Assembly: GCF_016429285.1 (NCBI RefSeq)
Contig: NZ_JAELUI010000021.1
Location: 1 to 50,949 of the forward strand
Origin: Ralstonia sp. ASV6
GTDB lineage: Bacteria > Pseudomonadota > Gammaproteobacteria > Burkholderiales > Burkholderiaceae
Reading direction: 5' to 3'
DNA length: 50,949 bases
The notes under the pieces were generated by a model. That model was not told the DNA's origin, ran no database searches, and worked only from the letters and a program-made list of their open reading frames with translations. Positions 1-50,949 of the stretch are shown here, piece by piece; position 1 is the stretch's first letter, and every line of letters starts with the position of its first letter. The translations under genes and the position numbers were made by a program.

Positions 1-264
1 ACCTACATCGCAGCCGGGTATTGGTTCACCGCGTCATCTTCGTTGGCCAATCCAGCGCTGGCGCTGGCCTGCGCGCTGACCGACGGCCCCTCGGGCATCC
101 GCCCCGGTGATGTGCCCGGCTACATGCTGGCGCAACTGGTCGGTGCGCTGGTGGCGACACCGTTGTTTGGTTGGCTGATGGGCGCCAACACCACAACGGC
201 ATCGCCCGCCGCCGAGACGCCGGCACAACCCCTGCCGCTACCGGTCAGCCGCCGCACGGTCTGA
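1..264 (+). CDS. Aquaporin/MIP family channel, C-terminal part (5' end outside window)
   Basis: The frame is open from the first base and ends with TGA at 262-264. The translation contains SSLANPALALA, which fits the second NPA pore motif of the major intrinsic protein family. A final hydrophobic helix follows (YMLAQLVGALVATPLFGWL, about residues 41-59), then a short Pro/Ala-rich tail. Family knowledge: such channels pass water or small neutral solutes through the inner membrane, and related short forms occur in arsenic-resistance loci. The pore residues that would tell a water channel from a glycerol or arsenite channel lie outside the window, so the substrate cannot be assigned. Confidence 0.8.
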   Translation, partial: TYIAAGYWFTASSSLANPALALACALTDGPSGIRPGDVPGYMLAQLVGALVATPLFGWLMGANTTTASPAAETPAQPLPLPVSRRTV

Positions 265-274
265 CGCGCCACGC

Positions 275-922
275 TCAGTGGATCAGGGATAGCCCGTTGG
301 TGCGGGCAAACTGGAAAAGATCGGTCTCGCGCGCCAGGCCAAGCTTGCGCAGCGCGGCCGTCTTCTGGGTGCTGACGGTCTTGACGCTCGAACCGAGCTT
401 GCGCGCAATTTCCGACACAGCCATCCCGCCGGCATACAAGCGGACAACCTCCCGCTCACGCGCGCTCAGGGTCTCGAAAACGCTGCGCACGTTGGGATTG
501 AGACCACTCTCTTCCAGGATGCTGGGGCTGTAGTAGTGCGCACCACGCGCGGCCGCCGCGATGGCGTGGCCGACGTAGACCAGGTCATCGCTCTTGCTCA
601 CGATGGCGGCCACACCAAGCTGCCGCATGCTGCGCAGCAGGGCCGGGTTGTGCACCATGGTGCAGACCACGATCGCCCGCTTCGGATGCTGCTTGCGCAG
701 GCGTGCAAGCAACGACATGCCGTCGAATGCCGGGTCCCCGTTCATGCGGTAATCCGTGACGATGACATCGCAGTCGATATGGTCGAGTACCTGCATCAAC
801 TCATGCCCATCGTGCGCCTGCGCAACGACGCGCTGCTGCGGAAACTGCGCAATGGCGGCCGTCAGCCCCATCAGGATCACAGGATGATCGTCTGCCGCCA
901 CGATCGATAGGAATGGGGACAT
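275..922 (-). CDS. NarL/FixJ-type response regulator (REC + LuxR HTH)
   Basis: The protein has 215 residues. The receiver domain (about 5-125) shows the acidic pair DD at 11-12, the phospho-acceptor Asp near 57 (VIVTDYRM) and the conserved Lys near 107 (IVSKSDD). The LuxR-type helix-turn-helix lies at about 150-210 (LSAREREVVRLYAGGMAVSE, then SVKTVSTQKTAALRKLG). Family knowledge: such regulators bind DNA as dimers once a sensor kinase phosphorylates them. No kinase lies nearby. The next minus-strand gene upstream is a REC-EAL protein, so the pair resembles RocA/RocR of Pseudomonas or BvgA-type systems. The partner kinase and target genes are unknown. Confidence 0.93.
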   Translation of the reverse strand: MSPFLSIVAADDHPVILMGLTAAIAQFPQQRVVAQAHDGHELMQVLDHIDCDVIVTDYRMNGDPAFDGMSLLARLRKQHPKRAIVVCTMVHNPALLRSMRQLGVAAIVSKSDDLVYVGHAIAAAARGAHYYSPSILEESGLNPNVRSVFETLSAREREVVRLYAGGMAVSEIARKLGSSVKTVSTQKTAALRKLGLARETDLFQFARTNGLSLIH

Positions 923-1152
923 GGCGCGCGCTCAGGTAAGCGCTGGCTGCGCGGGCGCCTGAACGCACCGCAGCCCACCGTCGATCGGGGTACGGCATTG
1001 ACGCGGCGAAGCGAAGAAGGAGCGATCGATCTGCGGGCGCAGCAGAACGGAAAAGATTGGAGCCGTCATGGGATGTGGGGGCCGGCAAAAGAGTGCCGGT
1101 AACCATACCCACGCGCGATGCCCAATGGGATCAGACTTTTCTTACTTTCGAT

Positions 1153-1172
1153 GCCCCGTAACCTTTCGGGGC
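1153..1172 (-). terminator. Weak hairpin downstream of the REC-EAL gene
   Basis: GCCCCG and CGGGGC pair around an 8-nt loop in the 317-bp gap (923-1239) between the two response-regulator genes. The base run after the stem on the minus strand is not a clean U-tract, so termination may be inefficient. I see no gene in this gap. Confidence 0.35.
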
Positions 1173-1239
1173 AGAAGCCGTTTCAATCAGGGCTGCACGA
1201 AACTGAACGAGACGGCAACACAAGCCAAGCCGACGCCAA

Positions 1240-2454
1240 TCAGGCGGCCGCCTGCACGTGCGCGAGAAACGCCGTGGTCGACAACGGCGCCGCCCACAGA
1301 TAACCCTGCCCAGTTGCACAGCCCAGCGCGCGCAAGGTCTGGCGCTGCGCGTCGGTTTCCACCCCTTCAGCGATGCACTCCAGGTGCAGCGTGCGCGCCA
1401 GCTCGATCATGGTGCGGCAGATCACGCCGCGCTGGCTGGTCTGGTTGACAGCGGCCGTGAACGAGCGGTCGACCTTGAGGATGGTGAAGGGCAGGTCCGC
1501 CAGCAGCTTGAGGGTGGCAATGCCCACGCCAAAGTCATCGATGGCCAGCGGATGGCCAAGCAGGCGCAGGCGGTTGAGCGCGATGGTGAGTTGCGTCGCA
1601 TCCGGCACCGGCGAATCTTCGGTGAGCTCCAGGCTGATGGAGGCCGGTGCAATGCGCGCCTCACGCACAATGGATTCGACCCGCTCAATGGTGCCTGGGC
1701 GGCTGAGCGTTTGCGCAGAGGCATTCACGCCAATCGGCACCGGATGCCCGTGCGCGGCCAGCGCGTGCTGCACGCGCACGCAATGCTCCAGCACATGGAA
1801 GAACAGGCCATCGGCCAGCCCCAGCGCCTCCAGGCGCGGCACAAATGCGGCAGGCGACACGCGCCCATGCACCGGATGAATCCATCGGCACAGTGCCTCG
1901 GCGCCCACAATCTGGTCGCTGGCGAGATCGTGCTGCGGTTGCAGAACCACCTCGATCTGCTCGGGCGTCTCGTGAATGAGCGCGGCAAGTTCATCGTCGG
2001 AAAACTGCGGTGCGCTGACCTGCGCAGCGGGCGCGGGACTGTGCTCACGTGCGGCGGCCTCCTCCAGCAACGGCAGCACGTGCGCGGGGCGCAGCGGCTT
2101 CTGCACGCCATGCGTGTGCGTGAGGCCAATGGCATCGGCCAGGCTCACGTGCGACTCGACGATCGGCGCATCCATGGCGCTGACCCAGGCCCACACCGGT
2201 GCCTGCCGGGGGAACACCTGGCCGCCACGCAACAGCATCTGCTCCATCAACTGCGGGCCGTTCATGCCGGGCATGTCGATGTCACACAGCACGAGGTCGA
2301 CAGGGCAGAGCTGGAGCAGGTAGAGCGCCTCGCGGCCATCGCAGGCGGTGAGGATCTGCTGCACGCCCAGCGTGTGGAGCAGCTGCCTTGCAGCGGCACG
2401 TTGCACGGGGTGGTCGTCCACCACCAGCACGGCGAGTTGTGCGAAACCTTCCAT
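1240..2454 (-). CDS. REC-EAL response regulator, probable c-di-GMP phosphodiesterase
   Basis: The protein has 404 residues when started at MEGFAQLAV, which has AAGGA 7 nt upstream. An upstream ATG would add 43 low-complexity residues. The receiver domain (about 7-125) has DD at 13-14 and the phospho-site Asp58 (LCDIDMPGMNG). The EAL domain (about 160-400) keeps EALCRW, the metal-binding ELTE, IDDFGVG, LKVDRSF, AEGVET and the closing QGYLWAAPLS, so the catalytic set looks intact. Expected role: phosphorylation-controlled hydrolysis of c-di-GMP in the cytoplasm. The layout matches RocR (REC-EAL, about 390 residues) beside a RocA-like regulator. The cognate kinase is not in the window. Confidence 0.93.
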   Translation of the reverse strand: MEGFAQLAVLVVDDHPVQRAAARQLLHTLGVQQILTACDGREALYLLQLCPVDLVLCDIDMPGMNGPQLMEQMLLRGGQVFPRQAPVWAWVSAMDAPIVESHVSLADAIGLTHTHGVQKPLRPAHVLPLLEEAAAREHSPAPAAQVSAPQFSDDELAALIHETPEQIEVVLQPQHDLASDQIVGAEALCRWIHPVHGRVSPAAFVPRLEALGLADGLFFHVLEHCVRVQHALAAHGHPVPIGVNASAQTLSRPGTIERVESIVREARIAPASISLELTEDSPVPDATQLTIALNRLRLLGHPLAIDDFGVGIATLKLLADLPFTILKVDRSFTAAVNQTSQRGVICRTMIELARTLHLECIAEGVETDAQRQTLRALGCATGQGYLWAAPLSTTAFLAHVQAAA

Positions 2455-2573
2455 CGACCAGTCCTTCTTGTTGTAGGTATGGGGCGGAGGGCGCATCCCG
2501 TTTTGCGCCGTGCGGCATCCGCTGCGTGCCGTCATTGAAGCACTGCGCGCGCCCCTTGTCAGGCGGCGACGCC

Positions 2574-2612
2574 AGAAAAACAAAGCCCGCGCAGCTTTTC
2601 AACTGCGCGGGC
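2574..2612 (-). terminator. Strong intrinsic terminator (minus strand)
   Basis: A perfect 10-bp stem, GCCCGCGCAG with CTGCGCGGGC (2585-2612), is followed on the minus strand by TTTGTTTTT. It lies upstream of the REC-EAL start at 2454, so it ends a different minus-strand transcript for which no protein gene is visible. Confidence 0.8.
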
Positions 2613-2644
2613 CTTGAGCGATTCCCCCAACCTTTTGAGCTTCC

Positions 2645-2674
2645 GACATCCGGTGTCGACGGTGTCGGGATGTC
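2645..2674 (-). other. Stem-loop in the possible third small transcript
   Basis: GACATCC (2645-2651) and GGATGTC (2668-2674) form a stem between two minus-strand terminators (2689-2719 and 2574-2612). With the downstream terminator it could be the 5' structure of an RNA of about 100 nt. The only promoter I can propose is poor (TTGCGG, 17 bp, CACGAT) and is embedded in the preceding terminator. Confidence 0.3.
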
Positions 2675-2688
2675 AGAAATCGTGCCCT

Positions 2689-2719
2689 AAAAAAATGAAG
2701 CCCGCAACAGGGGCGGGCT
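2689..2719 (-). terminator. Intrinsic terminator (minus strand)
   Basis: AGCCCGC (2699-2705) pairs with GCGGGCT (2713-2719), and seven consecutive T follow on the minus strand (A-run 2689-2695 on plus). A further hairpin, GCTCTC/GAGAGAGC (2735-2752), and a C-rich run precede it. No convincing ORF ends here, so it may terminate a non-coding RNA. Confidence 0.75.
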
Positions 2720-3083
2720 CAAAAGGGGGGGAGTGCTCTCTAAAGAGAGAGCAAGGTGAAGTTTAGTGGAGGGGTCTCCATCGGACTGTCCGGATGCCGC
2801 CGAATCGCTTGTAGGACAAAAGCTGACGCTGTTTCGCGATGTTAGAAGCAAAAAGCGCGTGGTTGCGCACACGTTCGAGACGTTGGCGTGACTCAGGCGA
2901 CGCTTTCACTGGCGCTGTCCGACACGCGGCTCTTGCGCTGGAGTGGCGGCTTAAAGCACGTGATTGAAAAAAGTGCTCGTTGCGATCGGGCAACGCCCAG
3001 AGGTTTGGGGGCAGAAAATGAGCGTAGCCGGAATCGGCCAGGAGGCAAGGCGGCCGTGAGGAACAGCAATCGGACGCGCCAAA

Positions 3084-3145
3084 GAAAAAAGCCCGAGCAC
3101 CAGGTGCTCGGGCCACAATCCACCAAGGAGGGTGGAGGAGACAGT
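3084..3145 (-). ncRNA. Candidate small RNA, about 60 nt, with CU-rich loop and intrinsic terminator
   Basis: Transcription is predicted to start near 3145, just after a near-ideal sigma70 promoter (3150-3178). The RNA would carry a CU-rich 5' part, a small hairpin CCACC-CUCCUU-GGUGG (about 3114-3132) whose loop resembles an anti-Shine-Dalgarno sequence, and a 10-bp terminator stem GCCCGAGCAC/GTGCTCGGGC (3091-3113) ending in TTTTTTCTTT. This build (short, two hairpins, CU-rich exposed loop, Rho-independent end) is typical of trans-acting bacterial sRNAs that mask ribosome binding sites. I do not recognise a named family. Alternatively it is a leader ending in an attenuator, but no gene follows on this strand before two further terminators. 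Confidence 0.65.
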
Positions 3146-3149
3146 TCCC

Positions 3150-3178
3150 ACTATAGCGAATCATTTGCTGCGTTGCAA
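3150..3178 (-). promoter_or_regulatory. Sigma70 promoter of the candidate sRNA
   Basis: On the minus strand the -35 element TTGCAA (3173-3178) and the -10 element TATAGT (3150-3155) are separated by exactly 17 bp. Directly upstream lies the palindrome ACGTAG-AA-CTACGT (3181-3194), well placed for an activator. No protein-coding gene starts within reach. Confidence 0.75.
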
Positions 3179-3180
3179 TA

Positions 3181-3194
3181 ACGTAGAACTACGT
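3181..3194. promoter_or_regulatory. Palindromic putative operator ACGTAG-AA-CTACGT
   Basis: Two 6-bp arms flank a 2-bp centre, 2 bp from the -35 element of the sRNA promoter. The position upstream of -35 suggests an activator site. The factor is unknown. Confidence 0.5.
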
Positions 3195-3286
3195 AATGCC
3201 ACAAAGCGGCCACAAGCGTTGTGAGGGCGCCACGGGTGGCGAAAACGATTGCATCTGTCACAAGATGACGCGGCGCAACAAACGAC

Positions 3287-3327
3287 GCGGCGCGCTGTGG
3301 GAATTCAGCCTTCCCACGGCGCGCCGC
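3287..3327 (-). terminator. Large hairpin downstream of metQ
   Basis: Arms of 17 nt (3287-3303 and 3311-3327) pair with one mismatch around a 7-nt loop, 53 bp after the metQ stop codon. The following minus-strand sequence is only moderately T-rich (GTCGTTTGTTG), so this may be a terminator or an mRNA-stabilising 3' hairpin. Confidence 0.6.
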
Positions 3328-3379
3328 CAATGACTTCTAGTTCAAGCCAGAAAGTATCCGCTCACTCAGAGCGTATCGA

Positions 3380-4198
3380 TTAAAACGCCGGCAGGATCGC
3401 CCCCTTGAACTGCGTATCGATGAACTTGCGCACCTCTTCCGACTGGTAGGCGTGCACCAGCGTCTTCACCCACGGCTGGTTCTTGTCTTTCTCCCGCACG
3501 GCGATCAGGTTGGCGTACGGGCCTTGGCGGTCTTCCAGCGCAATCGCGTCCTTGGTGGGCGACAGGTTGTTCTTGACCGCGTAATCGGTGTTGATGGAAG
3601 CGACGTCCAGATCATCCAGCGAGCGCGGCAGTTGGGCCGAATCCAGCTCGATCAGCTTGATCTTCTTCGGGTTCTCGACCACGTCGCGCGGGGTGGCGTT
3701 GTTGCCGTTCGTGCCGGCACCGGCCTTGAGCTTGATCACGCCGGCCTTCTGCAGGAGCAGCAGGGCACGGTTGCCGTTGGACGGGTCGTTCTGGATACCG
3801 ACCTTCGCGCCCTCCTTGAGCTCGGCAAACGACTTGACCTTCTTCGAGTAGAAGCCCATCGGTGCCACGTAGGTCAGGCCCACGTTGACGATCTTGTAGT
3901 TGCGCGCCTTGATCTGGCTGTCGAGGAAGGGCTGGTGCTGAAAGCCGTTGGCGTCCAGGTCACCGGCGTCGAGCGCGGGGTTGGGCTGGGCATAGTCGTT
4001 GAACTCGATGATCTTGACGTCCAGGCCGTCCTTTTTGGCGACCTTCTGCACGACTTCCCAGATTTGCGCATCGGGGCCGCTCATGGTGCCGAGCTTGATC
4101 TGCTTGGTGTCGGCGTTGGCTGCAGCAGAAACGGTGGCAGCGGCGGCAAATGCAATGGCCGGTACGGCCACGCGCGCAAGGCGGGAGAACAGAGACAT
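3380..4198 (-). CDS. metQ: MetQ/NlpA-family substrate-binding protein
   Basis: The 272-residue protein starts at MSLFSRLARV, with GAGG 8 nt upstream. A Sec signal peptide (about 1-30) ends in ANADT. There is no lipobox Cys, so unlike E. coli MetQ it is probably a soluble periplasmic protein. Family hallmarks include KLGTMSGPDAQIWEVVQKVA, EFNDYAQPNPALDAGDLDAN, FQHQPFLD and GAKVGIQNDPSNGNRALLLL. Family knowledge: it binds methionine or related amino acids and delivers them to an importer of MetN (ATPase) and MetI (permease). Neither gene is in the window, so it must use components encoded elsewhere. Ligand specificity within the family is uncertain. Confidence 0.88.
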   Translation of the reverse strand: MSLFSRLARVAVPAIAFAAAATVSAAANADTKQIKLGTMSGPDAQIWEVVQKVAKKDGLDVKIIEFNDYAQPNPALDAGDLDANGFQHQPFLDSQIKARNYKIVNVGLTYVAPMGFYSKKVKSFAELKEGAKVGIQNDPSNGNRALLLLQKAGVIKLKAGAGTNGNNATPRDVVENPKKIKLIELDSAQLPRSLDDLDVASINTDYAVKNNLSPTKDAIALEDRQGPYANLIAVREKDKNQPWVKTLVHAYQSEEVRKFIDTQFKGAILPAF

Positions 4199-4240
4199 GG
4201 AGAAACCTCGTGGATTTTGTCGTGGATACGTGAACGAAAG

Positions 4241-4261
4241 CCGCCCGCGGGTAGCGGGCGG
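4241..4261 (-). terminator. Hairpin between kdpD and metQ
   Basis: CCGCCCGC (4241-4248) pairs with GCGGGCGG (4254-4261), followed on the minus strand by CTTTCGTTC. It lies after the kdpD stop and 43 bp before the metQ start, so it probably separates the kdp transcript from metQ. The T-tract is interrupted. Confidence 0.5.
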
Positions 4262-4389
4262 TGTGTGACGTGATCCTGTCATAGAGACGCCGACGGCCGA
4301 ACGATATTTTCGGCATGTCGATATGCCGGGCGACGGTGCAAAGCCAGGCACCATGCCGGTTTGCGGCGGGCAGTGAGGTCGTCGCTGGC

Positions 4390-7245
4390 CTACTCGGTCT
4401 CGTCCACTTCCACGGGCGGCGGCTCGGCGGCGGGCAGGGCGACGACGAAGCACGCGCCGCCATCGGCGGGCTTCTCGACCCAGATGCGGCCGTTGTGTGC
4501 GCTGACGATGGCTTCGCACACGGCCAGGCCCAGGCCAACGCCGGTGGTGGCGGACTCCTTCTCACCGCGTGTGAACTTCTCGAAGATGATCCGCTCGCTG
4601 CCGGCGGGCACGCCGGGGCCATGATCGCGCACGTGCAGGCGCAGTTCCTGGCCGCGCTTTTCGTCTTGCACGATCGCCGCGGAGATACGCACCTCGGTGC
4701 CGGTCGGCGCAAACTTGCCGGCGTTCTCCAGCAGGTTGGACAGCACCCGCTCCATGAGCGGGCCGTCGCAGCGCACCAGCGGCAGGTCGGCCATGTCGTC
4801 CACCACCACGCGGTGATCGGGCAGGGGAATGGTCTGCAGCGCCGCGCCGATCAGTTCTTCAATCGACTGCCACTCCAGCCGCAGCTTGACCTCGCGGTTC
4901 TGCAGGCGGGCCATGTCGAGCAGATTGGTGACCATCGTGCGCATGCGCTGCGCCTGCTGGCCGATGGCAGCGGCGGCTTCCGCCTGCAGCGGCGAAAGCG
5001 GTGGCTGATTGGGCTGTGGGCGCGAAAGCGTCTCGGCCATCCCCACCAACCCGGTCAGCGGCGTGCGCAAATCATGCGACACCGCCGCCAGCAGCGAATT
5101 GCGCAACCGCTCCGATTCAATGCGCACCAGCGCGTCCTGGGCGATCTCCACATAGTGCACACGCTCGATGGCAATGGCGACGAGCGTGGCGCAGGCGTCA
5201 ATCTGACGGCGGTTGTCGGGCTGGGCCAGCACCTGGAAAGCTTCGGGCTCCACCGCCAGCACGCCGCGAATCGCCATCGGCGCCTTCAACGGCAGATAGA
5301 GCACCGAGCCCGACGGCAGCGTGTGGGTGCCGGTGCCGGCGGGCTGGCCATGTTGATACGTCCAATCGGCCAGCACGCGATCGAGGTTGGGCATGCCTGA
5401 GGGTGCCGAATTCTGCGCCGCATTGCCCCCCTCGGACATTGCAGCGGCACCCTCCGGCTTGGCGATCTGTGGTGCACCCAGCCGGCCATCCAGCCCGACG
5501 AAGAAGAAGGCACAGCGCCCGCCAAACGTCGCGTTGACGAAGCGCCCGCCAATGCTGACGATCTGGTCCAGGGTGAGCGCGGCGGACAGTTCACGCGCCG
5601 CCTCGTACAGCGCACGCGCGGCGGCCTCACGCTGCACGGCCACCTCGGCCTGTTCACGCAGGCCCGCGGTGAGCTGGCCGACCAGCAAACCCACCGCCAA
5701 CATCACACCGAAGGTCAACAGGTACTGCACGTCGCTCACGGCGAACGACCAGCGTGGCGGCACGAAAAAGAAGTCGAACAGCGCCACCGACAGCACCGAT
5801 GCCAGCGCCGCCGGCCCGCGCCCGTGGCGCATCGCCACCGCCACCACGGCGGCCAGGAACAGCATGACGATGTTGGCCAGGTCGAACACCGGGCGCACGA
5901 GGCTGGAGAGCGCCGTGGCAATCCCCACGTACACCGCTGCGGCCAGATAACCCGGTGTCAGCCAGCCGGGCTGGGCATCCGCCGCACGCTCAACCTCGGT
6001 GCGGACATCAACGCGCCCGAACGCAGCCGCCTTGGGCGTGAGCTGGATACGCGCCGGATCGGCCGCCGCGCGAATCACATCCACCTCCGGGCAATGCCGC
6101 GCGAGCGACTCGGCAAAGTCGCCGCTGGGCAAGCGGCGCTCCAGCCCGATAGCCAGCCGCAACGCCACGACCACTGCACGCGGCGAGCGCCAGCGCTTCT
6201 CCGGCGGCCGTCCGATCACCGCCTTGGTGATGTTGTGGCGGCGGATGTAGCCGGTGATGGCCTCGATCGCGTTGGTGCCGGCCAGCGTCTCCACCTTCGC
6301 GCCCGCATCTTCGGCCAGCTTGAGCAGTGCGTGCAGGCGCTCGGAACGACTATCCGCGGCGCGCAGATGCGGCATCACCACCGCCACGGCATGCCAATCG
6401 CATTCGAGCTGGGCAGCCAGGCGCGCGGCGCTGCGGATCACCTGCTCGCCATCGCCTTGCGGGTCCAGGCACGCGACGATGGTCTCGCGCGTGCGCCAGA
6501 CGTTTTCGATGCGGCGCGCGCGGCGGTAGGCCTGCACGTCGTCGTCCACGCGGTCGGCGGTGCGGCGCAGGGCGAGTTCGCGCAGGGCGATGAGGTTGCC
6601 CTTGCGGAAGAAGTTGCGTGCCGCGTGCTGCGCCTGCTCGGGCATGTAGACCTTGCCCTCGGCCAGACGGCGTAACAGCTCATCGGCGGGGAGGTCGACG
6701 AGGATCACCTCGTTGGCACTGTCGAACACGGCGTCGGGCACGGTTTCCCAGACGCGGATGCCGGTGATGCTGCCAACCGCCTCGTTCAGGCTGTCGAGGT
6801 GCTGGACGTTGACGGTGGTCCACACGTCGATGCCGGCGGCGAGCAGGTCTTCAATGTCCTGCCAGCGCTTGGGGTGGCGAGAGCCGGCCACATTGGAGTG
6901 GGCGAGTTCGTCGACAAGGATCAGGGCGGGCTTGCGCGCCAGCGCGGCGTCGAGGTCGAACTCGGGGAGGGCGCGGCCCTTGTAATCAATCTGGCGGGTG
7001 GGGAGGTGTTCGAGATCAGCAACCAGCGCGGCGGTTTCGGCACGGCCGTGAGTTTCGACCAGGCCGATGATGACGTCGATGCCCTGGGCGCGGGCAGCCT
7101 TGGCTGCGGAGAGCATGGCGTACGTCTTCCCGACACCTGCGGAGGCGCCGAAGTAGATGCGCAGCTTGCCGCGGGAGGCGTGTTCCTGGTCGGATTGGAG
7201 TTCGGCCAGGAGGGTGTCGGGATTGGGGCGTTGATCGACCGTCAT
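4390..7245 (-). CDS. kdpD: KdpD, osmosensitive K+ channel sensor histidine kinase
   Basis: The 951-residue protein starts at MTVDQRPNPD; no strong ribosome binding site is visible. The N-terminal KdpD domain has a Walker A (GASAGVGKTYAML) and the LVDELAHSNVAGSRHPKRWQ stretch. A USP-like domain follows (about 250-380), then four membrane helices (about 410-510), a GAF-like region, HisKA with the phospho-acceptor His (AAVSHDLRTPLTGL), and an ATPase domain with LSNLLENAGKF, DHGPGVP and GVGLGLAVCEAIV. Family knowledge: KdpD senses low K+ or osmotic stress and phosphorylates KdpE. It lies downstream of kdpC, separated by a 545-bp repeat element. No kdpE follows; the next gene is metQ. Confidence 0.97.
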   Translation of the reverse strand: MTVDQRPNPDTLLAELQSDQEHASRGKLRIYFGASAGVGKTYAMLSAAKAARAQGIDVIIGLVETHGRAETAALVADLEHLPTRQIDYKGRALPEFDLDAALARKPALILVDELAHSNVAGSRHPKRWQDIEDLLAAGIDVWTTVNVQHLDSLNEAVGSITGIRVWETVPDAVFDSANEVILVDLPADELLRRLAEGKVYMPEQAQHAARNFFRKGNLIALRELALRRTADRVDDDVQAYRRARRIENVWRTRETIVACLDPQGDGEQVIRSAARLAAQLECDWHAVAVVMPHLRAADSRSERLHALLKLAEDAGAKVETLAGTNAIEAITGYIRRHNITKAVIGRPPEKRWRSPRAVVVALRLAIGLERRLPSGDFAESLARHCPEVDVIRAAADPARIQLTPKAAAFGRVDVRTEVERAADAQPGWLTPGYLAAAVYVGIATALSSLVRPVFDLANIVMLFLAAVVAVAMRHGRGPAALASVLSVALFDFFFVPPRWSFAVSDVQYLLTFGVMLAVGLLVGQLTAGLREQAEVAVQREAAARALYEAARELSAALTLDQIVSIGGRFVNATFGGRCAFFFVGLDGRLGAPQIAKPEGAAAMSEGGNAAQNSAPSGMPNLDRVLADWTYQHGQPAGTGTHTLPSGSVLYLPLKAPMAIRGVLAVEPEAFQVLAQPDNRRQIDACATLVAIAIERVHYVEIAQDALVRIESERLRNSLLAAVSHDLRTPLTGLVGMAETLSRPQPNQPPLSPLQAEAAAAIGQQAQRMRTMVTNLLDMARLQNREVKLRLEWQSIEELIGAALQTIPLPDHRVVVDDMADLPLVRCDGPLMERVLSNLLENAGKFAPTGTEVRISAAIVQDEKRGQELRLHVRDHGPGVPAGSERIIFEKFTRGEKESATTGVGLGLAVCEAIVSAHNGRIWVEKPADGGACFVVALPAAEPPPVEVDETE

Positions 7246-7309
7246 GCTTTGTATTTTCGGTGGTTTTTTTGCTGGTGGTCCATCCCTTGTTTCATCCCCT
7301 GCCGGGGCT

Positions 7310-7733
7310 GACTCACTTTCTTTGTCTTGCCAAAGAAAGTAAGCAAAGAAAGGCGCGCCCGATGCGGCGAAAGACTCCTTGAATTTATGTCGCAAGGAGG
7401 GAGCGGAGGCAAACTCGCTTCGCTCAAACAAGCCTCCCCTCGTTTTCCTCCTTGCAACAGAAATTCAAGGCGCCGCATAGGGCAGGAACGTCAAAAGACA
7501 AAAACCAAACCGTTGGTCCACTCGCGTTGCCGCTTGCAAACCAACGGTTTGGCCTTTCATGCCCTTGATGGTGCCTTGGATTTTTGTAAGCGGGCGGAAA
7601 AAAGAAGGGGGCCTGTTTGAGCGCAGCGAGTTTGCCCCCTTCTCCGCACGGTTACAAAAATCCAAGGGGAAGTCGCCATCTCGGGCGCGCCTTTCTTTGC
7701 TTACTTTCTTTGGCAAGACAAAGAAAGTGAGTC
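7310..7733. repeat. Composite inverted-repeat element between kdpC and kdpD
   Basis: Two 53-bp copies in perfect inverted orientation (7310-7362 and 7681-7733) enclose about 320 bp. Inside are three further palindromic modules: one bounded by CTTGAATTT/AAATTCAAG (about 7377-7471), a central CCAAACCGTTGG/CCAACGGTTTGG (about 7507-7554), and one bounded by CTTGGATTTTTGTAA and its complement (about 7576-7666). Imperfect symmetry extends outside the 53-bp copies. There is no transposase gene. The 53-bp sequence is of a type I associate with dispersed intergenic repeats in beta-proteobacteria. The rest of the 7246-7790 gap holds no gene. Confidence 0.85.
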
Positions 7734-7790
7734 GGGCCCGGCAGGGCACGAAATAGGGGACGTACCACCGGCGCCCGACTCAAAAAACGC

Positions 7791-8405
7791 TCACTTCAAA
7801 TCGTCCAGCGCCAGGTTGAGCTCCAGCACATTGACCGTCGCTTCGCCAAACACACCAAGGATCGGCCCCTTGGTGTTCTCAGCCACGACCTTCTTCACCG
7901 TCTCGACCGGCATGTTGCGAGCCTTCGCCACGCGCTCAACTTGGTATGCAGCAGCAGCCGGGCTGATCTGCGGGTCCAGGCCGCTACCCGAAGCCGTCAC
8001 GAGGTCAGCCGGGATCGGTGCGGTGTTGGTCGGGTCCGCTTCCTTAAGCGCCGCAATCCGCGCCTTGGCTTGCTCCGTCAACGCCGGATTGCTCGGCCCC
8101 AGATTGGAGCCACCCGAAGCCTGCGCGTTATACGGGTTGGGTGAGGTGGCCGAGATGCGCCCCCAGAAATACTGCGGCGTATCAAAGTTCTGCCCGATCA
8201 GCGACGAGCCCACGGGCTTGCCGTTGCGCTCGATGATCGAACCACCGGCCTGCGCCGGAAACAGTCCCTTGCCGATGCCCGTCACCACCACCGGATACAG
8301 CACCCCGGTAATCAGCGACAGGCCAACGAAGACCACCAGCGCCGCGCGCAGCAGCCCACCTTGCTGCGGCACGTCGGGCTGCACAGGTTGTGTCGTGGTT
8401 GCCAT
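7791..8405 (-). CDS. kdpC: KdpC, K+-transporting ATPase subunit C
   Basis: The 204-residue protein has a strong AAGGAG 6 nt before its ATG and starts 25 nt after the kdpB stop. One membrane helix (about 19-45, [20 protein letters not shown]) anchors a periplasmic domain with the family motifs [28 protein letters not shown] and [14 protein letters not shown]. Family knowledge: KdpC stabilises the KdpFABC complex and supports ATP use by KdpB. Length is usual for the family. Confidence 0.97.
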
Positions 8406-8430
8406 GAAGTTCTCCTTCGTTCCTTAGTCC

Positions 8431-10641
8431 TTAGACCCAGCCCATTGCGGCCAGGAACATGTCGATGATCTTGATGCCCGGGAAGGGCAGCAGCAGGCCG
8501 CCCAGGCCGTAGATCAAGAGGTTGCGGCGCAGCAGCGAGGCTGCCCCCAGCGCGCGGTACTTCACGCCCTTGAGCGCCAGCGGGATCAGGAACACGATGA
8601 TCAGCGCGTTGAAGATCACCGCACTCATCACGGCCGATGCCGGCGTCGCCAGATGCATCACGTTCAGTGCGGCCAGCTGCGGATACGTGGTCGCAAACGC
8701 CGCCGGGATGATGGCGAAATACTTCGCCACATCGTTAGCGATCGAGAACGTGGTCAGCGAGCCGCGCGTCATCAGCATTTGCTTGCCGATCTCGACAATC
8801 TGGATCAGCTTGGTCGGGCTGGAATCCAGGTCGACCATGTTGCCGGCCTCCTTGGCGGCCTGCGTGCCGCTGTTCATGGCGACGGCCACGTCGGCTTGCG
8901 CAAGGGCGGGGGCATCGTTGGTGCCGTCACCCGTCATGGCGACAAGGCGGCCTTGTGCCTGGTGTTCGCGGATGAGCGCGAGCTTGGTCTCGGGCGTGGC
9001 CTCGGCGATGAAGTCGTCGACACCGGCTTCTGCGGCGATGGACGCTGCGGTCAGGCGGTTGTCGCCGGTGATCATCACCGTCTTGATGCCCATCTGGCGC
9101 AGCTCGGCAAAGCGCTCGCGAATGCCGGCCTTGACGATGTCCTTCAGCTCCACCACGCCGAGCACACGCTCGTTGTCGGACACCACCAGCGGCGTACCGC
9201 CTTGGCGCGCCACGTCATCCACAGCGGTGGACACAGCTTCCGGAAACTTGCCGGCCAGCAGCGTCACATGCGTGCGGATGGCATCGGCGGCGCCCTTGCG
9301 GATCTGGCGCGCCTCGCCGTTCTGCGGGGTGTGAGAACTGAGGTTGATACCGCTCATGCGCGTTTGCGCCGAGAAGGCAACGTACACCGGCTGCGTCTTG
9401 GAAAGCGCGGCCTCATCGATGGCCGCCTCACCCAAGTTGCGGGCCAGCGTGACGATGCTGCGGCCTTCCGGCGTTTCATCGGCCAGCGACGACAGCCATG
9501 CCGCTTCGGCCAGCTGCTTGGCAGTCACGCCGGGTGCGGGAATGAAACGCGATGCCTGACGGTTGCCGTGCGTGATCGTGCCGGTCTTGTCGAGCAGCAG
9601 CACATCCACGTCACCAGCGGCTTCCACTGCGCGGCCCGACGTGGCGATCACGTTGGCCTGCATCATGCGGCTCATGCCTGCCACGCCAATGGCCGACAGC
9701 AACCCGCCGATGGTGGTCGGGATCAGGCACACCAGCAACGCCACCAGCACGGTAATCGTGATGGGGCTGCCGGCCTTCATCGCTTCCACCGAGAACAGCG
9801 AGTACGGCAGCAGCGTGACAGTGGCCAGCATCAGGATGATGGTCAGGCTCACCAGCAGAATCGTCAGCGCCAGCTCGTTGGGGGTCTTCTGGCGCTTGGC
9901 GCCTTCCACCATCGAGATCATCCGATCCAGGAAGCTCTCGCCCGGGTTGGCGGTGATGCGCACGATGATCCAGTCCGACAGCACGCGCGTGCCGCCCGTG
10001 ACCGACGAGAAATCCCCACCCGACTCGCGGATGACCGGAGCAGATTCGCCTGTGATGGCGCTTTCATCCACCGAGGCCACGCCTTCGATCACCTCGCCAT
10101 CACCCGGGACCATGTCGCCGGCTTCGATGAGGACAATGTCGTCGCGGCGCAGCGCGGTGGCGGCGCGGGCCTCCACACGGTCACGGCGGCGTGCATCGGC
10201 CAACACCTTGGCCTGCACCGTGGTCTTGATACCGCGCAGCGATGCAGCCTGCTGCTTGCTGCGGCCCTCGGCCAGTGCTTCAGCAAAGTTGGCAAACAAC
10301 ACCGTGAACCACAGCCACACCGACACCGCCAGGATGAAGCCCGCCGGGGCTTCGGCCTGGCCGCGCAAGGCCATGATCCACAGGATGGTGGTGAGGATGC
10401 TGCCGACGTAGACGACAAACATCACCGGGTTCTTGGCCTGCGCACGCGGCGAGAGCTTGCGGAAGCTATCGACAATGGCCGGCTTGACCAGCGCCGACGA
10501 GAACATCGACAGCTTGCGCACCTCCTTGGCGGACAGCGTATGCGACGTGCTGCGACCCTGCGGCTGCGTATCGGCGCTCGGCTCAAGCTTGTGTTTGACC
10601 GTGCGCACAGCCGGTTCAGATTCTGGATAACGGATAGCCAT
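8431..10641 (-). CDS. kdpB: KdpB, P-type ATPase catalytic subunit
   Basis: The 736-residue protein starts at [10 protein letters not shown] with AGGTG upstream; an ORF extension beyond this Met is probably not used. It carries about 45 extra N-terminal residues compared with the usual length of about 680. Hallmarks: the actuator motif ITGESAPV, the phosphorylation site [10 protein letters not shown], the hinge [16 protein letters not shown], and [19 protein letters not shown]. Family knowledge: KdpB hydrolyses ATP and, with KdpA, imports K+ at high affinity. The gene lies 34 nt after kdpA and 25 nt before kdpC, consistent with one polycistronic transcript. Confidence 0.97.
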
Positions 10642-10675
10642 AAGGCACCTGTTGATATTGAGTTTGCAGCGCGCG

Positions 10676-12448
10676 TTAGCGTGCGAGGTGTTCCGCAATG
10701 GGCCCAAGCGCCAATGCCGGGATGTAGGTCAGCGCCCCCACCAGCAGCACCGAGCCGATCAGCAGCACGACAAAGAGAGGGCCGTGCGTGGGCAGCGTGC
10801 CCACCGTCACCGGCAAGCGCTTCTTGGCGGCAAACGTGCCCGCCATGGCCAGCACCGGCACGATGATCCAGAAGCGGCCCAGCCACATGGCAATGCCCAG
10901 CGCCACGTTGTAGAACGGCGTGTTGGCAGACAGGCCCGCAAACGCGCTGCCGTTGTTGTTGGCGGCTGACGAGAAGGCGTACAGCACTTCAGAGAAGCCG
11001 TGCGTGCCGGGGTTGAAGATGCCCGCCTTGCCGCCCGCAGCCAGCACGGCCACGGCCGTGCCAACCAGCACCAGCAACGGCGTGACGAGAATGGCGATGG
11101 ACGTCATCTTCATCTCGAACACCTCGATCTTCTTGCCGAGGTATTCCGGCGTGCGGCCAATCATCAGGCCCGCGATGAACACGGCCAGGATGGCGTACAC
11201 CAGCATGCCGTACAGGCCCGAGCCCACACCGCCAAACACCACTTCGCCCAGCTGCATCAGGAACATCGGCACGAAGCCGCCCAGCGCGGTAAGCGAGTCA
11301 TGCATGGCATTGACAGCACCGCACGAGGCCGAGGTGGTGACGGTCACGAACAGCGACGTCGCCACGATGCCAAAGCGCGATTCCTTGCCCTCCATGTTGC
11401 CGATGGCCTGGTCGATGCCGAGGTTGGCCAGCATGGGGTTGGCATGCAACTCCGACCACATCTCGAACGAGGCCAGCACCACAAACAGCACCGCCATGGC
11501 TGCCAGCACCGCCCAGCCCTGACGACGATCACCCACCATGCCGCCAAACGTAAAGCACAGCGCCGCCGGGATGATGAAGATCGCCAGCATCTGCACGAAG
11601 TTGGTCAGCGCGTTGGGGTTCTCGTACGGGTGTGCCGAGTTGGCATTGAAGAAGCCGCCACCGTTGGTGCCCAGCATCTTGATCGCCTCTTGCGACGCAA
11701 CCGGGCCCATCGGCAGGGTCTGCGTTTGCGTGGTGGCCTTTTCCGTCACGGGGCTGCCCTGGGCATCCTTGAGCGGGTTTCCGCTGGCGTCCATCTTCGG
11801 GTTGTCGTACGTGGTGGCCGTAACGGTGGTCACGTCCTTGTACGCATCGAAGTTCTGGATGGCGCCCTGGCTGATGAAGAACACCGACACGATGATCGAC
11901 AGCGGCAGCAGCACGTACACCGTAGCGCGCGTGAAATCGACCCAGAAGTTGCCGATGGTCTTGGCCGAGTGGCGCGCAAAGCCGCGGATGAGCGCAATCA
12001 CCACCGCAATACCGGTGGCGGCCGACAGGAAGTTCTGCACTGCCAGCCCGAGCATCTGCGTGAGATAGCTCATCGTGCTTTCGCCCGAATAGCCCTGCCA
12101 GTTGGTGTTGGTGACAAAGCTGACCGCCGTGTTGAACGACGAATCGGGCGTGACCGCACCGAAGGCCTGCGGGTTGAGCGGCAGCCACTGCTGCATGCGC
12201 TGCAGCGCATACACCGCCAGCGCGCCCAGCACGTTGACGACGATGACCGCCACCGCATAGCGCTTCCAGCCCATCTCGGCCTGCGGGTTGACGCCGGCCA
12301 CGCGATAGAACAAGCGCTCGACGGGGCCGAGCCAGTGGGTGCGCGAAGGTTTGTCGCCAAACACGCCGGCCATGTACGAGCCGAGCGGCCTGGCCAGAAC
12401 CAGCAGCACGATCAGGTAGATCGCCAGCTGGAGGAGGAACGCATTCAT
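10676..12448 (-). CDS. kdpA: KdpA, K+-binding channel-like subunit
   Basis: The 590-residue protein starts at [12 protein letters not shown]. About ten membrane helices and four pore-loop motifs are visible: [50 protein letters not shown] and [14 protein letters not shown]. These build the selectivity filter in the superfamily of K+ transporters. KdpA is the entry path for K+ in the KdpFABC complex of the inner membrane. It starts 19 nt after the kdpF stop codon. Confidence 0.97.
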
Positions 12449-12467
12449 GGTGTGCCTCGCGTTGTTG

Positions 12468-12557
12468 TTAGAAGCGTTCGGGCCACAGCAGGGCCACGAA
12501 CAAATAGACAAGCAGGACCACCGTGATGGCCCCGGACAAGACATAGAGCCAGGTCAT
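12468..12557 (-). CDS. kdpF: KdpF, small membrane subunit of the Kdp complex (29 aa)
   Basis: A 29-codon gene encodes a single hydrophobic helix that starts [20 protein letters not shown] and ends in LLWPERF. Size, hydrophobicity and place directly before kdpA match KdpF, which stabilises the complex. GGAG lies 9 nt before its ATG, inside the end of the preceding small ORF. The start overlaps that ORF's stop codon (ATGA), indicating coupled translation. Confidence 0.92.
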
Positions 12558-12679
12558 TGCTTTTTCTCCATGGCGTGCGTGGTGGGCTGATCACGTGTGG
12601 CGAGCCGGGCAGTCAGGGCGAGCAGCCCGCCCACTGCCAAGGCCAGCACCGCGAGGCCGGCGAGGTAAACGAAGTCCAT
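12554..12679 (-). CDS. Small membrane protein of 41 aa, translationally coupled to kdpF
   Basis: The ORF begins MDFVYLAGLAVLALAVGGLL and continues to a polar tail ending in AMEKKQ. It has GGGGAG 5 nt before its ATG. One predicted membrane helix spans about residues 4-25. Its TGA overlaps the kdpF ATG by four bases, and it starts 27 nt after the porin stop codon. The tight packing and good ribosome binding site argue that it is a real gene of the kdp operon, perhaps an accessory subunit or regulator. I cannot name its family, and no function is known to me. Confidence 0.78.
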   Translation of the reverse strand: MDFVYLAGLAVLALAVGGLLALTARLATRDQPTTHAMEKKQ

Positions 12680-12706
12680 GAGCGCTCCCCTTTTTCTGTC
12701 AGGTGG

Positions 12707-13507
12707 TTAGAACGTTTTGGTCACGGCGAGCAGGGCGGTGGCTTTGCCCATGTAGCTGCCCCGTGTATTGGTGTAGGCCAGACGCGATGCGTTGGTGTCG
12801 ATATAGGACAAGGAAGCTGTCCAACCCGAACCGAAATCCTTCGTCACGCCCACTTTCCAGTCGGCATAGGACGTACGCACCACTTGATGCGGCACCTGCT
12901 GATAGCCCACGTGCAGGTTCAGCGTCAGGCCCCAGAAGCCGGTGTCGAAGTTGCCCGACAGGTCGAAGTACTGGCTGTGGTGGCTATCGGCAAAACCGAA
13001 CAGGTTGGAGAACGCGTGCGAGTACTTGAACGAGACCGGGCCGTAGCCGATCTGTGCATAGCCTTCGGTGGTGTGCGGGCGGGTGTACCCGTCGGGGTAG
13101 CTGCCGGGGTAGTAGTACTGCAGCACGCCCACGTCGATCGGGACGTCCTTCATCAGCTCGGTCTTGTAGCCGCCGTAGAAATCCATCTCGATGGGGGCCG
13201 ACACGTTGGGGTTGGAATCCCCCAGCCAGCTGATCGACGAGTTCCAGTTGCCGACGTAGAAACCGTTGGGCAGTGCGTAGTCAAAGCCGCCCTGAATGGC
13301 CGGCTTGTTGTTGGTTTGCATGATCCCGCGATAGCGGTACTGGCTGGCCAGCGTCAGGTTGGCCGTGAGCGGGCTGGCAGGCGCGGCGGCAGGTGCCGGC
13401 GCAGCATCGTTGGATTGTGCGTAAGCGGCCGCGCTGGACAGTGCTGCGGCAAACATGACAACGCCACCGATGACGGTGGCGCGCAAAGAAACCTGCTTGG
13501 CTTGCAT
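12707..13507 (-). CDS. TorF-family putative outer membrane porin
   Basis: The 266-residue protein has a Sec signal peptide (about 1-30, cut near AYAQS), a short Ala/Pro linker, then alternating beta strands that begin with the family signature LTLASQYRYRGI. It ends in Phe (VTKTF), the outer-membrane assembly signal. Further family features are the GFYVGNWNSSISWL stretch and acidic/aromatic strands such as IEMDFYGGYKTEL. It is the first gene of the kdp transcript, which suggests it helps ions reach the periplasm during potassium limitation. That role is inference; the family is poorly characterised. Confidence 0.88.
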   Translation of the reverse strand: MQAKQVSLRATVIGGVVMFAAALSSAAAYAQSNDAAPAPAAAPASPLTANLTLASQYRYRGIMQTNNKPAIQGGFDYALPNGFYVGNWNSSISWLGDSNPNVSAPIEMDFYGGYKTELMKDVPIDVGVLQYYYPGSYPDGYTRPHTTEGYAQIGYGPVSFKYSHAFSNLFGFADSHHSQYFDLSGNFDTGFWGLTLNLHVGYQQVPHQVVRTSYADWKVGVTKDFGSGWTASLSYIDTNASRLAYTNTRGSYMGKATALLAVTKTF

Positions 13508-13618
13508 GGACCTTTCCCTTGTTGTTTTAGGTGCCGCCCGGCCCGGCGCTCAGGCGCCCGACTGGAACCGGATGCGGCGTGCACGCGGGCTCCCGTCAGT
13601 GGGCCTGCGTGCAGTGCA

Positions 13619-13683
13619 ACATTAGGGAAAGGGGGGTAAAAACGGGGTAAAGGTTGGGGGGAGGGGTGTAAACGCGGTGTAAA
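13619..13683 (-). promoter_or_regulatory. Phased KdpE-like operator and -10 element of the porin-kdp operon
   Basis: Four half-sites (minus strand TTTACCC, TTTACCC, TTTACAC, TTTACAC) begin at plus positions 13634, 13645, 13666 and 13677, spaced 11, 21 and 11 bp, so all lie on one helix face. A possible -10 TAATGT (13619-13624) is placed so the nearest half-sites overlap the -35 region. E. coli KdpE recognises T-rich sites containing TTTACA/TTTATA, and OmpR-family regulators bind direct repeats spaced by one turn. The site lies about 130-175 bp before the porin start. Confidence 0.7.
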
Positions 13684-13841
13684 AACGAGCCGCCTATCAA
13701 ACGCCTGCTATCGACACCTTGCTTAGCCGATGATCAACACCAAAAGCTCGCCAATGCTGAAGACGACGCTCCCCTCCGCAAAAAATGGTGGATCTACGGC
13801 AAGCATTTGTGCCCCTCGCAACGGTCAGCCAGACCACATGT

Positions 13842-14930
13842 TCACGGGCGCTCCCGCCAGAAATCTCGCGTCGGTGACATGACCGCACGGGAATATCGGA
13901 CATAGCCCATGCCAGTACCGTTTGTATAGACCGCGCCTTTTGATCGAATTCGAATCTGGCTTGGCCAAATTCTCGGATGAGGATGAATGATTTGTGAATG
14001 CATGAGCGCGTCCTTTGTTTTGTCGCGCTCTTCTGGGGGAATCACCACATACCGAGCATGACCATCAACTACGCCATCGATTTGAGCATAATGAATTATG
14101 TGGCGCTCCTTGGGACGAAATTGCTCGACATCAGAGTAATGCCCAATTAAATTCTTTTCGAGCGTGGTGTCATGCACGTAGACATTCGCTACGCATTGAA
14201 GAAATTGATGCCGATTCAATGCAATCGCATCTCGATTATTTTTGATTTCGAGCACGCCACGCTCGTTTGAAATGCTGTACACATCTCCGTCATAGCCTAA
14301 AAACAATAGCTTTGGTGTGAGAGGTAAAATTGCAAGCACCCCTGCAGACCCGATCCCAAAAGATCTTCTCCGCAACTCATCATTATCGAGATGCCACTTG
14401 TTCGTTAACACCGCCGGATTATCCGATGTGATAAAAGGCACATCCGACTTGTTTTTTATGATGCAAAATTTTAAGTCGTCTATTTCGTGCATGGTGGCAG
14501 CAAAATTTCGGCATGCCATTTGCACGGCATCTTTGATGCTAAGTGTGAACTCTTCGGGAGGCAGGTCCGCGAGATTTCTAGAGGTTTCCGCCCATTGAAC
14601 AGATCGAATAGCGGCTGCTTCGGTTCTAAGGTGTTGAAATAACCAAAACGTACGGAAGACTATCTTATGGTCTTCTGATAGGCTATGACTGTCATGCACC
14701 ACCTCACGCAAAGCACGAGCATACCCAGATTCGATTGTTTGTATTGCATTCTCAAGATTTTCGTCGGTTCCGTAGAAATAGTCCTTAGAACACTGATTTT
14801 TCACAGGCGCGTTGGGCACTAGCCTCTTGCGATCAAGGTTGATCAAGCTGATCGCGAGCCCTTTTTCTTCCAACGTAAATGGGCGCAAGTGACAGCGCGG
14901 AACGAAATGTTGGTTCTTGTTAGTTGCCAC
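13842..14930 (-). CDS. DUF4238 domain protein
   Basis: The 362-residue protein uses a GTG start (MATNKNQHFVPRCHLRPF) with GGAG 9 nt upstream. The opening NQHFVPRCHLRPF is the DUF4238 signature; a second conserved region is about 160-185 (FCIIKNKSDVPFITSDNPAV). There is no signal peptide or membrane helix, so it is probably cytoplasmic. Function of the family is unknown to me. The gene is visibly richer in A+T than the kdp genes beside it and lies last in a three-gene minus-strand cassette after a two-helix membrane protein and a GIY-YIG protein. Transfer from elsewhere is likely. Confidence 0.82.
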   Translation of the reverse strand: MATNKNQHFVPRCHLRPFTLEEKGLAISLINLDRKRLVPNAPVKNQCSKDYFYGTDENLENAIQTIESGYARALREVVHDSHSLSEDHKIVFRTFWLFQHLRTEAAAIRSVQWAETSRNLADLPPEEFTLSIKDAVQMACRNFAATMHEIDDLKFCIIKNKSDVPFITSDNPAVLTNKWHLDNDELRRRSFGIGSAGVLAILPLTPKLLFLGYDGDVYSISNERGVLEIKNNRDAIALNRHQFLQCVANVYVHDTTLEKNLIGHYSDVEQFRPKERHIIHYAQIDGVVDGHARYVVIPPEERDKTKDALMHSQIIHPHPRIWPSQIRIRSKGAVYTNGTGMGYVRYSRAVMSPTRDFWRERP

Positions 14931-14978
14931 TAGGTCATGCTCCCTGGTTTTTAAATGTACCGCCTGATCCCTATCCCG

Positions 14979-15251
14979 TTACGGTAGAAGACCGGCGACA
15001 CTCGAGGCCGTCGTAAATACCACAGCAATTGCCGTCAGTGCAGCCGCTATTCGATTGAGTGACCCCGACTGTTCAGCCATCTTGATAAACGCCACGTTCC
15101 AACCAAGTTGCTCCAGCTCTGGAACCACAGGAGCAATTCCGGCGGGCCAATTCGGATTGACAGTTATCCGACTAGCTCTCCACCAATAGAATGCGGCTGC
15201 GATGCCGAACACGAAGCCTATGCTGGCTAATAGCAAAGCGATTGGACGCAT
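14979..15251 (-). CDS. Small membrane protein with two predicted helices
   Basis: The 90-residue protein has AGGA upstream of its ATG. Helix one covers about 4-24 (ALLLASIGFVFGIAAAFYWW), then a 40-residue loop with several Pro and Trp, and helix two covers about 66-88 (IAAALTAIAVVFTTASSVAG). It lies 31 nt after the GIY-YIG gene and 48 nt before the DUF4238 gene, on the same strand. I do not recognise a specific family. Two-helix proteins inside compact cassettes often act as membrane effectors or anchors, but nothing here proves that. Confidence 0.75.
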   Translation of the reverse strand: MRPIALLLASIGFVFGIAAAFYWWRASRITVNPNWPAGIAPVVPELEQLGWNVAFIKMAEQSGSLNRIAAALTAIAVVFTTASSVAGLLP

Positions 15252-15282
15252 GACATTTCCTAGTAATTGATAATTGCCTGAT

Positions 15283-15813
15283 TTACACGGTGATTCCTTG
15301 TGCTTTGCAGAGTTCCCGCAACATCTGCTCCTGTGTCAAACCCAAGCGAGAATCTCTTACCTGATGGTAGCGAGTGACGTTTTCTCCAAAGCGACCGCCC
15401 TGACTGTTCATGCTGGGCTCGACTGCGTGGATCAAGATTCCCTCGATATGATTTAGCACATCAGGAAGATTGGGGTGGAGAGCCGTAGTTCTGCTGGCAA
15501 GTTTCTGGTTCACTCCCGTGCCAACAACCCTCAGAAGACCAAACCAAGAAAACCGGTCCCACCTTCCAGCAAGATCATCTTTTCGGTGCTGCTTTAGTCG
15601 TGTGAACAAGGACTGTTTACCCACGCCAGCCTGCCCAACGTATACAACCTTGTAGTCGGCATACAAAACGTAGATGCCAATTTGCTCGCGGAAATCGACT
15701 GGTATAGAGGTTTTCCCATTTGGCGGAACACCGAGAAGGCGGCCGGCCTGATTACCCTTCCCCCAGAACACGTGATCTTCCCTCCAGAAGAATCCAACCG
15801 TCCGTACGAGCAT
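15283..15813 (-). CDS. GIY-YIG fold protein (putative nuclease)
   Basis: I choose the ATG at 15813 (MLVRTVGFFW), preceded by AGGGGG at 6 nt, over an upstream GTG at 15852; this gives 176 residues. The GIY-YIG core is in the middle: GIYVLYADYKVVYVGQAG, then LFTRLKQHRKDDL, a Glu in HIEGILIHAVEP and a following Asn (SMNSQGG). These correspond to the family's two Tyr motifs, the Arg helix and the metal-binding Glu. Expected activity is single-strand DNA cleavage, unproven here. The gene opens an AT-richer three-gene cassette. Confidence 0.85.
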   Translation of the reverse strand: MLVRTVGFFWREDHVFWGKGNQAGRLLGVPPNGKTSIPVDFREQIGIYVLYADYKVVYVGQAGVGKQSLFTRLKQHRKDDLAGRWDRFSWFGLLRVVGTGVNQKLASRTTALHPNLPDVLNHIEGILIHAVEPSMNSQGGRFGENVTRYHQVRDSRLGLTQEQMLRELCKAQGITV

Positions 15814-16034
15814 ATATAACCCCCTATATACGACACCATTTTTATCAAACACTTATGGCGAAGCCGATTTTCTTGCTCGCCACACTGGATACCCACTCCA
15901 CTCCAAATTTTCAACACCTGATACCCCACCCTCGTGTGGGTCGGACATGCCTGCAGGTATTCGGCACAGCTCGTCGCGCACCCTACCGAATATGGGAATG
16001 ATTCTTCTGGTAGAGGTATAGGGACGGAACGAGA

Positions 16035-16055
16035 AAAGCCGCCCAAGGCGGCTTT
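16035..16055. terminator. Bidirectional intrinsic terminator
   Basis: AAAGCCGCC pairs perfectly with GGCGGCTTT around a CAA loop. On the minus strand TTTTCTC follows, so it serves the gene ending at 16083. On the plus strand TTTAATTT follows. It marks the right border of the AT-richer cassette. Confidence 0.85.
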
Positions 16056-16082
16056 AATTTCAGACAACAGCTACCGGCTCAC

Positions 16083-16556
16083 TCACGCCGCAGCCAACTC
16101 GGCCTCCTTCTTCCTCGGCCCCTTGGCAAACCGCACCGACAACGCCTTCCGCGCCGTATCCAACCCTTCGCCCTGACCGGCAACCTTGAGGAAGGCGTAA
16201 CCCTCCAGCGCGGCGTTCATCACATCGCTGCCCAGCGCCAGTTGCGTGTCAGACATCCGCTCCTGCAACCGGTCCAGACGCACCAAACGGCTGCGCAGCA
16301 GATCGAACGCAGCCAGATCGCGACGCAATTCAGCGATGTTGAAGTTGCCGGGCAGCACGTTGGGGTTGTTGCCCAGCACCTCCACCGCCTTGCGGGCGAA
16401 TGCCTCGGATTTATCGCCCATCTTCGTCAGGAAGCGGCGCTGCTCGATGGTCAGGTCAATCAGGCCGGTGAGCCTGTCTTCCAGGGTCTTCAGTGCACCG
16501 TCAATAGCGGTCAGGTCGGTGGTGGTGAGCTGAAACGAAACCAAATTCTGTGACAT
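16083..16556 (-). CDS. Conserved hypothetical alpha-helical protein (157 aa)
   Basis: The start is MSQNLVSFQL with GAGG 7-8 nt upstream; an upstream in-frame ATG is less likely. The sequence is mainly helical with a Leu/Arg-rich middle (AELRRDLAAFDLLRSRLVRL) and a basic tail (KGPRKKEAELAA). It has no signal peptide or membrane helix. It resembles small cytosolic proteins common in Ralstonia and Burkholderia, but I cannot give a function. Upstream, 145-387 bp before the start, lies the GTTCNGAAC array, which could be its control region. An intrinsic terminator follows the stop. Confidence 0.75.
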   Translation of the reverse strand: MSQNLVSFQLTTTDLTAIDGALKTLEDRLTGLIDLTIEQRRFLTKMGDKSEAFARKAVEVLGNNPNVLPGNFNIAELRRDLAAFDLLRSRLVRLDRLQERMSDTQLALGSDVMNAALEGYAFLKVAGQGEGLDTARKALSVRFAKGPRKKEAELAAA

Positions 16557-16700
16557 TGCATTCCTCTTCTTGGGGTGGCTAAGTCGTGCTGGCGAGCACG
16601 AGCGCGGGAGATTGGCCACCGCAGCGCACCCGATCAATAGGAGACGGCCCCGTGATGGCCGTTTTGATCGCAAGTCGAGGCGGATTCCTATGCCGATGGC

Positions 16701-16943
16701 GTTCGGAACCCTGCGGATGCGGTTCGGAACGCCGGCATATGGCGTTCTGGACTGTCTGCGTGAGGTTCAGAACCCCACGGTTGGCGTTCTGGACTCTGCA
16801 TTTGGGGTTCAGAACTCGGGGGTGTGGCGTTCGGAACGCCACGCATGCGGTTCGTGAACACCGCGCTTGGAGTTCGGAACCTCAGGTGTCGGGTTCTGAA
16901 CGCCATGTGTGTTGTTCTGAACGCTGCGGCAGCTGTCCAGAAC
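16701..16943. repeat. Array of twelve GTTCNGAAC palindromes at 21-22 bp period
   Basis: Cores start at 16701, 16722, 16744, 16765, 16786, 16807, 16829, 16850, 16872, 16893, 16914 and 16935. Steps are 21 or 22 bp (mean about 21.3), i.e. two helical turns. Most cores are GTTC-N-GAAC; units 3 and 5 are GTTCTGGAC, unit 8 has a two-base centre (GTTCGTGAAC) and unit 12 is GTCCAGAAC. The 12-13 bp spacers differ. Units 3-4 and 5-6 repeat as a 42-bp pair. The irregular period breaks reading frames, so conservation is at the DNA or RNA level. The block occupies most of the 16557-16993 gap; no gene is seen there. Confidence 0.9.
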
Positions 16944-16993
16944 TGCTTCCGAGAATCGGCGTGCCAGGCCTGCACTACCGCAGCGCCCAACCA

Positions 16994-17671
16994 CTAAGGC
17001 TTGAACGTAAGAACAATCGTTCTGCTGCCAACCTGCCCAGGCTTCTCCAAGGGCAACGGAGACGAGCGCTCTATCGCCTTGAGCACCGCGTCATCGTAGG
17101 TCGTCACGCCGCTGGATTTTTGCAGCGTGGCGCGCAATACCGCGCCGTCTGGACCGAGCAACACCCTGACCACCGCGCTGATGTCACTTGGCAGGTTGCC
17201 ATCCGAGACCAAGAGGTTTGACCTCACCTTGGCACGCACCTTTTCAGCGTACGCAAGCGTTGCCGCTGACAAGTCCGGGGATAAGGCTGCCGTGCGAATG
17301 GTGGCGCCGTCCGTGCTGAAGACAAAGGGCTTTGAGAAGGAGACGCGCATCGCATGACCCGTTTCAGGGTCTTTGAACGGCGCACACCTGGTCGACTGAA
17401 CGGCATGCAGCGCGACCCCGTCAAGCAGGGCATTGCCGGAAGACTCGCTGACCTTCGCTTCCGAGACCGTCCCATCCGCCTCGATGACGGCAGAGACAAC
17501 GACCCGGCCTTCGGCCCGCGCTCGTCGAGCTTCAGCCGGATAGACCGGTGGAGGCTCGTTGCATCCGCTGGTAGGCGCCTTGACCTCCGCCAGCGGTAGC
17601 GGTGGTGTGGCGCATCCCGTCAGCAGTACAAACGGCACGATGCAAGCCAGTCGCTGCATGCGATACGACAT
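16994..17671 (-). CDS. Lipoprotein with two TonB/TolA C-terminal-like domains
   Basis: The 225-residue protein has a strong GGGGGG ribosome binding site. A lipoprotein signal ends at LLTGC (Cys near 19). A first TonB-C domain covers about 38-115 (PPVYPAEARRARAEGRVVVS, then IEADGTVSEAKVSESSG and LLDGVALHAVQS). A second, closer to TolA, covers about 145-225 (DGAVLRATLQKSSGVTTYDD, then AVLKAIERSSPLPLEKPG). TonB-C domains normally bind outer-membrane transporters, but this protein lacks the membrane anchor and Pro-rich spacer of true TonB. A periplasmic lipid-anchored role is likely. No ExbB/ExbD genes are near. Confidence 0.85.
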   Translation of the reverse strand: MSYRMQRLACIVPFVLLTGCATPPLPLAEVKAPTSGCNEPPPVYPAEARRARAEGRVVVSAVIEADGTVSEAKVSESSGNALLDGVALHAVQSTRCAPFKDPETGHAMRVSFSKPFVFSTDGATIRTAALSPDLSAATLAYAEKVRAKVRSNLLVSDGNLPSDISAVVRVLLGPDGAVLRATLQKSSGVTTYDDAVLKAIERSSPLPLEKPGQVGSRTIVLTFKP

Positions 17672-17950
17672 GAATCCCCCCAGTTCTTTGGCCCGGCATC
17701 TGTCTGATTGCTTTGCGCTGCGACTGGAATCCTAGCCGAAGCATGTGACAACGCCACTCAGGGGAGTCTTTGCCTATTCACAAGGCGCTGAGTTCGGTGT
17801 CTTCACTCGCTGCCGTATCAATCCCATCCGAAAACGTTGACGCCACCCATGCAGCAAAACCCCCACACCAACTTTTGATCGACTGTCCTCTGCGCGTGTA
17901 ACCATGGACAATCGCCTTCGAATCCCGCCCCGCGAACCTGCAGCTTAGGT

Positions 17951-19297
17951 ATGACAGAAAAAAATCCCTCGGAGACCGCTCGGCACGCCCTCAAGCTGCT
18001 GGCCTCACGCAGGTTGCCTCCCACGCCAGACAACTTTGCCTCGATCTACCACGAAATTGCCGGCAGCAAGCCCAGCCTCCACGCCCACGAAGCGGAGCGG
18101 ATGGCGCTGGTGCGGGAGTTGTGCGAACAGCTCGCACGCACGGTTGAGTACTGCTTGCCGGCGCTGGGCGATGACAACACGACGATCGGCCCCTCGGCGC
18201 GGGTGCTGATCAAGGCCTGCCGCTCAGACTCGGAAACCCTTGGCAGCCTGAACACCAAGCTGGCGACGTTCAACCAGCGGCTGTCCCTGGCGGCGGTAGA
18301 TCAGAACGAGATCCGCAAATCGTTGCTGAATCTGCTGCAGCTTGTGTTTGAGAACATTGGCGAGCTATCGCTTGATGACCGCTGGCTGCGCGGGCAGATC
18401 GAAGCCTTGATGAAGGCCAGCGAGGCCCCCGTGAGCCTGCGCCGGCTGGAAGACGTGCGCCGGCGCCTCAAAGAGGTGATCCAGAAGCAGGGCGCGTTGA
18501 AGGCGAAGTCGCTCGAAGCCCAGGAAGAGATGAAGTGGCTGCTGGCGTCCTTTCTGGAGCGGCTGTCTTCGGCAGCGGAAAGCTCGGGCGAGCACCACCG
18601 CCAGATGGAGGCGTGCATCAAGAAGATCGAATCGGCCCGCACGATCTCCGACATTGCACCCGTGATCCAAGACGCGCTGGCGGCCACCCGTTGGATGTCC
18701 TTGGTTTCAGCACGCCATCACGAAGAGCTGTCAGCCATGAAAAAGCGGGCAGAAGAGGCCGCGGCCGAAGTGGCGCGGCTGCATCAGGCGCTCGACCTGG
18801 CATCGGCATCGGCGCGTCATGACTTGCTGACCGGCGCGCTCAATCGCAAGGGTCTGGAAGAAGCACTGGCGCGCGAGGTTGCCCGCGCCGCGCATCTGAA
18901 ATCTGCGCTGTCCATCGCCTTCCTCGATATCGACAACTTCAAGTCGATCAACGATGCGCATGGGCATAGTTTTGGCGACGATGCTCTCTCGCATCTGGCC
19001 CAGGTCGCGCGCGAAGCAATGCGCCCCCAAGACACGCTCGCGCGCTTTGGTGGCGAGGAGTTCGTCATCCTGATGCCCGATACGTGCCTGGAAGACGGCG
19101 TGCAAGCCATCGTGCGGCTCCAGCGCGCGCTGACTCAACGCTTCTTTGTTGCCGGCAATACGCGGCTCTTCGTTACGTTCTCTGCGGGTGTGGCGGAACT
19201 CGCCAAGGATGAAGCGCCCATGGACGCCATCCAGCGGGCCGATCGTGCCATGTACGAGGCCAAGCGTACGGGGAAGAACAAGGTTGTTGGGGCGTGA
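17951..19297 (+). CDS. Diguanylate cyclase (GGDEF) with helical N-terminal region
   Basis: The 448-residue protein has a long alpha-helical N-terminal part (about 1-280) with coiled-coil stretches and no membrane helix, then a GGDEF domain (about 285-445). The domain shows DLLTGALNRKGLEEA, FLDIDNFKSINDAHGH and the active-site GGEEF. An RxxD inhibitory site (RPQD) lies five residues before GGEEF, so product inhibition by c-di-GMP is expected. No EAL domain is present. The start at 17951 is the first Met after an AGGT sequence. The N-terminal sensor type is not recognised. It diverges from the TonB-C lipoprotein gene. Confidence 0.93.
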   Translation: MTEKNPSETARHALKLLASRRLPPTPDNFASIYHEIAGSKPSLHAHEAERMALVRELCEQLARTVEYCLPALGDDNTTIGPSARVLIKACRSDSETLGSLNTKLATFNQRLSLAAVDQNEIRKSLLNLLQLVFENIGELSLDDRWLRGQIEALMKASEAPVSLRRLEDVRRRLKEVIQKQGALKAKSLEAQEEMKWLLASFLERLSSAAESSGEHHRQMEACIKKIESARTISDIAPVIQDALAATRWMSLVSARHHEELSAMKKRAEEAAAEVARLHQALDLASASARHDLLTGALNRKGLEEALAREVARAAHLKSALSIAFLDIDNFKSINDAHGHSFGDDALSHLAQVAREAMRPQDTLARFGGEEFVILMPDTCLEDGVQAIVRLQRALTQRFFVAGNTRLFVTFSAGVAELAKDEAPMDAIQRADRAMYEAKRTGKNKVVGA

Positions 19298-19437
19298 GGC
19301 GTCGGGTGGGCACGTGCCTTGCACACGTCTTAGATGGATCGCCTCTCTTCGTCAGGTAGCCGGTACGCGGGTTGCGTGTGTCACAAGAAACGCATGCGTT
19401 TGATTTGCAGGTCAGCAATCCCTTCAGGGGCGATCCA

Positions 19438-20004
19438 ATGAGTCTTGAGGCACGCCTAGTGACCATTACGCGGCAGTCACCCTGGTTTTTCTCTGCGCTT
19501 GTCGCTGCCCGCAATCTACAACTCGATTCGTGGTGCATCGGGGCTGGTGCCGTTCGCAATCTTGTCTGGGACGCGCTTCACGCGTTCAGTTCGCCCTCTG
19601 CTCTGGCGGACCTCGATTTGGCGTACTTTGATGAGAGCGATCTTTCGCCCCAGCGAGAGCGCGACATTCAACGTCAGCTCGTTGCGACACACCCATGTGT
19701 GCAGTGGGAAGTGGCCAACCAGGCGGCCGTACATACCTGGTTTCAAGCCACCTTCGGATACGCCGTGCGGCCTCTTGTGTCGCTTGAAGACGCGGTGGGC
19801 TCATGGCCCGAGTGCGCCACATCGGTAGGGCTCACGCTCAATGCAGACGACTCGATCACCGTCATTGCTCCTCACGGCCTTGATGATCTTTTTGGCATGG
19901 TCATCCGCCGAAACCCCGCCCGTGTGAGCTTCGAAACCTATCGGGAGCGCATTGCGCAGAAACGCTACACCGAACGCTGGCCCCGGGTGACCATCGTCGC
20001 CTGA
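19438..20004 (+). CDS. Nucleotidyltransferase family protein (COG3575-like)
   Basis: The protein has 188 residues when started at MSLEARLVTI, which has AGGGG 7 nt upstream. Family features are LQLDSWCIGAGAVRNLVWD near the N-terminus and ADLDLAYFDESDLS, where the two Asp would bind metal. A C-terminal stretch NPARVSFETYRERI precedes a basic end. This matches small nucleotidyltransferase-fold proteins of unknown substrate. No partner gene is evident; the next gene converges on it. Confidence 0.82.
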   Translation: MSLEARLVTITRQSPWFFSALVAARNLQLDSWCIGAGAVRNLVWDALHAFSSPSALADLDLAYFDESDLSPQRERDIQRQLVATHPCVQWEVANQAAVHTWFQATFGYAVRPLVSLEDAVGSWPECATSVGLTLNADDSITVIAPHGLDDLFGMVIRRNPARVSFETYRERIAQKRYTERWPRVTIVA

Positions 20005-20111
20005 GCATGTGGTCTATCAGTTCTGTGGATACGGGAATGTCTGTTCTTGGCCGGACAGTCGGCACTGACGATCGGCGCCAACACGCCCAGGCTCCAGCGC
20101 CAGTCATCGAT

Positions 20112-20435
20112 TTACGCTTGCCACACCGCGTACCCTTCCTCGCGCAAACCGATCGCCAGCTCCACTTCCATCTCCCGCGCCGCTTCGTAAGGCATCGGGT
20201 TGAAGCACTCGTATAGCTCCGGCATCAGACGCAAGCCATACTCCCGCACAAACCGGTTCGCTTTCAGCCCTGCCTTGTGTTTGTCAAAGCGCACGTCCGG
20301 CGACTGTCCTGTCATGCCCACATAAACGCAAGGCTTGTCACCCAGGTAGTCGGGATTTGCTCTCATGAAGCGCGCTTCGGCCAGCACTTGCCGCGAGAGT
20401 TCGACAACGTAGACGTGGTGGTGATGACGAGGCAT
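20112..20435 (-). CDS. Small GIY-YIG family protein (107 aa)
   Basis: I choose the start MPRHHHHVYVVEL because the GIY-YIG core begins directly after it; no clear ribosome binding site is seen. The core has HVYVVEL, then KPCVYVGMTGQSPDVRFDKH and a Glu in REMEVELAIGLREEGYAV. Length is typical of short stand-alone GIY-YIG proteins of Burkholderiales. These are predicted endonucleases of unknown role. It differs strongly from the GIY-YIG protein of the cassette at 15.3-15.8 kb, so the two are not recent copies. Confidence 0.75.
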   Translation of the reverse strand: MPRHHHHVYVVELSRQVLAEARFMRANPDYLGDKPCVYVGMTGQSPDVRFDKHKAGLKANRFVREYGLRLMPELYECFNPMPYEAAREMEVELAIGLREEGYAVWQA

Positions 20436-20683
20436 TGAAGAAGTCTTCAACAGCGAAGCAGCGGACGGTGAGCATAGATCGTAGCGCTCGGGCATTTCTT
20501 CGGCCACTGCGAGCTGAGCGTCGGGGCCCGGAATGCCCTTAGTGCACCGTTTCCCAACAGCGGAAGCAGGATGATGAGTGGCCGAATTTGGCCGATAGAG
20601 AACGCTCAGCCCCAGGGGCCAAACGGAGGACTTGATACGAGCCTTGGACCTCCTGTCCTTCGGCATTGAGTTGTCTACAGTTC

Positions 20684-21247
20684 TCAGTGGATGTTGCGGA
20701 TAACAAGGAAGAGCAAGCCGGCAACGGCCAGTCCTGCTGCGAATCCCGCAAACACTGCTCGGCTGCGAAGCCACGTCGGGCCAAGGGCCAACGGCGAAAG
20801 GTGGGCAACTATCTGACTGCGTCCGTTGCCGATGTCGCCAATGTGTTTTGCAACGGTCTCAAGGGTGGACAAGAATCGTTCGCCGCCAGTCGAGTCACCA
20901 TCAATCGTTGCTTTCCAGAGATTCACGCGGGCGTGGAGGAGCCCATCACTCCATTCGATAGCCCACGCATAGTTCTTGAGCAGCGTATCCAGAGCACTGC
21001 ACAGTTCGCTGTCTGCGGCGATGGCTTGAACAAGGCTGGGCGCTTGTTTTCCGTACGCAAAAAGCCCAGGGCGGATTTCTACTTTCGTCAGATAGGACAG
21101 CGGATTGACCAGTCGCGCTTTCTCTTTTGCATAGAACCCCACGTCAACGTGTTTGGTGCATGCGACCGGGATAGTCGCGACCTCAAGTGCTCGCGAACGA
21201 AATATAGAAACGTTGCGTTGCCGAGCCATTTCGTCGAGTGAAAGCAT
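20684..21247 (-). CDS. Hypothetical protein with C-terminal membrane anchor
   Basis: The 187-residue protein has no recognisable domain. Its only clear feature is a C-terminal hydrophobic helix (about 163-184, AVFAGFAAGLAVAGLLFLVI) followed by RNIH, typical of a tail-anchored protein whose soluble part faces the cytoplasm. Codon use looks normal for the region. The 248-bp gap between it and the small GIY-YIG gene (20436-20683) shows nothing recognisable. Function unknown. Confidence 0.6.
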   Translation of the reverse strand: MLSLDEMARQRNVSIFRSRALEVATIPVACTKHVDVGFYAKEKARLVNPLSYLTKVEIRPGLFAYGKQAPSLVQAIAADSELCSALDTLLKNYAWAIEWSDGLLHARVNLWKATIDGDSTGGERFLSTLETVAKHIGDIGNGRSQIVAHLSPLALGPTWLRSRAVFAGFAAGLAVAGLLFLVIRNIH

Positions 21248-21495
21248 ACGGAGCCGCCTCCTGAGCAGGACTCAATGGGATTCATATTACTGAACGTCAA
21301 CTCTTGGCTGCGGATTCAACCGGTCGATGCAACGTATTGATGGCCGCTCTCAAGCTGAAATCGGTCAGTCGCTAAGGCGCGGCGCACACCCAGCATGGCT
21401 GCAACACACGTCCATACAGCCACTTCAAACGCCACATGTCACGTCAGGTGGCGTGTAGAGTCAGCGCACTCCGCCCACGACCTACGCGACACGCC

Positions 21496-22488
21496 ATGAC
21501 TACATCGCGCCTTCCGGCAGCGCCCAGCCAACTGGTGCTTGAACACGGCCTGCCTGCGTTTGGCATGTATGAGGGGATCGTGGAACAGCTGGACTGGCAG
21601 CCGCTGCAAACCACGCTCTACCAGCGGCTGACCCGCAAGCTGCATCACAAGCGTTGGCAATATGCCGCAATTGCGCATCCGGATTACTTCATCGGTGCGG
21701 CGATTGTTGACGTGGGTTGGACTGGCACAGCGTTCGCCTACCTGTTCGACCGGCAACGCCGGAAAGTTGCTGGTGCGACAAGTGCAAATGGATTGCCGGG
21801 TCTGTCGGCAAAGATGGAAGACCGCGCTTTTGGTCACGCGTCTTTCACGGCGGGAAGTTGCCGCATGGCCTTCCAGCGCAAACGCGATGCCCTGACCCTG
21901 ACCATTCAGTCACCCAAGCTGCGGCTGGCGGCAGACATCCAACTGGCTGGCATGCCACCAGTGCTGGCATCCATTGCCCCCGCCAATTGGCTCGCGCACT
22001 CAACGCACAAGAGCGGCGGGCTGAGGGTCAGTGGCACCGCCGATTGCCCGGACAAACGCTATGGGCTGGATGGCGCCGTGGCATCGCTGGATTACTCGAA
22101 CGGCCTGCTGGCGCGGGAAACGCATTGGCGCTGGGCCAGCGCGCACAGTCGTGACATGGGCTTCAACCTGCAGCAGGGCTATATGGGGGATGCCGAAAAC
22201 GCCGTGTGGCTGCATGGCAAGCTGATCCGAGTCGGCGCGGTCGAATTTGAATTCGACGCGAAGCAGCCGCTGCAACCGTGGCACATCCGCAGCACCAATC
22301 GTCAGGTAGACCTGACATTCACGCCGGAAGGCGCGCGCAGCGAGAACAAAAACCTGCTCATCGCTGCCAGCCGCTATATCCAGCCGATCGGCCATTTTGA
22401 TGGCGAGATTGTGGATCCGGACACTGGCATCCGGCATGCCGTGCAGGGGCTGCCCGGCGTGACGGAAGACCACACCTCGCGCTGGTAA
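21496..22488 (+). CDS. DUF2804 domain protein
   Basis: The 330-residue protein begins MTTSRLPAAPSQLVLEHGLP, chosen over an upstream ATG at 21436 because the DUF2804 match starts here; no strong ribosome binding site is visible. Family features include KRWQYAAIAHPDYFIGAAIV, YSNGLLARETHWRWASAH and NAVWLHGKLIRVGAVEFEFD. The fold is thought to be beta-rich and lipocalin-like, and the biochemical role is unknown. There is no signal peptide. It converges on the serine hydrolase gene with a 15-bp gap. Confidence 0.85.
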   Translation: MTTSRLPAAPSQLVLEHGLPAFGMYEGIVEQLDWQPLQTTLYQRLTRKLHHKRWQYAAIAHPDYFIGAAIVDVGWTGTAFAYLFDRQRRKVAGATSANGLPGLSAKMEDRAFGHASFTAGSCRMAFQRKRDALTLTIQSPKLRLAADIQLAGMPPVLASIAPANWLAHSTHKSGGLRVSGTADCPDKRYGLDGAVASLDYSNGLLARETHWRWASAHSRDMGFNLQQGYMGDAENAVWLHGKLIRVGAVEFEFDAKQPLQPWHIRSTNRQVDLTFTPEGARSENKNLLIAASRYIQPIGHFDGEIVDPDTGIRHAVQGLPGVTEDHTSRW

Positions 22489-22503
22489 GGCAGCCGATTC
22501 GCT

Positions 22504-23748
22504 TCAGCGCGCAAACCGCTCCACAACACCGCGCCACAACGCGTCCCGCTCTGCGCCCAGATGGGCACCACTCGCATCGCCCGATGCGTCCTGCCCCACC
22601 GCAAGGTGGACCATGGTCAGCCTGGATTGCGGGTCCACGTAGATTGCCTGCCCGTGGATGCCCAGCAGCACGAACCGCCGTGCGTCTCCGGGGAGGAGCC
22701 AGACCTGAAAGCCGTAGCCGTAATAGTGGCTACCGTGATAGACCATCTGCCCGGGGCGAAACGGATCAGGCTGGCGCGATGCGTCCGTCATGTTCAACAG
22801 GAAGTCGCGCGGCACCACTTGCCGAGCTTGCACCACACCATCGTTGGCAAGCATGGCCCCGAGGCGGGCGTAGTCGCGCGCCGTTGCGTTGAAGCCGCCT
22901 TGCGCAAATACAGATCCATCGGATTGGCGCACAAGATAAGTCGCCTTGGATTGCGCGCCCATCGGCTTCCATAGTTTTTCATCCACGAAGTCGCACAGGC
23001 TGCGCTGCGTGGCTGCCTGGAGTACCAGTCCCAAGACTTCGGTTTGCGCTCCCGCGTAGTTGAAACGCGTACCGGGCGGATCGGCACGCTCGCTCACCTG
23101 TGCGGCCGCCGCAAGCACCCCTTGGTTGGCTGCCGTCTTGAGAAATCGCGCTCGATCGTCATTGGGGGTGTAGTCCTCCACATACTTTGCGCCGGAGGCC
23201 ATGCGCAGCAGATCGACAATGCGCGTTGCACCGTACAGGGTGCCGACAAGCCCGGGCACGTATTGGTCGGCGCGGTCCTCCAGCGAGTGCAGGCTTCCGT
23301 CCTCCAGCGCCTTGCCGACCGCGAGCGCAACCAGCGTCTTGGCCATCGAGTTGGACAGCATGCGCATGTCTTGCGTGCGGTCGTAGCCGTAGTGTTCCGC
23401 CAGGATGGTGCCGTCCTGAACAATCAGAACGGCGGTCGCACGCTGATGCTGCATGTAGTCCGCCAGCGTGTAGTCACCGCCACGAAAGCGATACCGGAAG
23501 TCGGCTTCCTTCTCTGCGATCTTGAGCGGCACCGGTTTGTCAGCCGGCGCAAGTTCGCAGGACGGTGAGAGCCGGTCCATGCCGCTAAAGGAACCCACGA
23601 TGTAAGGGGCCTCGTGGATACGCGCGGCGCTTGGCGCCAACGGATAGCCTTGCTTCTGGCCCAGCAGGTCTTCATCGGGGGATGCCGTAGCGATGCTGCA
23701 GCAGGCGAGAAGCCCGCACGCAGCGGCATAGCGTTGGCGTGTCTTCAT
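22504..23748 (-). CDS. Beta-lactamase-fold serine hydrolase (class C / EstB-like)
   Basis: The 414-residue protein starts at MKTRQRYAAACGLL, giving a signal peptide to about residue 23 (SIATAS). The catalytic SxxK is in LSNSMAKTLVALAVG, and the Tyr motif is FNYAGAQTEVLG (YAG in place of YxN). A possible third motif is GIHGQAIYV. This suits periplasmic esterases or peptidases of the serine beta-lactamase superfamily more than a true beta-lactamase. It lies 70 bp after the epoxide-hydrolase-like gene on the same strand, so the two may be cotranscribed. The substrate is unknown. Confidence 0.87.
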   Translation of the reverse strand: MKTRQRYAAACGLLACCSIATASPDEDLLGQKQGYPLAPSAARIHEAPYIVGSFSGMDRLSPSCELAPADKPVPLKIAEKEADFRYRFRGGDYTLADYMQHQRATAVLIVQDGTILAEHYGYDRTQDMRMLSNSMAKTLVALAVGKALEDGSLHSLEDRADQYVPGLVGTLYGATRIVDLLRMASGAKYVEDYTPNDDRARFLKTAANQGVLAAAAQVSERADPPGTRFNYAGAQTEVLGLVLQAATQRSLCDFVDEKLWKPMGAQSKATYLVRQSDGSVFAQGGFNATARDYARLGAMLANDGVVQARQVVPRDFLLNMTDASRQPDPFRPGQMVYHGSHYYGYGFQVWLLPGDARRFVLLGIHGQAIYVDPQSRLTMVHLAVGQDASGDASGAHLGAERDALWRGVVERFAR

Positions 23749-23818
23749 GAACGGAGTGGAGTTTGGTTTGCCGGGCGCGTGAACATCAGGCGGAATCCGC
23801 ATCAGTGCCGATCCGGCG

Positions 23819-24727
23819 CTACTGCGCGAGGAACTTCACGATCGCGCTCACGGTGGCTTGCGGCTGCTCTTCCATCAACCAATGCCCGGCATTGGGAACA
23901 ACCAGCTCTTGCACATTGGTGGCGGCATTGCGCATGACGATCGCTTCGTTCTGGCCGAAGGACTTTTCACCGCCGATGGCCAGCACCGGCATGGTCAGCT
24001 TGGTCGCGAGCGATTTCTGGTTGTCTTCCGCGTCTTGCGGAATCGACAGGAACTGCGCGAAAGCAGAGTGCATGGCGCCGGGCTTTGCATAGAGGCGCGC
24101 ATAGTGCACCCGTGTTGCCTCGTCGATCTTCGTGCGGTCTCCGGCAAATTCATTCCAGAACCGGTCCAGATAGATCCGCTCGCGGCCTTTCACCAGACGC
24201 TCCGCATCGGGGCCGCCAAACGAGAAGTGCCAAAGGGCAGGCGAGCGGACGATCTGTTCCCACGGGGGGACGCCCGGCACCGGAGCATCCATCACGACCA
24301 GCCGCGTCGTCTTGTCCGGATAGCGCGCTGCATACGCGAAGGCAACCATGGTGCCGATGTCGTGGCCAACCACGTCGGCCTGATCGATGTTCAGGTGCGT
24401 CAGCACGGCCCGGATGTCACCTGCCTGCGTGCGTTTGTCGTAGCCGCCGTCAGGGTGCGACGACAACCCCATGCCACGCAGATCCGGAACCACCACGGTG
24501 TGGGTGCGTGCCAGCTCGGTGGCCAGCGGCGCCCACATGTCGCCCGTGTCGCCAAAACCGTGCAGCAAGACCACCGCCGGCCCGCTGCCGCACACACGCA
24601 CAAACAGGGTCGCCCCGTCGGTCTGGATGTTCTGGTGGCGGCAGCCCGGCGGATACGGCTTCACCTGTGCCTGCACAACGGGCGTCATGGCCAGCATGAA
24701 TGCAATGGCTGCAAACAGTTTTCGCAT
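23819..24727 (-). CDS. Secreted alpha/beta hydrolase, epoxide hydrolase / dehalogenase type
   Basis: The 302-residue protein has a Sec signal peptide (about 1-20, VVQAQ). Oxyanion motif LLHGFGDTGDMW; nucleophile Asp in VVGHDIGTMVAFAYA, where esterases would have Ser; GGEKSFGQ region; catalytic His in NAGHWLMEEQP. An Asp nucleophile is the hallmark of epoxide hydrolases and haloalkane or fluoroacetate dehalogenases. The secreted location suggests detoxification or processing of external compounds. It is the likely first gene of a pair with the serine hydrolase. Confidence 0.88.
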   Translation of the reverse strand: MRKLFAAIAFMLAMTPVVQAQVKPYPPGCRHQNIQTDGATLFVRVCGSGPAVVLLHGFGDTGDMWAPLATELARTHTVVVPDLRGMGLSSHPDGGYDKRTQAGDIRAVLTHLNIDQADVVGHDIGTMVAFAYAARYPDKTTRLVVMDAPVPGVPPWEQIVRSPALWHFSFGGPDAERLVKGRERIYLDRFWNEFAGDRTKIDEATRVHYARLYAKPGAMHSAFAQFLSIPQDAEDNQKSLATKLTMPVLAIGGEKSFGQNEAIVMRNAATNVQELVVPNAGHWLMEEQPQATVSAIVKFLAQ

Positions 24728-24930
24728 GATTTGTTCTCTGGGGAGGAATGCCGGTGTCGATCAGGAAATGGCACGCTGACTCTGCTCGGGCCGTATGACA
24801 GTGCGCTACGCAAACCTCACCAAGCGTAGTACGCGCCATGCATGGTGCAAGGATGAAAGAGAGGGGGGTTGCCGTGTTCAGAGCGGCGTCGATATTCACA
24901 TGCCTGATCGAACGACTCGCCCCATAGCGG

Positions 24931-25205
24931 GTTTATAGGTTTACTTCTTTATGTATACAGATAGTAGTAATAGATAACGGTGGATAAGTTCTGTGGATAA
25001 GTACCAAAAGCGCTTTTGGATCAATGGCTTGCAGAACGGAAAACTCATCGGACAGCGTGTGCTGTTGCGTGGATGAGTCCGGGCGATCGCATCAGGCACC
25101 GTCGCCACGGTTGGAAGTTGTTCCTGCGCTGTGGACACGCTAACCCCGGAGAGCCAACACGCTTTTCCCTGGGGTTATTCACAGGTGGGGGTGGAGTTGT
25201 CCACA
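24931..25205. other. Origin-like block: AT-rich stretch, DnaA-trio-like triplets, DnaA boxes, palindrome
   Basis: From left to right: an AT-rich stretch (24931-24960), TAG/TAA triplets (24962-24973, on the minus strand CTATTACTACTA), DnaA-box variant GGTGGATAA (24979-24987), consensus box TGTGGATAA (24992-25000) 13 bp on, the perfect 16-bp palindrome CCAAAAGCGCTTTTGG (25004-25019), then TTATTCACA (25175-25183) and TTGTCCACA (25197-25205). Box, triplets and AT-rich DNA follow the order described for bacterial origin-unwinding modules. No dnaA, rpmH or repA lies nearby. The rest of the 24728-25289 gap holds no gene. Confidence 0.6.
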
Positions 25206-25289
25206 GAGGGGTTCGGCAAACCGTCGTGATGCGGCCGGGACAGGTACCATTCCGCTCGCTCGACCACCCCTGCGTTAATCGATACTCCA

Positions 25290-26291
25290 ATGACACCGAT
25301 CTCTGCCATTCGTCCAGGCGTAGCACTCGCCATTGCATTGCTGACAGCAACCAGCGCACACGCGGCCAGCTTCGATTGCGGCGCGGCGCGTAGTCCCATC
25401 GAGCACGCCATCTGCAATGACACCCAACTCTCTGCGCTCGACAGTGAGCTGGCAAATGCGTATCGCGCCGCGTTGAACAAACATGGTGCCGACACCGATG
25501 CGTTGAAGGCTGGGCAGCGAGAATGGCTGAAGCAACGTGCGCTGCCGTCTGGCGAGATCGATGTCGCGGTGCTGAAGACCACGTATCGCGCGCGCATTGA
25601 TGAACTGCAATCGCAACCGGAATTCCCGAGCTCGAGCGCAGCGGTTGATGGTCCGGTCTTTTCAATGAAGCACATCGCGAAGCAACATGATTTTGTGCTG
25701 CGCATGCTGGAGGCGTGCCCGGAGAGCAATGCAGACAGGGATGCAACCTGTGAAGGGCCTGCCCAGTTGCTCATCTATGACAAGGGCCAACGGGCGGTGC
25801 GCCAGACCATCAATCTGCCGGCGGTCTTTGTCACGCTACCGCAAGGGGGCAAAGGGCCGCTGGTCAACTCGGCCCGGCTCTATGACTACCAGGGCGTCAT
25901 CAACGTGGGCGATTTCAACTTTGACGGCCAGGAAGACTTCGGCATCCAGACGGGCAACAACGGCAGCTACGGTGGCCCGAGCTACGACATCTATCTGTTC
26001 AACGCGCGTACGCAGCGCTTTGTCCGCAACAGCGAGATGACGGAGCTGATCCTCGAGACGCTCGGGTTCTTTGAGGTCGACGCCAAGAACAAGCGTCTAC
26101 GCACGTGGGCGAAGAGTGGTTGCTGCTATCACGAGCGCACCGTGTACGCCGTCGAACGAGATGTGCCTGTCGCCATCGAGCGCCGTATTGATGACGCACA
26201 GGGTGGCGGTGACAAGATGAAGGTCACCGTGGAAACGCTCGTGAATGGCAAGTGGCGCAGCAAGGTGCATTACGAGCCGATGCCGAAGTGA
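25290..26291 (+). CDS. Secreted two-domain protein: LprI-like (DUF1311) + XAC2610-like
   Basis: The 333-residue protein has a signal peptide (about 1-26, SAHAA). Residues about 28-105 match the LprI N-terminal/DUF1311 fold: FDCGAARSPIEHAICNDTQL, SALDSELANAYRAALNK and GQREWLKQR. The C-terminal part (about 125-330) resembles XAC2610-type proteins and contains a calcium-loop-like DFNFDGQEDF and GGPSYDIYLFN. Family knowledge: LprI of mycobacteria inhibits lysozyme, and XAC2610 is an immunity protein for a secreted lysozyme-like effector. Periplasmic protection against muramidases is therefore a reasonable inference. It lies between two DnaA-box clusters. Confidence 0.8.
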   Translation: MTPISAIRPGVALAIALLTATSAHAASFDCGAARSPIEHAICNDTQLSALDSELANAYRAALNKHGADTDALKAGQREWLKQRALPSGEIDVAVLKTTYRARIDELQSQPEFPSSSAAVDGPVFSMKHIAKQHDFVLRMLEACPESNADRDATCEGPAQLLIYDKGQRAVRQTINLPAVFVTLPQGGKGPLVNSARLYDYQGVINVGDFNFDGQEDFGIQTGNNGSYGGPSYDIYLFNARTQRFVRNSEMTELILETLGFFEVDAKNKRLRTWAKSGCCYHERTVYAVERDVPVAIERRIDDAQGGGDKMKVTVETLVNGKWRSKVHYEPMPK

Positions 26292-26367
26292 GTTGCCCGT
26301 AGCGGGCAAGAATGCCAATCGCTGATACCCCACACAGATGTCGCAGTGTGATCCGGCTGGAAGAATG

Positions 26368-26886
26368 CTAAGAACCTGATTGGCAAACAAACCGCGCCAT
26401 AGACAAATCAGCGATATACGACCCGTCGGGCAGCCGTATGCGCTTCTCGAACCGTCCTTCTTCCACAAATCCAAAGCGCTTGTACAAGGCAATGGCGCGG
26501 GAATTCGTCGCCCTGACTCGAAGCTCAACCTTTTCGATGCGGGGATGGCTTTCCGCCCACGCCATCAGTTCGGCCATGAGAACAGTGCCGACTCCACGCG
26601 CTAGGTGACCGGGGTGGACAACGATCGTGAGACTGAAGACGTGAGAGAGCGCGATGAGCGTCATCGGCTCCAGAAACGCGTGCCCGATCGGGGTGCCCTC
26701 GTGCTCTGCCACGAGGTACAGCCCGTCTTGCTCAAGAAGCGCGATCTTTTGTTCGAATGCTTCAACCTGCAGCTCGTGAGGCTGTGACACCAGCAGCCCC
26801 GCGGTGAGTGCGGTGGCCTTTTCAGCGGCGCACAAGGTGGCGGCATCGGCTTGGCTTGCTCTTCGAATGGTGGTTCGTACCGTCAT
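26368..26886 (-). CDS. GNAT-family N-acetyltransferase
   Basis: The 172-residue protein shows the acetyl-CoA-binding motif VVHPGHLARGVGTVLM (about 90-105) and the C-terminal NSRAIALYKRFGFVEEGR typical of RimI/PhnO-like members. The N-terminal part (TTIRRASQADAATLCAAEKA) is also typical. Substrate unknown; candidates are amino acids, polyamines or protein N-termini. It converges on the LprI/XAC2610-like gene, and its start faces the second DnaA-box cluster. Confidence 0.92.
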   Translation of the reverse strand: MTVRTTIRRASQADAATLCAAEKATALTAGLLVSQPHELQVEAFEQKIALLEQDGLYLVAEHEGTPIGHAFLEPMTLIALSHVFSLTIVVHPGHLARGVGTVLMAELMAWAESHPRIEKVELRVRATNSRAIALYKRFGFVEEGRFEKRIRLPDGSYIADLSMARFVCQSGS

Positions 26887-26927
26887 GGTGGCCTGAGGCT
26901 AAGGGCTGCTATCCAAAGAACGAAATG

Positions 26928-26975
26928 TTATCCCCAGAAGTTGTCCACACCCGTTATCCACAACGGTTGTCCACA
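26928..26975 (+). other. Four DnaA boxes at exact 13-bp spacing
   Basis: TTATCCCCA (26928), TTGTCCACA (26941), TTATCCACA (26954) and TTGTCCACA (26967) are direct repeats of 9 bp separated by 4 bp. One is a perfect consensus box and three deviate at one position. The same 13-bp step links the two boxes at 24979 and 24992. The rest of the 26887-27265 gap shows no gene. Confidence 0.75.
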
Positions 26976-27265
26976 CGGGTGTTTCAGATCTGCAAAGGTT
27001 TTGGTTCGAAACACGCGCCCCTAGCCGGCACGCCGGTCGCAAGACTTGGCGGCACAACCTGTGGCGCGACTTTTGCATTGCGCACGGCGGCTTGCCAATT
27101 CCGGTTTTGAATATGCGACACCAATACCGGGCTCACCCATTTGGGGTGGCACCCGCTTGCTGCGTTGCCAGCGCAACGGCATCAATCATCGGGAGCGGGC
27201 GGCGGGCAGTTCGGGTCTGCGCGCGGAGCCACGGGATCGGCACAAGCCCAACGAGGAGTGAAGCC

Positions 27266-27571
27266 ATGCGCATGCTCATGAACGTGCGAATCCCGCACGA
27301 ACCCTTCAACACCTATGTGCGCGATGGCTCGATCGCCGAGCTGATCCCGCGCGTGATGGCGTCGATCAAACCCGAGGCCGCGTACTTCACTGAACAGGCC
27401 GGTGGCCGCGGTGCGGTGCTCATCGTCAACCTGGATGAACCCTCGCAGATTCCCGCATTGGCCGAACCGTGGTTCCTGCTGTTCAACGCCGATTGCGAGT
27501 TCCGCGTGGTGATGCATGCAGAAGATCTGCAGAAGGCGGGGTTGGCGGGGATTGGGCAGCAGTGGAAGTAA
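27266..27571 (+). CDS. Small conserved alpha/beta protein (101 aa)
   Basis: The start MRMLMNVRIPHEPFNTYVRD has GGAG 10 nt upstream. The sequence (KPEAAYFTEQAGGRGAVLIV, then DLQKAGLAGIGQQWK) matches a small soluble family seen in many proteobacteria and cyanobacteria, probably with a dimeric ferredoxin-like fold. No catalytic motif is evident. Function unknown. Confidence 0.82.
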   Translation: MRMLMNVRIPHEPFNTYVRDGSIAELIPRVMASIKPEAAYFTEQAGGRGAVLIVNLDEPSQIPALAEPWFLLFNADCEFRVVMHAEDLQKAGLAGIGQQWK

Positions 27572-27706
27572 GAGGCATCGGGGCAGTACACACATCGCGC
27601 CCCGACTGCATCCGGCCAGCAAAATTGTCACAGGCAGACGTGCGCCAGGAACTTGCTGGCGTACGGCGGACTCCCTTTTGTCATATGCATTCATGGAGCG
27701 TCCGTC

Positions 27707-28672
27707 ATGCGCAGCACCTTTGCTTGCGGAAAACACCTGTTCGCCGCACTGGCCTTGTTGTCGGCGTGTGCCGGTGCGGCAGCCGGTGAGCTGCGTCATT
27801 TTCTCTACACCGGCTCGGATGAACTGACCAGCATCGAGCCGCTGCTCCAACGACCTGATATTGGGGGCGTGCAGATCGTCTATAGCTGGAAGTCGCTGGA
27901 GCCTGAGCCGGGCCGCTACGACTTCTCCGGCATTGAGCGCGATCTTGCGTATCTGCAGCAACGCAAGAAGCAACTGTTCGTGCAGGTACAGGATCGCTTC
28001 TTCCTGCCCACCGCGCGCCATATCCCCGCATACCTGCTGACCGACCCCGCGTATGGCGGTGGGCTGGTGCGTCAATCCGATGACTCTGAAGTCAACCCCG
28101 GCGGCAGTGGATGGGTGGCACAGCAATGGAATCCGGCATTGCGCCAGCGCTTCCAGGCACTGCTGAGCGCGCTGGCCAAGCAGTTCGACGGCCGCATCAT
28201 GGGGATCAATCTGCCGGAAACGGCCATCGACATTGATCGCAAGCGTGACAAGACGCGCTTCAGTTGTGATGGGTACTTCAACGCCACGCTGGAGAACATG
28301 CGCTTCGCCCGGCAGCAGTTCCATCAGTCCGCGGTGGTGCAGTACGTCAACTTCTGGCCATGCGAATGGGACAACGATCACCAGTACATGTCCCGCACAT
28401 TCGCCGCCGCTGCGCAGCAGGGCATTGGCCTTGGCGGGCCGGACATCGTCCCCTGGAAGAAAGCGCAGATGAAAAACGCCTATCCGTTCTTCCATCAATA
28501 CAAGGGCAAGCTACCACTGGTGGCGATGGCGGTGCAGGAGCCTACGCTACGCTACGTCAACCCCAAGACAGGCAAGCCATTCACACGCGACCAGTTCGTG
28601 AGCTTTGCCAAGGACTATCTGGGGGTGGATGTGATTTTCTGGGCGGTGGATTCGCCTTGGCTCAGGCGATAG
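27707..28672 (+). CDS. Exported TIM-barrel glycoside-hydrolase-like protein
   Basis: The 321-residue protein starts at MRSTFACGKH with GGAG 8 nt upstream. The N-terminus is a signal with a lipobox-like LSAC followed by AGAAAG, so it may be a lipoprotein or be cut by signal peptidase I. The body resembles (beta/alpha)8 glycosidases: VQIVYSWKSLEPEPGRYDFS is typical of the first strand region of GH42-like folds, INLPETAIDID could hold the acid/base Glu, and VQEPTLRY the nucleophile region. Substrate unknown. Confidence 0.72.
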   Translation: MRSTFACGKHLFAALALLSACAGAAAGELRHFLYTGSDELTSIEPLLQRPDIGGVQIVYSWKSLEPEPGRYDFSGIERDLAYLQQRKKQLFVQVQDRFFLPTARHIPAYLLTDPAYGGGLVRQSDDSEVNPGGSGWVAQQWNPALRQRFQALLSALAKQFDGRIMGINLPETAIDIDRKRDKTRFSCDGYFNATLENMRFARQQFHQSAVVQYVNFWPCEWDNDHQYMSRTFAAAAQQGIGLGGPDIVPWKKAQMKNAYPFFHQYKGKLPLVAMAVQEPTLRYVNPKTGKPFTRDQFVSFAKDYLGVDVIFWAVDSPWLRR

Positions 28673-28751
28673 ATCGGACAGCTACCGTCTTTCCTTCAGC
28701 AAGTCGCGGTGCATCCGCCAATGACTGGACTGACATAGAGGAGCTGATACC

Positions 28752-29264
28752 TCAGGGGGCTTGATGTCGCCTTGCTTGCTCGAGCGCGACTAGCGCGTCA
28801 TCCTCGCCTTCGTTGGCAGCCTGCTCGATCAGCAGCAATCCCTTCGCTTGATTCTGCTCGACATCATTCGCTCCATAGAACAGGGCCGTGCCGTAGATCA
28901 GTTTCGCCCTCGGGTGGCCTGCCTCTGCCGCCGCCTTAAAGAGGGCATCGGCCTTGCTGACATCCCGGGGGACCAAATCATCTCCAATGTCATACCGCAC
29001 CGCCAGCATGTACATGGCGGGGGGATAGCCAGCGTCTGAAGACATTTTCAGGAGCCGAACGTGGCGCGCCTCAAACTCGTCGGTCGATTCTTCGCCGGCG
29101 AGGCTGAAAGAAGCGTAGAGAAGTAGCGCAGCTGGGTCGCCCACCGCCAGCAATGGCTCCAGGAGCCTATAGGCCTCGCGAAGATCACCGGAGTCGATCT
29201 GCTGCCAAGCCAGTTCGATTGGATCCGTAGGCGCCTTGTTTGTCATGGCCAATCGTTCGGTCAT
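28752..29264 (-). CDS. Sel1/TPR-like repeat protein
   Basis: The 170-residue helical-repeat protein has Sel1-type units: DAGYPPAMYMLAVRYDIGDD, EAGHPRAKLIYGTALFYGAN and NEGEDDALVALEQAR. It has no signal peptide. Its ATG overlaps the TGA of the upstream coiled-coil gene (TGATG), so the two are translationally coupled. Sel1 proteins usually scaffold protein complexes; the partner here may be the neighbouring membrane protein. Confidence 0.82.
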   Translation of the reverse strand: MTERLAMTNKAPTDPIELAWQQIDSGDLREAYRLLEPLLAVGDPAALLLYASFSLAGEESTDEFEARHVRLLKMSSDAGYPPAMYMLAVRYDIGDDLVPRDVSKADALFKAAAEAGHPRAKLIYGTALFYGANDVEQNQAKGLLLIEQAANEGEDDALVALEQARRHQAP

Positions 29265-29647
29265 CAGTTCTTGTGAGCAATCCCTACACGTCGCTCCTGC
29301 TCGGCCAGCAGCGCAAGCTGCCGCTTGACAATCAACTCCCGCTGCGCGAGCTCGGCCTCGTAGCGCTTGAGCAAAGCGGCCATCTGCTCGCCCTGCGCTG
29401 CGCTCTCCTTCATCAGGCGCTCACGCTCTGCCATTTCTTTGTCATACGCGGCACGCTCGGCAGCCAGTTGCTTCTTCTGCTCTTCACGCGCGGCGGCCCG
29501 CTGCTCGGCCTTGCAGGCACGTTCCGCATCTTCACGCTCCTGGCTGACCTTGATGGCGGCCCATGATGCTGCTCCCGCAACAGCGCAGAACACCACCGAG
29601 AACGCCAACGACTTGACCAGAAACCCCATCGTGCTCTTGATCGACAT
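29264..29647 (-). CDS. Membrane-anchored coiled-coil protein
   Basis: The 127-residue protein has an N-terminal membrane helix (about 10-32, LVKSLAFSVVFCAVAGAASW) and then a long charged coiled coil (about 36-120) rich in Glu, Arg, Ala and Gln. The stop codon overlaps the start of the Sel1 gene. The topology predicts a periplasmic coiled coil if the N-terminus is inside. Family not recognised. Confidence 0.78.
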   Translation of the reverse strand: MSIKSTMGFLVKSLAFSVVFCAVAGAASWAAIKVSQEREDAERACKAEQRAAAREEQKKQLAAERAAYDKEMAERERLMKESAAQGEQMAALLKRYEAELAQRELIVKRQLALLAEQERRVGIAHKN

Positions 29648-30266
29648 AACCCCCCCTTGGTTGTACGTCGATCACTCTAGTCCCACATGACCAACCAAAG
29701 GTTAAGGCCAGCTTTCGCCCTGAAGCCGATTTGATCAAAACATTCATCCTTTCCGCCAACAAACATTATCTCGCAAACGATTAAATCGAAAATCCGTCTG
29801 CAAATAAATAATCTTCACAACAGGAGTCAAGCGACGGAATTTGCAACCCAGTTGGCGCCAACATAACCTTCCCCTCGCTTCACAAAATAAGCGCTGTTTC
29901 TTATAAAAACAGATCGCACAAAGCAAGCGCCCGCACAACGCATGGGCTGGCCCAACGCCAAGGGAGTGGGATTCACACGCCGTACCGACACGCGGCGCCT
30001 GAAGCACGCACGGTAGTTTGTTATGGATACATACATTCCAGATTCAACCGGAATGCGGATTCGTGCGCGCTGGAATTTTTCATCTTGAATATCGCTGCGT
30101 TTTCACCAGATGGATTGAAATTGAATCCAAGGGATTATTTCGCCAGAAATTCAAGATTTTGACTGAGCACCATGACGGCGCCGGCATTACCCCCAGATCA
30201 GGTCGCCGCCATTTCCTGCGCCCGACAGCCGGCAGGCGCAGTTCTCACAGACAGGAGACGTTGGTC
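29648..30266. other. Gene-free 619-bp upstream region of the lectin-like gene, with a long-range inverted repeat
   Basis: No credible gene is seen. The region is unusually AT-rich between 29720 and 29930. A perfect 9-bp inverted repeat, ATCTTGAAT (30082-30090) and ATTCAAGAT (30149-30157), could fold the leader of the downstream mRNA or be a split operator. The lectin-like gene has GGAG 11 nt before its ATG. Confidence 0.45.
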
Positions 30267-31403
30267 ATGAACAAGCCTTTTGAATTTACGGAAGTCGATT
30301 TGTCTGCAGTGAGCCTGGCCGCCACGACGGATTGGGCCAACCTGGGCGGTGCGTTCCGCGGTACGCCGCAGCAGATCTTCTACGGCGGCTCGATGTACGT
30401 CTTCACGCGCAATACCGACAACACGCTGGGCATGTGCACGGTGGCCACCTCGGGTGACAGCGGGAGCTGGTCGAAGTGGGGCGGCACGCTGCAGTTCAAC
30501 CCGTCTGCAGCGCCGTCGCCCAACGGCACCATCGCGGTCATCGGTCTGATGCAGGCAGGGCAGGTGCAGGTGTCGTACATCAACCCGTTCATCGGCTCGT
30601 ACACACCGTGGACGACCATCGGTGGTGGCACGCCGACCACCTTTACCGGCGCACCGGTGCTGGCGGTGAACTCCAACCAGCGGCTGGAAGCGTTCTCGCT
30701 TGATACCGCCGGCAACCTGTGGCACTCCTACCAGACCGCCGTGGCCCCGACCATTACGTGGTCGAACTGGTCGAAGCTGGGCGGCGGATTCAACCCGCAG
30801 GCGCAGGAGTTCAGCGTGTTCCTGCTGCAGAACAGCGGCCAGCTGCAGGCCGTGGTGCTGGGCAAGGACAACAACCTGTATCAGTCGACGCAGTACGCGG
30901 GTGGCGGTGCAGACAGCTGGAGCGCATTTGCCGTGGTGGGCGCAGGCTCCAACCCGATGCCGCAGTTCGTCAACGGCCCGGCCGCCAACTTCTGCTCGAA
31001 CACCAACAACGCAACGTACGCCGGCTGCAACAGCCAGTCGGCTCAGGGGCAAAACCCGCTGGTGTTCTGCGCACCGTCGAGCAACCCGTCGTACAACTTC
31101 CCGACCTGGGGCGGGGTGGGCAACCTGACGGCGGATCAGTATCCGATGCTGTCAGTCGCGCCGCTGATCGTCAGCAACGCGGGCACGCCGCAACTGGTCT
31201 GGATGACGAACTCCCGGCAAGTGCTGCTGGTGTCGCAGTCACTGGCATCGCCCACGTTCTGGATGAACAACGTGCAATCGGTGGGTAACGCCAACCCACG
31301 CTTCACGGGCCTGATCAATGCCGTGATCAGCAACGGCGCTGTCAGCCTGGCGCAGGCCAATGCTGACGGCACGCTGTCGTACATCAACTATCTGCCGCAG
31401 TAA
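30267..31403 (+). CDS. Beta-propeller lectin-like protein (PLL-like repeats)
   Basis: The 378-residue protein lacks a signal peptide and starts MNKPFEFTEVDLSAV. Repeats of about 50 residues end in a W..W..GG pattern: WSKWGGTL, PWTTIGGGT, WSNWSKLGGGF, WSAFAVVGAG. Strands such as RLEAFSLDTAGNLWHSYQT recur. This resembles the sugar-binding beta-propellers of the Photorhabdus PLL lectin group and related sialidase-like folds. Two Cys-rich segments (FCSNTNNATYAGCNS) are an unusual insertion. A carbohydrate-binding, perhaps host-interaction, role is inferred. An intrinsic terminator follows, so it is monocistronic. Confidence 0.7.
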   Translation: MNKPFEFTEVDLSAVSLAATTDWANLGGAFRGTPQQIFYGGSMYVFTRNTDNTLGMCTVATSGDSGSWSKWGGTLQFNPSAAPSPNGTIAVIGLMQAGQVQVSYINPFIGSYTPWTTIGGGTPTTFTGAPVLAVNSNQRLEAFSLDTAGNLWHSYQTAVAPTITWSNWSKLGGGFNPQAQEFSVFLLQNSGQLQAVVLGKDNNLYQSTQYAGGGADSWSAFAVVGAGSNPMPQFVNGPAANFCSNTNNATYAGCNSQSAQGQNPLVFCAPSSNPSYNFPTWGGVGNLTADQYPMLSVAPLIVSNAGTPQLVWMTNSRQVLLVSQSLASPTFWMNNVQSVGNANPRFTGLINAVISNGAVSLAQANADGTLSYINYLPQ

Positions 31404-31446
31404 CGATCCCTCGTACGCGACGTTGCCCAATGTTGCGTCGTTGACC

Positions 31447-31474
31447 GGGCCGGAGTGCGTTTCCGGCCCGTTTT
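31447..31474 (+). terminator. Intrinsic terminator of the lectin-like gene
   Basis: GGGCCGGA and TCCGGCCC form the stem around a short loop, followed by GTTTTTATT, 45-70 bp after the stop codon. Confidence 0.85.
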
Positions 31475-31484
31475 TATTGGCCTA

Positions 31485-32042
31485 TCAACGCAGCAATGGT
31501 GTGACGATGCGTTCAAGCCGTTCGGTCGTCCACGCGGGCTCATGCGAATCCCAGCCGTTGTCGGCCAGCAAGCCATTGCGGTCGATCGTGAAGTTGACCG
31601 GAATCCGCCACACGCGGCCGTAGCCGCCCGCATAGGCACTGCCGAGCAGCCCCACAGGAAAGCTCCAGGCCGCCGCCATTTCACGCACCGCCGGCAGCGA
31701 GGCCGGCTCATCCAAGCTGAAGCCGAGGACGCGCAGGCCGCGGTCTGCGTGCTTTGCTGCGTAGTCGGAGAGCAAGGGCAACTCCTGATGGCACGGGCCG
31801 CACCATGTCGCCCAGAAGGTCAGGATCACAACGTGGCCACGCAGGTCTTCGGTGGAGATGCTGTGCCCGTCAATCGTGTGCAGCACCAGCGCAGGCGCAG
31901 GCCGCCCGACTTCAAGGCTCGCGGCCCGCGCATCGCGAGATGGACTCACCAGCCCGGCGCCCAGCGCTGCCGCGCCGGCCGTCTGCAGCCAGGCGCGCCG
32001 CGACCATGTGCGGTCTGAACGCGCTTGCACATCAGAAGGCAT
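31485..32042 (-). CDS. TlpA-like thioredoxin-fold protein with Tat signal
   Basis: The 185-residue protein has a twin-arginine-type export signal (SRRAWLQTAGAAALGAG, cut near ARAAS). The thioredoxin-like domain carries FWATWCGPCHQELP with the CxxC pair and a cis-Pro region (WRIPVNFTIDRNG). Family knowledge: TlpA/ResA-type proteins reduce disulfides during cytochrome c or copper-site maturation. Its start overlaps the end of the outer-membrane-protein gene by 11 bp, so it is coupled to a Cys-motif partner. Confidence 0.9.
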   Translation of the reverse strand: MPSDVQARSDRTWSRRAWLQTAGAAALGAGLVSPSRDARAASLEVGRPAPALVLHTIDGHSISTEDLRGHVVILTFWATWCGPCHQELPLLSDYAAKHADRGLRVLGFSLDEPASLPAVREMAAAWSFPVGLLGSAYAGGYGRVWRIPVNFTIDRNGLLADNGWDSHEPAWTTERLERIVTPLLR

Positions 32043-33093
32043 AGCTGGCTCCGACCGTGCCCGACCAACGCGGGAAGAGTTGATACCCCTGCAGGTTGCT
32101 GTAGAGCGCCTTCTGCAGGAACGCGTAGATCTGCATGTTGTGCGTCACGCTTACCGTCACGCCCGGCGACAGGTAGACCACCGTACCAGCGGTGTTGGTG
32201 GTATCGGCCAGCGCGCCCTTGTCGGCGTTCTTGCGCGTGATGTTGAACTGCAGCTGCGGCACGATGTGCGGATTGGCCTCGTAGCGCACACCAAAGCTCA
32301 TGGTGGCAAGGTTGCCCGGACGGAAATCCGCGCCAGCCTCGTTCAGGCGCTGATGCACGGCAGCCTGGAATTGACCGTTGATGAAGGCATCGAAATCCTG
32401 GCTGACGGGCTGGTAGTAATAGGCGCCCAGAATCACATCGGTGCTGCCTGTGCCGGGCTGGAGGCTGGTATCCAGTGCCTGCCCGCCCGCGCCGTTCGGG
32501 CCGCTGTTGAAGAACACCGGATTGCGCCCGACGGTGTTGCCGGTCAGCACGTTTTGCCCACCGTAGCGGCCAGTCGGCAGCTTGATGCCCAGTTGCACGC
32601 CCAGGTTATGCGTGGGTAGAAAGCCCTGATAGCTCGTGATCAGCTTGATGTCGCCCAAGCCGCTGGCGGTGGCGCCGCTCAGGTTGTCCGGCGTGAGCTG
32701 ATCCGACGTGACCGCGCCGTAGGTCGTGTGGCTGCGGTCCACATACGGCACGATCGCGCTGAAGTTCCAGCTGCTGTTTGGGCTGTAGTTGATCCCGAGG
32801 TTGAAGTAGCGGTTGATGGTCTGATGCTCAACCTCCTGGTTGCCACCCGCGTCATTGATGCTTGCGGCCTGCGCAGGCGTGACCGATCCGGTGCCGCTGC
32901 GCAGTTGGTTCTGCGGGATGTACGTGTAGTCCAAGCTGATGCGCCAGCCCGGGATGGCTGAGTAGCCCATCGCGGCATCCGTGCTGAGCGAGCAGCCGCA
33001 GGTGGCGCAGGCCTGCGCTGCGATGGGTGCAAACATGCCGGTGGCGCAGGCGAGCAGTGCCGCGCACCGGATCATGTTGGATGGTGTTGTCAT
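32032..33093 (-). CDS. Putative outer membrane beta-barrel protein with N-terminal CxxCxC motif
   Basis: The 353-residue protein has GAGG upstream. The signal peptide ends near AAQA, and the mature protein begins with CATCGCSLSTDAAMG, a CxxCxC cluster that could bind metal. The rest is beta-barrel-like (WRISLDYTYIPQNQL, NRYFNLGINYSPNSSWNFS) and ends GTVGASYAF with a C-terminal Phe. The next gene is a TlpA-like reductase that could keep the Cys cluster reduced. A metal-export or sensing role is inference. Confidence 0.78.
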   Translation of the reverse strand: MTTPSNMIRCAALLACATGMFAPIAAQACATCGCSLSTDAAMGYSAIPGWRISLDYTYIPQNQLRSGTGSVTPAQAASINDAGGNQEVEHQTINRYFNLGINYSPNSSWNFSAIVPYVDRSHTTYGAVTSDQLTPDNLSGATASGLGDIKLITSYQGFLPTHNLGVQLGIKLPTGRYGGQNVLTGNTVGRNPVFFNSGPNGAGGQALDTSLQPGTGSTDVILGAYYYQPVSQDFDAFINGQFQAAVHQRLNEAGADFRPGNLATMSFGVRYEANPHIVPQLQFNITRKNADKGALADTTNTAGTVVYLSPGVTVSVTHNMQIYAFLQKALYSNLQGYQLFPRWSGTVGASYAF

Positions 33094-33222
33094 GGGGATT
33101 CCTCACGCTGATAGGTACGTGCGCGCCCTGACCAACGGTCGGTACGCCGCACGGCGTCTTGTCTGAAAACGGCTCGAGCCGGGCGCGAGTGCGCTGTGCA
33201 GTCGCTGCCCTGGTTGACGTGG

Positions 33223-33612
33223 TCAGAGGAGGAAGGGTGAATCGCGCGGCCGACCGGCGTGGCGCGCTTGATGCGCTGCCAGGCGTCCGCGTTCCGCGGG
33301 CCATGCCGTTGCCTGGGTGGGTGCCGGCTCCACCATCGGCGGAAGGGTTGTCGGCACCAGCACGTGGTCTGCCAGCAGATCGCAGTAGCCGCAGGCCGCA
33401 TGGTGGTGGCCGGCCGGCATCTCATGCCCGATGGGCAGGGCGGTGCTGGCGGCAGCCGACGGTTTGGCCTCACAAAGCGGCGCAGCCTGCTCGAACGCCT
33501 GCAGCGCTTGTGCCTCCAGCGCCTGACTCACCATCGGCACAAACAGCACGAGCACCATCGCCACCAGGCCAAGCCAGGCGGTCAGTCTTTTGCGGGTGCG
33601 GGCGAAATGCAT
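33223..33612 (-). CDS. DUF2946 domain protein
   Basis: The 129-residue protein starts at MHFARTRKRLTAWLGL, the usual family start; an in-frame ATG at 33660 is an alternative, and neither has a good ribosome binding site. A hydrophobic helix (about 10-28) is followed by a His/Cys-rich segment, GHEMPAGHHHAACGYCDLLA, the hallmark of the family. DUF2946 genes commonly accompany copper-related or TonB-receptor genes. It precedes the CxxCxC membrane protein and TlpA-like genes on the same strand. Confidence 0.82.
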   Translation of the reverse strand: MHFARTRKRLTAWLGLVAMVLVLFVPMVSQALEAQALQAFEQAAPLCEAKPSAAASTALPIGHEMPAGHHHAACGYCDLLADHVLVPTTLPPMVEPAPTQATAWPAERGRLAAHQARHAGRPRDSPFLL

Positions 33613-33876
33613 GGTGGCCAATGAGGCTGCCGGGCGGCCCTGTGTGGACAGCTCCAGCATGTGCGGATGCGCGGTATTACACCGCAAAACAGCATCGGTA
33701 TCCAGATCAGCGGCAGGGGGCGTGTTGTTTGGCGTTTCGCAGTAGGCGTGCGGCCGATCCGCATGCAGTTGAATCGTGCATTGGGGCGCGCTTTTTAGAG
33801 CCCTTACTTGCTGAGGCAACCGTTGAATCCGCGTTGGCGGCAAACCGTCGCACCGCGTGAACAACGCCTGGATGTG
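33613..33876. other. Gene-free upstream region of the DUF2946 gene
   Basis: No credible gene or operator is recognised between the DUF2946 start and the ABC-operon terminator. The DUF2946 promoter should lie here. Confidence 0.4.
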
Positions 33877-33903
33877 AAAAGAGCCGCACCGGGCGGCTCT
33901 TTT
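33877..33903. terminator. Bidirectional intrinsic terminator after the ABC operon
   Basis: AAAAGAGCCGC (33877-33887) pairs perfectly with GCGGCTCTTTT (33893-33903) around ACCGG. It lies 28 bp after the ABC ATPase stop codon. Confidence 0.88.
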
Positions 33904-33930
33904 TCAGGGGAACAACAAACGAGCGCCGTC

Positions 33931-35301
33931 TTACGCTCCAGCCGCCCCATCCCCACCTTCCTGCGCTTCACGCTCTTCACGTTCCTCGCGCTCTTCACGG
34001 GGCAGGGTCAGCATGCCGGTGTTGTACACGTATTCGTACACCTCGCCGTAGCGGCCCCATTCAATGCCGATCTTGAGCACGCGCTCGGCTTCTTCGGGCT
34101 TGAGATAGGCCTCCAACTCGCGCAGGACCTGCTCTTCGCGAATCTCGCCGTCTTCATTGGCTTCCAGCTCGGCACGGATGTGCGAGGCCAGGGCCACCTG
34201 TTCGAGCAGCTTCTGGCCGAACAGCACCTTGCGCTCGGGCGGCTCGGTTTCCATGTAGGTCTTGCCGAACGGGGTGACGATGATGTCGCCGCGCTCGATG
34301 GTGGCGAGCTGCAGCAGGGCCAGCGCTTCGCAGGCGGGCAGCAGATCGTCGTCGGTCACGCCGGCTTCTTCGGCCAGGTGCGGCAGGTCGGCGCGGCCGT
34401 TGAACGGCGCTTCCACCAGCAGGTCCAGGATGGCCTCCATCTGGCCGATCTCGGCTTCCGGCAGGCGGTAGGCCAGTTGCTGCGCAGCAGACTCGGCGCC
34501 CACATGCACGCCCACGCGCTCGGGCGAGGTCATCAGGCCGTACACCTCGTCGATGAGGTTGCGCACGGCGGCGGAATCGCGGTTGCGCGGGCGCGGGAAG
34601 GGCACGCGCACTTCGGCACGGATACGCCCCGGATCGCTGGAGAGGATGACGATGCGGTCCGCCATCATCACCGCCTCTTCAATGTTGTGCGAGACGATCA
34701 GGATGGCCTTGATCTTGGTGCGGCGGTCTTCCCACAGGTCGAGCATTTCGTCGCGCAGGTTCTCGCCGGTCAGCACGTCCAGCGCGGAGAACGCTTCGTC
34801 CATCAGCAGCAGGTCGGGCTCGGTGACGAGCGCGCGCGCAATGCCCACGCGCTGGCGCATACCGCCCGACAGTTCGCGCGGCAGGGCGCTGTTGAAGCCC
34901 GACAGGCCGATCAGGTCGATGGCCTGCTCGGCGCGCTCTTCGCGCTCGGCCTTGCCCACGCCTTGCGCTTCCAGGCCCAGCTCCACGTTTTGCTGCACCG
35001 TCAGCCACGGGAACAGCGCAAACGACTGGAACACCATCGCAATGCCCTGCACCGGGCCGCTGTATTCGCGCCCGCGGAACAGCACCTGGCCGCGGTCGGC
35101 ACGTACCAGGCCCGCCATGATGCGCAGCAGGGTCGACTTGCCCGAGCCGGACTTGCCCAGCATGGCGACGATCTCGCCCTCGCGGATGTTGATATCCAAA
35201 CCCTCGAGCACCGAGCGGTCGGTGTGGTCTGCGGTGCGGAAGATTTTCGAGACGCCGCGCAGCTCGATGACGCTTTCAGTATTCACGCCGTTGGTGGCCA
35301 T
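33931..35301 (-). CDS. ABC transporter ATPase with C-terminal AAA-associated domain (NitT/TauT-like)
   Basis: The 456-residue protein starts at MATNGVNTES; a TTG start at 35334 is less likely. The N-terminal ATPase (about 10-260) shows Walker A GKSGSGKST, Q-loop FQSFALFPWLT, signature LSGGMRQRVG, Walker B LLLMDEAFSALD and SHNIEEA. Residues about 285-430 form the AAA-associated (PF09821-type) domain, and the tail is a Glu/Arg-rich repeat (REEREEREEREAQ). It resembles nitrate/sulfonate/bicarbonate importers. It lies 43 bp after the permease. No periplasmic binding protein is encoded here, so substrate and even direction are open. Confidence 0.9.
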   Translation of the reverse strand: MATNGVNTESVIELRGVSKIFRTADHTDRSVLEGLDINIREGEIVAMLGKSGSGKSTLLRIMAGLVRADRGQVLFRGREYSGPVQGIAMVFQSFALFPWLTVQQNVELGLEAQGVGKAEREERAEQAIDLIGLSGFNSALPRELSGGMRQRVGIARALVTEPDLLLMDEAFSALDVLTGENLRDEMLDLWEDRRTKIKAILIVSHNIEEAVMMADRIVILSSDPGRIRAEVRVPFPRPRNRDSAAVRNLIDEVYGLMTSPERVGVHVGAESAAQQLAYRLPEAEIGQMEAILDLLVEAPFNGRADLPHLAEEAGVTDDDLLPACEALALLQLATIERGDIIVTPFGKTYMETEPPERKVLFGQKLLEQVALASHIRAELEANEDGEIREEQVLRELEAYLKPEEAERVLKIGIEWGRYGEVYEYVYNTGMLTLPREEREEREEREAQEGGDGAAGA

Positions 35302-35344
35302 GTTGATGCTCTCTGCTAGGTATTCGGATGACAAGCGCGTCGGT

Positions 35345-37120
35345 TTACAGGCGGGTGCGCTCTTGCGCGATGTCGTACAGGCGGTTCCACAGCAGCCGGT
35401 TGAAGCCGACCACGAACAGGCTCATCACCACAATGCCCAGTGCAATGCGCGGGAAATCCCCCTTCGATGTCATCTCGGCGATGTAGCTGCCCAGGCCCGT
35501 AGCGACCAGCGTGCGGTCGCCCCACGTGACGTATTCGGAGACGATGCTGGCGTTCCACGAACCGCCGGCAGCCGTCACCAGGCCCGTGAGCAGGTTGGGG
35601 AACACGGCCGGGATCAGGAAGCGCTTCCACATCAGCCAGCCGCGCAGGCCAAAGTTGCGCGCGGCCAGTTTCAACTCGGTCGGGATGCCCGTCGCACCGG
35701 CAATCACGTTGAACAGGATGTACCACTGCGTGCCAAAAATCATCAGCGGGCTCAACCAGATCTCGGGGTTGAGAGAAAAGCGCGCGATGAGCATCACCGC
35801 CAGCGGGAACATCAGGTTGGCCGGGAAGGCCGCCAGAAACTGCGCCACCGGCTGCGCGATACGCGCCACGTTCGGGTTCAGGCCAATGCGGATGCCGATC
35901 GGCACCCAGATCAGCGCAGCCAGCGCAATCAGCACGATCACGCGCGTCATGGTCAGGAAACCGAGCCACAGCACGTGGCCCACTTCTGCCCAGCCCACCT
36001 CAGAGCGCACGAACTGCAGGATGTGCACGACGGCGGCCAACGCGGCCAGGATGATGATCACGTCGGCCACGCGGTTCCACCACGGGAAACGCGCGAAGGC
36101 GCTGTCGCTGTTGACGGCCGTCGGGCGGGTGCGCTCAGCGCCCCAGGAGAGCGTGCGCTCGGCCAGCGCGGCGGTGCGCTCGAGCAGCGCCTTGACCCAT
36201 TCGGAGCGGCGCAGCAGGTCAAGCAGCCACGATTGCGGCTCGCGCTCGGAGGACATCGCATCGAAGCGGAAGCGATCTGCCCAGGCAATCAGCGGGCGGA
36301 ACAGCAACTGGTCGTACAGCAGAATGCCGATCAGCATGGCGAGAATCGCCCAGCCGATGGCCGGCAGGTTCTGCTGCTGGATCGCCAGCGAGATGTACGA
36401 ACCGATGCCCGGCAGCTTGATGTCGTGGCCCGATACCGAGATGGCCTCCGATGCCACCACGAAGAACCAGCCGCCCGACATCGACATCATCATGTTCCAC
36501 AGCAGGCCCGGCATGGCAAACGGCACCTCCAGGCGCCAGAAGCGCTGCCACTTGGACAGGCGGAACACCGTGGCCGCCTCTTCCAGGTCGGTCGGGATGG
36601 TGCGGAACGATTGGTACAAAGAGAACGCCATGTTCCACGCCTGCGACGTGAAGATGGCGAAGATGGCCGCGCATTCCACGCCCACCAGGTTGCCCGGGAA
36701 CAGCGCAATGAAGCCCGTGACGGTAATCGACAGGAAGCCCAGCACCGGAATCGATTGCAGGATGTCCAGCGCCGGCACCATGACCTTCTCGGCCGTGCGG
36801 TTCTTGGAGGCAATGGCCGCAAACGCAAATGAGAACGCCAGCGACGCACCGAGTGCCAGCAGCATGCGGATGCTGGTGCGCAACAGGTAGTAGGGCAGCT
36901 CGACCACATCGAGGCTCACGTCCAGCTGCGTCTCACCCGGCGTGTACGGCACGTTCATCTGCTTGGCGGCAAAGGCCACCAGCACGATGGCCGCCAGGAT
37001 GATGGGCAGCAGTGCCAGGTCAAAGCGGTTGGGCGGCGCCGTCAGCAGGTTGCCGAAGTTGACGCCAAAGTTGGCACCGAAGGGGCCCCGGACGGTGGTT
37101 TCGTTGTCGTTTTGCTGCAT
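35345..37120 (-). CDS. Fused double ABC permease (BinthisProt/NitT-like)
   Basis: The 591-residue protein starts at MQQNDNETTVRG. It contains two binding-protein-dependent permease domains in one chain, each with an EAA-type loop: the first near EEAATVFRLSKWQRFWRLEV (about 170-200), the second near ELKLAARNFGLRGWLMWKRF. Each half has about six membrane helices, joined by a soluble linker (about 310-370). Fusion permits one gene to form the whole channel with two copies of the ATPase. The operon lacks a solute-binding protein. Confidence 0.9.
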   Translation of the reverse strand: MQQNDNETTVRGPFGANFGVNFGNLLTAPPNRFDLALLPIILAAIVLVAFAAKQMNVPYTPGETQLDVSLDVVELPYYLLRTSIRMLLALGASLAFSFAFAAIASKNRTAEKVMVPALDILQSIPVLGFLSITVTGFIALFPGNLVGVECAAIFAIFTSQAWNMAFSLYQSFRTIPTDLEEAATVFRLSKWQRFWRLEVPFAMPGLLWNMMMSMSGGWFFVVASEAISVSGHDIKLPGIGSYISLAIQQQNLPAIGWAILAMLIGILLYDQLLFRPLIAWADRFRFDAMSSEREPQSWLLDLLRRSEWVKALLERTAALAERTLSWGAERTRPTAVNSDSAFARFPWWNRVADVIIILAALAAVVHILQFVRSEVGWAEVGHVLWLGFLTMTRVIVLIALAALIWVPIGIRIGLNPNVARIAQPVAQFLAAFPANLMFPLAVMLIARFSLNPEIWLSPLMIFGTQWYILFNVIAGATGIPTELKLAARNFGLRGWLMWKRFLIPAVFPNLLTGLVTAAGGSWNASIVSEYVTWGDRTLVATGLGSYIAEMTSKGDFPRIALGIVVMSLFVVGFNRLLWNRLYDIAQERTRL

Positions 37121-37303
37121 CTTGAATGACCGGGACAAATCGCTGGACAAATCGCGCTGACGAAAGTCGTGTGGCCCAATGTCTGGACCAAGGCGCGATA
37201 CGTGGCGTGGGTGGCAGGGCGCGGCGCTTGGCACCCGGCGGCAAGCCGCCTAGTTTACCTTGCGTAACGCCGGATCTCGCCGTGCGGTTGTCAGTCTGCC
37301 TAC

Positions 37304-37324
37304 GTCACATTCCAGAAATGTGAC
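37304..37324. promoter_or_regulatory. Palindromic putative operator GTCACATT-N5-AATGTGAC
   Basis: Perfect 8-bp arms flank CCAGA in the 275-bp gap between the divergent ABC permease (start 37120) and acylphosphatase (start 37396) genes. This is a plausible binding site for a dimeric regulator of either gene. The arm order (TCACA..TGTGA) is the reverse of a CRP site. Confidence 0.5.
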
Positions 37325-37395
37325 AGAGATGCGACAACGTTGGTTTGTCATCTTTCTTCCAACATATTGCCCGCCGCCTGCCCTGGAGCCGCTCC

Positions 37396-37683
37396 ATGTC
37401 CGCCATCGCGCAAGTGATCATTACCGTACAGGGCCGTGTGCAGGGTGTGGGCTATCGGGCTGCCTGTGCCGACATGGCCCGGGCGCTGGGCCTGCGCGGC
37501 TGGGTGCGCAACCGTCGTGATGGGGCGGTCGAGGCTTTCCTGGCCGGCCCCGAAACCCATGTGCTGCGCATGCAGGAATGGATGTGGGAGGGCCCCGACA
37601 GCGCCCTGGTCACCCAGTTGGATGTGGCCCCGGGCACGGCCGAGGTATCGGTATCCGGGTTCGAGATCCGGCCGACGGTGTAG
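37396..37683 (+). CDS. acyP: Acylphosphatase
   Basis: The 95-residue protein starts at MSAIAQVIIT with GGAG upstream; an upstream ATG would add 17 residues. The phosphate-binding loop GRVQGVGYR with catalytic Arg and the Asn motif GWVRNRRDGAVEAFLAG are intact. It hydrolyses acyl phosphates such as carbamoyl or acetyl phosphate in the cytoplasm. It precedes the Pit gene by 138 bp on the same strand. Confidence 0.95.
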   Translation: MSAIAQVIITVQGRVQGVGYRAACADMARALGLRGWVRNRRDGAVEAFLAGPETHVLRMQEWMWEGPDSALVTQLDVAPGTAEVSVSGFEIRPTV

Positions 37684-37821
37684 ACCATACCGCTAGGTCC
37701 TTGCCGCGCCAGTCCCTACATCGGCAATAAACGGAAACAAACGCGACACGAAACCGTCACCTACGGGCCCAGAGCGGCTCCTAGAATCGACCACTCCCCC
37801 AGCCCCCGCCTTGGTGCCCCC

Positions 37822-39408
37822 ATGTCGCATCCCCTTTCCGTGCAACTCGGCGCTGTGCCCGCGCGCTTTCGCAATGCCGGCATTGCGCTGTTTCTGCTGA
37901 TCCTGGCGGCCGCTGCCGCCTACGTGATCAGCCACCTGGTGTCCGACCTGGAAAGCGTGGCTTCCAGTTCGGCGTTTCCGTTTGTCCTGCTTGGCATTGC
38001 ACTGGTCATCGCGCTGGGCTTTGAGTTCGTCAACGGTTTCCACGACACGGCCAATGCAGTGGCCACGGTCATCTACACGCATTCGCTGTCGCCGCATCTG
38101 GCGGTGGTGTGGTCGGGCCTGTGGAATTTTGCGGGGGTGCTGACCTCCAGTGGCGCAGTCGCCTTCGGCATCCTGCAACTGCTGCCGGTGGAGCTGATCC
38201 TGCAGGTGGGCAGCCACTCGGGCTTTGCGATGGTGTTTGCGCTGCTGATCGCGGCCATCATCTGGAACCTGGCGACGTGGTACCTGGGGCTGCCGTCGTC
38301 CAGTTCGCATACGCTCATCGGCTCGATCATCGGCGTGGGGCTGATGAACCAGCTCCTGCGCGGCGCCAACGGCACCAGCGGGGTGGATTGGAGCCAGGCG
38401 CTGGGGGTGGGCAAATCGCTGCTGTTCTCGCCCATCATCGGCTTTCTGCTGGCGGCGCTGCTTCTGCTGGTGCTCAAGGCATTGGTGCGTGTGCCGGCGC
38501 TCTATGCCGAACCCGAGGGCAACCAGCCCCCGCCGTTCTGGATTCGCGCGCTGCTCATCCTCACCTGCACGGGCGTGTCGTTCGCGCACGGCTCCAACGA
38601 CGGGCAGAAAGGCATGGGCCTGATCATGCTGATCCTGATCGGCACGGTGCCCACCGTCTACGCGCTCAACCGCGCCGTCACGCCCGCCGAGACGCAAACC
38701 TTCCTGGCGGTATCGCACCAGGCGTCGGCCGCCTTCGGCAGGTACGCCAACGGAGTGGCGCCTTCGGCCAACCCGCGTGCGGATGTGCAGACCTACGTGC
38801 AGTCGCGCACGCTCACGCCGGCCACGCTGCCCGCCGTGCAGGCACTGACGGACACCATTGCCGTACAGGTCGGCCAGACGGGCTCGATGGCCACCGTGCC
38901 GCAAAACGAGGTGGATAACGTGCGCAACAACATGTACTTGGTCTCCGAGACCATCCGCCTGCTCAAGAAGAACGGCCAACCCGCCATCAGCAAGGATGAT
39001 CAGGCCATCATCGACAACTACAAGCAGCAGCTCGACCACGCCACCAAGTTCATCCCCACGTGGGTGAAGGTGGCGGTGGCGATTGCGCTGGGCCTGGGCA
39101 CGATGGTGGGCTGGAAGCGCATCGTGGTGACGGTGGGCGAGAAGATCGGCAAGCAGCACCTGACGTACGGGCAGGGCGCCTCGGCCGAGTTGGTGGCGAT
39201 GGCCACGATTGGCGCGGCCGATGCGTATGGCCTGCCGGTGTCGACCACGCATGTGCTGTCGTCGGGCGTGGCGGGCACCATGGCTGCCAACGGATCGGGG
39301 CTGCAGTGGAATACGGTGCGCAGCCTGCTGCTGGCATGGGTGCTGACGCTGCCAGCGTCGATCGTGCTGGCCGGCGCGCTGTACTGGGTGTTCAAGGCGG
39401 TGTTCTGA
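37822..39408 (+). CDS. pitA: Inorganic phosphate transporter, Pit family
   Basis: The 528-residue membrane protein has the two Pit signatures GFHDTANAVAT (about 74) and SFAHGSNDGQKGMG (about 253-266), about ten membrane helices and a long soluble loop (about 285-410) between the halves. The C-terminal STTHVLSSGVAGTM repeats the PSSSSHTLIGSIIG motif of the first half, showing the family's internal duplication. Family knowledge: low-affinity proton-coupled uptake of metal-phosphate. A PPK2 kinase gene converges on it, linking phosphate entry and polyphosphate use by position. Confidence 0.95.
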   Translation: MSHPLSVQLGAVPARFRNAGIALFLLILAAAAAYVISHLVSDLESVASSSAFPFVLLGIALVIALGFEFVNGFHDTANAVATVIYTHSLSPHLAVVWSGLWNFAGVLTSSGAVAFGILQLLPVELILQVGSHSGFAMVFALLIAAIIWNLATWYLGLPSSSSHTLIGSIIGVGLMNQLLRGANGTSGVDWSQALGVGKSLLFSPIIGFLLAALLLLVLKALVRVPALYAEPEGNQPPPFWIRALLILTCTGVSFAHGSNDGQKGMGLIMLILIGTVPTVYALNRAVTPAETQTFLAVSHQASAAFGRYANGVAPSANPRADVQTYVQSRTLTPATLPAVQALTDTIAVQVGQTGSMATVPQNEVDNVRNNMYLVSETIRLLKKNGQPAISKDDQAIIDNYKQQLDHATKFIPTWVKVAVAIALGLGTMVGWKRIVVTVGEKIGKQHLTYGQGASAELVAMATIGAADAYGLPVSTTHVLSSGVAGTMAANGSGLQWNTVRSLLLAWVLTLPASIVLAGALYWVFKAVF

Positions 39409-39461
39409 ACGAAACCCGCACAGCGCGCTGGCGTTGCTGCTGGTACCGGTGCCTCAGCAGA

Positions 39462-40361
39462 TCAGTAGACGTTCGGGACGATCATCTCGTCGGGCACCGG
39501 GTGGCGGATGTATTCCGCGTGGTGCACACGTTCGGGCAGCACCACCGGCGGGTGCGGCACCGGGTGATACGGCACCTGGCCGAGCAGGTGGTCGATACAG
39601 TTCAGGCGCGCGCGCTTCTTGTCATCGGCCAGCACCACCCACCACGGCGATTCGGGAATGTGCGAGCGCTCCAGCATCGCTTCCTTGGTGCGTGTGTAGT
39701 CTTCCCAGCGGCGGCGGCTTTCCAGGTCCATGGGGCTGAGCTTCCACTGCTTGAGTGGATCGTCGATACGGCTCTGGAATCGCACTTCCTGCTCTTCGTC
39801 CGTCACCGAAAACCAGTACTTGACGATCTGGATGCCGGAGCGCACGAGCATCTTCTCGAACTCGGGCACCGAGCGGAAGAACTCCTCGTATTCATCATCG
39901 GTGCAGAAGCCCATCACGCGCTCAACACCGGCACGGTTGTACCAGCTGCGGTCGAACAGGACGATCTCGCCGGCAGCGGGCAGGTGCGCCACATAGCGCT
40001 GGAAGTACCACTGCGTGCGTTCACGATTGGTGGGGGCGGGCAGGGCGGCCACGCGGCACACACGCGGGTTCAGCCGCTGGGTGATGCGCTTGATGGCGCC
40101 ACCCTTGCCGGCGGCGTCGCGCCCTTCAAAGATCACCACCAACCGGTGGCCGGTCTCGATCACCCAATCCTGTAATTTGACCAGCTCGCCCTGCAGGCGG
40201 AACAGCTCGCGGAAGTACATGCGTCGGGTCTCGCGAGACTCTTCGCTGATGCCCTCCCCGCCGAGCAGGTGGTCGTCGATTTCCATTTCCAGCTCCTCGT
40301 CCAGGGTGTCGAGGAGGTCTTCCTGCAGCCGCGCCTGTCGCGCCGCGTCGCGTTCGCTCAT
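39462..40361 (-). CDS. ppk2: Polyphosphate kinase 2 (PPK2, class I-like)
   Basis: The 299-residue protein starts at MSERDAARQARLQ with GGAG about 10 nt upstream. Walker A FEGRDAAGKGGAIKRI, the lid region (APTNRERTQWYFQRYVAHLP) and Walker B VLFDRSWYNRAGVERVMGF are all present. It transfers phosphate between polyphosphate and nucleoside diphosphates, mostly making GTP or ATP. Length matches single-domain PPK2 enzymes. It lies convergent to the Pit gene and downstream of rlmJ. Confidence 0.95.
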   Translation of the reverse strand: MSERDAARQARLQEDLLDTLDEELEMEIDDHLLGGEGISEESRETRRMYFRELFRLQGELVKLQDWVIETGHRLVVIFEGRDAAGKGGAIKRITQRLNPRVCRVAALPAPTNRERTQWYFQRYVAHLPAAGEIVLFDRSWYNRAGVERVMGFCTDDEYEEFFRSVPEFEKMLVRSGIQIVKYWFSVTDEEQEVRFQSRIDDPLKQWKLSPMDLESRRRWEDYTRTKEAMLERSHIPESPWWVVLADDKKRARLNCIDHLLGQVPYHPVPHPPVVLPERVHHAEYIRHPVPDEMIVPNVY

Positions 40362-40494
40362 GATGTTCTGCTCCTGCCGTCCTACTGAATGGGGCACGCC
40401 GCCCCGGGGGCGACGCATGTTCAAGCATACGCCCGAGTAGGTAGCACGCCCATGTGGCATGGCAGTGACATGGGGCGGCGGGGCACCAGCAGGC

Positions 40495-41352
40495 TTAGCT
40501 TGTCTGGGCTTCAAGCGTGAACTTGGCGGCGCTGTCCTGGCCGAGTAGGCGGACCAGCGTGGGCATGGCCTCTTCCAGCTGCGCCTTGAGCGTCCACGGC
40601 GGGTTGACGATGAACATGCCGCTGCCGTGCAGGCCCAGGCCGCCAGCCACCGGCTGCTTGACCGTCAAGGTCACGTGCAGCCAGTCGCTTGCTCCCAGCC
40701 GCTTCAGCTGTGCCGGCAGTTGCACCGATTCACGCCGTTGCACCTGCGGATACCACACCGCATACATGCCGGTGGCAAAGCGCTGCAGGCTGTCCTGCAG
40801 GGCCTGCACGGTGCGCGCGTAGTCCCGCTTGTCTTCAAACGAGGGGTCGATCAGCACCACCGCGCGGCGCGGCGGCGGGGGCAGGATCGCCTTGATGCCG
40901 GCAAAGCCGTCGCCGTCATACAGCATGACCCGGCGGCCGGCACCGCGAAAGTTGTTGGACAGCACCTTGATCTCGGTGCTGTGCAGCTCGAACAGGCGCA
41001 GGCGATCGGCGTCGCGCAGCATCTGCCACGCCAGCCACGGCGATCCGGGGTAGTGCTTGAGGTCGCCTTTCGGGTTCAGCTCGCGCACCTGGTCGAGATA
41101 GGCGTCGAGCAGCGGGGGCATCGATTCACCCGCGGCGGCGGCGCGCCACAGCGGGCCGATGCCGGTGTCGAACTCGGCCTTCTTCTGTGCCCACTCGTGG
41201 TCCAGTGCATAGAGGCCGGCGCCCGAGTGCGTGTCGATGTACCAGAACGGCTTGTCCTTCTGCGTCAGGTAGTCGAGCAACTGCGTCACGACGGCGTGCT
41301 TGAGGACATCGGCATGGTTGCCGGCGTGAAAGGCGTGGCGATAACTGAGCAT
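40495..41352 (-). CDS. rlmJ: 23S rRNA (adenine(2030)-N(6))-methyltransferase RlmJ
   Basis: The 285-residue protein begins MLSYRHAFHAGNHADVLKH, a near-invariant RlmJ start. The SAM site is WYIDTHSGAGLYAL and the catalytic motif is NPPW (FIVNPPWTLK). It methylates A2030 of 23S rRNA before ribosome assembly is complete. The stop lies 133 bp before the PPK2 start; no terminator is seen between. Confidence 0.96.
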   Translation of the reverse strand: MLSYRHAFHAGNHADVLKHAVVTQLLDYLTQKDKPFWYIDTHSGAGLYALDHEWAQKKAEFDTGIGPLWRAAAAGESMPPLLDAYLDQVRELNPKGDLKHYPGSPWLAWQMLRDADRLRLFELHSTEIKVLSNNFRGAGRRVMLYDGDGFAGIKAILPPPPRRAVVLIDPSFEDKRDYARTVQALQDSLQRFATGMYAVWYPQVQRRESVQLPAQLKRLGASDWLHVTLTVKQPVAGGLGLHGSGMFIVNPPWTLKAQLEEAMPTLVRLLGQDSAAKFTLEAQTS

Positions 41353-41418
41353 GGACAGGCCAAGTGCGCTTGAAGGCTCAGGCGCACGGGCGGCAGAAAC
41401 AGGGATAAGGCGCGAATG

Positions 41419-42849
41419 CTACCACCGCGCGGGGTGTGTCCCCAGCGGCACGGCAGGCAGCGCCCAGTGCGGCGGCGTGTCGGAAAGCTGCCCAGCGTGA
41501 CGCATGGCCGTGAGCGTGCCGAAGCCGGACGGCGTGGTCTCCAGATAGGCGCCGACGTCTTCATAGTGCGGGTCCGCCACGTCAAAGCCATTCGCCACGC
41601 GACCGAGGCTGCGCAACCAGTGCCCCGTCTGCGCGAGCGACACGCGCACGTGCCAGCTGCCGCCTTCGGTCATGCGGCGTGCGAGTGCCGTCATGGCACC
41701 CGCGGCCATCAGGTAGCCCGCACCGTGGTCCAGCGCCTGGGCGGGCAGCGGGTACGGCTTGTCCTGCCCGGCCGCTTCCGCTTCGGCCCAGTTGAAGCCG
41801 CTGGCGGTCTGCACCAATGAATCGAAACCACGGCGATTCGCCCACGGCCCTTCATAGCCGTACGCACACAGGCTCACATAGACGATGCCGGGGCGTGCCG
41901 CGGCCGCTTGCTCCGGACTGAAGCCGAGCGCAGCCACGCCGCCTGGCCGATAGCCTTGTACGAAGATGTCGGCATCACGCAGCAAGGTGCGTAATTGCGC
42001 GGCATCGGCAGCATCGCGCAAGTCCAGTTGCGCGGAGCGCTTGCCGCGCCCGGTGTCGACCACCAGCGAAGGAATCGCAGGCAGGTGCGGCGCAGTAATG
42101 AGCAAGACGTCCGCCCCATGTGCCGCCAACGTACGGCCGCTCACCGGGCCGGCAATCACGCGTGTGACATCCAGCACGCGCACGCCAGACAACGGCCGCC
42201 CATCGGCGTGCGCGGCCAGCGGTTCAGGCGGGGCATCGCCGATCCGTTCGATGGTCATCAGCGGCTGGCCGGCCAAGGCCATGCCTTGCGGGTGGTGATC
42301 CCACTCGTCAAACGTGCGTGCGGCAGCAACCACCATGCCGGCCCGTGCGGCGGCGTCCTCAAACGCTTCGGCCTTCCACTGGCGCAGCGCTGCCGCCACG
42401 GCATCGCGGTCATACGCGCAGCCGAGCAGCTTGAGCACGCCATCACGGTGATGCGGAAAGTTGGTATGCAAGCGTACCCAGCGACCATCGCCGCAGCGGT
42501 AGATGCCGGCGATCTTGTCCCACGGTTCGGGCGGCAGTTGGCCGTCGACGCGGAAGTAGCGCTCGGAGCGGAATTCCAGCGCGGCGTGGCGCATGTCCAC
42601 CGACACCGTCTGCTTGCGCCCGGTGCGCAGGGTATCAACCTGCGCGGCCGCCAACGCCGAGGCGGCGATAACGCTCTGCGCCAGCGTGTTCACCGAGAAG
42701 GATGAGGGCAGCGCAGCGGCGCCCGTCAACGTCACGCGCGACAGCGCATCGGCAGGCTGGCCGAGCGTGTCCCACAGTTGGGCGAGGGCTTCAGTCGAGG
42801 TGAGGGTCTGCATGGAAGGATCAACCGCATCAGCAACAAGTGACGACAT
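41419..42849 (-). CDS. CoA transferase, CaiB/BaiF (family III)
   Basis: The 476-residue protein starts at MSSLVADAVDPS with GGAG 7 nt upstream. The second half carries the family III core: LSGVRVLDVTRVIAGPVSGR, VDTGRGKRSAQLDL, DADIFVQGYRPGGVAALGF and IVYVSLCAYGYEGPWANRRG. The usual catalytic Asp (after the substrate loop) cannot be placed with certainty. The N-terminal 220 residues resemble a degenerate copy of the same domain. It diverges from an HTH-citrate-synthase-like gene, a pairing that suggests shared acyl-CoA metabolism. Substrate unknown. Confidence 0.9.
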   Translation of the reverse strand: MSSLVADAVDPSMQTLTSTEALAQLWDTLGQPADALSRVTLTGAAALPSSFSVNTLAQSVIAASALAAAQVDTLRTGRKQTVSVDMRHAALEFRSERYFRVDGQLPPEPWDKIAGIYRCGDGRWVRLHTNFPHHRDGVLKLLGCAYDRDAVAAALRQWKAEAFEDAAARAGMVVAAARTFDEWDHHPQGMALAGQPLMTIERIGDAPPEPLAAHADGRPLSGVRVLDVTRVIAGPVSGRTLAAHGADVLLITAPHLPAIPSLVVDTGRGKRSAQLDLRDAADAAQLRTLLRDADIFVQGYRPGGVAALGFSPEQAAAARPGIVYVSLCAYGYEGPWANRRGFDSLVQTASGFNWAEAEAAGQDKPYPLPAQALDHGAGYLMAAGAMTALARRMTEGGSWHVRVSLAQTGHWLRSLGRVANGFDVADPHYEDVGAYLETTPSGFGTLTAMRHAGQLSDTPPHWALPAVPLGTHPARW

Positions 42850-42904
42850 GACAAGACTCCGCAGAAAGAGGGTGCACGCATTACAGTCCTGCGGTGGCAA
42901 TAGC

Positions 42905-42928
42905 GTCAACATTGACTAGACTGATCAA
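42905..42928. promoter_or_regulatory. Putative operator between the CoA transferase and HTH-citrate synthase genes
   Basis: GTCAA-CA-TTGAC (42905-42916) is palindromic, and TTGA/TCAA (42912-42928) forms an overlapping imperfect one, in a 104-bp divergent gap. A natural candidate binder is the helix-turn-helix of the adjacent citrate synthase-like protein. Confidence 0.45.
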
Positions 42929-42953
42929 CCTCGATCGCCCGACCACGCTTGCG

Positions 42954-44186
42954 ATGACCCAGTACCTCGATGCTGCTGAAGCTGCGCAACGCCTGAACAT
43001 CTCGCGCCCAACACTGTACGCCTACGTGAGCCGCGGGCTGCTGGCGGCCTACCCATCGCCCGACGGACGCGGCAGCCGTTATCGCGAAGCCGATGTGACC
43101 CGCCTCGCTGATCAGCGTGCAGGTGGCCGCCGCCCACGCCAGGTGGTGCGCCACGCGCTGGACTGGGGGCTGCCGGTGATGGAATCGGCCATCACGCTCA
43201 TCGACAACGGGCGGCTGTTCTATCGCGGCACGCCTGCATTGGAGCTGGCGGAACACGCTTCGCTGGAAGCCGTTGCCGCGCGGCTCTGGCAATGCGATGA
43301 GGCTGCGGCCTTCAGTGCACCGGCGCCGGTGCTGCCCGAGAGCTGGTACGCCGCGCTGGCCTCCTTGGCAGATGCAGACATCCGTCAGCGCTGCATGGCG
43401 TTGTGCGCGCTTGCCCTGCCGGCGTTGGACGAAGCCGCGTGGCGTCAGGACATCGTACGCACTGCGCGTGATGCCGGTGCACTGCTGCGCCTGGTGTTTG
43501 CCGCCATGCTGGGCCGCGCGCCCGATGCTGCGCCCGTGCATTTGCAATGCCAGCACGCGTGGGGCTTGGATGCACAGGCCGCGGAGGCCATTCGTGTCAC
43601 GCTGGTGCTGTGTGCCGACCACGAACTCAACGCATCGAGCTTTGCCGCACGTGTGGTGGCATCAACGGGGGCGAGTCTTGGTGCCGTGGTCAGCGCTGGG
43701 TTGGCTGCACTCACCGGTGGCCGGCACGGCGGCACCACGGCGCGTGTGGAAGCGCTGCTAAGCGAGCTGGAAGGCGAACGGTCCGTGGCAACGGCACTGC
43801 GCCGCCGGCTCGATCGTGGGGATACGTTGCCCGGCTTCGGTCATCCGCTGTACCGCGAAGCCGATCCGCGTGCGAATGCCATCCTGGCGCGTTTGCCGAA
43901 GACGGGTGCGGTACGCAAGCGGCTGCAATCGGTCATGGACGCCGTGAGCGACCTGACCGGCGATGGGCCATCGGTGGATTTCGCGCTGGTCGCCACACGA
44001 CGCGTGCTGGGGCTGGCGGAGGGTTCCGCCTTTGGCCTGTTTGCGGCAGGGCGCACAGCCGGCTGGATCGCGCACGCGCTGGAGCAGCGTGCAGCAGGGC
44101 AGTTGATCCGCCCACGCGCAGCCTATGTAGGGCCGATGCCGGCCGCGCCGGAAGCACCGGCTGGCCGCATCATTCGCGTGCGTTGA
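42954..44186 (+). CDS. Citrate synthase family protein with N-terminal MerR-like HTH
   Basis: The 410-residue protein starts at MTQYLDAAEAAQRLNISRPT; a GTG at 42894 would add 20 residues. Residues 1-60 form a helix-turn-helix (LYAYVSRGLLAAYPSPDGRG). The citrate synthase fold follows, with CADHELNASSFAARVVASTG (catalytic His), GGRHGG, GFGHPLYREADPRANAI and the late Asp in SVDFALVA. Family knowledge: such fusions make citrate or methylcitrate-like products, or may act as metabolite-sensing regulators. It may regulate the divergent CoA transferase gene. Confidence 0.9.
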   Translation: MTQYLDAAEAAQRLNISRPTLYAYVSRGLLAAYPSPDGRGSRYREADVTRLADQRAGGRRPRQVVRHALDWGLPVMESAITLIDNGRLFYRGTPALELAEHASLEAVAARLWQCDEAAAFSAPAPVLPESWYAALASLADADIRQRCMALCALALPALDEAAWRQDIVRTARDAGALLRLVFAAMLGRAPDAAPVHLQCQHAWGLDAQAAEAIRVTLVLCADHELNASSFAARVVASTGASLGAVVSAGLAALTGGRHGGTTARVEALLSELEGERSVATALRRRLDRGDTLPGFGHPLYREADPRANAILARLPKTGAVRKRLQSVMDAVSDLTGDGPSVDFALVATRRVLGLAEGSAFGLFAAGRTAGWIAHALEQRAAGQLIRPRAAYVGPMPAAPEAPAGRIIRVR

Positions 44187-44195
44187 GACGTTCGA

Positions 44196-44450
44196 TCAGG
44201 CCTGCGGAATCTCGATCTTCACCTCCAGCACTTCCAGGTTGTCCTGGCGCTCGAGGTTGACCTTGATGTCGTCGTTGCCGATCTTCACGTACTTCGAAAT
44301 CACGGCCACCAGCTCGCGCTGCAGCGCGGGCAGGTAGTCGGCAGGCGCGCCGCTGGCGGTGCGTTCATGGGCGAGGATGATCTGCAGGCGTTCCTTGGCG
44401 ACGCTTGCAGTCTTCTTCTTTTCTCCCAGCAGGAAAGACAGAATCGACAT
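44196..44450 (-). CDS. minE: MinE, cell division topological specificity factor
   Basis: The 84-residue protein has the membrane-targeting N-terminus [13 protein letters not shown], the MinD-contact segment [11 protein letters not shown] and the dimerisation region [19 protein letters not shown]. It stimulates MinD ATPase and creates the pole-to-pole oscillation. It follows minD by 14 bp and ends 9 bp from the convergent citrate synthase-like gene. Confidence 0.98.
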
Positions 44451-44464
44451 GGGGTTGCGTCTCC

Positions 44465-45283
44465 TTATTTTCCGCCGCCGAACAGGCGTTGCAGGAAGCC
44501 CGGCTTGTTGTATTCGACGTAGCGCAGCTCCTTCTCCTTGCCCAGGAAGCGGTCGATCACGTCGTGGTACGCGTTGGCCACGTCGGTGCCTTCCAGGTGG
44601 ATGGCGGGCAGGCCCTGGTTGGACGCCTGCAGCACGGCTTCCGATTCCGGAATCACGCCGATCAGCTTGATGCGCAGGATTTCCTGGATGTCGGAGAGCG
44701 ACAGCATCTCGCCTTCGGACACGCGCTTGGGGTTGTAGCGCGTGAGCAGCAGGTGTTCCTTGATCGGCTCCTTGCTTTGCTCGGCACGGCGCGACTTGGA
44801 CGACAGGATGCCCAGGATGCGGTCCGAATCGCGCACGGATGAGACTTCCGGGTTCGTCACGACGATGGCTTCATCGGCAAAGTACATCGCCATCAGCGCG
44901 CCCGATTCGATACCGGCGGGCGAGTCGCAGACGATGTATTCGAAGCCCATTTCCTTCAGGCCTTCGATCACCTTCTCGACACCGTCACGCGTGAGCGCAT
45001 CCTTGTCGCGCGTCTGCGAGGCGGGCAGGATGAACAGGTTCTCGCACTTCTTGTCCTTGATGAGGGCCTGGTTCAGGTTGGCCTCACCGTGGATCACGTT
45101 GATCAAGTCATACACCACGCGACGCTCGCAACCCATGATGAGGTCGAGGTTGCGCAGGCCGACGTCGAAGTCGATGACGGCGGTCTTGTGGCCGCGCAGC
45201 GCGAGGCCCGCGGAAAACGCCGCGCTGGTGGTCGTCTTGCCGACGCCGCCCTTGCCGGAAGTGACAACGATGATCTTGGTCAT
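44465..45283 (-). CDS. minD: MinD, septum site-determining ATPase
   Basis: The 272-residue protein has the deviant Walker [44 protein letters not shown] (Walker B region) and the C-terminal amphipathic membrane anchor [14 protein letters not shown]-bound MinD dimers bind the inner membrane and recruit MinC and MinE. It lies 46 bp after minC. Confidence 0.98.
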
Positions 45284-45329
45284 GGCTCGTAACTCTAAAA
45301 GTTAAATCGCTCGGCACGCATGCAGCGTG

Positions 45330-46115
45330 TCATTTCATCCGCAACGGTTCAAAAACCAGCGTGTTGTCCGTGAGCCGGACCTGCGCAGGCTTGCTGGCGT
45401 AGGGCTCTGGCCACGGGGTTTCGCCGGTGCGGTAGATCCCGGCGATGGAAATCAGTTGGGGCTCCAGGCACGTGCAGAAGATACGCGCATCCAGGTTGCC
45501 CTTGACGCCTGCAAGCGCGCGGCCGCGCAGCGAGGCATAGACGTAGATGTTGCCCTCGGCGATCACCTCGGCGCCGTCGCTCACCAGGTCGAGCACGACC
45601 AGGTCGCCGCGCGCGTAGATGCGCTGGCCCGAACGCAGGGGGCGGTCGATGATCATGGTGCCGGGCTGCATGGCCACGGCATCGACGGGGGGAGCGGAAG
45701 AGGCGGGGACCGCCGCCTCAGGCGACGGCGCTTCTGCGGCCTGAGCATGCTCGGACGCATCCTGACCGTCCTTTGCTTCTTTCTCGCCGCGTGGGCGACG
45801 GCCGTGGCTGTCGAGCAGCGGCAAACCAAACGCCTGTGCCCACTCGGCCTGCTCGGGGCTGGCCACCACACCGATCGCGCGGGCACGCAGCGTGGTGAGG
45901 GTCTCCACCAGACGGTCGATGGGCAGGCGCTCGTCCTCAGCCAGGCGGCGCACGTCGATGGCGATCACGTCATTGGAGAAGAACTCCGGCGTGTCGGCAA
46001 AGCGTCGCGTGAGCTCGGCGGCCAGGGCGTCCATGTCGGCGGTGCGCGGCGACAACAGCAGGGCATCGACGGTGCCGCTGCGGATCTCGAACAGCGGCGC
46101 TTTCTTCTGGGACAT
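45330..46115 (-). CDS. minC: MinC, septum formation inhibitor
   Basis: The 261-residue protein has an N-terminal FtsZ-inhibiting domain (about 5-105), a charged Ala/Pro-rich linker (about 110-160, longer than in E. coli) and the C-terminal MinD-binding beta-helix domain: [40 protein letters not shown] and [20 protein letters not shown]. First gene of minCDE. Confidence 0.97.
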
Positions 46116-46252
46116 AGAACGGCTACGCGGAAAAATGGGCTCATTCTAACGTTGTTGACGAAACGCCTTGAATTTTTTGACCCCGCCGATCCCCCATCCG
46201 GCGGAGACCCTCAGCCGGTGCGCATCTTCGCTCGTAAGGTTCACGCAGAAAT

Positions 46253-46279
46253 GTCACCGGCCGGTCACGGCTTCGTCAC
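46253..46279 (+). promoter_or_regulatory. Pho-box-like direct repeats upstream of the nucleotidase gene
   Basis: GTCAC occurs at 46253, 46264 and 46275, exactly 11 bp apart. PhoB sites are direct repeats of TGTCA at 11-bp spacing separated by an AT-rich stretch; here the spacers are GC-rich, so the match is partial. The block lies about 190 bp before the start of a phosphate-releasing 5'-nucleotidase. The rest of the 46116-46464 gap shows no gene. Confidence 0.5.
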
Positions 46280-46464
46280 GCACCCTTCCGATACTCGCTG
46301 GCTTCGAGAGCCCGACCAGCCCCCCGGCCCAGTCATCTGTTCTCTCGCTTGCGTTTCGTTTGCCACGCAAACGATCGCGTACGCGCCTCTAGCTGTTCCT
46401 CAAGCAGTTCGTAGTCTGCTGTTCGCAGTTCGCATACCAAAAAAGAACCTTCAGGGAGAAGTTC

Positions 46465-48543
46465 ATGCGAGTCCGACCGTTGTACTCGGCGGCGTTGCCG
46501 CTTGCTGCATTGTTGTCGCTGTCATTGGCTGCCTGCGGTGGCGGTGACGATAACCCCACCAACACCGCCGGCAATGGTGGCAACACCACGCCGGCAGCCG
46601 CCGCACCCACCGGCACCAAGGCCACGCTGGCCGTGCTGGAAACCACCGACCTGCACACCAACGTGCTGTCGTACGACTACTTCAAGCTGGCCGCTGACAG
46701 CTCGCTCGGTTTCGAGCGCGTGTCGACGCTCATCAGCCAGGCGCGTACCCAGTTCCCGAACACACTGCTGCTGGACAACGGCGACACCATCCAGGGCACC
46801 GCGTTGTCGGACTACCAGGCCATGGTGAGCCCCGTCACCTGCAACCAGACGCTGGCGATCTACAAGGTGATGAACGCGGCCAAGTACGACGGCGGCGGCA
46901 TCGGCAACCACGAGTTCAACTACGGCTTGCCGTACCTGTCGCAAGTCACGGGCAATACGTTCAACGTGACCGGCATGCCGGACCCGTCTGCGCAGACCAA
47001 ATGCGCGGGCCCGAACTTCCCGCAAGTGCTGGCCAACGTGATGAGCGCGAAGACCAACGCGCCGCTGTTCCAGCCGTACACGATCATCACCAAGACGGTG
47101 ACAGCCACGGCGCCGGACGGCAGCACCGTCAGCGCTCCGGTCAAGGTCGGCATCATCAGCTTCACGCCACCGACCATCACGGCTTGGGACAAGCGCTGGC
47201 TCGATGGCAAGGTCTACACCGTCGGCATCAAAGAAACGGCGGCCAAGTACATCCCCGAGATGCGCGCGAAGGGCGCCGACCTGGTGGTTGCCATCTCGCA
47301 TGGCGGGCTGGACAACTCGGCCTATTCGCCGACGATGGAAAACGGTAGCTGGTGGCTGTCCACCGTGCCGGGCATCGACGCGATGCTGATCGGCCACTCG
47401 CACCAGCTCTTCCCGGATGCCAACAGCACAGTCAGCCAGTTCAACTTGCCGGGCGTCGACAAGGCCAAGGGCACCGTGAACGGCGTGCCGACCGTGATGG
47501 CCAACTACTGGGGCAAGCACCTGGGTGTGATCAAGCTTGGCCTTTCGTATAACGGCACAAACTGGGTCGTCGACAAGACGCAAACCACGGTGGAAGCGCG
47601 CTCGATCCAGAACGCCGACAAGACCTACGTGGCTGCCGACCCGGCCGTCTCCGCCGCGATCGCCACCGAACACCAGGCAACGATCAACTACGTGAAGACG
47701 CCGGTGGGCAGCACGGACTTCCACATGAGCACGTTCTTTGCCGATGTGGGTGACCCGGGCGCAATCGAGATCGTCAACCAGGCACAGGCGGACTACGTGT
47801 CGAACTATGTCCAGGCCAACCTGCCGCAGTATGCGACGCTGCCGGTGCTGTCGGTCAGCGCGCCGTTCAAGAGCGGCTTTGGCGGCGGTACGGATTTCAC
47901 CGACGTGGCAGCCGGCCCGCTGGCGATCAACAACGCAGCCGACCTGTACCTGTATCCGAACACGATCTACGCCGTGAAGGTCGCGGGCTCCGACATCAAG
48001 AACTGGCTGGAAACCGCCGCCAAGCGCTTCAACACCATCGACCCGACCAAGGCGACGGTGCAGAAGCTGGTGAGCACGTTCCCGGGCTACAACTTCGACA
48101 TGTTCACCGACCCGAACCTGACGTATGAGATCGACGTCACGCAAGCCGTGGGCAGCCGCATCAAGAACCTGCAGTACAAGGGGGTGGCGATCGATCCGAA
48201 CGCACAGTTCATCGTGGCCACCAACAACTACCGTGCGAGCGGCGGCGGCAACTTCCCAGGCCTGGATGGCAGCAAGACGATCTACGCCTCGCCGGATGCC
48301 AACCGCGATGTGCTGATCAGCTACATCAAGAAGATCGGCAGCGTGAAGCGCGCAACCAATGGCTCGCAACGCAGCTGGCGCTTCACGAAGCTGGCAACGT
48401 CGGTGGCACAGGTGCAGTTCTCGTCCGCCCCTGGCCGCATTGCCGACGCCACGGCAGCCGGCATCAACAACGTTACGCAAGTGGCGGCTGATGACGGCAC
48501 CAACAAGGGCCTGGCGGTGTACCAGATCGATCTGACACAGTAA
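46465..48543 (+). CDS. Lipoprotein bifunctional 2',3'-cyclic nucleotide 2'-phosphodiesterase / 5'-nucleotidase
   Basis: The 692-residue protein has GGGAG upstream. The lipobox is SLAAC (Cys near 24), then a Gly/Asn/Thr-rich linker. The metallophosphatase domain shows TTDLHTN, LDNGDTIQGT, IGNHEFNYG, VAISHGG and GHSHQ. The 5'-nucleotidase C-terminal domain covers about 410-640 (NAADLYLYPNTIYAVKVAGS, then NNYRASGGGNFPGLDGSKT). It matches CpdB-like enzymes that release phosphate and nucleosides from external nucleotides, here anchored to a membrane. A Sel1-repeat gene follows at 23 bp. Confidence 0.94.
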   Translation: MRVRPLYSAALPLAALLSLSLAACGGGDDNPTNTAGNGGNTTPAAAAPTGTKATLAVLETTDLHTNVLSYDYFKLAADSSLGFERVSTLISQARTQFPNTLLLDNGDTIQGTALSDYQAMVSPVTCNQTLAIYKVMNAAKYDGGGIGNHEFNYGLPYLSQVTGNTFNVTGMPDPSAQTKCAGPNFPQVLANVMSAKTNAPLFQPYTIITKTVTATAPDGSTVSAPVKVGIISFTPPTITAWDKRWLDGKVYTVGIKETAAKYIPEMRAKGADLVVAISHGGLDNSAYSPTMENGSWWLSTVPGIDAMLIGHSHQLFPDANSTVSQFNLPGVDKAKGTVNGVPTVMANYWGKHLGVIKLGLSYNGTNWVVDKTQTTVEARSIQNADKTYVAADPAVSAAIATEHQATINYVKTPVGSTDFHMSTFFADVGDPGAIEIVNQAQADYVSNYVQANLPQYATLPVLSVSAPFKSGFGGGTDFTDVAAGPLAINNAADLYLYPNTIYAVKVAGSDIKNWLETAAKRFNTIDPTKATVQKLVSTFPGYNFDMFTDPNLTYEIDVTQAVGSRIKNLQYKGVAIDPNAQFIVATNNYRASGGGNFPGLDGSKTIYASPDANRDVLISYIKKIGSVKRATNGSQRSWRFTKLATSVAQVQFSSAPGRIADATAAGINNVTQVAADDGTNKGLAVYQIDLTQ

Positions 48544-48566
48544 GCCGTCATCAACAGGAATAGGCC

Positions 48567-49409
48567 ATGCCTTCTCTTCGTTCCGCATGGGCCGAGTGGC
48601 CCCATACGCCCGCCGCCGAGTTGTCGCGCCAGTCAAAGCGCCAGTCGGTGCCGATGCTGACGGTGGGTGCCGCGCTGGCCATCATCGTGGCCATTGGTGG
48701 CTGGCTGTCGCACACACGACAGGCACCCACCGTCGATGCCACGCAACTGGAATCGTGGCGCGCGATGGTCGTGCAGGCGATGGAGCCCGAAGCACTGCGT
48801 CAGTTGCGGCAGTTGGCGCGCAGTGGTTCGGTGCCGGCGCAATCGGCGCTGGGTGATGCATTGCTCAGCGCGCACGATGGCGCATTGCGTAACGAAGGGA
48901 TGCGCTGGCTGGAAACCGCCGCGCAACCGACCAGCGGTGTTCCCGGCGATGTGTATGCGCAGCTCTCGCTGGGCAAGGCATTGCTGCTGGGCACAGGTGG
49001 TGTGGCACGCGACTACCCGCGCGCGCTGCATCTGCTGCGCCAGGCTGCAGACAAGGGCGATGCCGCTGCCGCTTACTACCTCGGTGTGATGTATCGCAGC
49101 GGCTACGGCACGGGCATCGACACGGTGCAGGCAGCGCATTGGTTCGACCGCGCCGCGCAGCACGGCATTCCTGCCGCGATGTTCATGCTGGCCAATGCCT
49201 ACCGTGATGGGGATGGCGTACCGCACGATGAAGCCCGCGCGCTGGCGCTGTATCAAGACGCCGCCGAGCATGAATTGCCCGAGGCCGTGCAAGCCTTGGC
49301 GATGGCGTATCAAAACGGCGAACTTGGCCTCAAGCGCGATGACGCCGCGTATCACCAGCAGTGGATCGAAACGGCGCACGCGCTCAAGCACCCAGCGCTG
49401 GCACCGTAA
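48567..49409 (+). CDS. Membrane-anchored Sel1-repeat protein
   Basis: The 280-residue protein has one membrane helix (about 30-47, MLTVGAALAIIVAIGGWL) and at least four Sel1-like repeats: YAQLSLGKALLLGTGGVARD, AAAYYLGVMYRSGYGTG, PAAMFMLANAYRDGDGVPHD and EAVQALAMAYQNGELG. The repeats would lie in the periplasm. It starts 23 bp after the nucleotidase stop with AGGAA before its ATG, so cotranscription is likely. A scaffold role is inferred. Confidence 0.88.
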   Translation: MPSLRSAWAEWPHTPAAELSRQSKRQSVPMLTVGAALAIIVAIGGWLSHTRQAPTVDATQLESWRAMVVQAMEPEALRQLRQLARSGSVPAQSALGDALLSAHDGALRNEGMRWLETAAQPTSGVPGDVYAQLSLGKALLLGTGGVARDYPRALHLLRQAADKGDAAAAYYLGVMYRSGYGTGIDTVQAAHWFDRAAQHGIPAAMFMLANAYRDGDGVPHDEARALALYQDAAEHELPEAVQALAMAYQNGELGLKRDDAAYHQQWIETAHALKHPALAP

Positions 49410-49427
49410 CGAAGCTGTTCAGTTGCC

Positions 49428-50405
49428 TCAGTAAAGCCCGCGGGTCTGGGCGTGCAAGCGCACCAGACCCAGCAGGGCATCGATCTGCGGCGTCGGCACA
49501 CCCACGTGCTGACCGATCTCGCGCACCGACGCCACCAGTGCGTCAATCTCCAGCGGGCCGCGTCCGGCTTCCGCATCCTGCAGCATCGACGTCTTGAACG
49601 CACCCAGTTGACGTGTCACTGCGCTGCGCTCTTCGCCGCTTTGTGCGATCGGGCAGCCGATGCGCGCACCAATTGCCTTCGCTTCCTCCATCACCGCCAG
49701 GCAAAAGGCCGAGACCAGCGGATCATCGAGCATGCGATCGCACGTGGCACCGGTCAGTACCGACACCGGGTTCATCGTCATGTTGCCCCACAGCTTGAAC
49801 CAGATGTCGCGCTGGATGGCTTCGCTGCGCTCGATCTGCAGGCTGGCGCGTTCGAACAGCGTGCCGATCGTTTCCAGCCGCGAAGACGACCCACCCTTGG
49901 GCTCACCCAGAATCAATCGCTTGCCGAACCCGTGACGCACCTCGCCCGGTGCCGACGTTGAACACGTCAGATGCACGACGCAGCCGAGCACGTTCTTCGT
50001 CGGAATCGCTTCAGCAATCCGGCCGTGCGGATCGACCGACTGCAAGCGCTGGCCCTCCAGCGGACCGGGCCGATCAAAGAACCACCACGGTACGCCGTTC
50101 ATAGCCACCACCACGCAGGTGTCCGGACCGATGAGGGGTGTGATGGTTCGCGCGACGCTTTCCATGGCAGGCGCCTTGACGGCAACGATCACGACATCCT
50201 GTACGCCGAGTGCAGTCGCATCGTTGTTCGCATGAACACGGACGGTGTGTGTGCTGCCGTCTTCCGTCAATCGCAGGCCTTCGGTTTGCAACGCATGCAG
50301 CGTCGCACCGCGTGCCAGCACGCTGATGGATTCGCCGGCCAGCGCGAGCTTCGCGCCCAGATACCCGCCGACAGCGCCGGCGCCCACGATGCAGATGCGT
50401 GTCAT
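49428..50405 (-). CDS. 2-dehydropantoate 2-reductase family protein (PanE/ApbA)
   Basis: The 325-residue protein has the NADP-binding GAGAVGGYLGAKLALAG at the N-terminus, the ketopantoate reductase core (VAMNGVPWWFF, LILGEPKGGSS) and a helical C-terminal domain with SIALNPVSVLT-like NMTMNPVSVLTGATCD and a Glu/Asp pair in GPLEIDALVASV. It probably reduces a 2-keto acid. Since it is cotranscribed with a class II aldolase-like gene (15-bp gap), its substrate may differ from ketopantoate; many organisms carry several paralogues. Confidence 0.88.
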   Translation of the reverse strand: MTRICIVGAGAVGGYLGAKLALAGESISVLARGATLHALQTEGLRLTEDGSTHTVRVHANNDATALGVQDVVIVAVKAPAMESVARTITPLIGPDTCVVVAMNGVPWWFFDRPGPLEGQRLQSVDPHGRIAEAIPTKNVLGCVVHLTCSTSAPGEVRHGFGKRLILGEPKGGSSSRLETIGTLFERASLQIERSEAIQRDIWFKLWGNMTMNPVSVLTGATCDRMLDDPLVSAFCLAVMEEAKAIGARIGCPIAQSGEERSAVTRQLGAFKTSMLQDAEAGRGPLEIDALVASVREIGQHVGVPTPQIDALLGLVRLHAQTRGLY

Positions 50406-50420
50406 GTGCTTGGAAAAGAA

Positions 50421-50949
50421 TCAGGAACGGTAGGAAGGATCGATACGGTCGATGGTGCGGGTCAGCGCCGCAAACACATCTTCGCCGGCACCGAAGTTCG
50501 GATTGAACTGCAAGGAGTCGCGCGTGCAATTGCGCGCAATGGCCTCGGGAATCTCCAGCACTGGGCCCATCGACGTCGACGCGAGCTGGATCTCGCACGC
50601 TCGGTTGAGCAGCCACAGCACCGCAAATGCCCGCGCAATCGAATCGCCCCACGCGAGCAACCCGTGGTTGCGGAGGATGACTGCTGGCTTGTCGCCGATG
50701 TTCTGCACCAGGCGTGGGCCTTCACCTGCATGCACGGAGATGCCTTCGAAATCGTGATAGGCCACCTTGCCGTGCAACTGCGCGGCGTAGAAGTTGCTGA
50801 TCGATAAGCCGTCACGCGCGCAGGCCACAGCCATACCGGCGGTGGTATGCGTGTGCATGACGCAATGCGCGCCCGGAATGCCGGCATGGATGGCCGCGTG
50901 CACCGTAAAGCCGGCCGGATTGACTGGCCAGTCCGGTTGGCCGGCCATG
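50421..50949 (-). CDS. Class II aldolase/adducin family protein (5' end outside window)
   Basis: The visible 175 residues hold the zinc-binding HTHTTAG and the second metal His region RNHGLLAWGDSIARAF, plus a substrate-loop region HAGEGPRLVQNIGDK. This is the class II aldolase fold (fuculose-phosphate aldolase, adducin). The N-terminus is cut by the window edge. Together with the following PanE-like gene it may serve degradation of a sugar-derived or branched hydroxy-acid, which is inference. Confidence 0.88.
   Translation of the reverse strand, partial: MAGQPDWPVNPAGFTVHAAIHAGIPGAHCVMHTHTTAGMAVACARDGLSISNFYAAQLHGKVAYHDFEGISVHAGEGPRLVQNIGDKPAVILRNHGLLAWGDSIARAFAVLWLLNRACEIQLASTSMGPVLEIPEAIARNCTRDSLQFNPNFGAGEDVFAALTRTIDRIDPSYRS

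What the first reader, a model, noticed from the sequence alone, without database searches (positions are those of the whole stretch)
16701..16943. Twelve GTTCNGAAC palindromes phased at two helical turns
Twelve copies of a 9-bp self-complementary core recur at 21-22 bp while the 12-13 bp spacers are free to vary. The mean period of about 21.3 bp keeps every core on the same DNA face, which is what a dimeric protein binding cooperatively along one face would need. The shift between 21 and 22 bp breaks reading frame, so it is not a protein repeat. Units 3-4 and 5-6 form a 42-bp higher-order repeat, so the array grew by duplication while keeping its phase. It sits upstream of a conserved gene of unknown function (start 16556). 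Possible roles: a nucleoprotein filament operator, a partition or iteron-like site, or an RNA of alternating hairpins. I do not recall a described element of this form.
Basis: partly seen in the sequence, partly recalled or inferred. Interest (0 to 1): 0.85.

Follow-up and report, generated by a model that had tools for sequence, protein, structure and literature searches.

The report
Palindrome array with its partner gene
A row of short palindromes spaced two DNA turns apart sits beside a gene for an unstudied small helical protein, and in very different bacteria relatives of that gene often have such a row of their own, which suggests an undescribed DNA-protein partnership.

Summary
In detail: 12 dyads (8 exact GTTCNGAAC, 3 with one change, 1 with an extra base) at 21-22 bp, mean 21.27. 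The host is a Ralstonia. Its genome has such arrays on at least 8 contigs; 15 of 16 genomes of the genus have them, 0 of 45 others of the family and order. Between orthologous copies the cores are held (93/96 bases) while centre base (5/11) and spacers (92/133) drift. Where 22-bp steps occur they come about every fifth unit, as 10.6 bp per turn requires. The new point is the neighbour: the 157-aa protein at 16083-16556(-) has no match in Pfam, NCBIfam, PHROGs or PADLOC, and its relatives in five phyla often carry their own 21-bp dyad array, mostly 3' of the gene. In an even draw of Bacteroidota 16 of 28 copies have one, against 1 of 54 control flanks and 1 of 30 Y1-transposase loci. Paralogues in one genome have different cores; in Ralstonia core type follows protein clade. 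I read it as the cognate DNA array of a new protein family, probably coated by it or by a complex containing it. Binding is inferred; function is unknown.

The parts
16701..16943 (.). array of 12 dyads GTTCNGAAC, period 21-22 bp; genus consensus of 194 units extends to YTGRGGTTCNGAACYCCAR
16083..16556 (-). partner gene, 157 aa, all-helical model, no family in Pfam/NCBIfam/PHROGs/PADLOC; dN/dS 0.06-0.13 among six Ralstonia orthologues
16557..16700 (.). stretch between the gene start and the array, part of the 400-bp flank that is 355/400 identical to the orthologous locus in G004
16994..17671 (-). neighbouring gene with two TonB C-terminal domains, stop codon 50 bp from the array; of 16 genomes only G004 returned one alignment running through partner gene, array and this gene

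Best explanation
The array is the cognate DNA site cluster of the small helical protein encoded beside it. Shown: gene and array recur together across at least five phyla, more often than controls; what the arrays share is dyad symmetry and a period near two helical turns, not one sequence; paralogues in a genome have arrays with different cores; cores of the window's array type are under purifying selection. Inferred: a dimer of the protein, or of a complex that includes it, sits on each dyad, neighbours touch along one DNA face, and the array is coated as a short filament of often 12-13 units (about 243-263 bp in Ralstonia). The other arrays of the same core in the genome would be further sites for the same protein, so the filaments could bridge or mark chromosomal places. 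Different cores would keep paralogues from cross-binding. What the coated arrays do for the cell is not known. I put the pairing as a real system at about 0.85, direct binding and coating at about 0.45.
For: Pairing: of 110 non-Ralstonia stretches fetched by DNA pattern alone (118 less 8 Ralstonia), 11 hold the gene in the same stretch of at most 8 kb (two of the 11, L108 and L119, seeded the model). Of 13 array-bearing genomes not known beforehand to have the gene, 7 have it, against 3 of 368 other Gammaproteobacteria and 25 of 295 Bacteroidota besides the centre. Reverse test: of 28 Bacteroidota copies found by protein, 16 have a 20-22 bp array within 700 bp, 15 on the 3' side, against 1 of 54 far flanks of the same loci; 37 of 43 other non-Ralstonia copies and 29 of 39 Ralstonia copies, against 9 of 92 control chunks (30 of the 43 come from genomes picked for arrays). 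Y1-transposase loci of these genomes: 1 of 30. Specificity: paralogues in one genome differ in core, e.g. GTTC-N-GAAC, CTCC-N2-GGAG and TCTC-N-GAGA in one Acidobacteriota genome; in Ralstonia the genes with GTTC-type and with GCTC-type arrays are separated by a branch of 99/98 support. Selection: core 93/96, centre 5/11, spacer 92/133 (Fisher 2e-8). Phase: 22-bp steps more regular than in 5000 shuffles, p 0.0002. Gene: dN/dS 0.06-0.13. Net-positive 12 residues after the last F in all 11 members (+1 to +4).
Against: No binding data. The protein has no recognised DNA-binding domain, its net charge is -6 to +2 in 11 members, and no PDB fold matches at E<=0.001. Seven Ralstonia genomes with GTTC arrays (G001, G002, G007, G008, G011, G012, G013) show no GTTC-clade gene among the copies found, so those arrays live without the matching gene or use another paralogue; where both genomes of a pair lack it, cores and spacers hardly differ (198/200 vs 270/280, p 0.08), though the pair is very close. 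The 21.2 phase is not universal: outside Ralstonia lag 63 beats 64 in 38 of 44 usable rows, within Ralstonia in 17 of 24, and 11 of 41 Ralstonia catalogue rows have only 21-bp steps. 12 of 28 Bacteroidota copies show no array by the test, 10 of 39 Ralstonia copies none, and a Thiodictyon plasmid copy has none. Six of the 19 array genomes searched lack the gene. The array lies 5' of the gene in Ralstonia but mostly 3' elsewhere. Exact GCTC arrays follow the GCTC-clade gene only weakly (p 0.06).
Confidence: 0.5

Rival explanations
1. The array is bound by a different, unlinked DNA-binding protein; the linked small helical protein is an accessory that bridges or regulates that binder.
For: The family is neutral to acidic with only a short basic stretch and no known DNA-binding fold was matched. 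GTTC arrays persist in seven Ralstonia genomes without a GTTC-clade gene among the copies found.
Against: Core type follows protein clade in Ralstonia and differs between paralogues of one genome, which a single unlinked binder would not explain.
Confidence: 0.2
2. The transcribed array works as RNA: self-complementary units pair with one another, giving a long hairpin or a sticky RNA, and the protein binds that RNA.
For: The + strand RNA folds to -146 kcal/mol, z -9.6 against shuffles, and the - strand z -8.6. Outside Ralstonia the array mostly lies some 60-430 bp 3' of the gene, where it could be in the same transcript.
Against: With spacers permuted and cores kept, energy barely changes (z between -2.2 and +1.9 in 18 Ralstonia arrays, both strands, 40 permutations each) and orthologues fold differently. 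No Rfam match in 15800-17800. A fixed two-turn period is not needed for RNA pairing.
Confidence: 0.15
3. Gene and array are a selfish dispersal pair, like REP palindromes and their transposase: single arrays in the genome are copies left by past spread.
For: Arrays of one core are scattered over contigs and both large replicons. The ureE-ureC gap holds a GTTC array in some Ralstonia genomes, units of another type in others and none in others.
Against: The protein has no transposase or nuclease match. Y1-transposase genes of the same genomes do not carry the arrays (1 of 30), and 5 of 32 genomes with the partner gene have no Y1 match. Many arrays sit at the same place in several species, so spread is old or rare.
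Confidence: 0.12
4. Neutral tandem repeat made by slippage, without function.
For: Some arrays are amplified with exact 21- or 42-bp units, e.g. L171 and L176.
Against: Core constraint, regular phase, and pairing with one gene family across phyla.
Confidence: 0.03

Closest known systems
REP/REPIN palindromes and their RAYT (Y1 transposase); features recalled, abstract starts seen
   Same: dispersed extragenic palindromes, several sequence types, one type linked to one gene
   Different: here often 12-13 dyads in two-turn phase; partner is a small helical protein without Y1 domain; 29 of 30 Y1 loci of these genomes lack the arrays
Plasmid iterons and ParB-parS or ParR-parC partition sites (recalled)
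   Same: phased repeats, cognate protein gene beside them, sequence types that keep systems apart
   Different: several arrays per genome on both large replicons, symmetric units, no Pfam match of any kind to the protein
Multi-site operators of proteins that coat DNA cooperatively, such as Lrp- or MetJ-type (recalled)
   Same: palindromic sites at helical spacing bound by dimers
   Different: 5' of the gene in Ralstonia, mostly 3' elsewhere, so not placed like an operator; protein without a match to these families
Heptamer tandem repeats reported as abundant and unexplained in prokaryotes (PMC6344855, six passages seen)
   Same: intergenic, widespread, period 21 is a multiple of 7
   Different: no general 7-bp sub-period: mean identity at lag 7 0.31, at lag 21 0.57 over 70 rows, though single arrays such as L148 reach 0.48 at lag 7

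Membership tests
REP-RAYT | partner protein is an IS200-like Y1 transposase | tested here: not met
   no Pfam match at E 0.01 in any of 11 members; PF01797 is present in 27 of 32 genomes, elsewhere
REP-RAYT | palindromes flank the transposase gene | tested here: not met
   1 of 30 Y1 loci has a 20-22 bp array; L119 and L027 do have a Y1 gene near an array
CRISPR | near-identical repeats with unique, non-conserved spacers, and cas genes | tested here: not met
   9-bp cores, 12-13 bp spacers that are shared between orthologous arrays; no cas family above cut-off among 8 neighbours
Plasmid partition or iteron site | site belongs to one replicon with its Rep/Par gene | tested here: not met
   arrays on both large contigs of G008 and G011; window protein has no match in 72,556 plasmids or 50,697 phages
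Heptamer simple repeats | period of 7 | tested here: not met
Cooperative dimer operator array | cores constrained, centre free, helical spacing | tested here: met
   for Ralstonia GTTC arrays; elsewhere mostly exactly 21 bp
Cooperative dimer operator array | a protein binds the dyads | not testable with these tools
   needs a binding assay
Known RNA family | covariance-model match | tested here: not met
   Rfam, window 15800-17800, E up to 1, no match
Known protein fold | structural match in PDB | tested here: inconclusive

The most novel reading that the evidence does not exclude
A so far unnamed class of bacterial systems: a small all-helical protein plus its own array of dyads repeated every two helical turns, present in several sequence types per genome and spread over at least five phyla, with extra arrays elsewhere acting as addressable chromosomal sites. 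It would stand beside CRISPR-Cas, REP-RAYT and ParB-parS as another protein-repeat partnership, with specificity that has been re-written many times while period and symmetry stayed fixed.
Probability: 0.55. Interest if true: 0.92.

Novelty: categorically new. Interest (0 to 1): 0.85.

Why it matters
If the pairing is a binding system, it gives a natural set of protein-DNA array codes, tied to one compact protein family, whose recognition could be worked out from paired sequences alone. It could also explain part of the 21-bp tandem repeats found in bacterial genomes (that these are common is recalled, not counted here), and would give a role to a conserved family that none of the four libraries searched holds.

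Tried and rejected
Coding repeat: 22-bp steps and the unit with an extra base at 16850 change frame; rejected for this array. Heptamer repeat: no general lag-7 signal. RNA with a specific fold: large z against shuffles vanished when only spacers were permuted. Rfam: nothing. Promoter or terminator scan 16000-17800: none of either. Presence of the GTTC-clade gene as sole cause of GTTC arrays: fails in seven genomes. Universal 21.2-bp period: fails. Exact GCTC arrays against GCTC-clade gene: only p 0.06; in that search the reversed control pattern also hit, 5 times in G011 and 3 in G015. Virus collections: the pattern is in 3 viral stretches; the two whole virus records searched had no gene, and two single-protein scans found no relative. 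Structure libraries: no match at E<=0.001 in PDB or viral models. Of six array genomes without the gene, Saccharothrix, Actinokineospora and Thiohalocapsa have arrays of partly other spacing and may be something else; the Bacteroidaceae, Planctomycetaceae and Nocardia cases were not resolved. Literature: eight library searches listed nothing that I recognised as describing these arrays or this family; I saw only listings and abstract starts, in some only part of the hits (e.g. 20 of 155, 10 of 37), plus six passages of PMC6344855. Subscription journals are mostly not in that library.

Limits of the tests. The phase test used 13 patterns out of 41 catalogue rows: duplicates, the window itself (its locus stood in as L144), L162 (steps of 20 and 23) and the 11 rows with only 21-bp steps were left out; L008 and L077 are the same ure locus in two species, and others may be related, so its p value is somewhat too good. 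In one search the row L048 is an artefact of masked bases and L186 is a Ralstonia copy that my script put among other taxa; I dropped both, which turns 38 of 46 into 38 of 44. The three-mismatch pattern in G011 also gave 8 hits for the reversed control, against 21. The tree left out L159 (identical to L153) and copies shorter than 140 aa, among them L149 (GCTC-like) and L245 (GTTC); core labels were mine, from the best-fitting palindromes, where some GCTC-type rows fit in another register (CGAG-CTCG, AGCT-N3-AGCT); 22 rows bore no label; the outgroup row named OUT_L033 is in fact the L092 protein. In one search only 22 candidates per genome were scored, so gene copies may have been missed.

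Full report
What is there. The window is contig C171 of a 5.9-Mb genome. The genus is Ralstonia by inference: arrays of the same type were fetched from named Ralstonia records, and one record (NZ_JIBE01000003.1, 1,757,636 bases) has the length of contig C3 of same-genus genome G003 and an identical array. The array at 16701-16943 has twelve units, eight with the exact core GTTCNGAAC, three with one mismatch and one with an extra base, at steps of 21 or 22 bp. The proposed 42-bp higher-order repeat is not clear (28 of 42 identical).

Genome and genus. The same genome has arrays on eight contigs (C5, C8, C65, C67, C171, C237, C282, C533), and the reversed-pattern control gave none. The exact two-unit pattern occurs in 15 of 16 genomes of the genus and in 0 of 45 others of the family and order; G005 has none. 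In the three-contig genomes G008 and G011 a looser pattern finds about seven places each on the two largest contigs, several of them shared; in G011 the reversed control also hit 8 times, in G008 not at all. Of 41 catalogue rows, duplicates included, 23 have 12 or 13 units. Counting both strands of 194 units from 15 loci, the dyad extends to YTGRGGTTCNGAACYCCAR.

Selection and phase. Between the window array and its orthologue in G004 (L143), the eight core bases are identical at 93 of 96 sites, the centre base at 5 of 11, spacers at 92 of 133 (Fisher p 2e-8). Over four comparisons among genomes with the GTTC-clade gene, cores are 391/408 and spacers 448/571 (the four share arrays, so they are not independent). 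In two comparisons between genomes that both lack that gene, cores are 198/200 and spacers 270/280 (p 0.08), too close a pair to tell. In 13 array patterns that have 22-bp steps, these are 3 to 8 units apart, 11 of 13 gaps being 4 or 5, and the fit to 21.2 bp beats all 5000 shuffles (p 0.0002). But 11 of 41 Ralstonia catalogue rows have only 21-bp steps, and outside Ralstonia lag 63 beats 64 in 38 of 44 usable rows. The rule that holds widely is two turns, not 21.2.

The partner gene. The protein at 16083-16556(-) has no match in Pfam, PHROGs or PADLOC, and only one NCBIfam row (E 0.011) far below its cut-off. It is under purifying selection (dN/dS 0.06-0.13 in 15 pairs of six orthologues). 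Scanning ORFs around foreign arrays showed look-alike proteins beside the arrays of Flavobacterium (L119), Kaistella (L108) and Chitinophagales (L080). A profile seeded with the window, L119 and L108 proteins, and iterated, then found members in 11 of 110 non-Ralstonia stretches that had been fetched by the DNA pattern alone: four Nostocales (L033, L044, L092, L129), five Bacteroidota (L080, L093, L108, L119, L121), one Treponema (L053) and one Thiosymbion (L087).

Does array imply gene? I searched the whole genomes or records behind 22 of the 121 stretches fetched. Of 19 cellular genomes 13 have the gene; six of those were known to have it beforehand, so the fair count is 7 of 13. The background is 3 of 368 other Gammaproteobacteria and 25 of 295 Bacteroidota besides the centre genome.

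Does gene imply array? In an even draw of Bacteroidota, 28 new loci (of 45 matches listed) were tested by one fixed script: 16 have a 20-22 bp array within 700 bp, 15 of them 3' of the gene, against 1 of 54 far flanks of the same loci. Thirteen copies of three Gammaproteobacteria genomes and thirty from the array genomes give 37 of 43, Ralstonia copies 29 of 39, control chunks 9 of 92. Y1-transposase loci give 1 of 30. So the link is strong but not universal; a Thiodictyon plasmid copy has no array.

Sequence types. Best-fitting palindromes differ: GTTC-N-GAAC, TTGC-N2-GCAA, CTCT-N-AGAG, TCTC-N-GAGA, CTCC-N2-GGAG, GGTT-N3-AACC, CAAA-TTTG and others, and paralogues of one genome differ from each other. 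In Ralstonia the seven full-length genes with GTTC arrays and the five with GCTC-type arrays are separated by a branch of 99/98 support, and the GTTC rows from all 26 other Ralstonia rows by one of 92/95. The own genome's second copy (C381) has another array near 21 bp. At the ureE-ureC gap of 13 genomes looked at (not G004, G008, G012), six have GTTC units (G000, G001, G002, G003, G010, G014), G009 a short remnant, G005 and G015 by eye mainly GCTC-like units, G013 by eye a repeat I did not classify, and G006, G007 and G011 no GTTC cores, G007 with a poor anchor.

Mechanism. The constants of the system are dyad symmetry and a two-turn period; the sequence changes between paralogues. That fits dimers lined up on one DNA face better than RNA pairing, for which spacing need not be fixed and for which I found no conserved fold. 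A periodic palindrome of odd period 21 has a second dyad 10.5 bp from the first, one turn away, which may be why odd and even cores both occur (inference). The protein's shared basic feature is a short net-positive stretch after the last F, so binding through a partner cannot be ruled out. The strongest result against a simple reading is that seven Ralstonia genomes keep GTTC arrays without a GTTC-clade gene among the copies found.

Verdict. The finding is larger than stated: the array is one case of a widespread gene-array partnership that I did not find described in the library searched.

Noticed in passing
window 7272-7486 and 7545-7767; L008 8130-8740: A dispersed repeat of about 250 bp, here as two neighbouring pieces, with 44 to 62 matches of the ure-locus query per Ralstonia genome. 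In several cases it lies within a few hundred bases of a GTTC array, e.g. C282:11043 beside the array at C282:10802-10937.
   Followed up: partly
L109 411-782 (Thiohalocapsa): GTTCGGAAC cores at 10, 11, 12, 21, 22 and 24 bp, in a genome without the partner protein; possibly a different phased system.
   Followed up: partly
L021, L022, L051, L063, L082 and other Saccharothrix loci: GTTCNGAAC at mostly 22-bp steps in Saccharothrix; the one such genome searched lacks the partner protein.
   Followed up: no
L171 (G011:C1:1646243-1646545) and G001:C196:18279-18497: Arrays in which GTTC units sit next to amplified GCTC units, as if one core type were being replaced by another.
   Followed up: partly
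L119 2782-3585 and L027 3151-3480: Y1 (IS200-like) transposase genes beside arrays in Flavobacterium and Treponema; not the rule elsewhere (1 of 30).
   Followed up: yes
window 26940-26976: Short tandem repeat of period 13, GTTGTCCACACCC.
   Followed up: no
window 15283-15852 and 20112-20774: Two ORFs; the first has a weak GIY-YIG match below cut-off, the second had no Pfam match but looks similar by eye.
   Followed up: no
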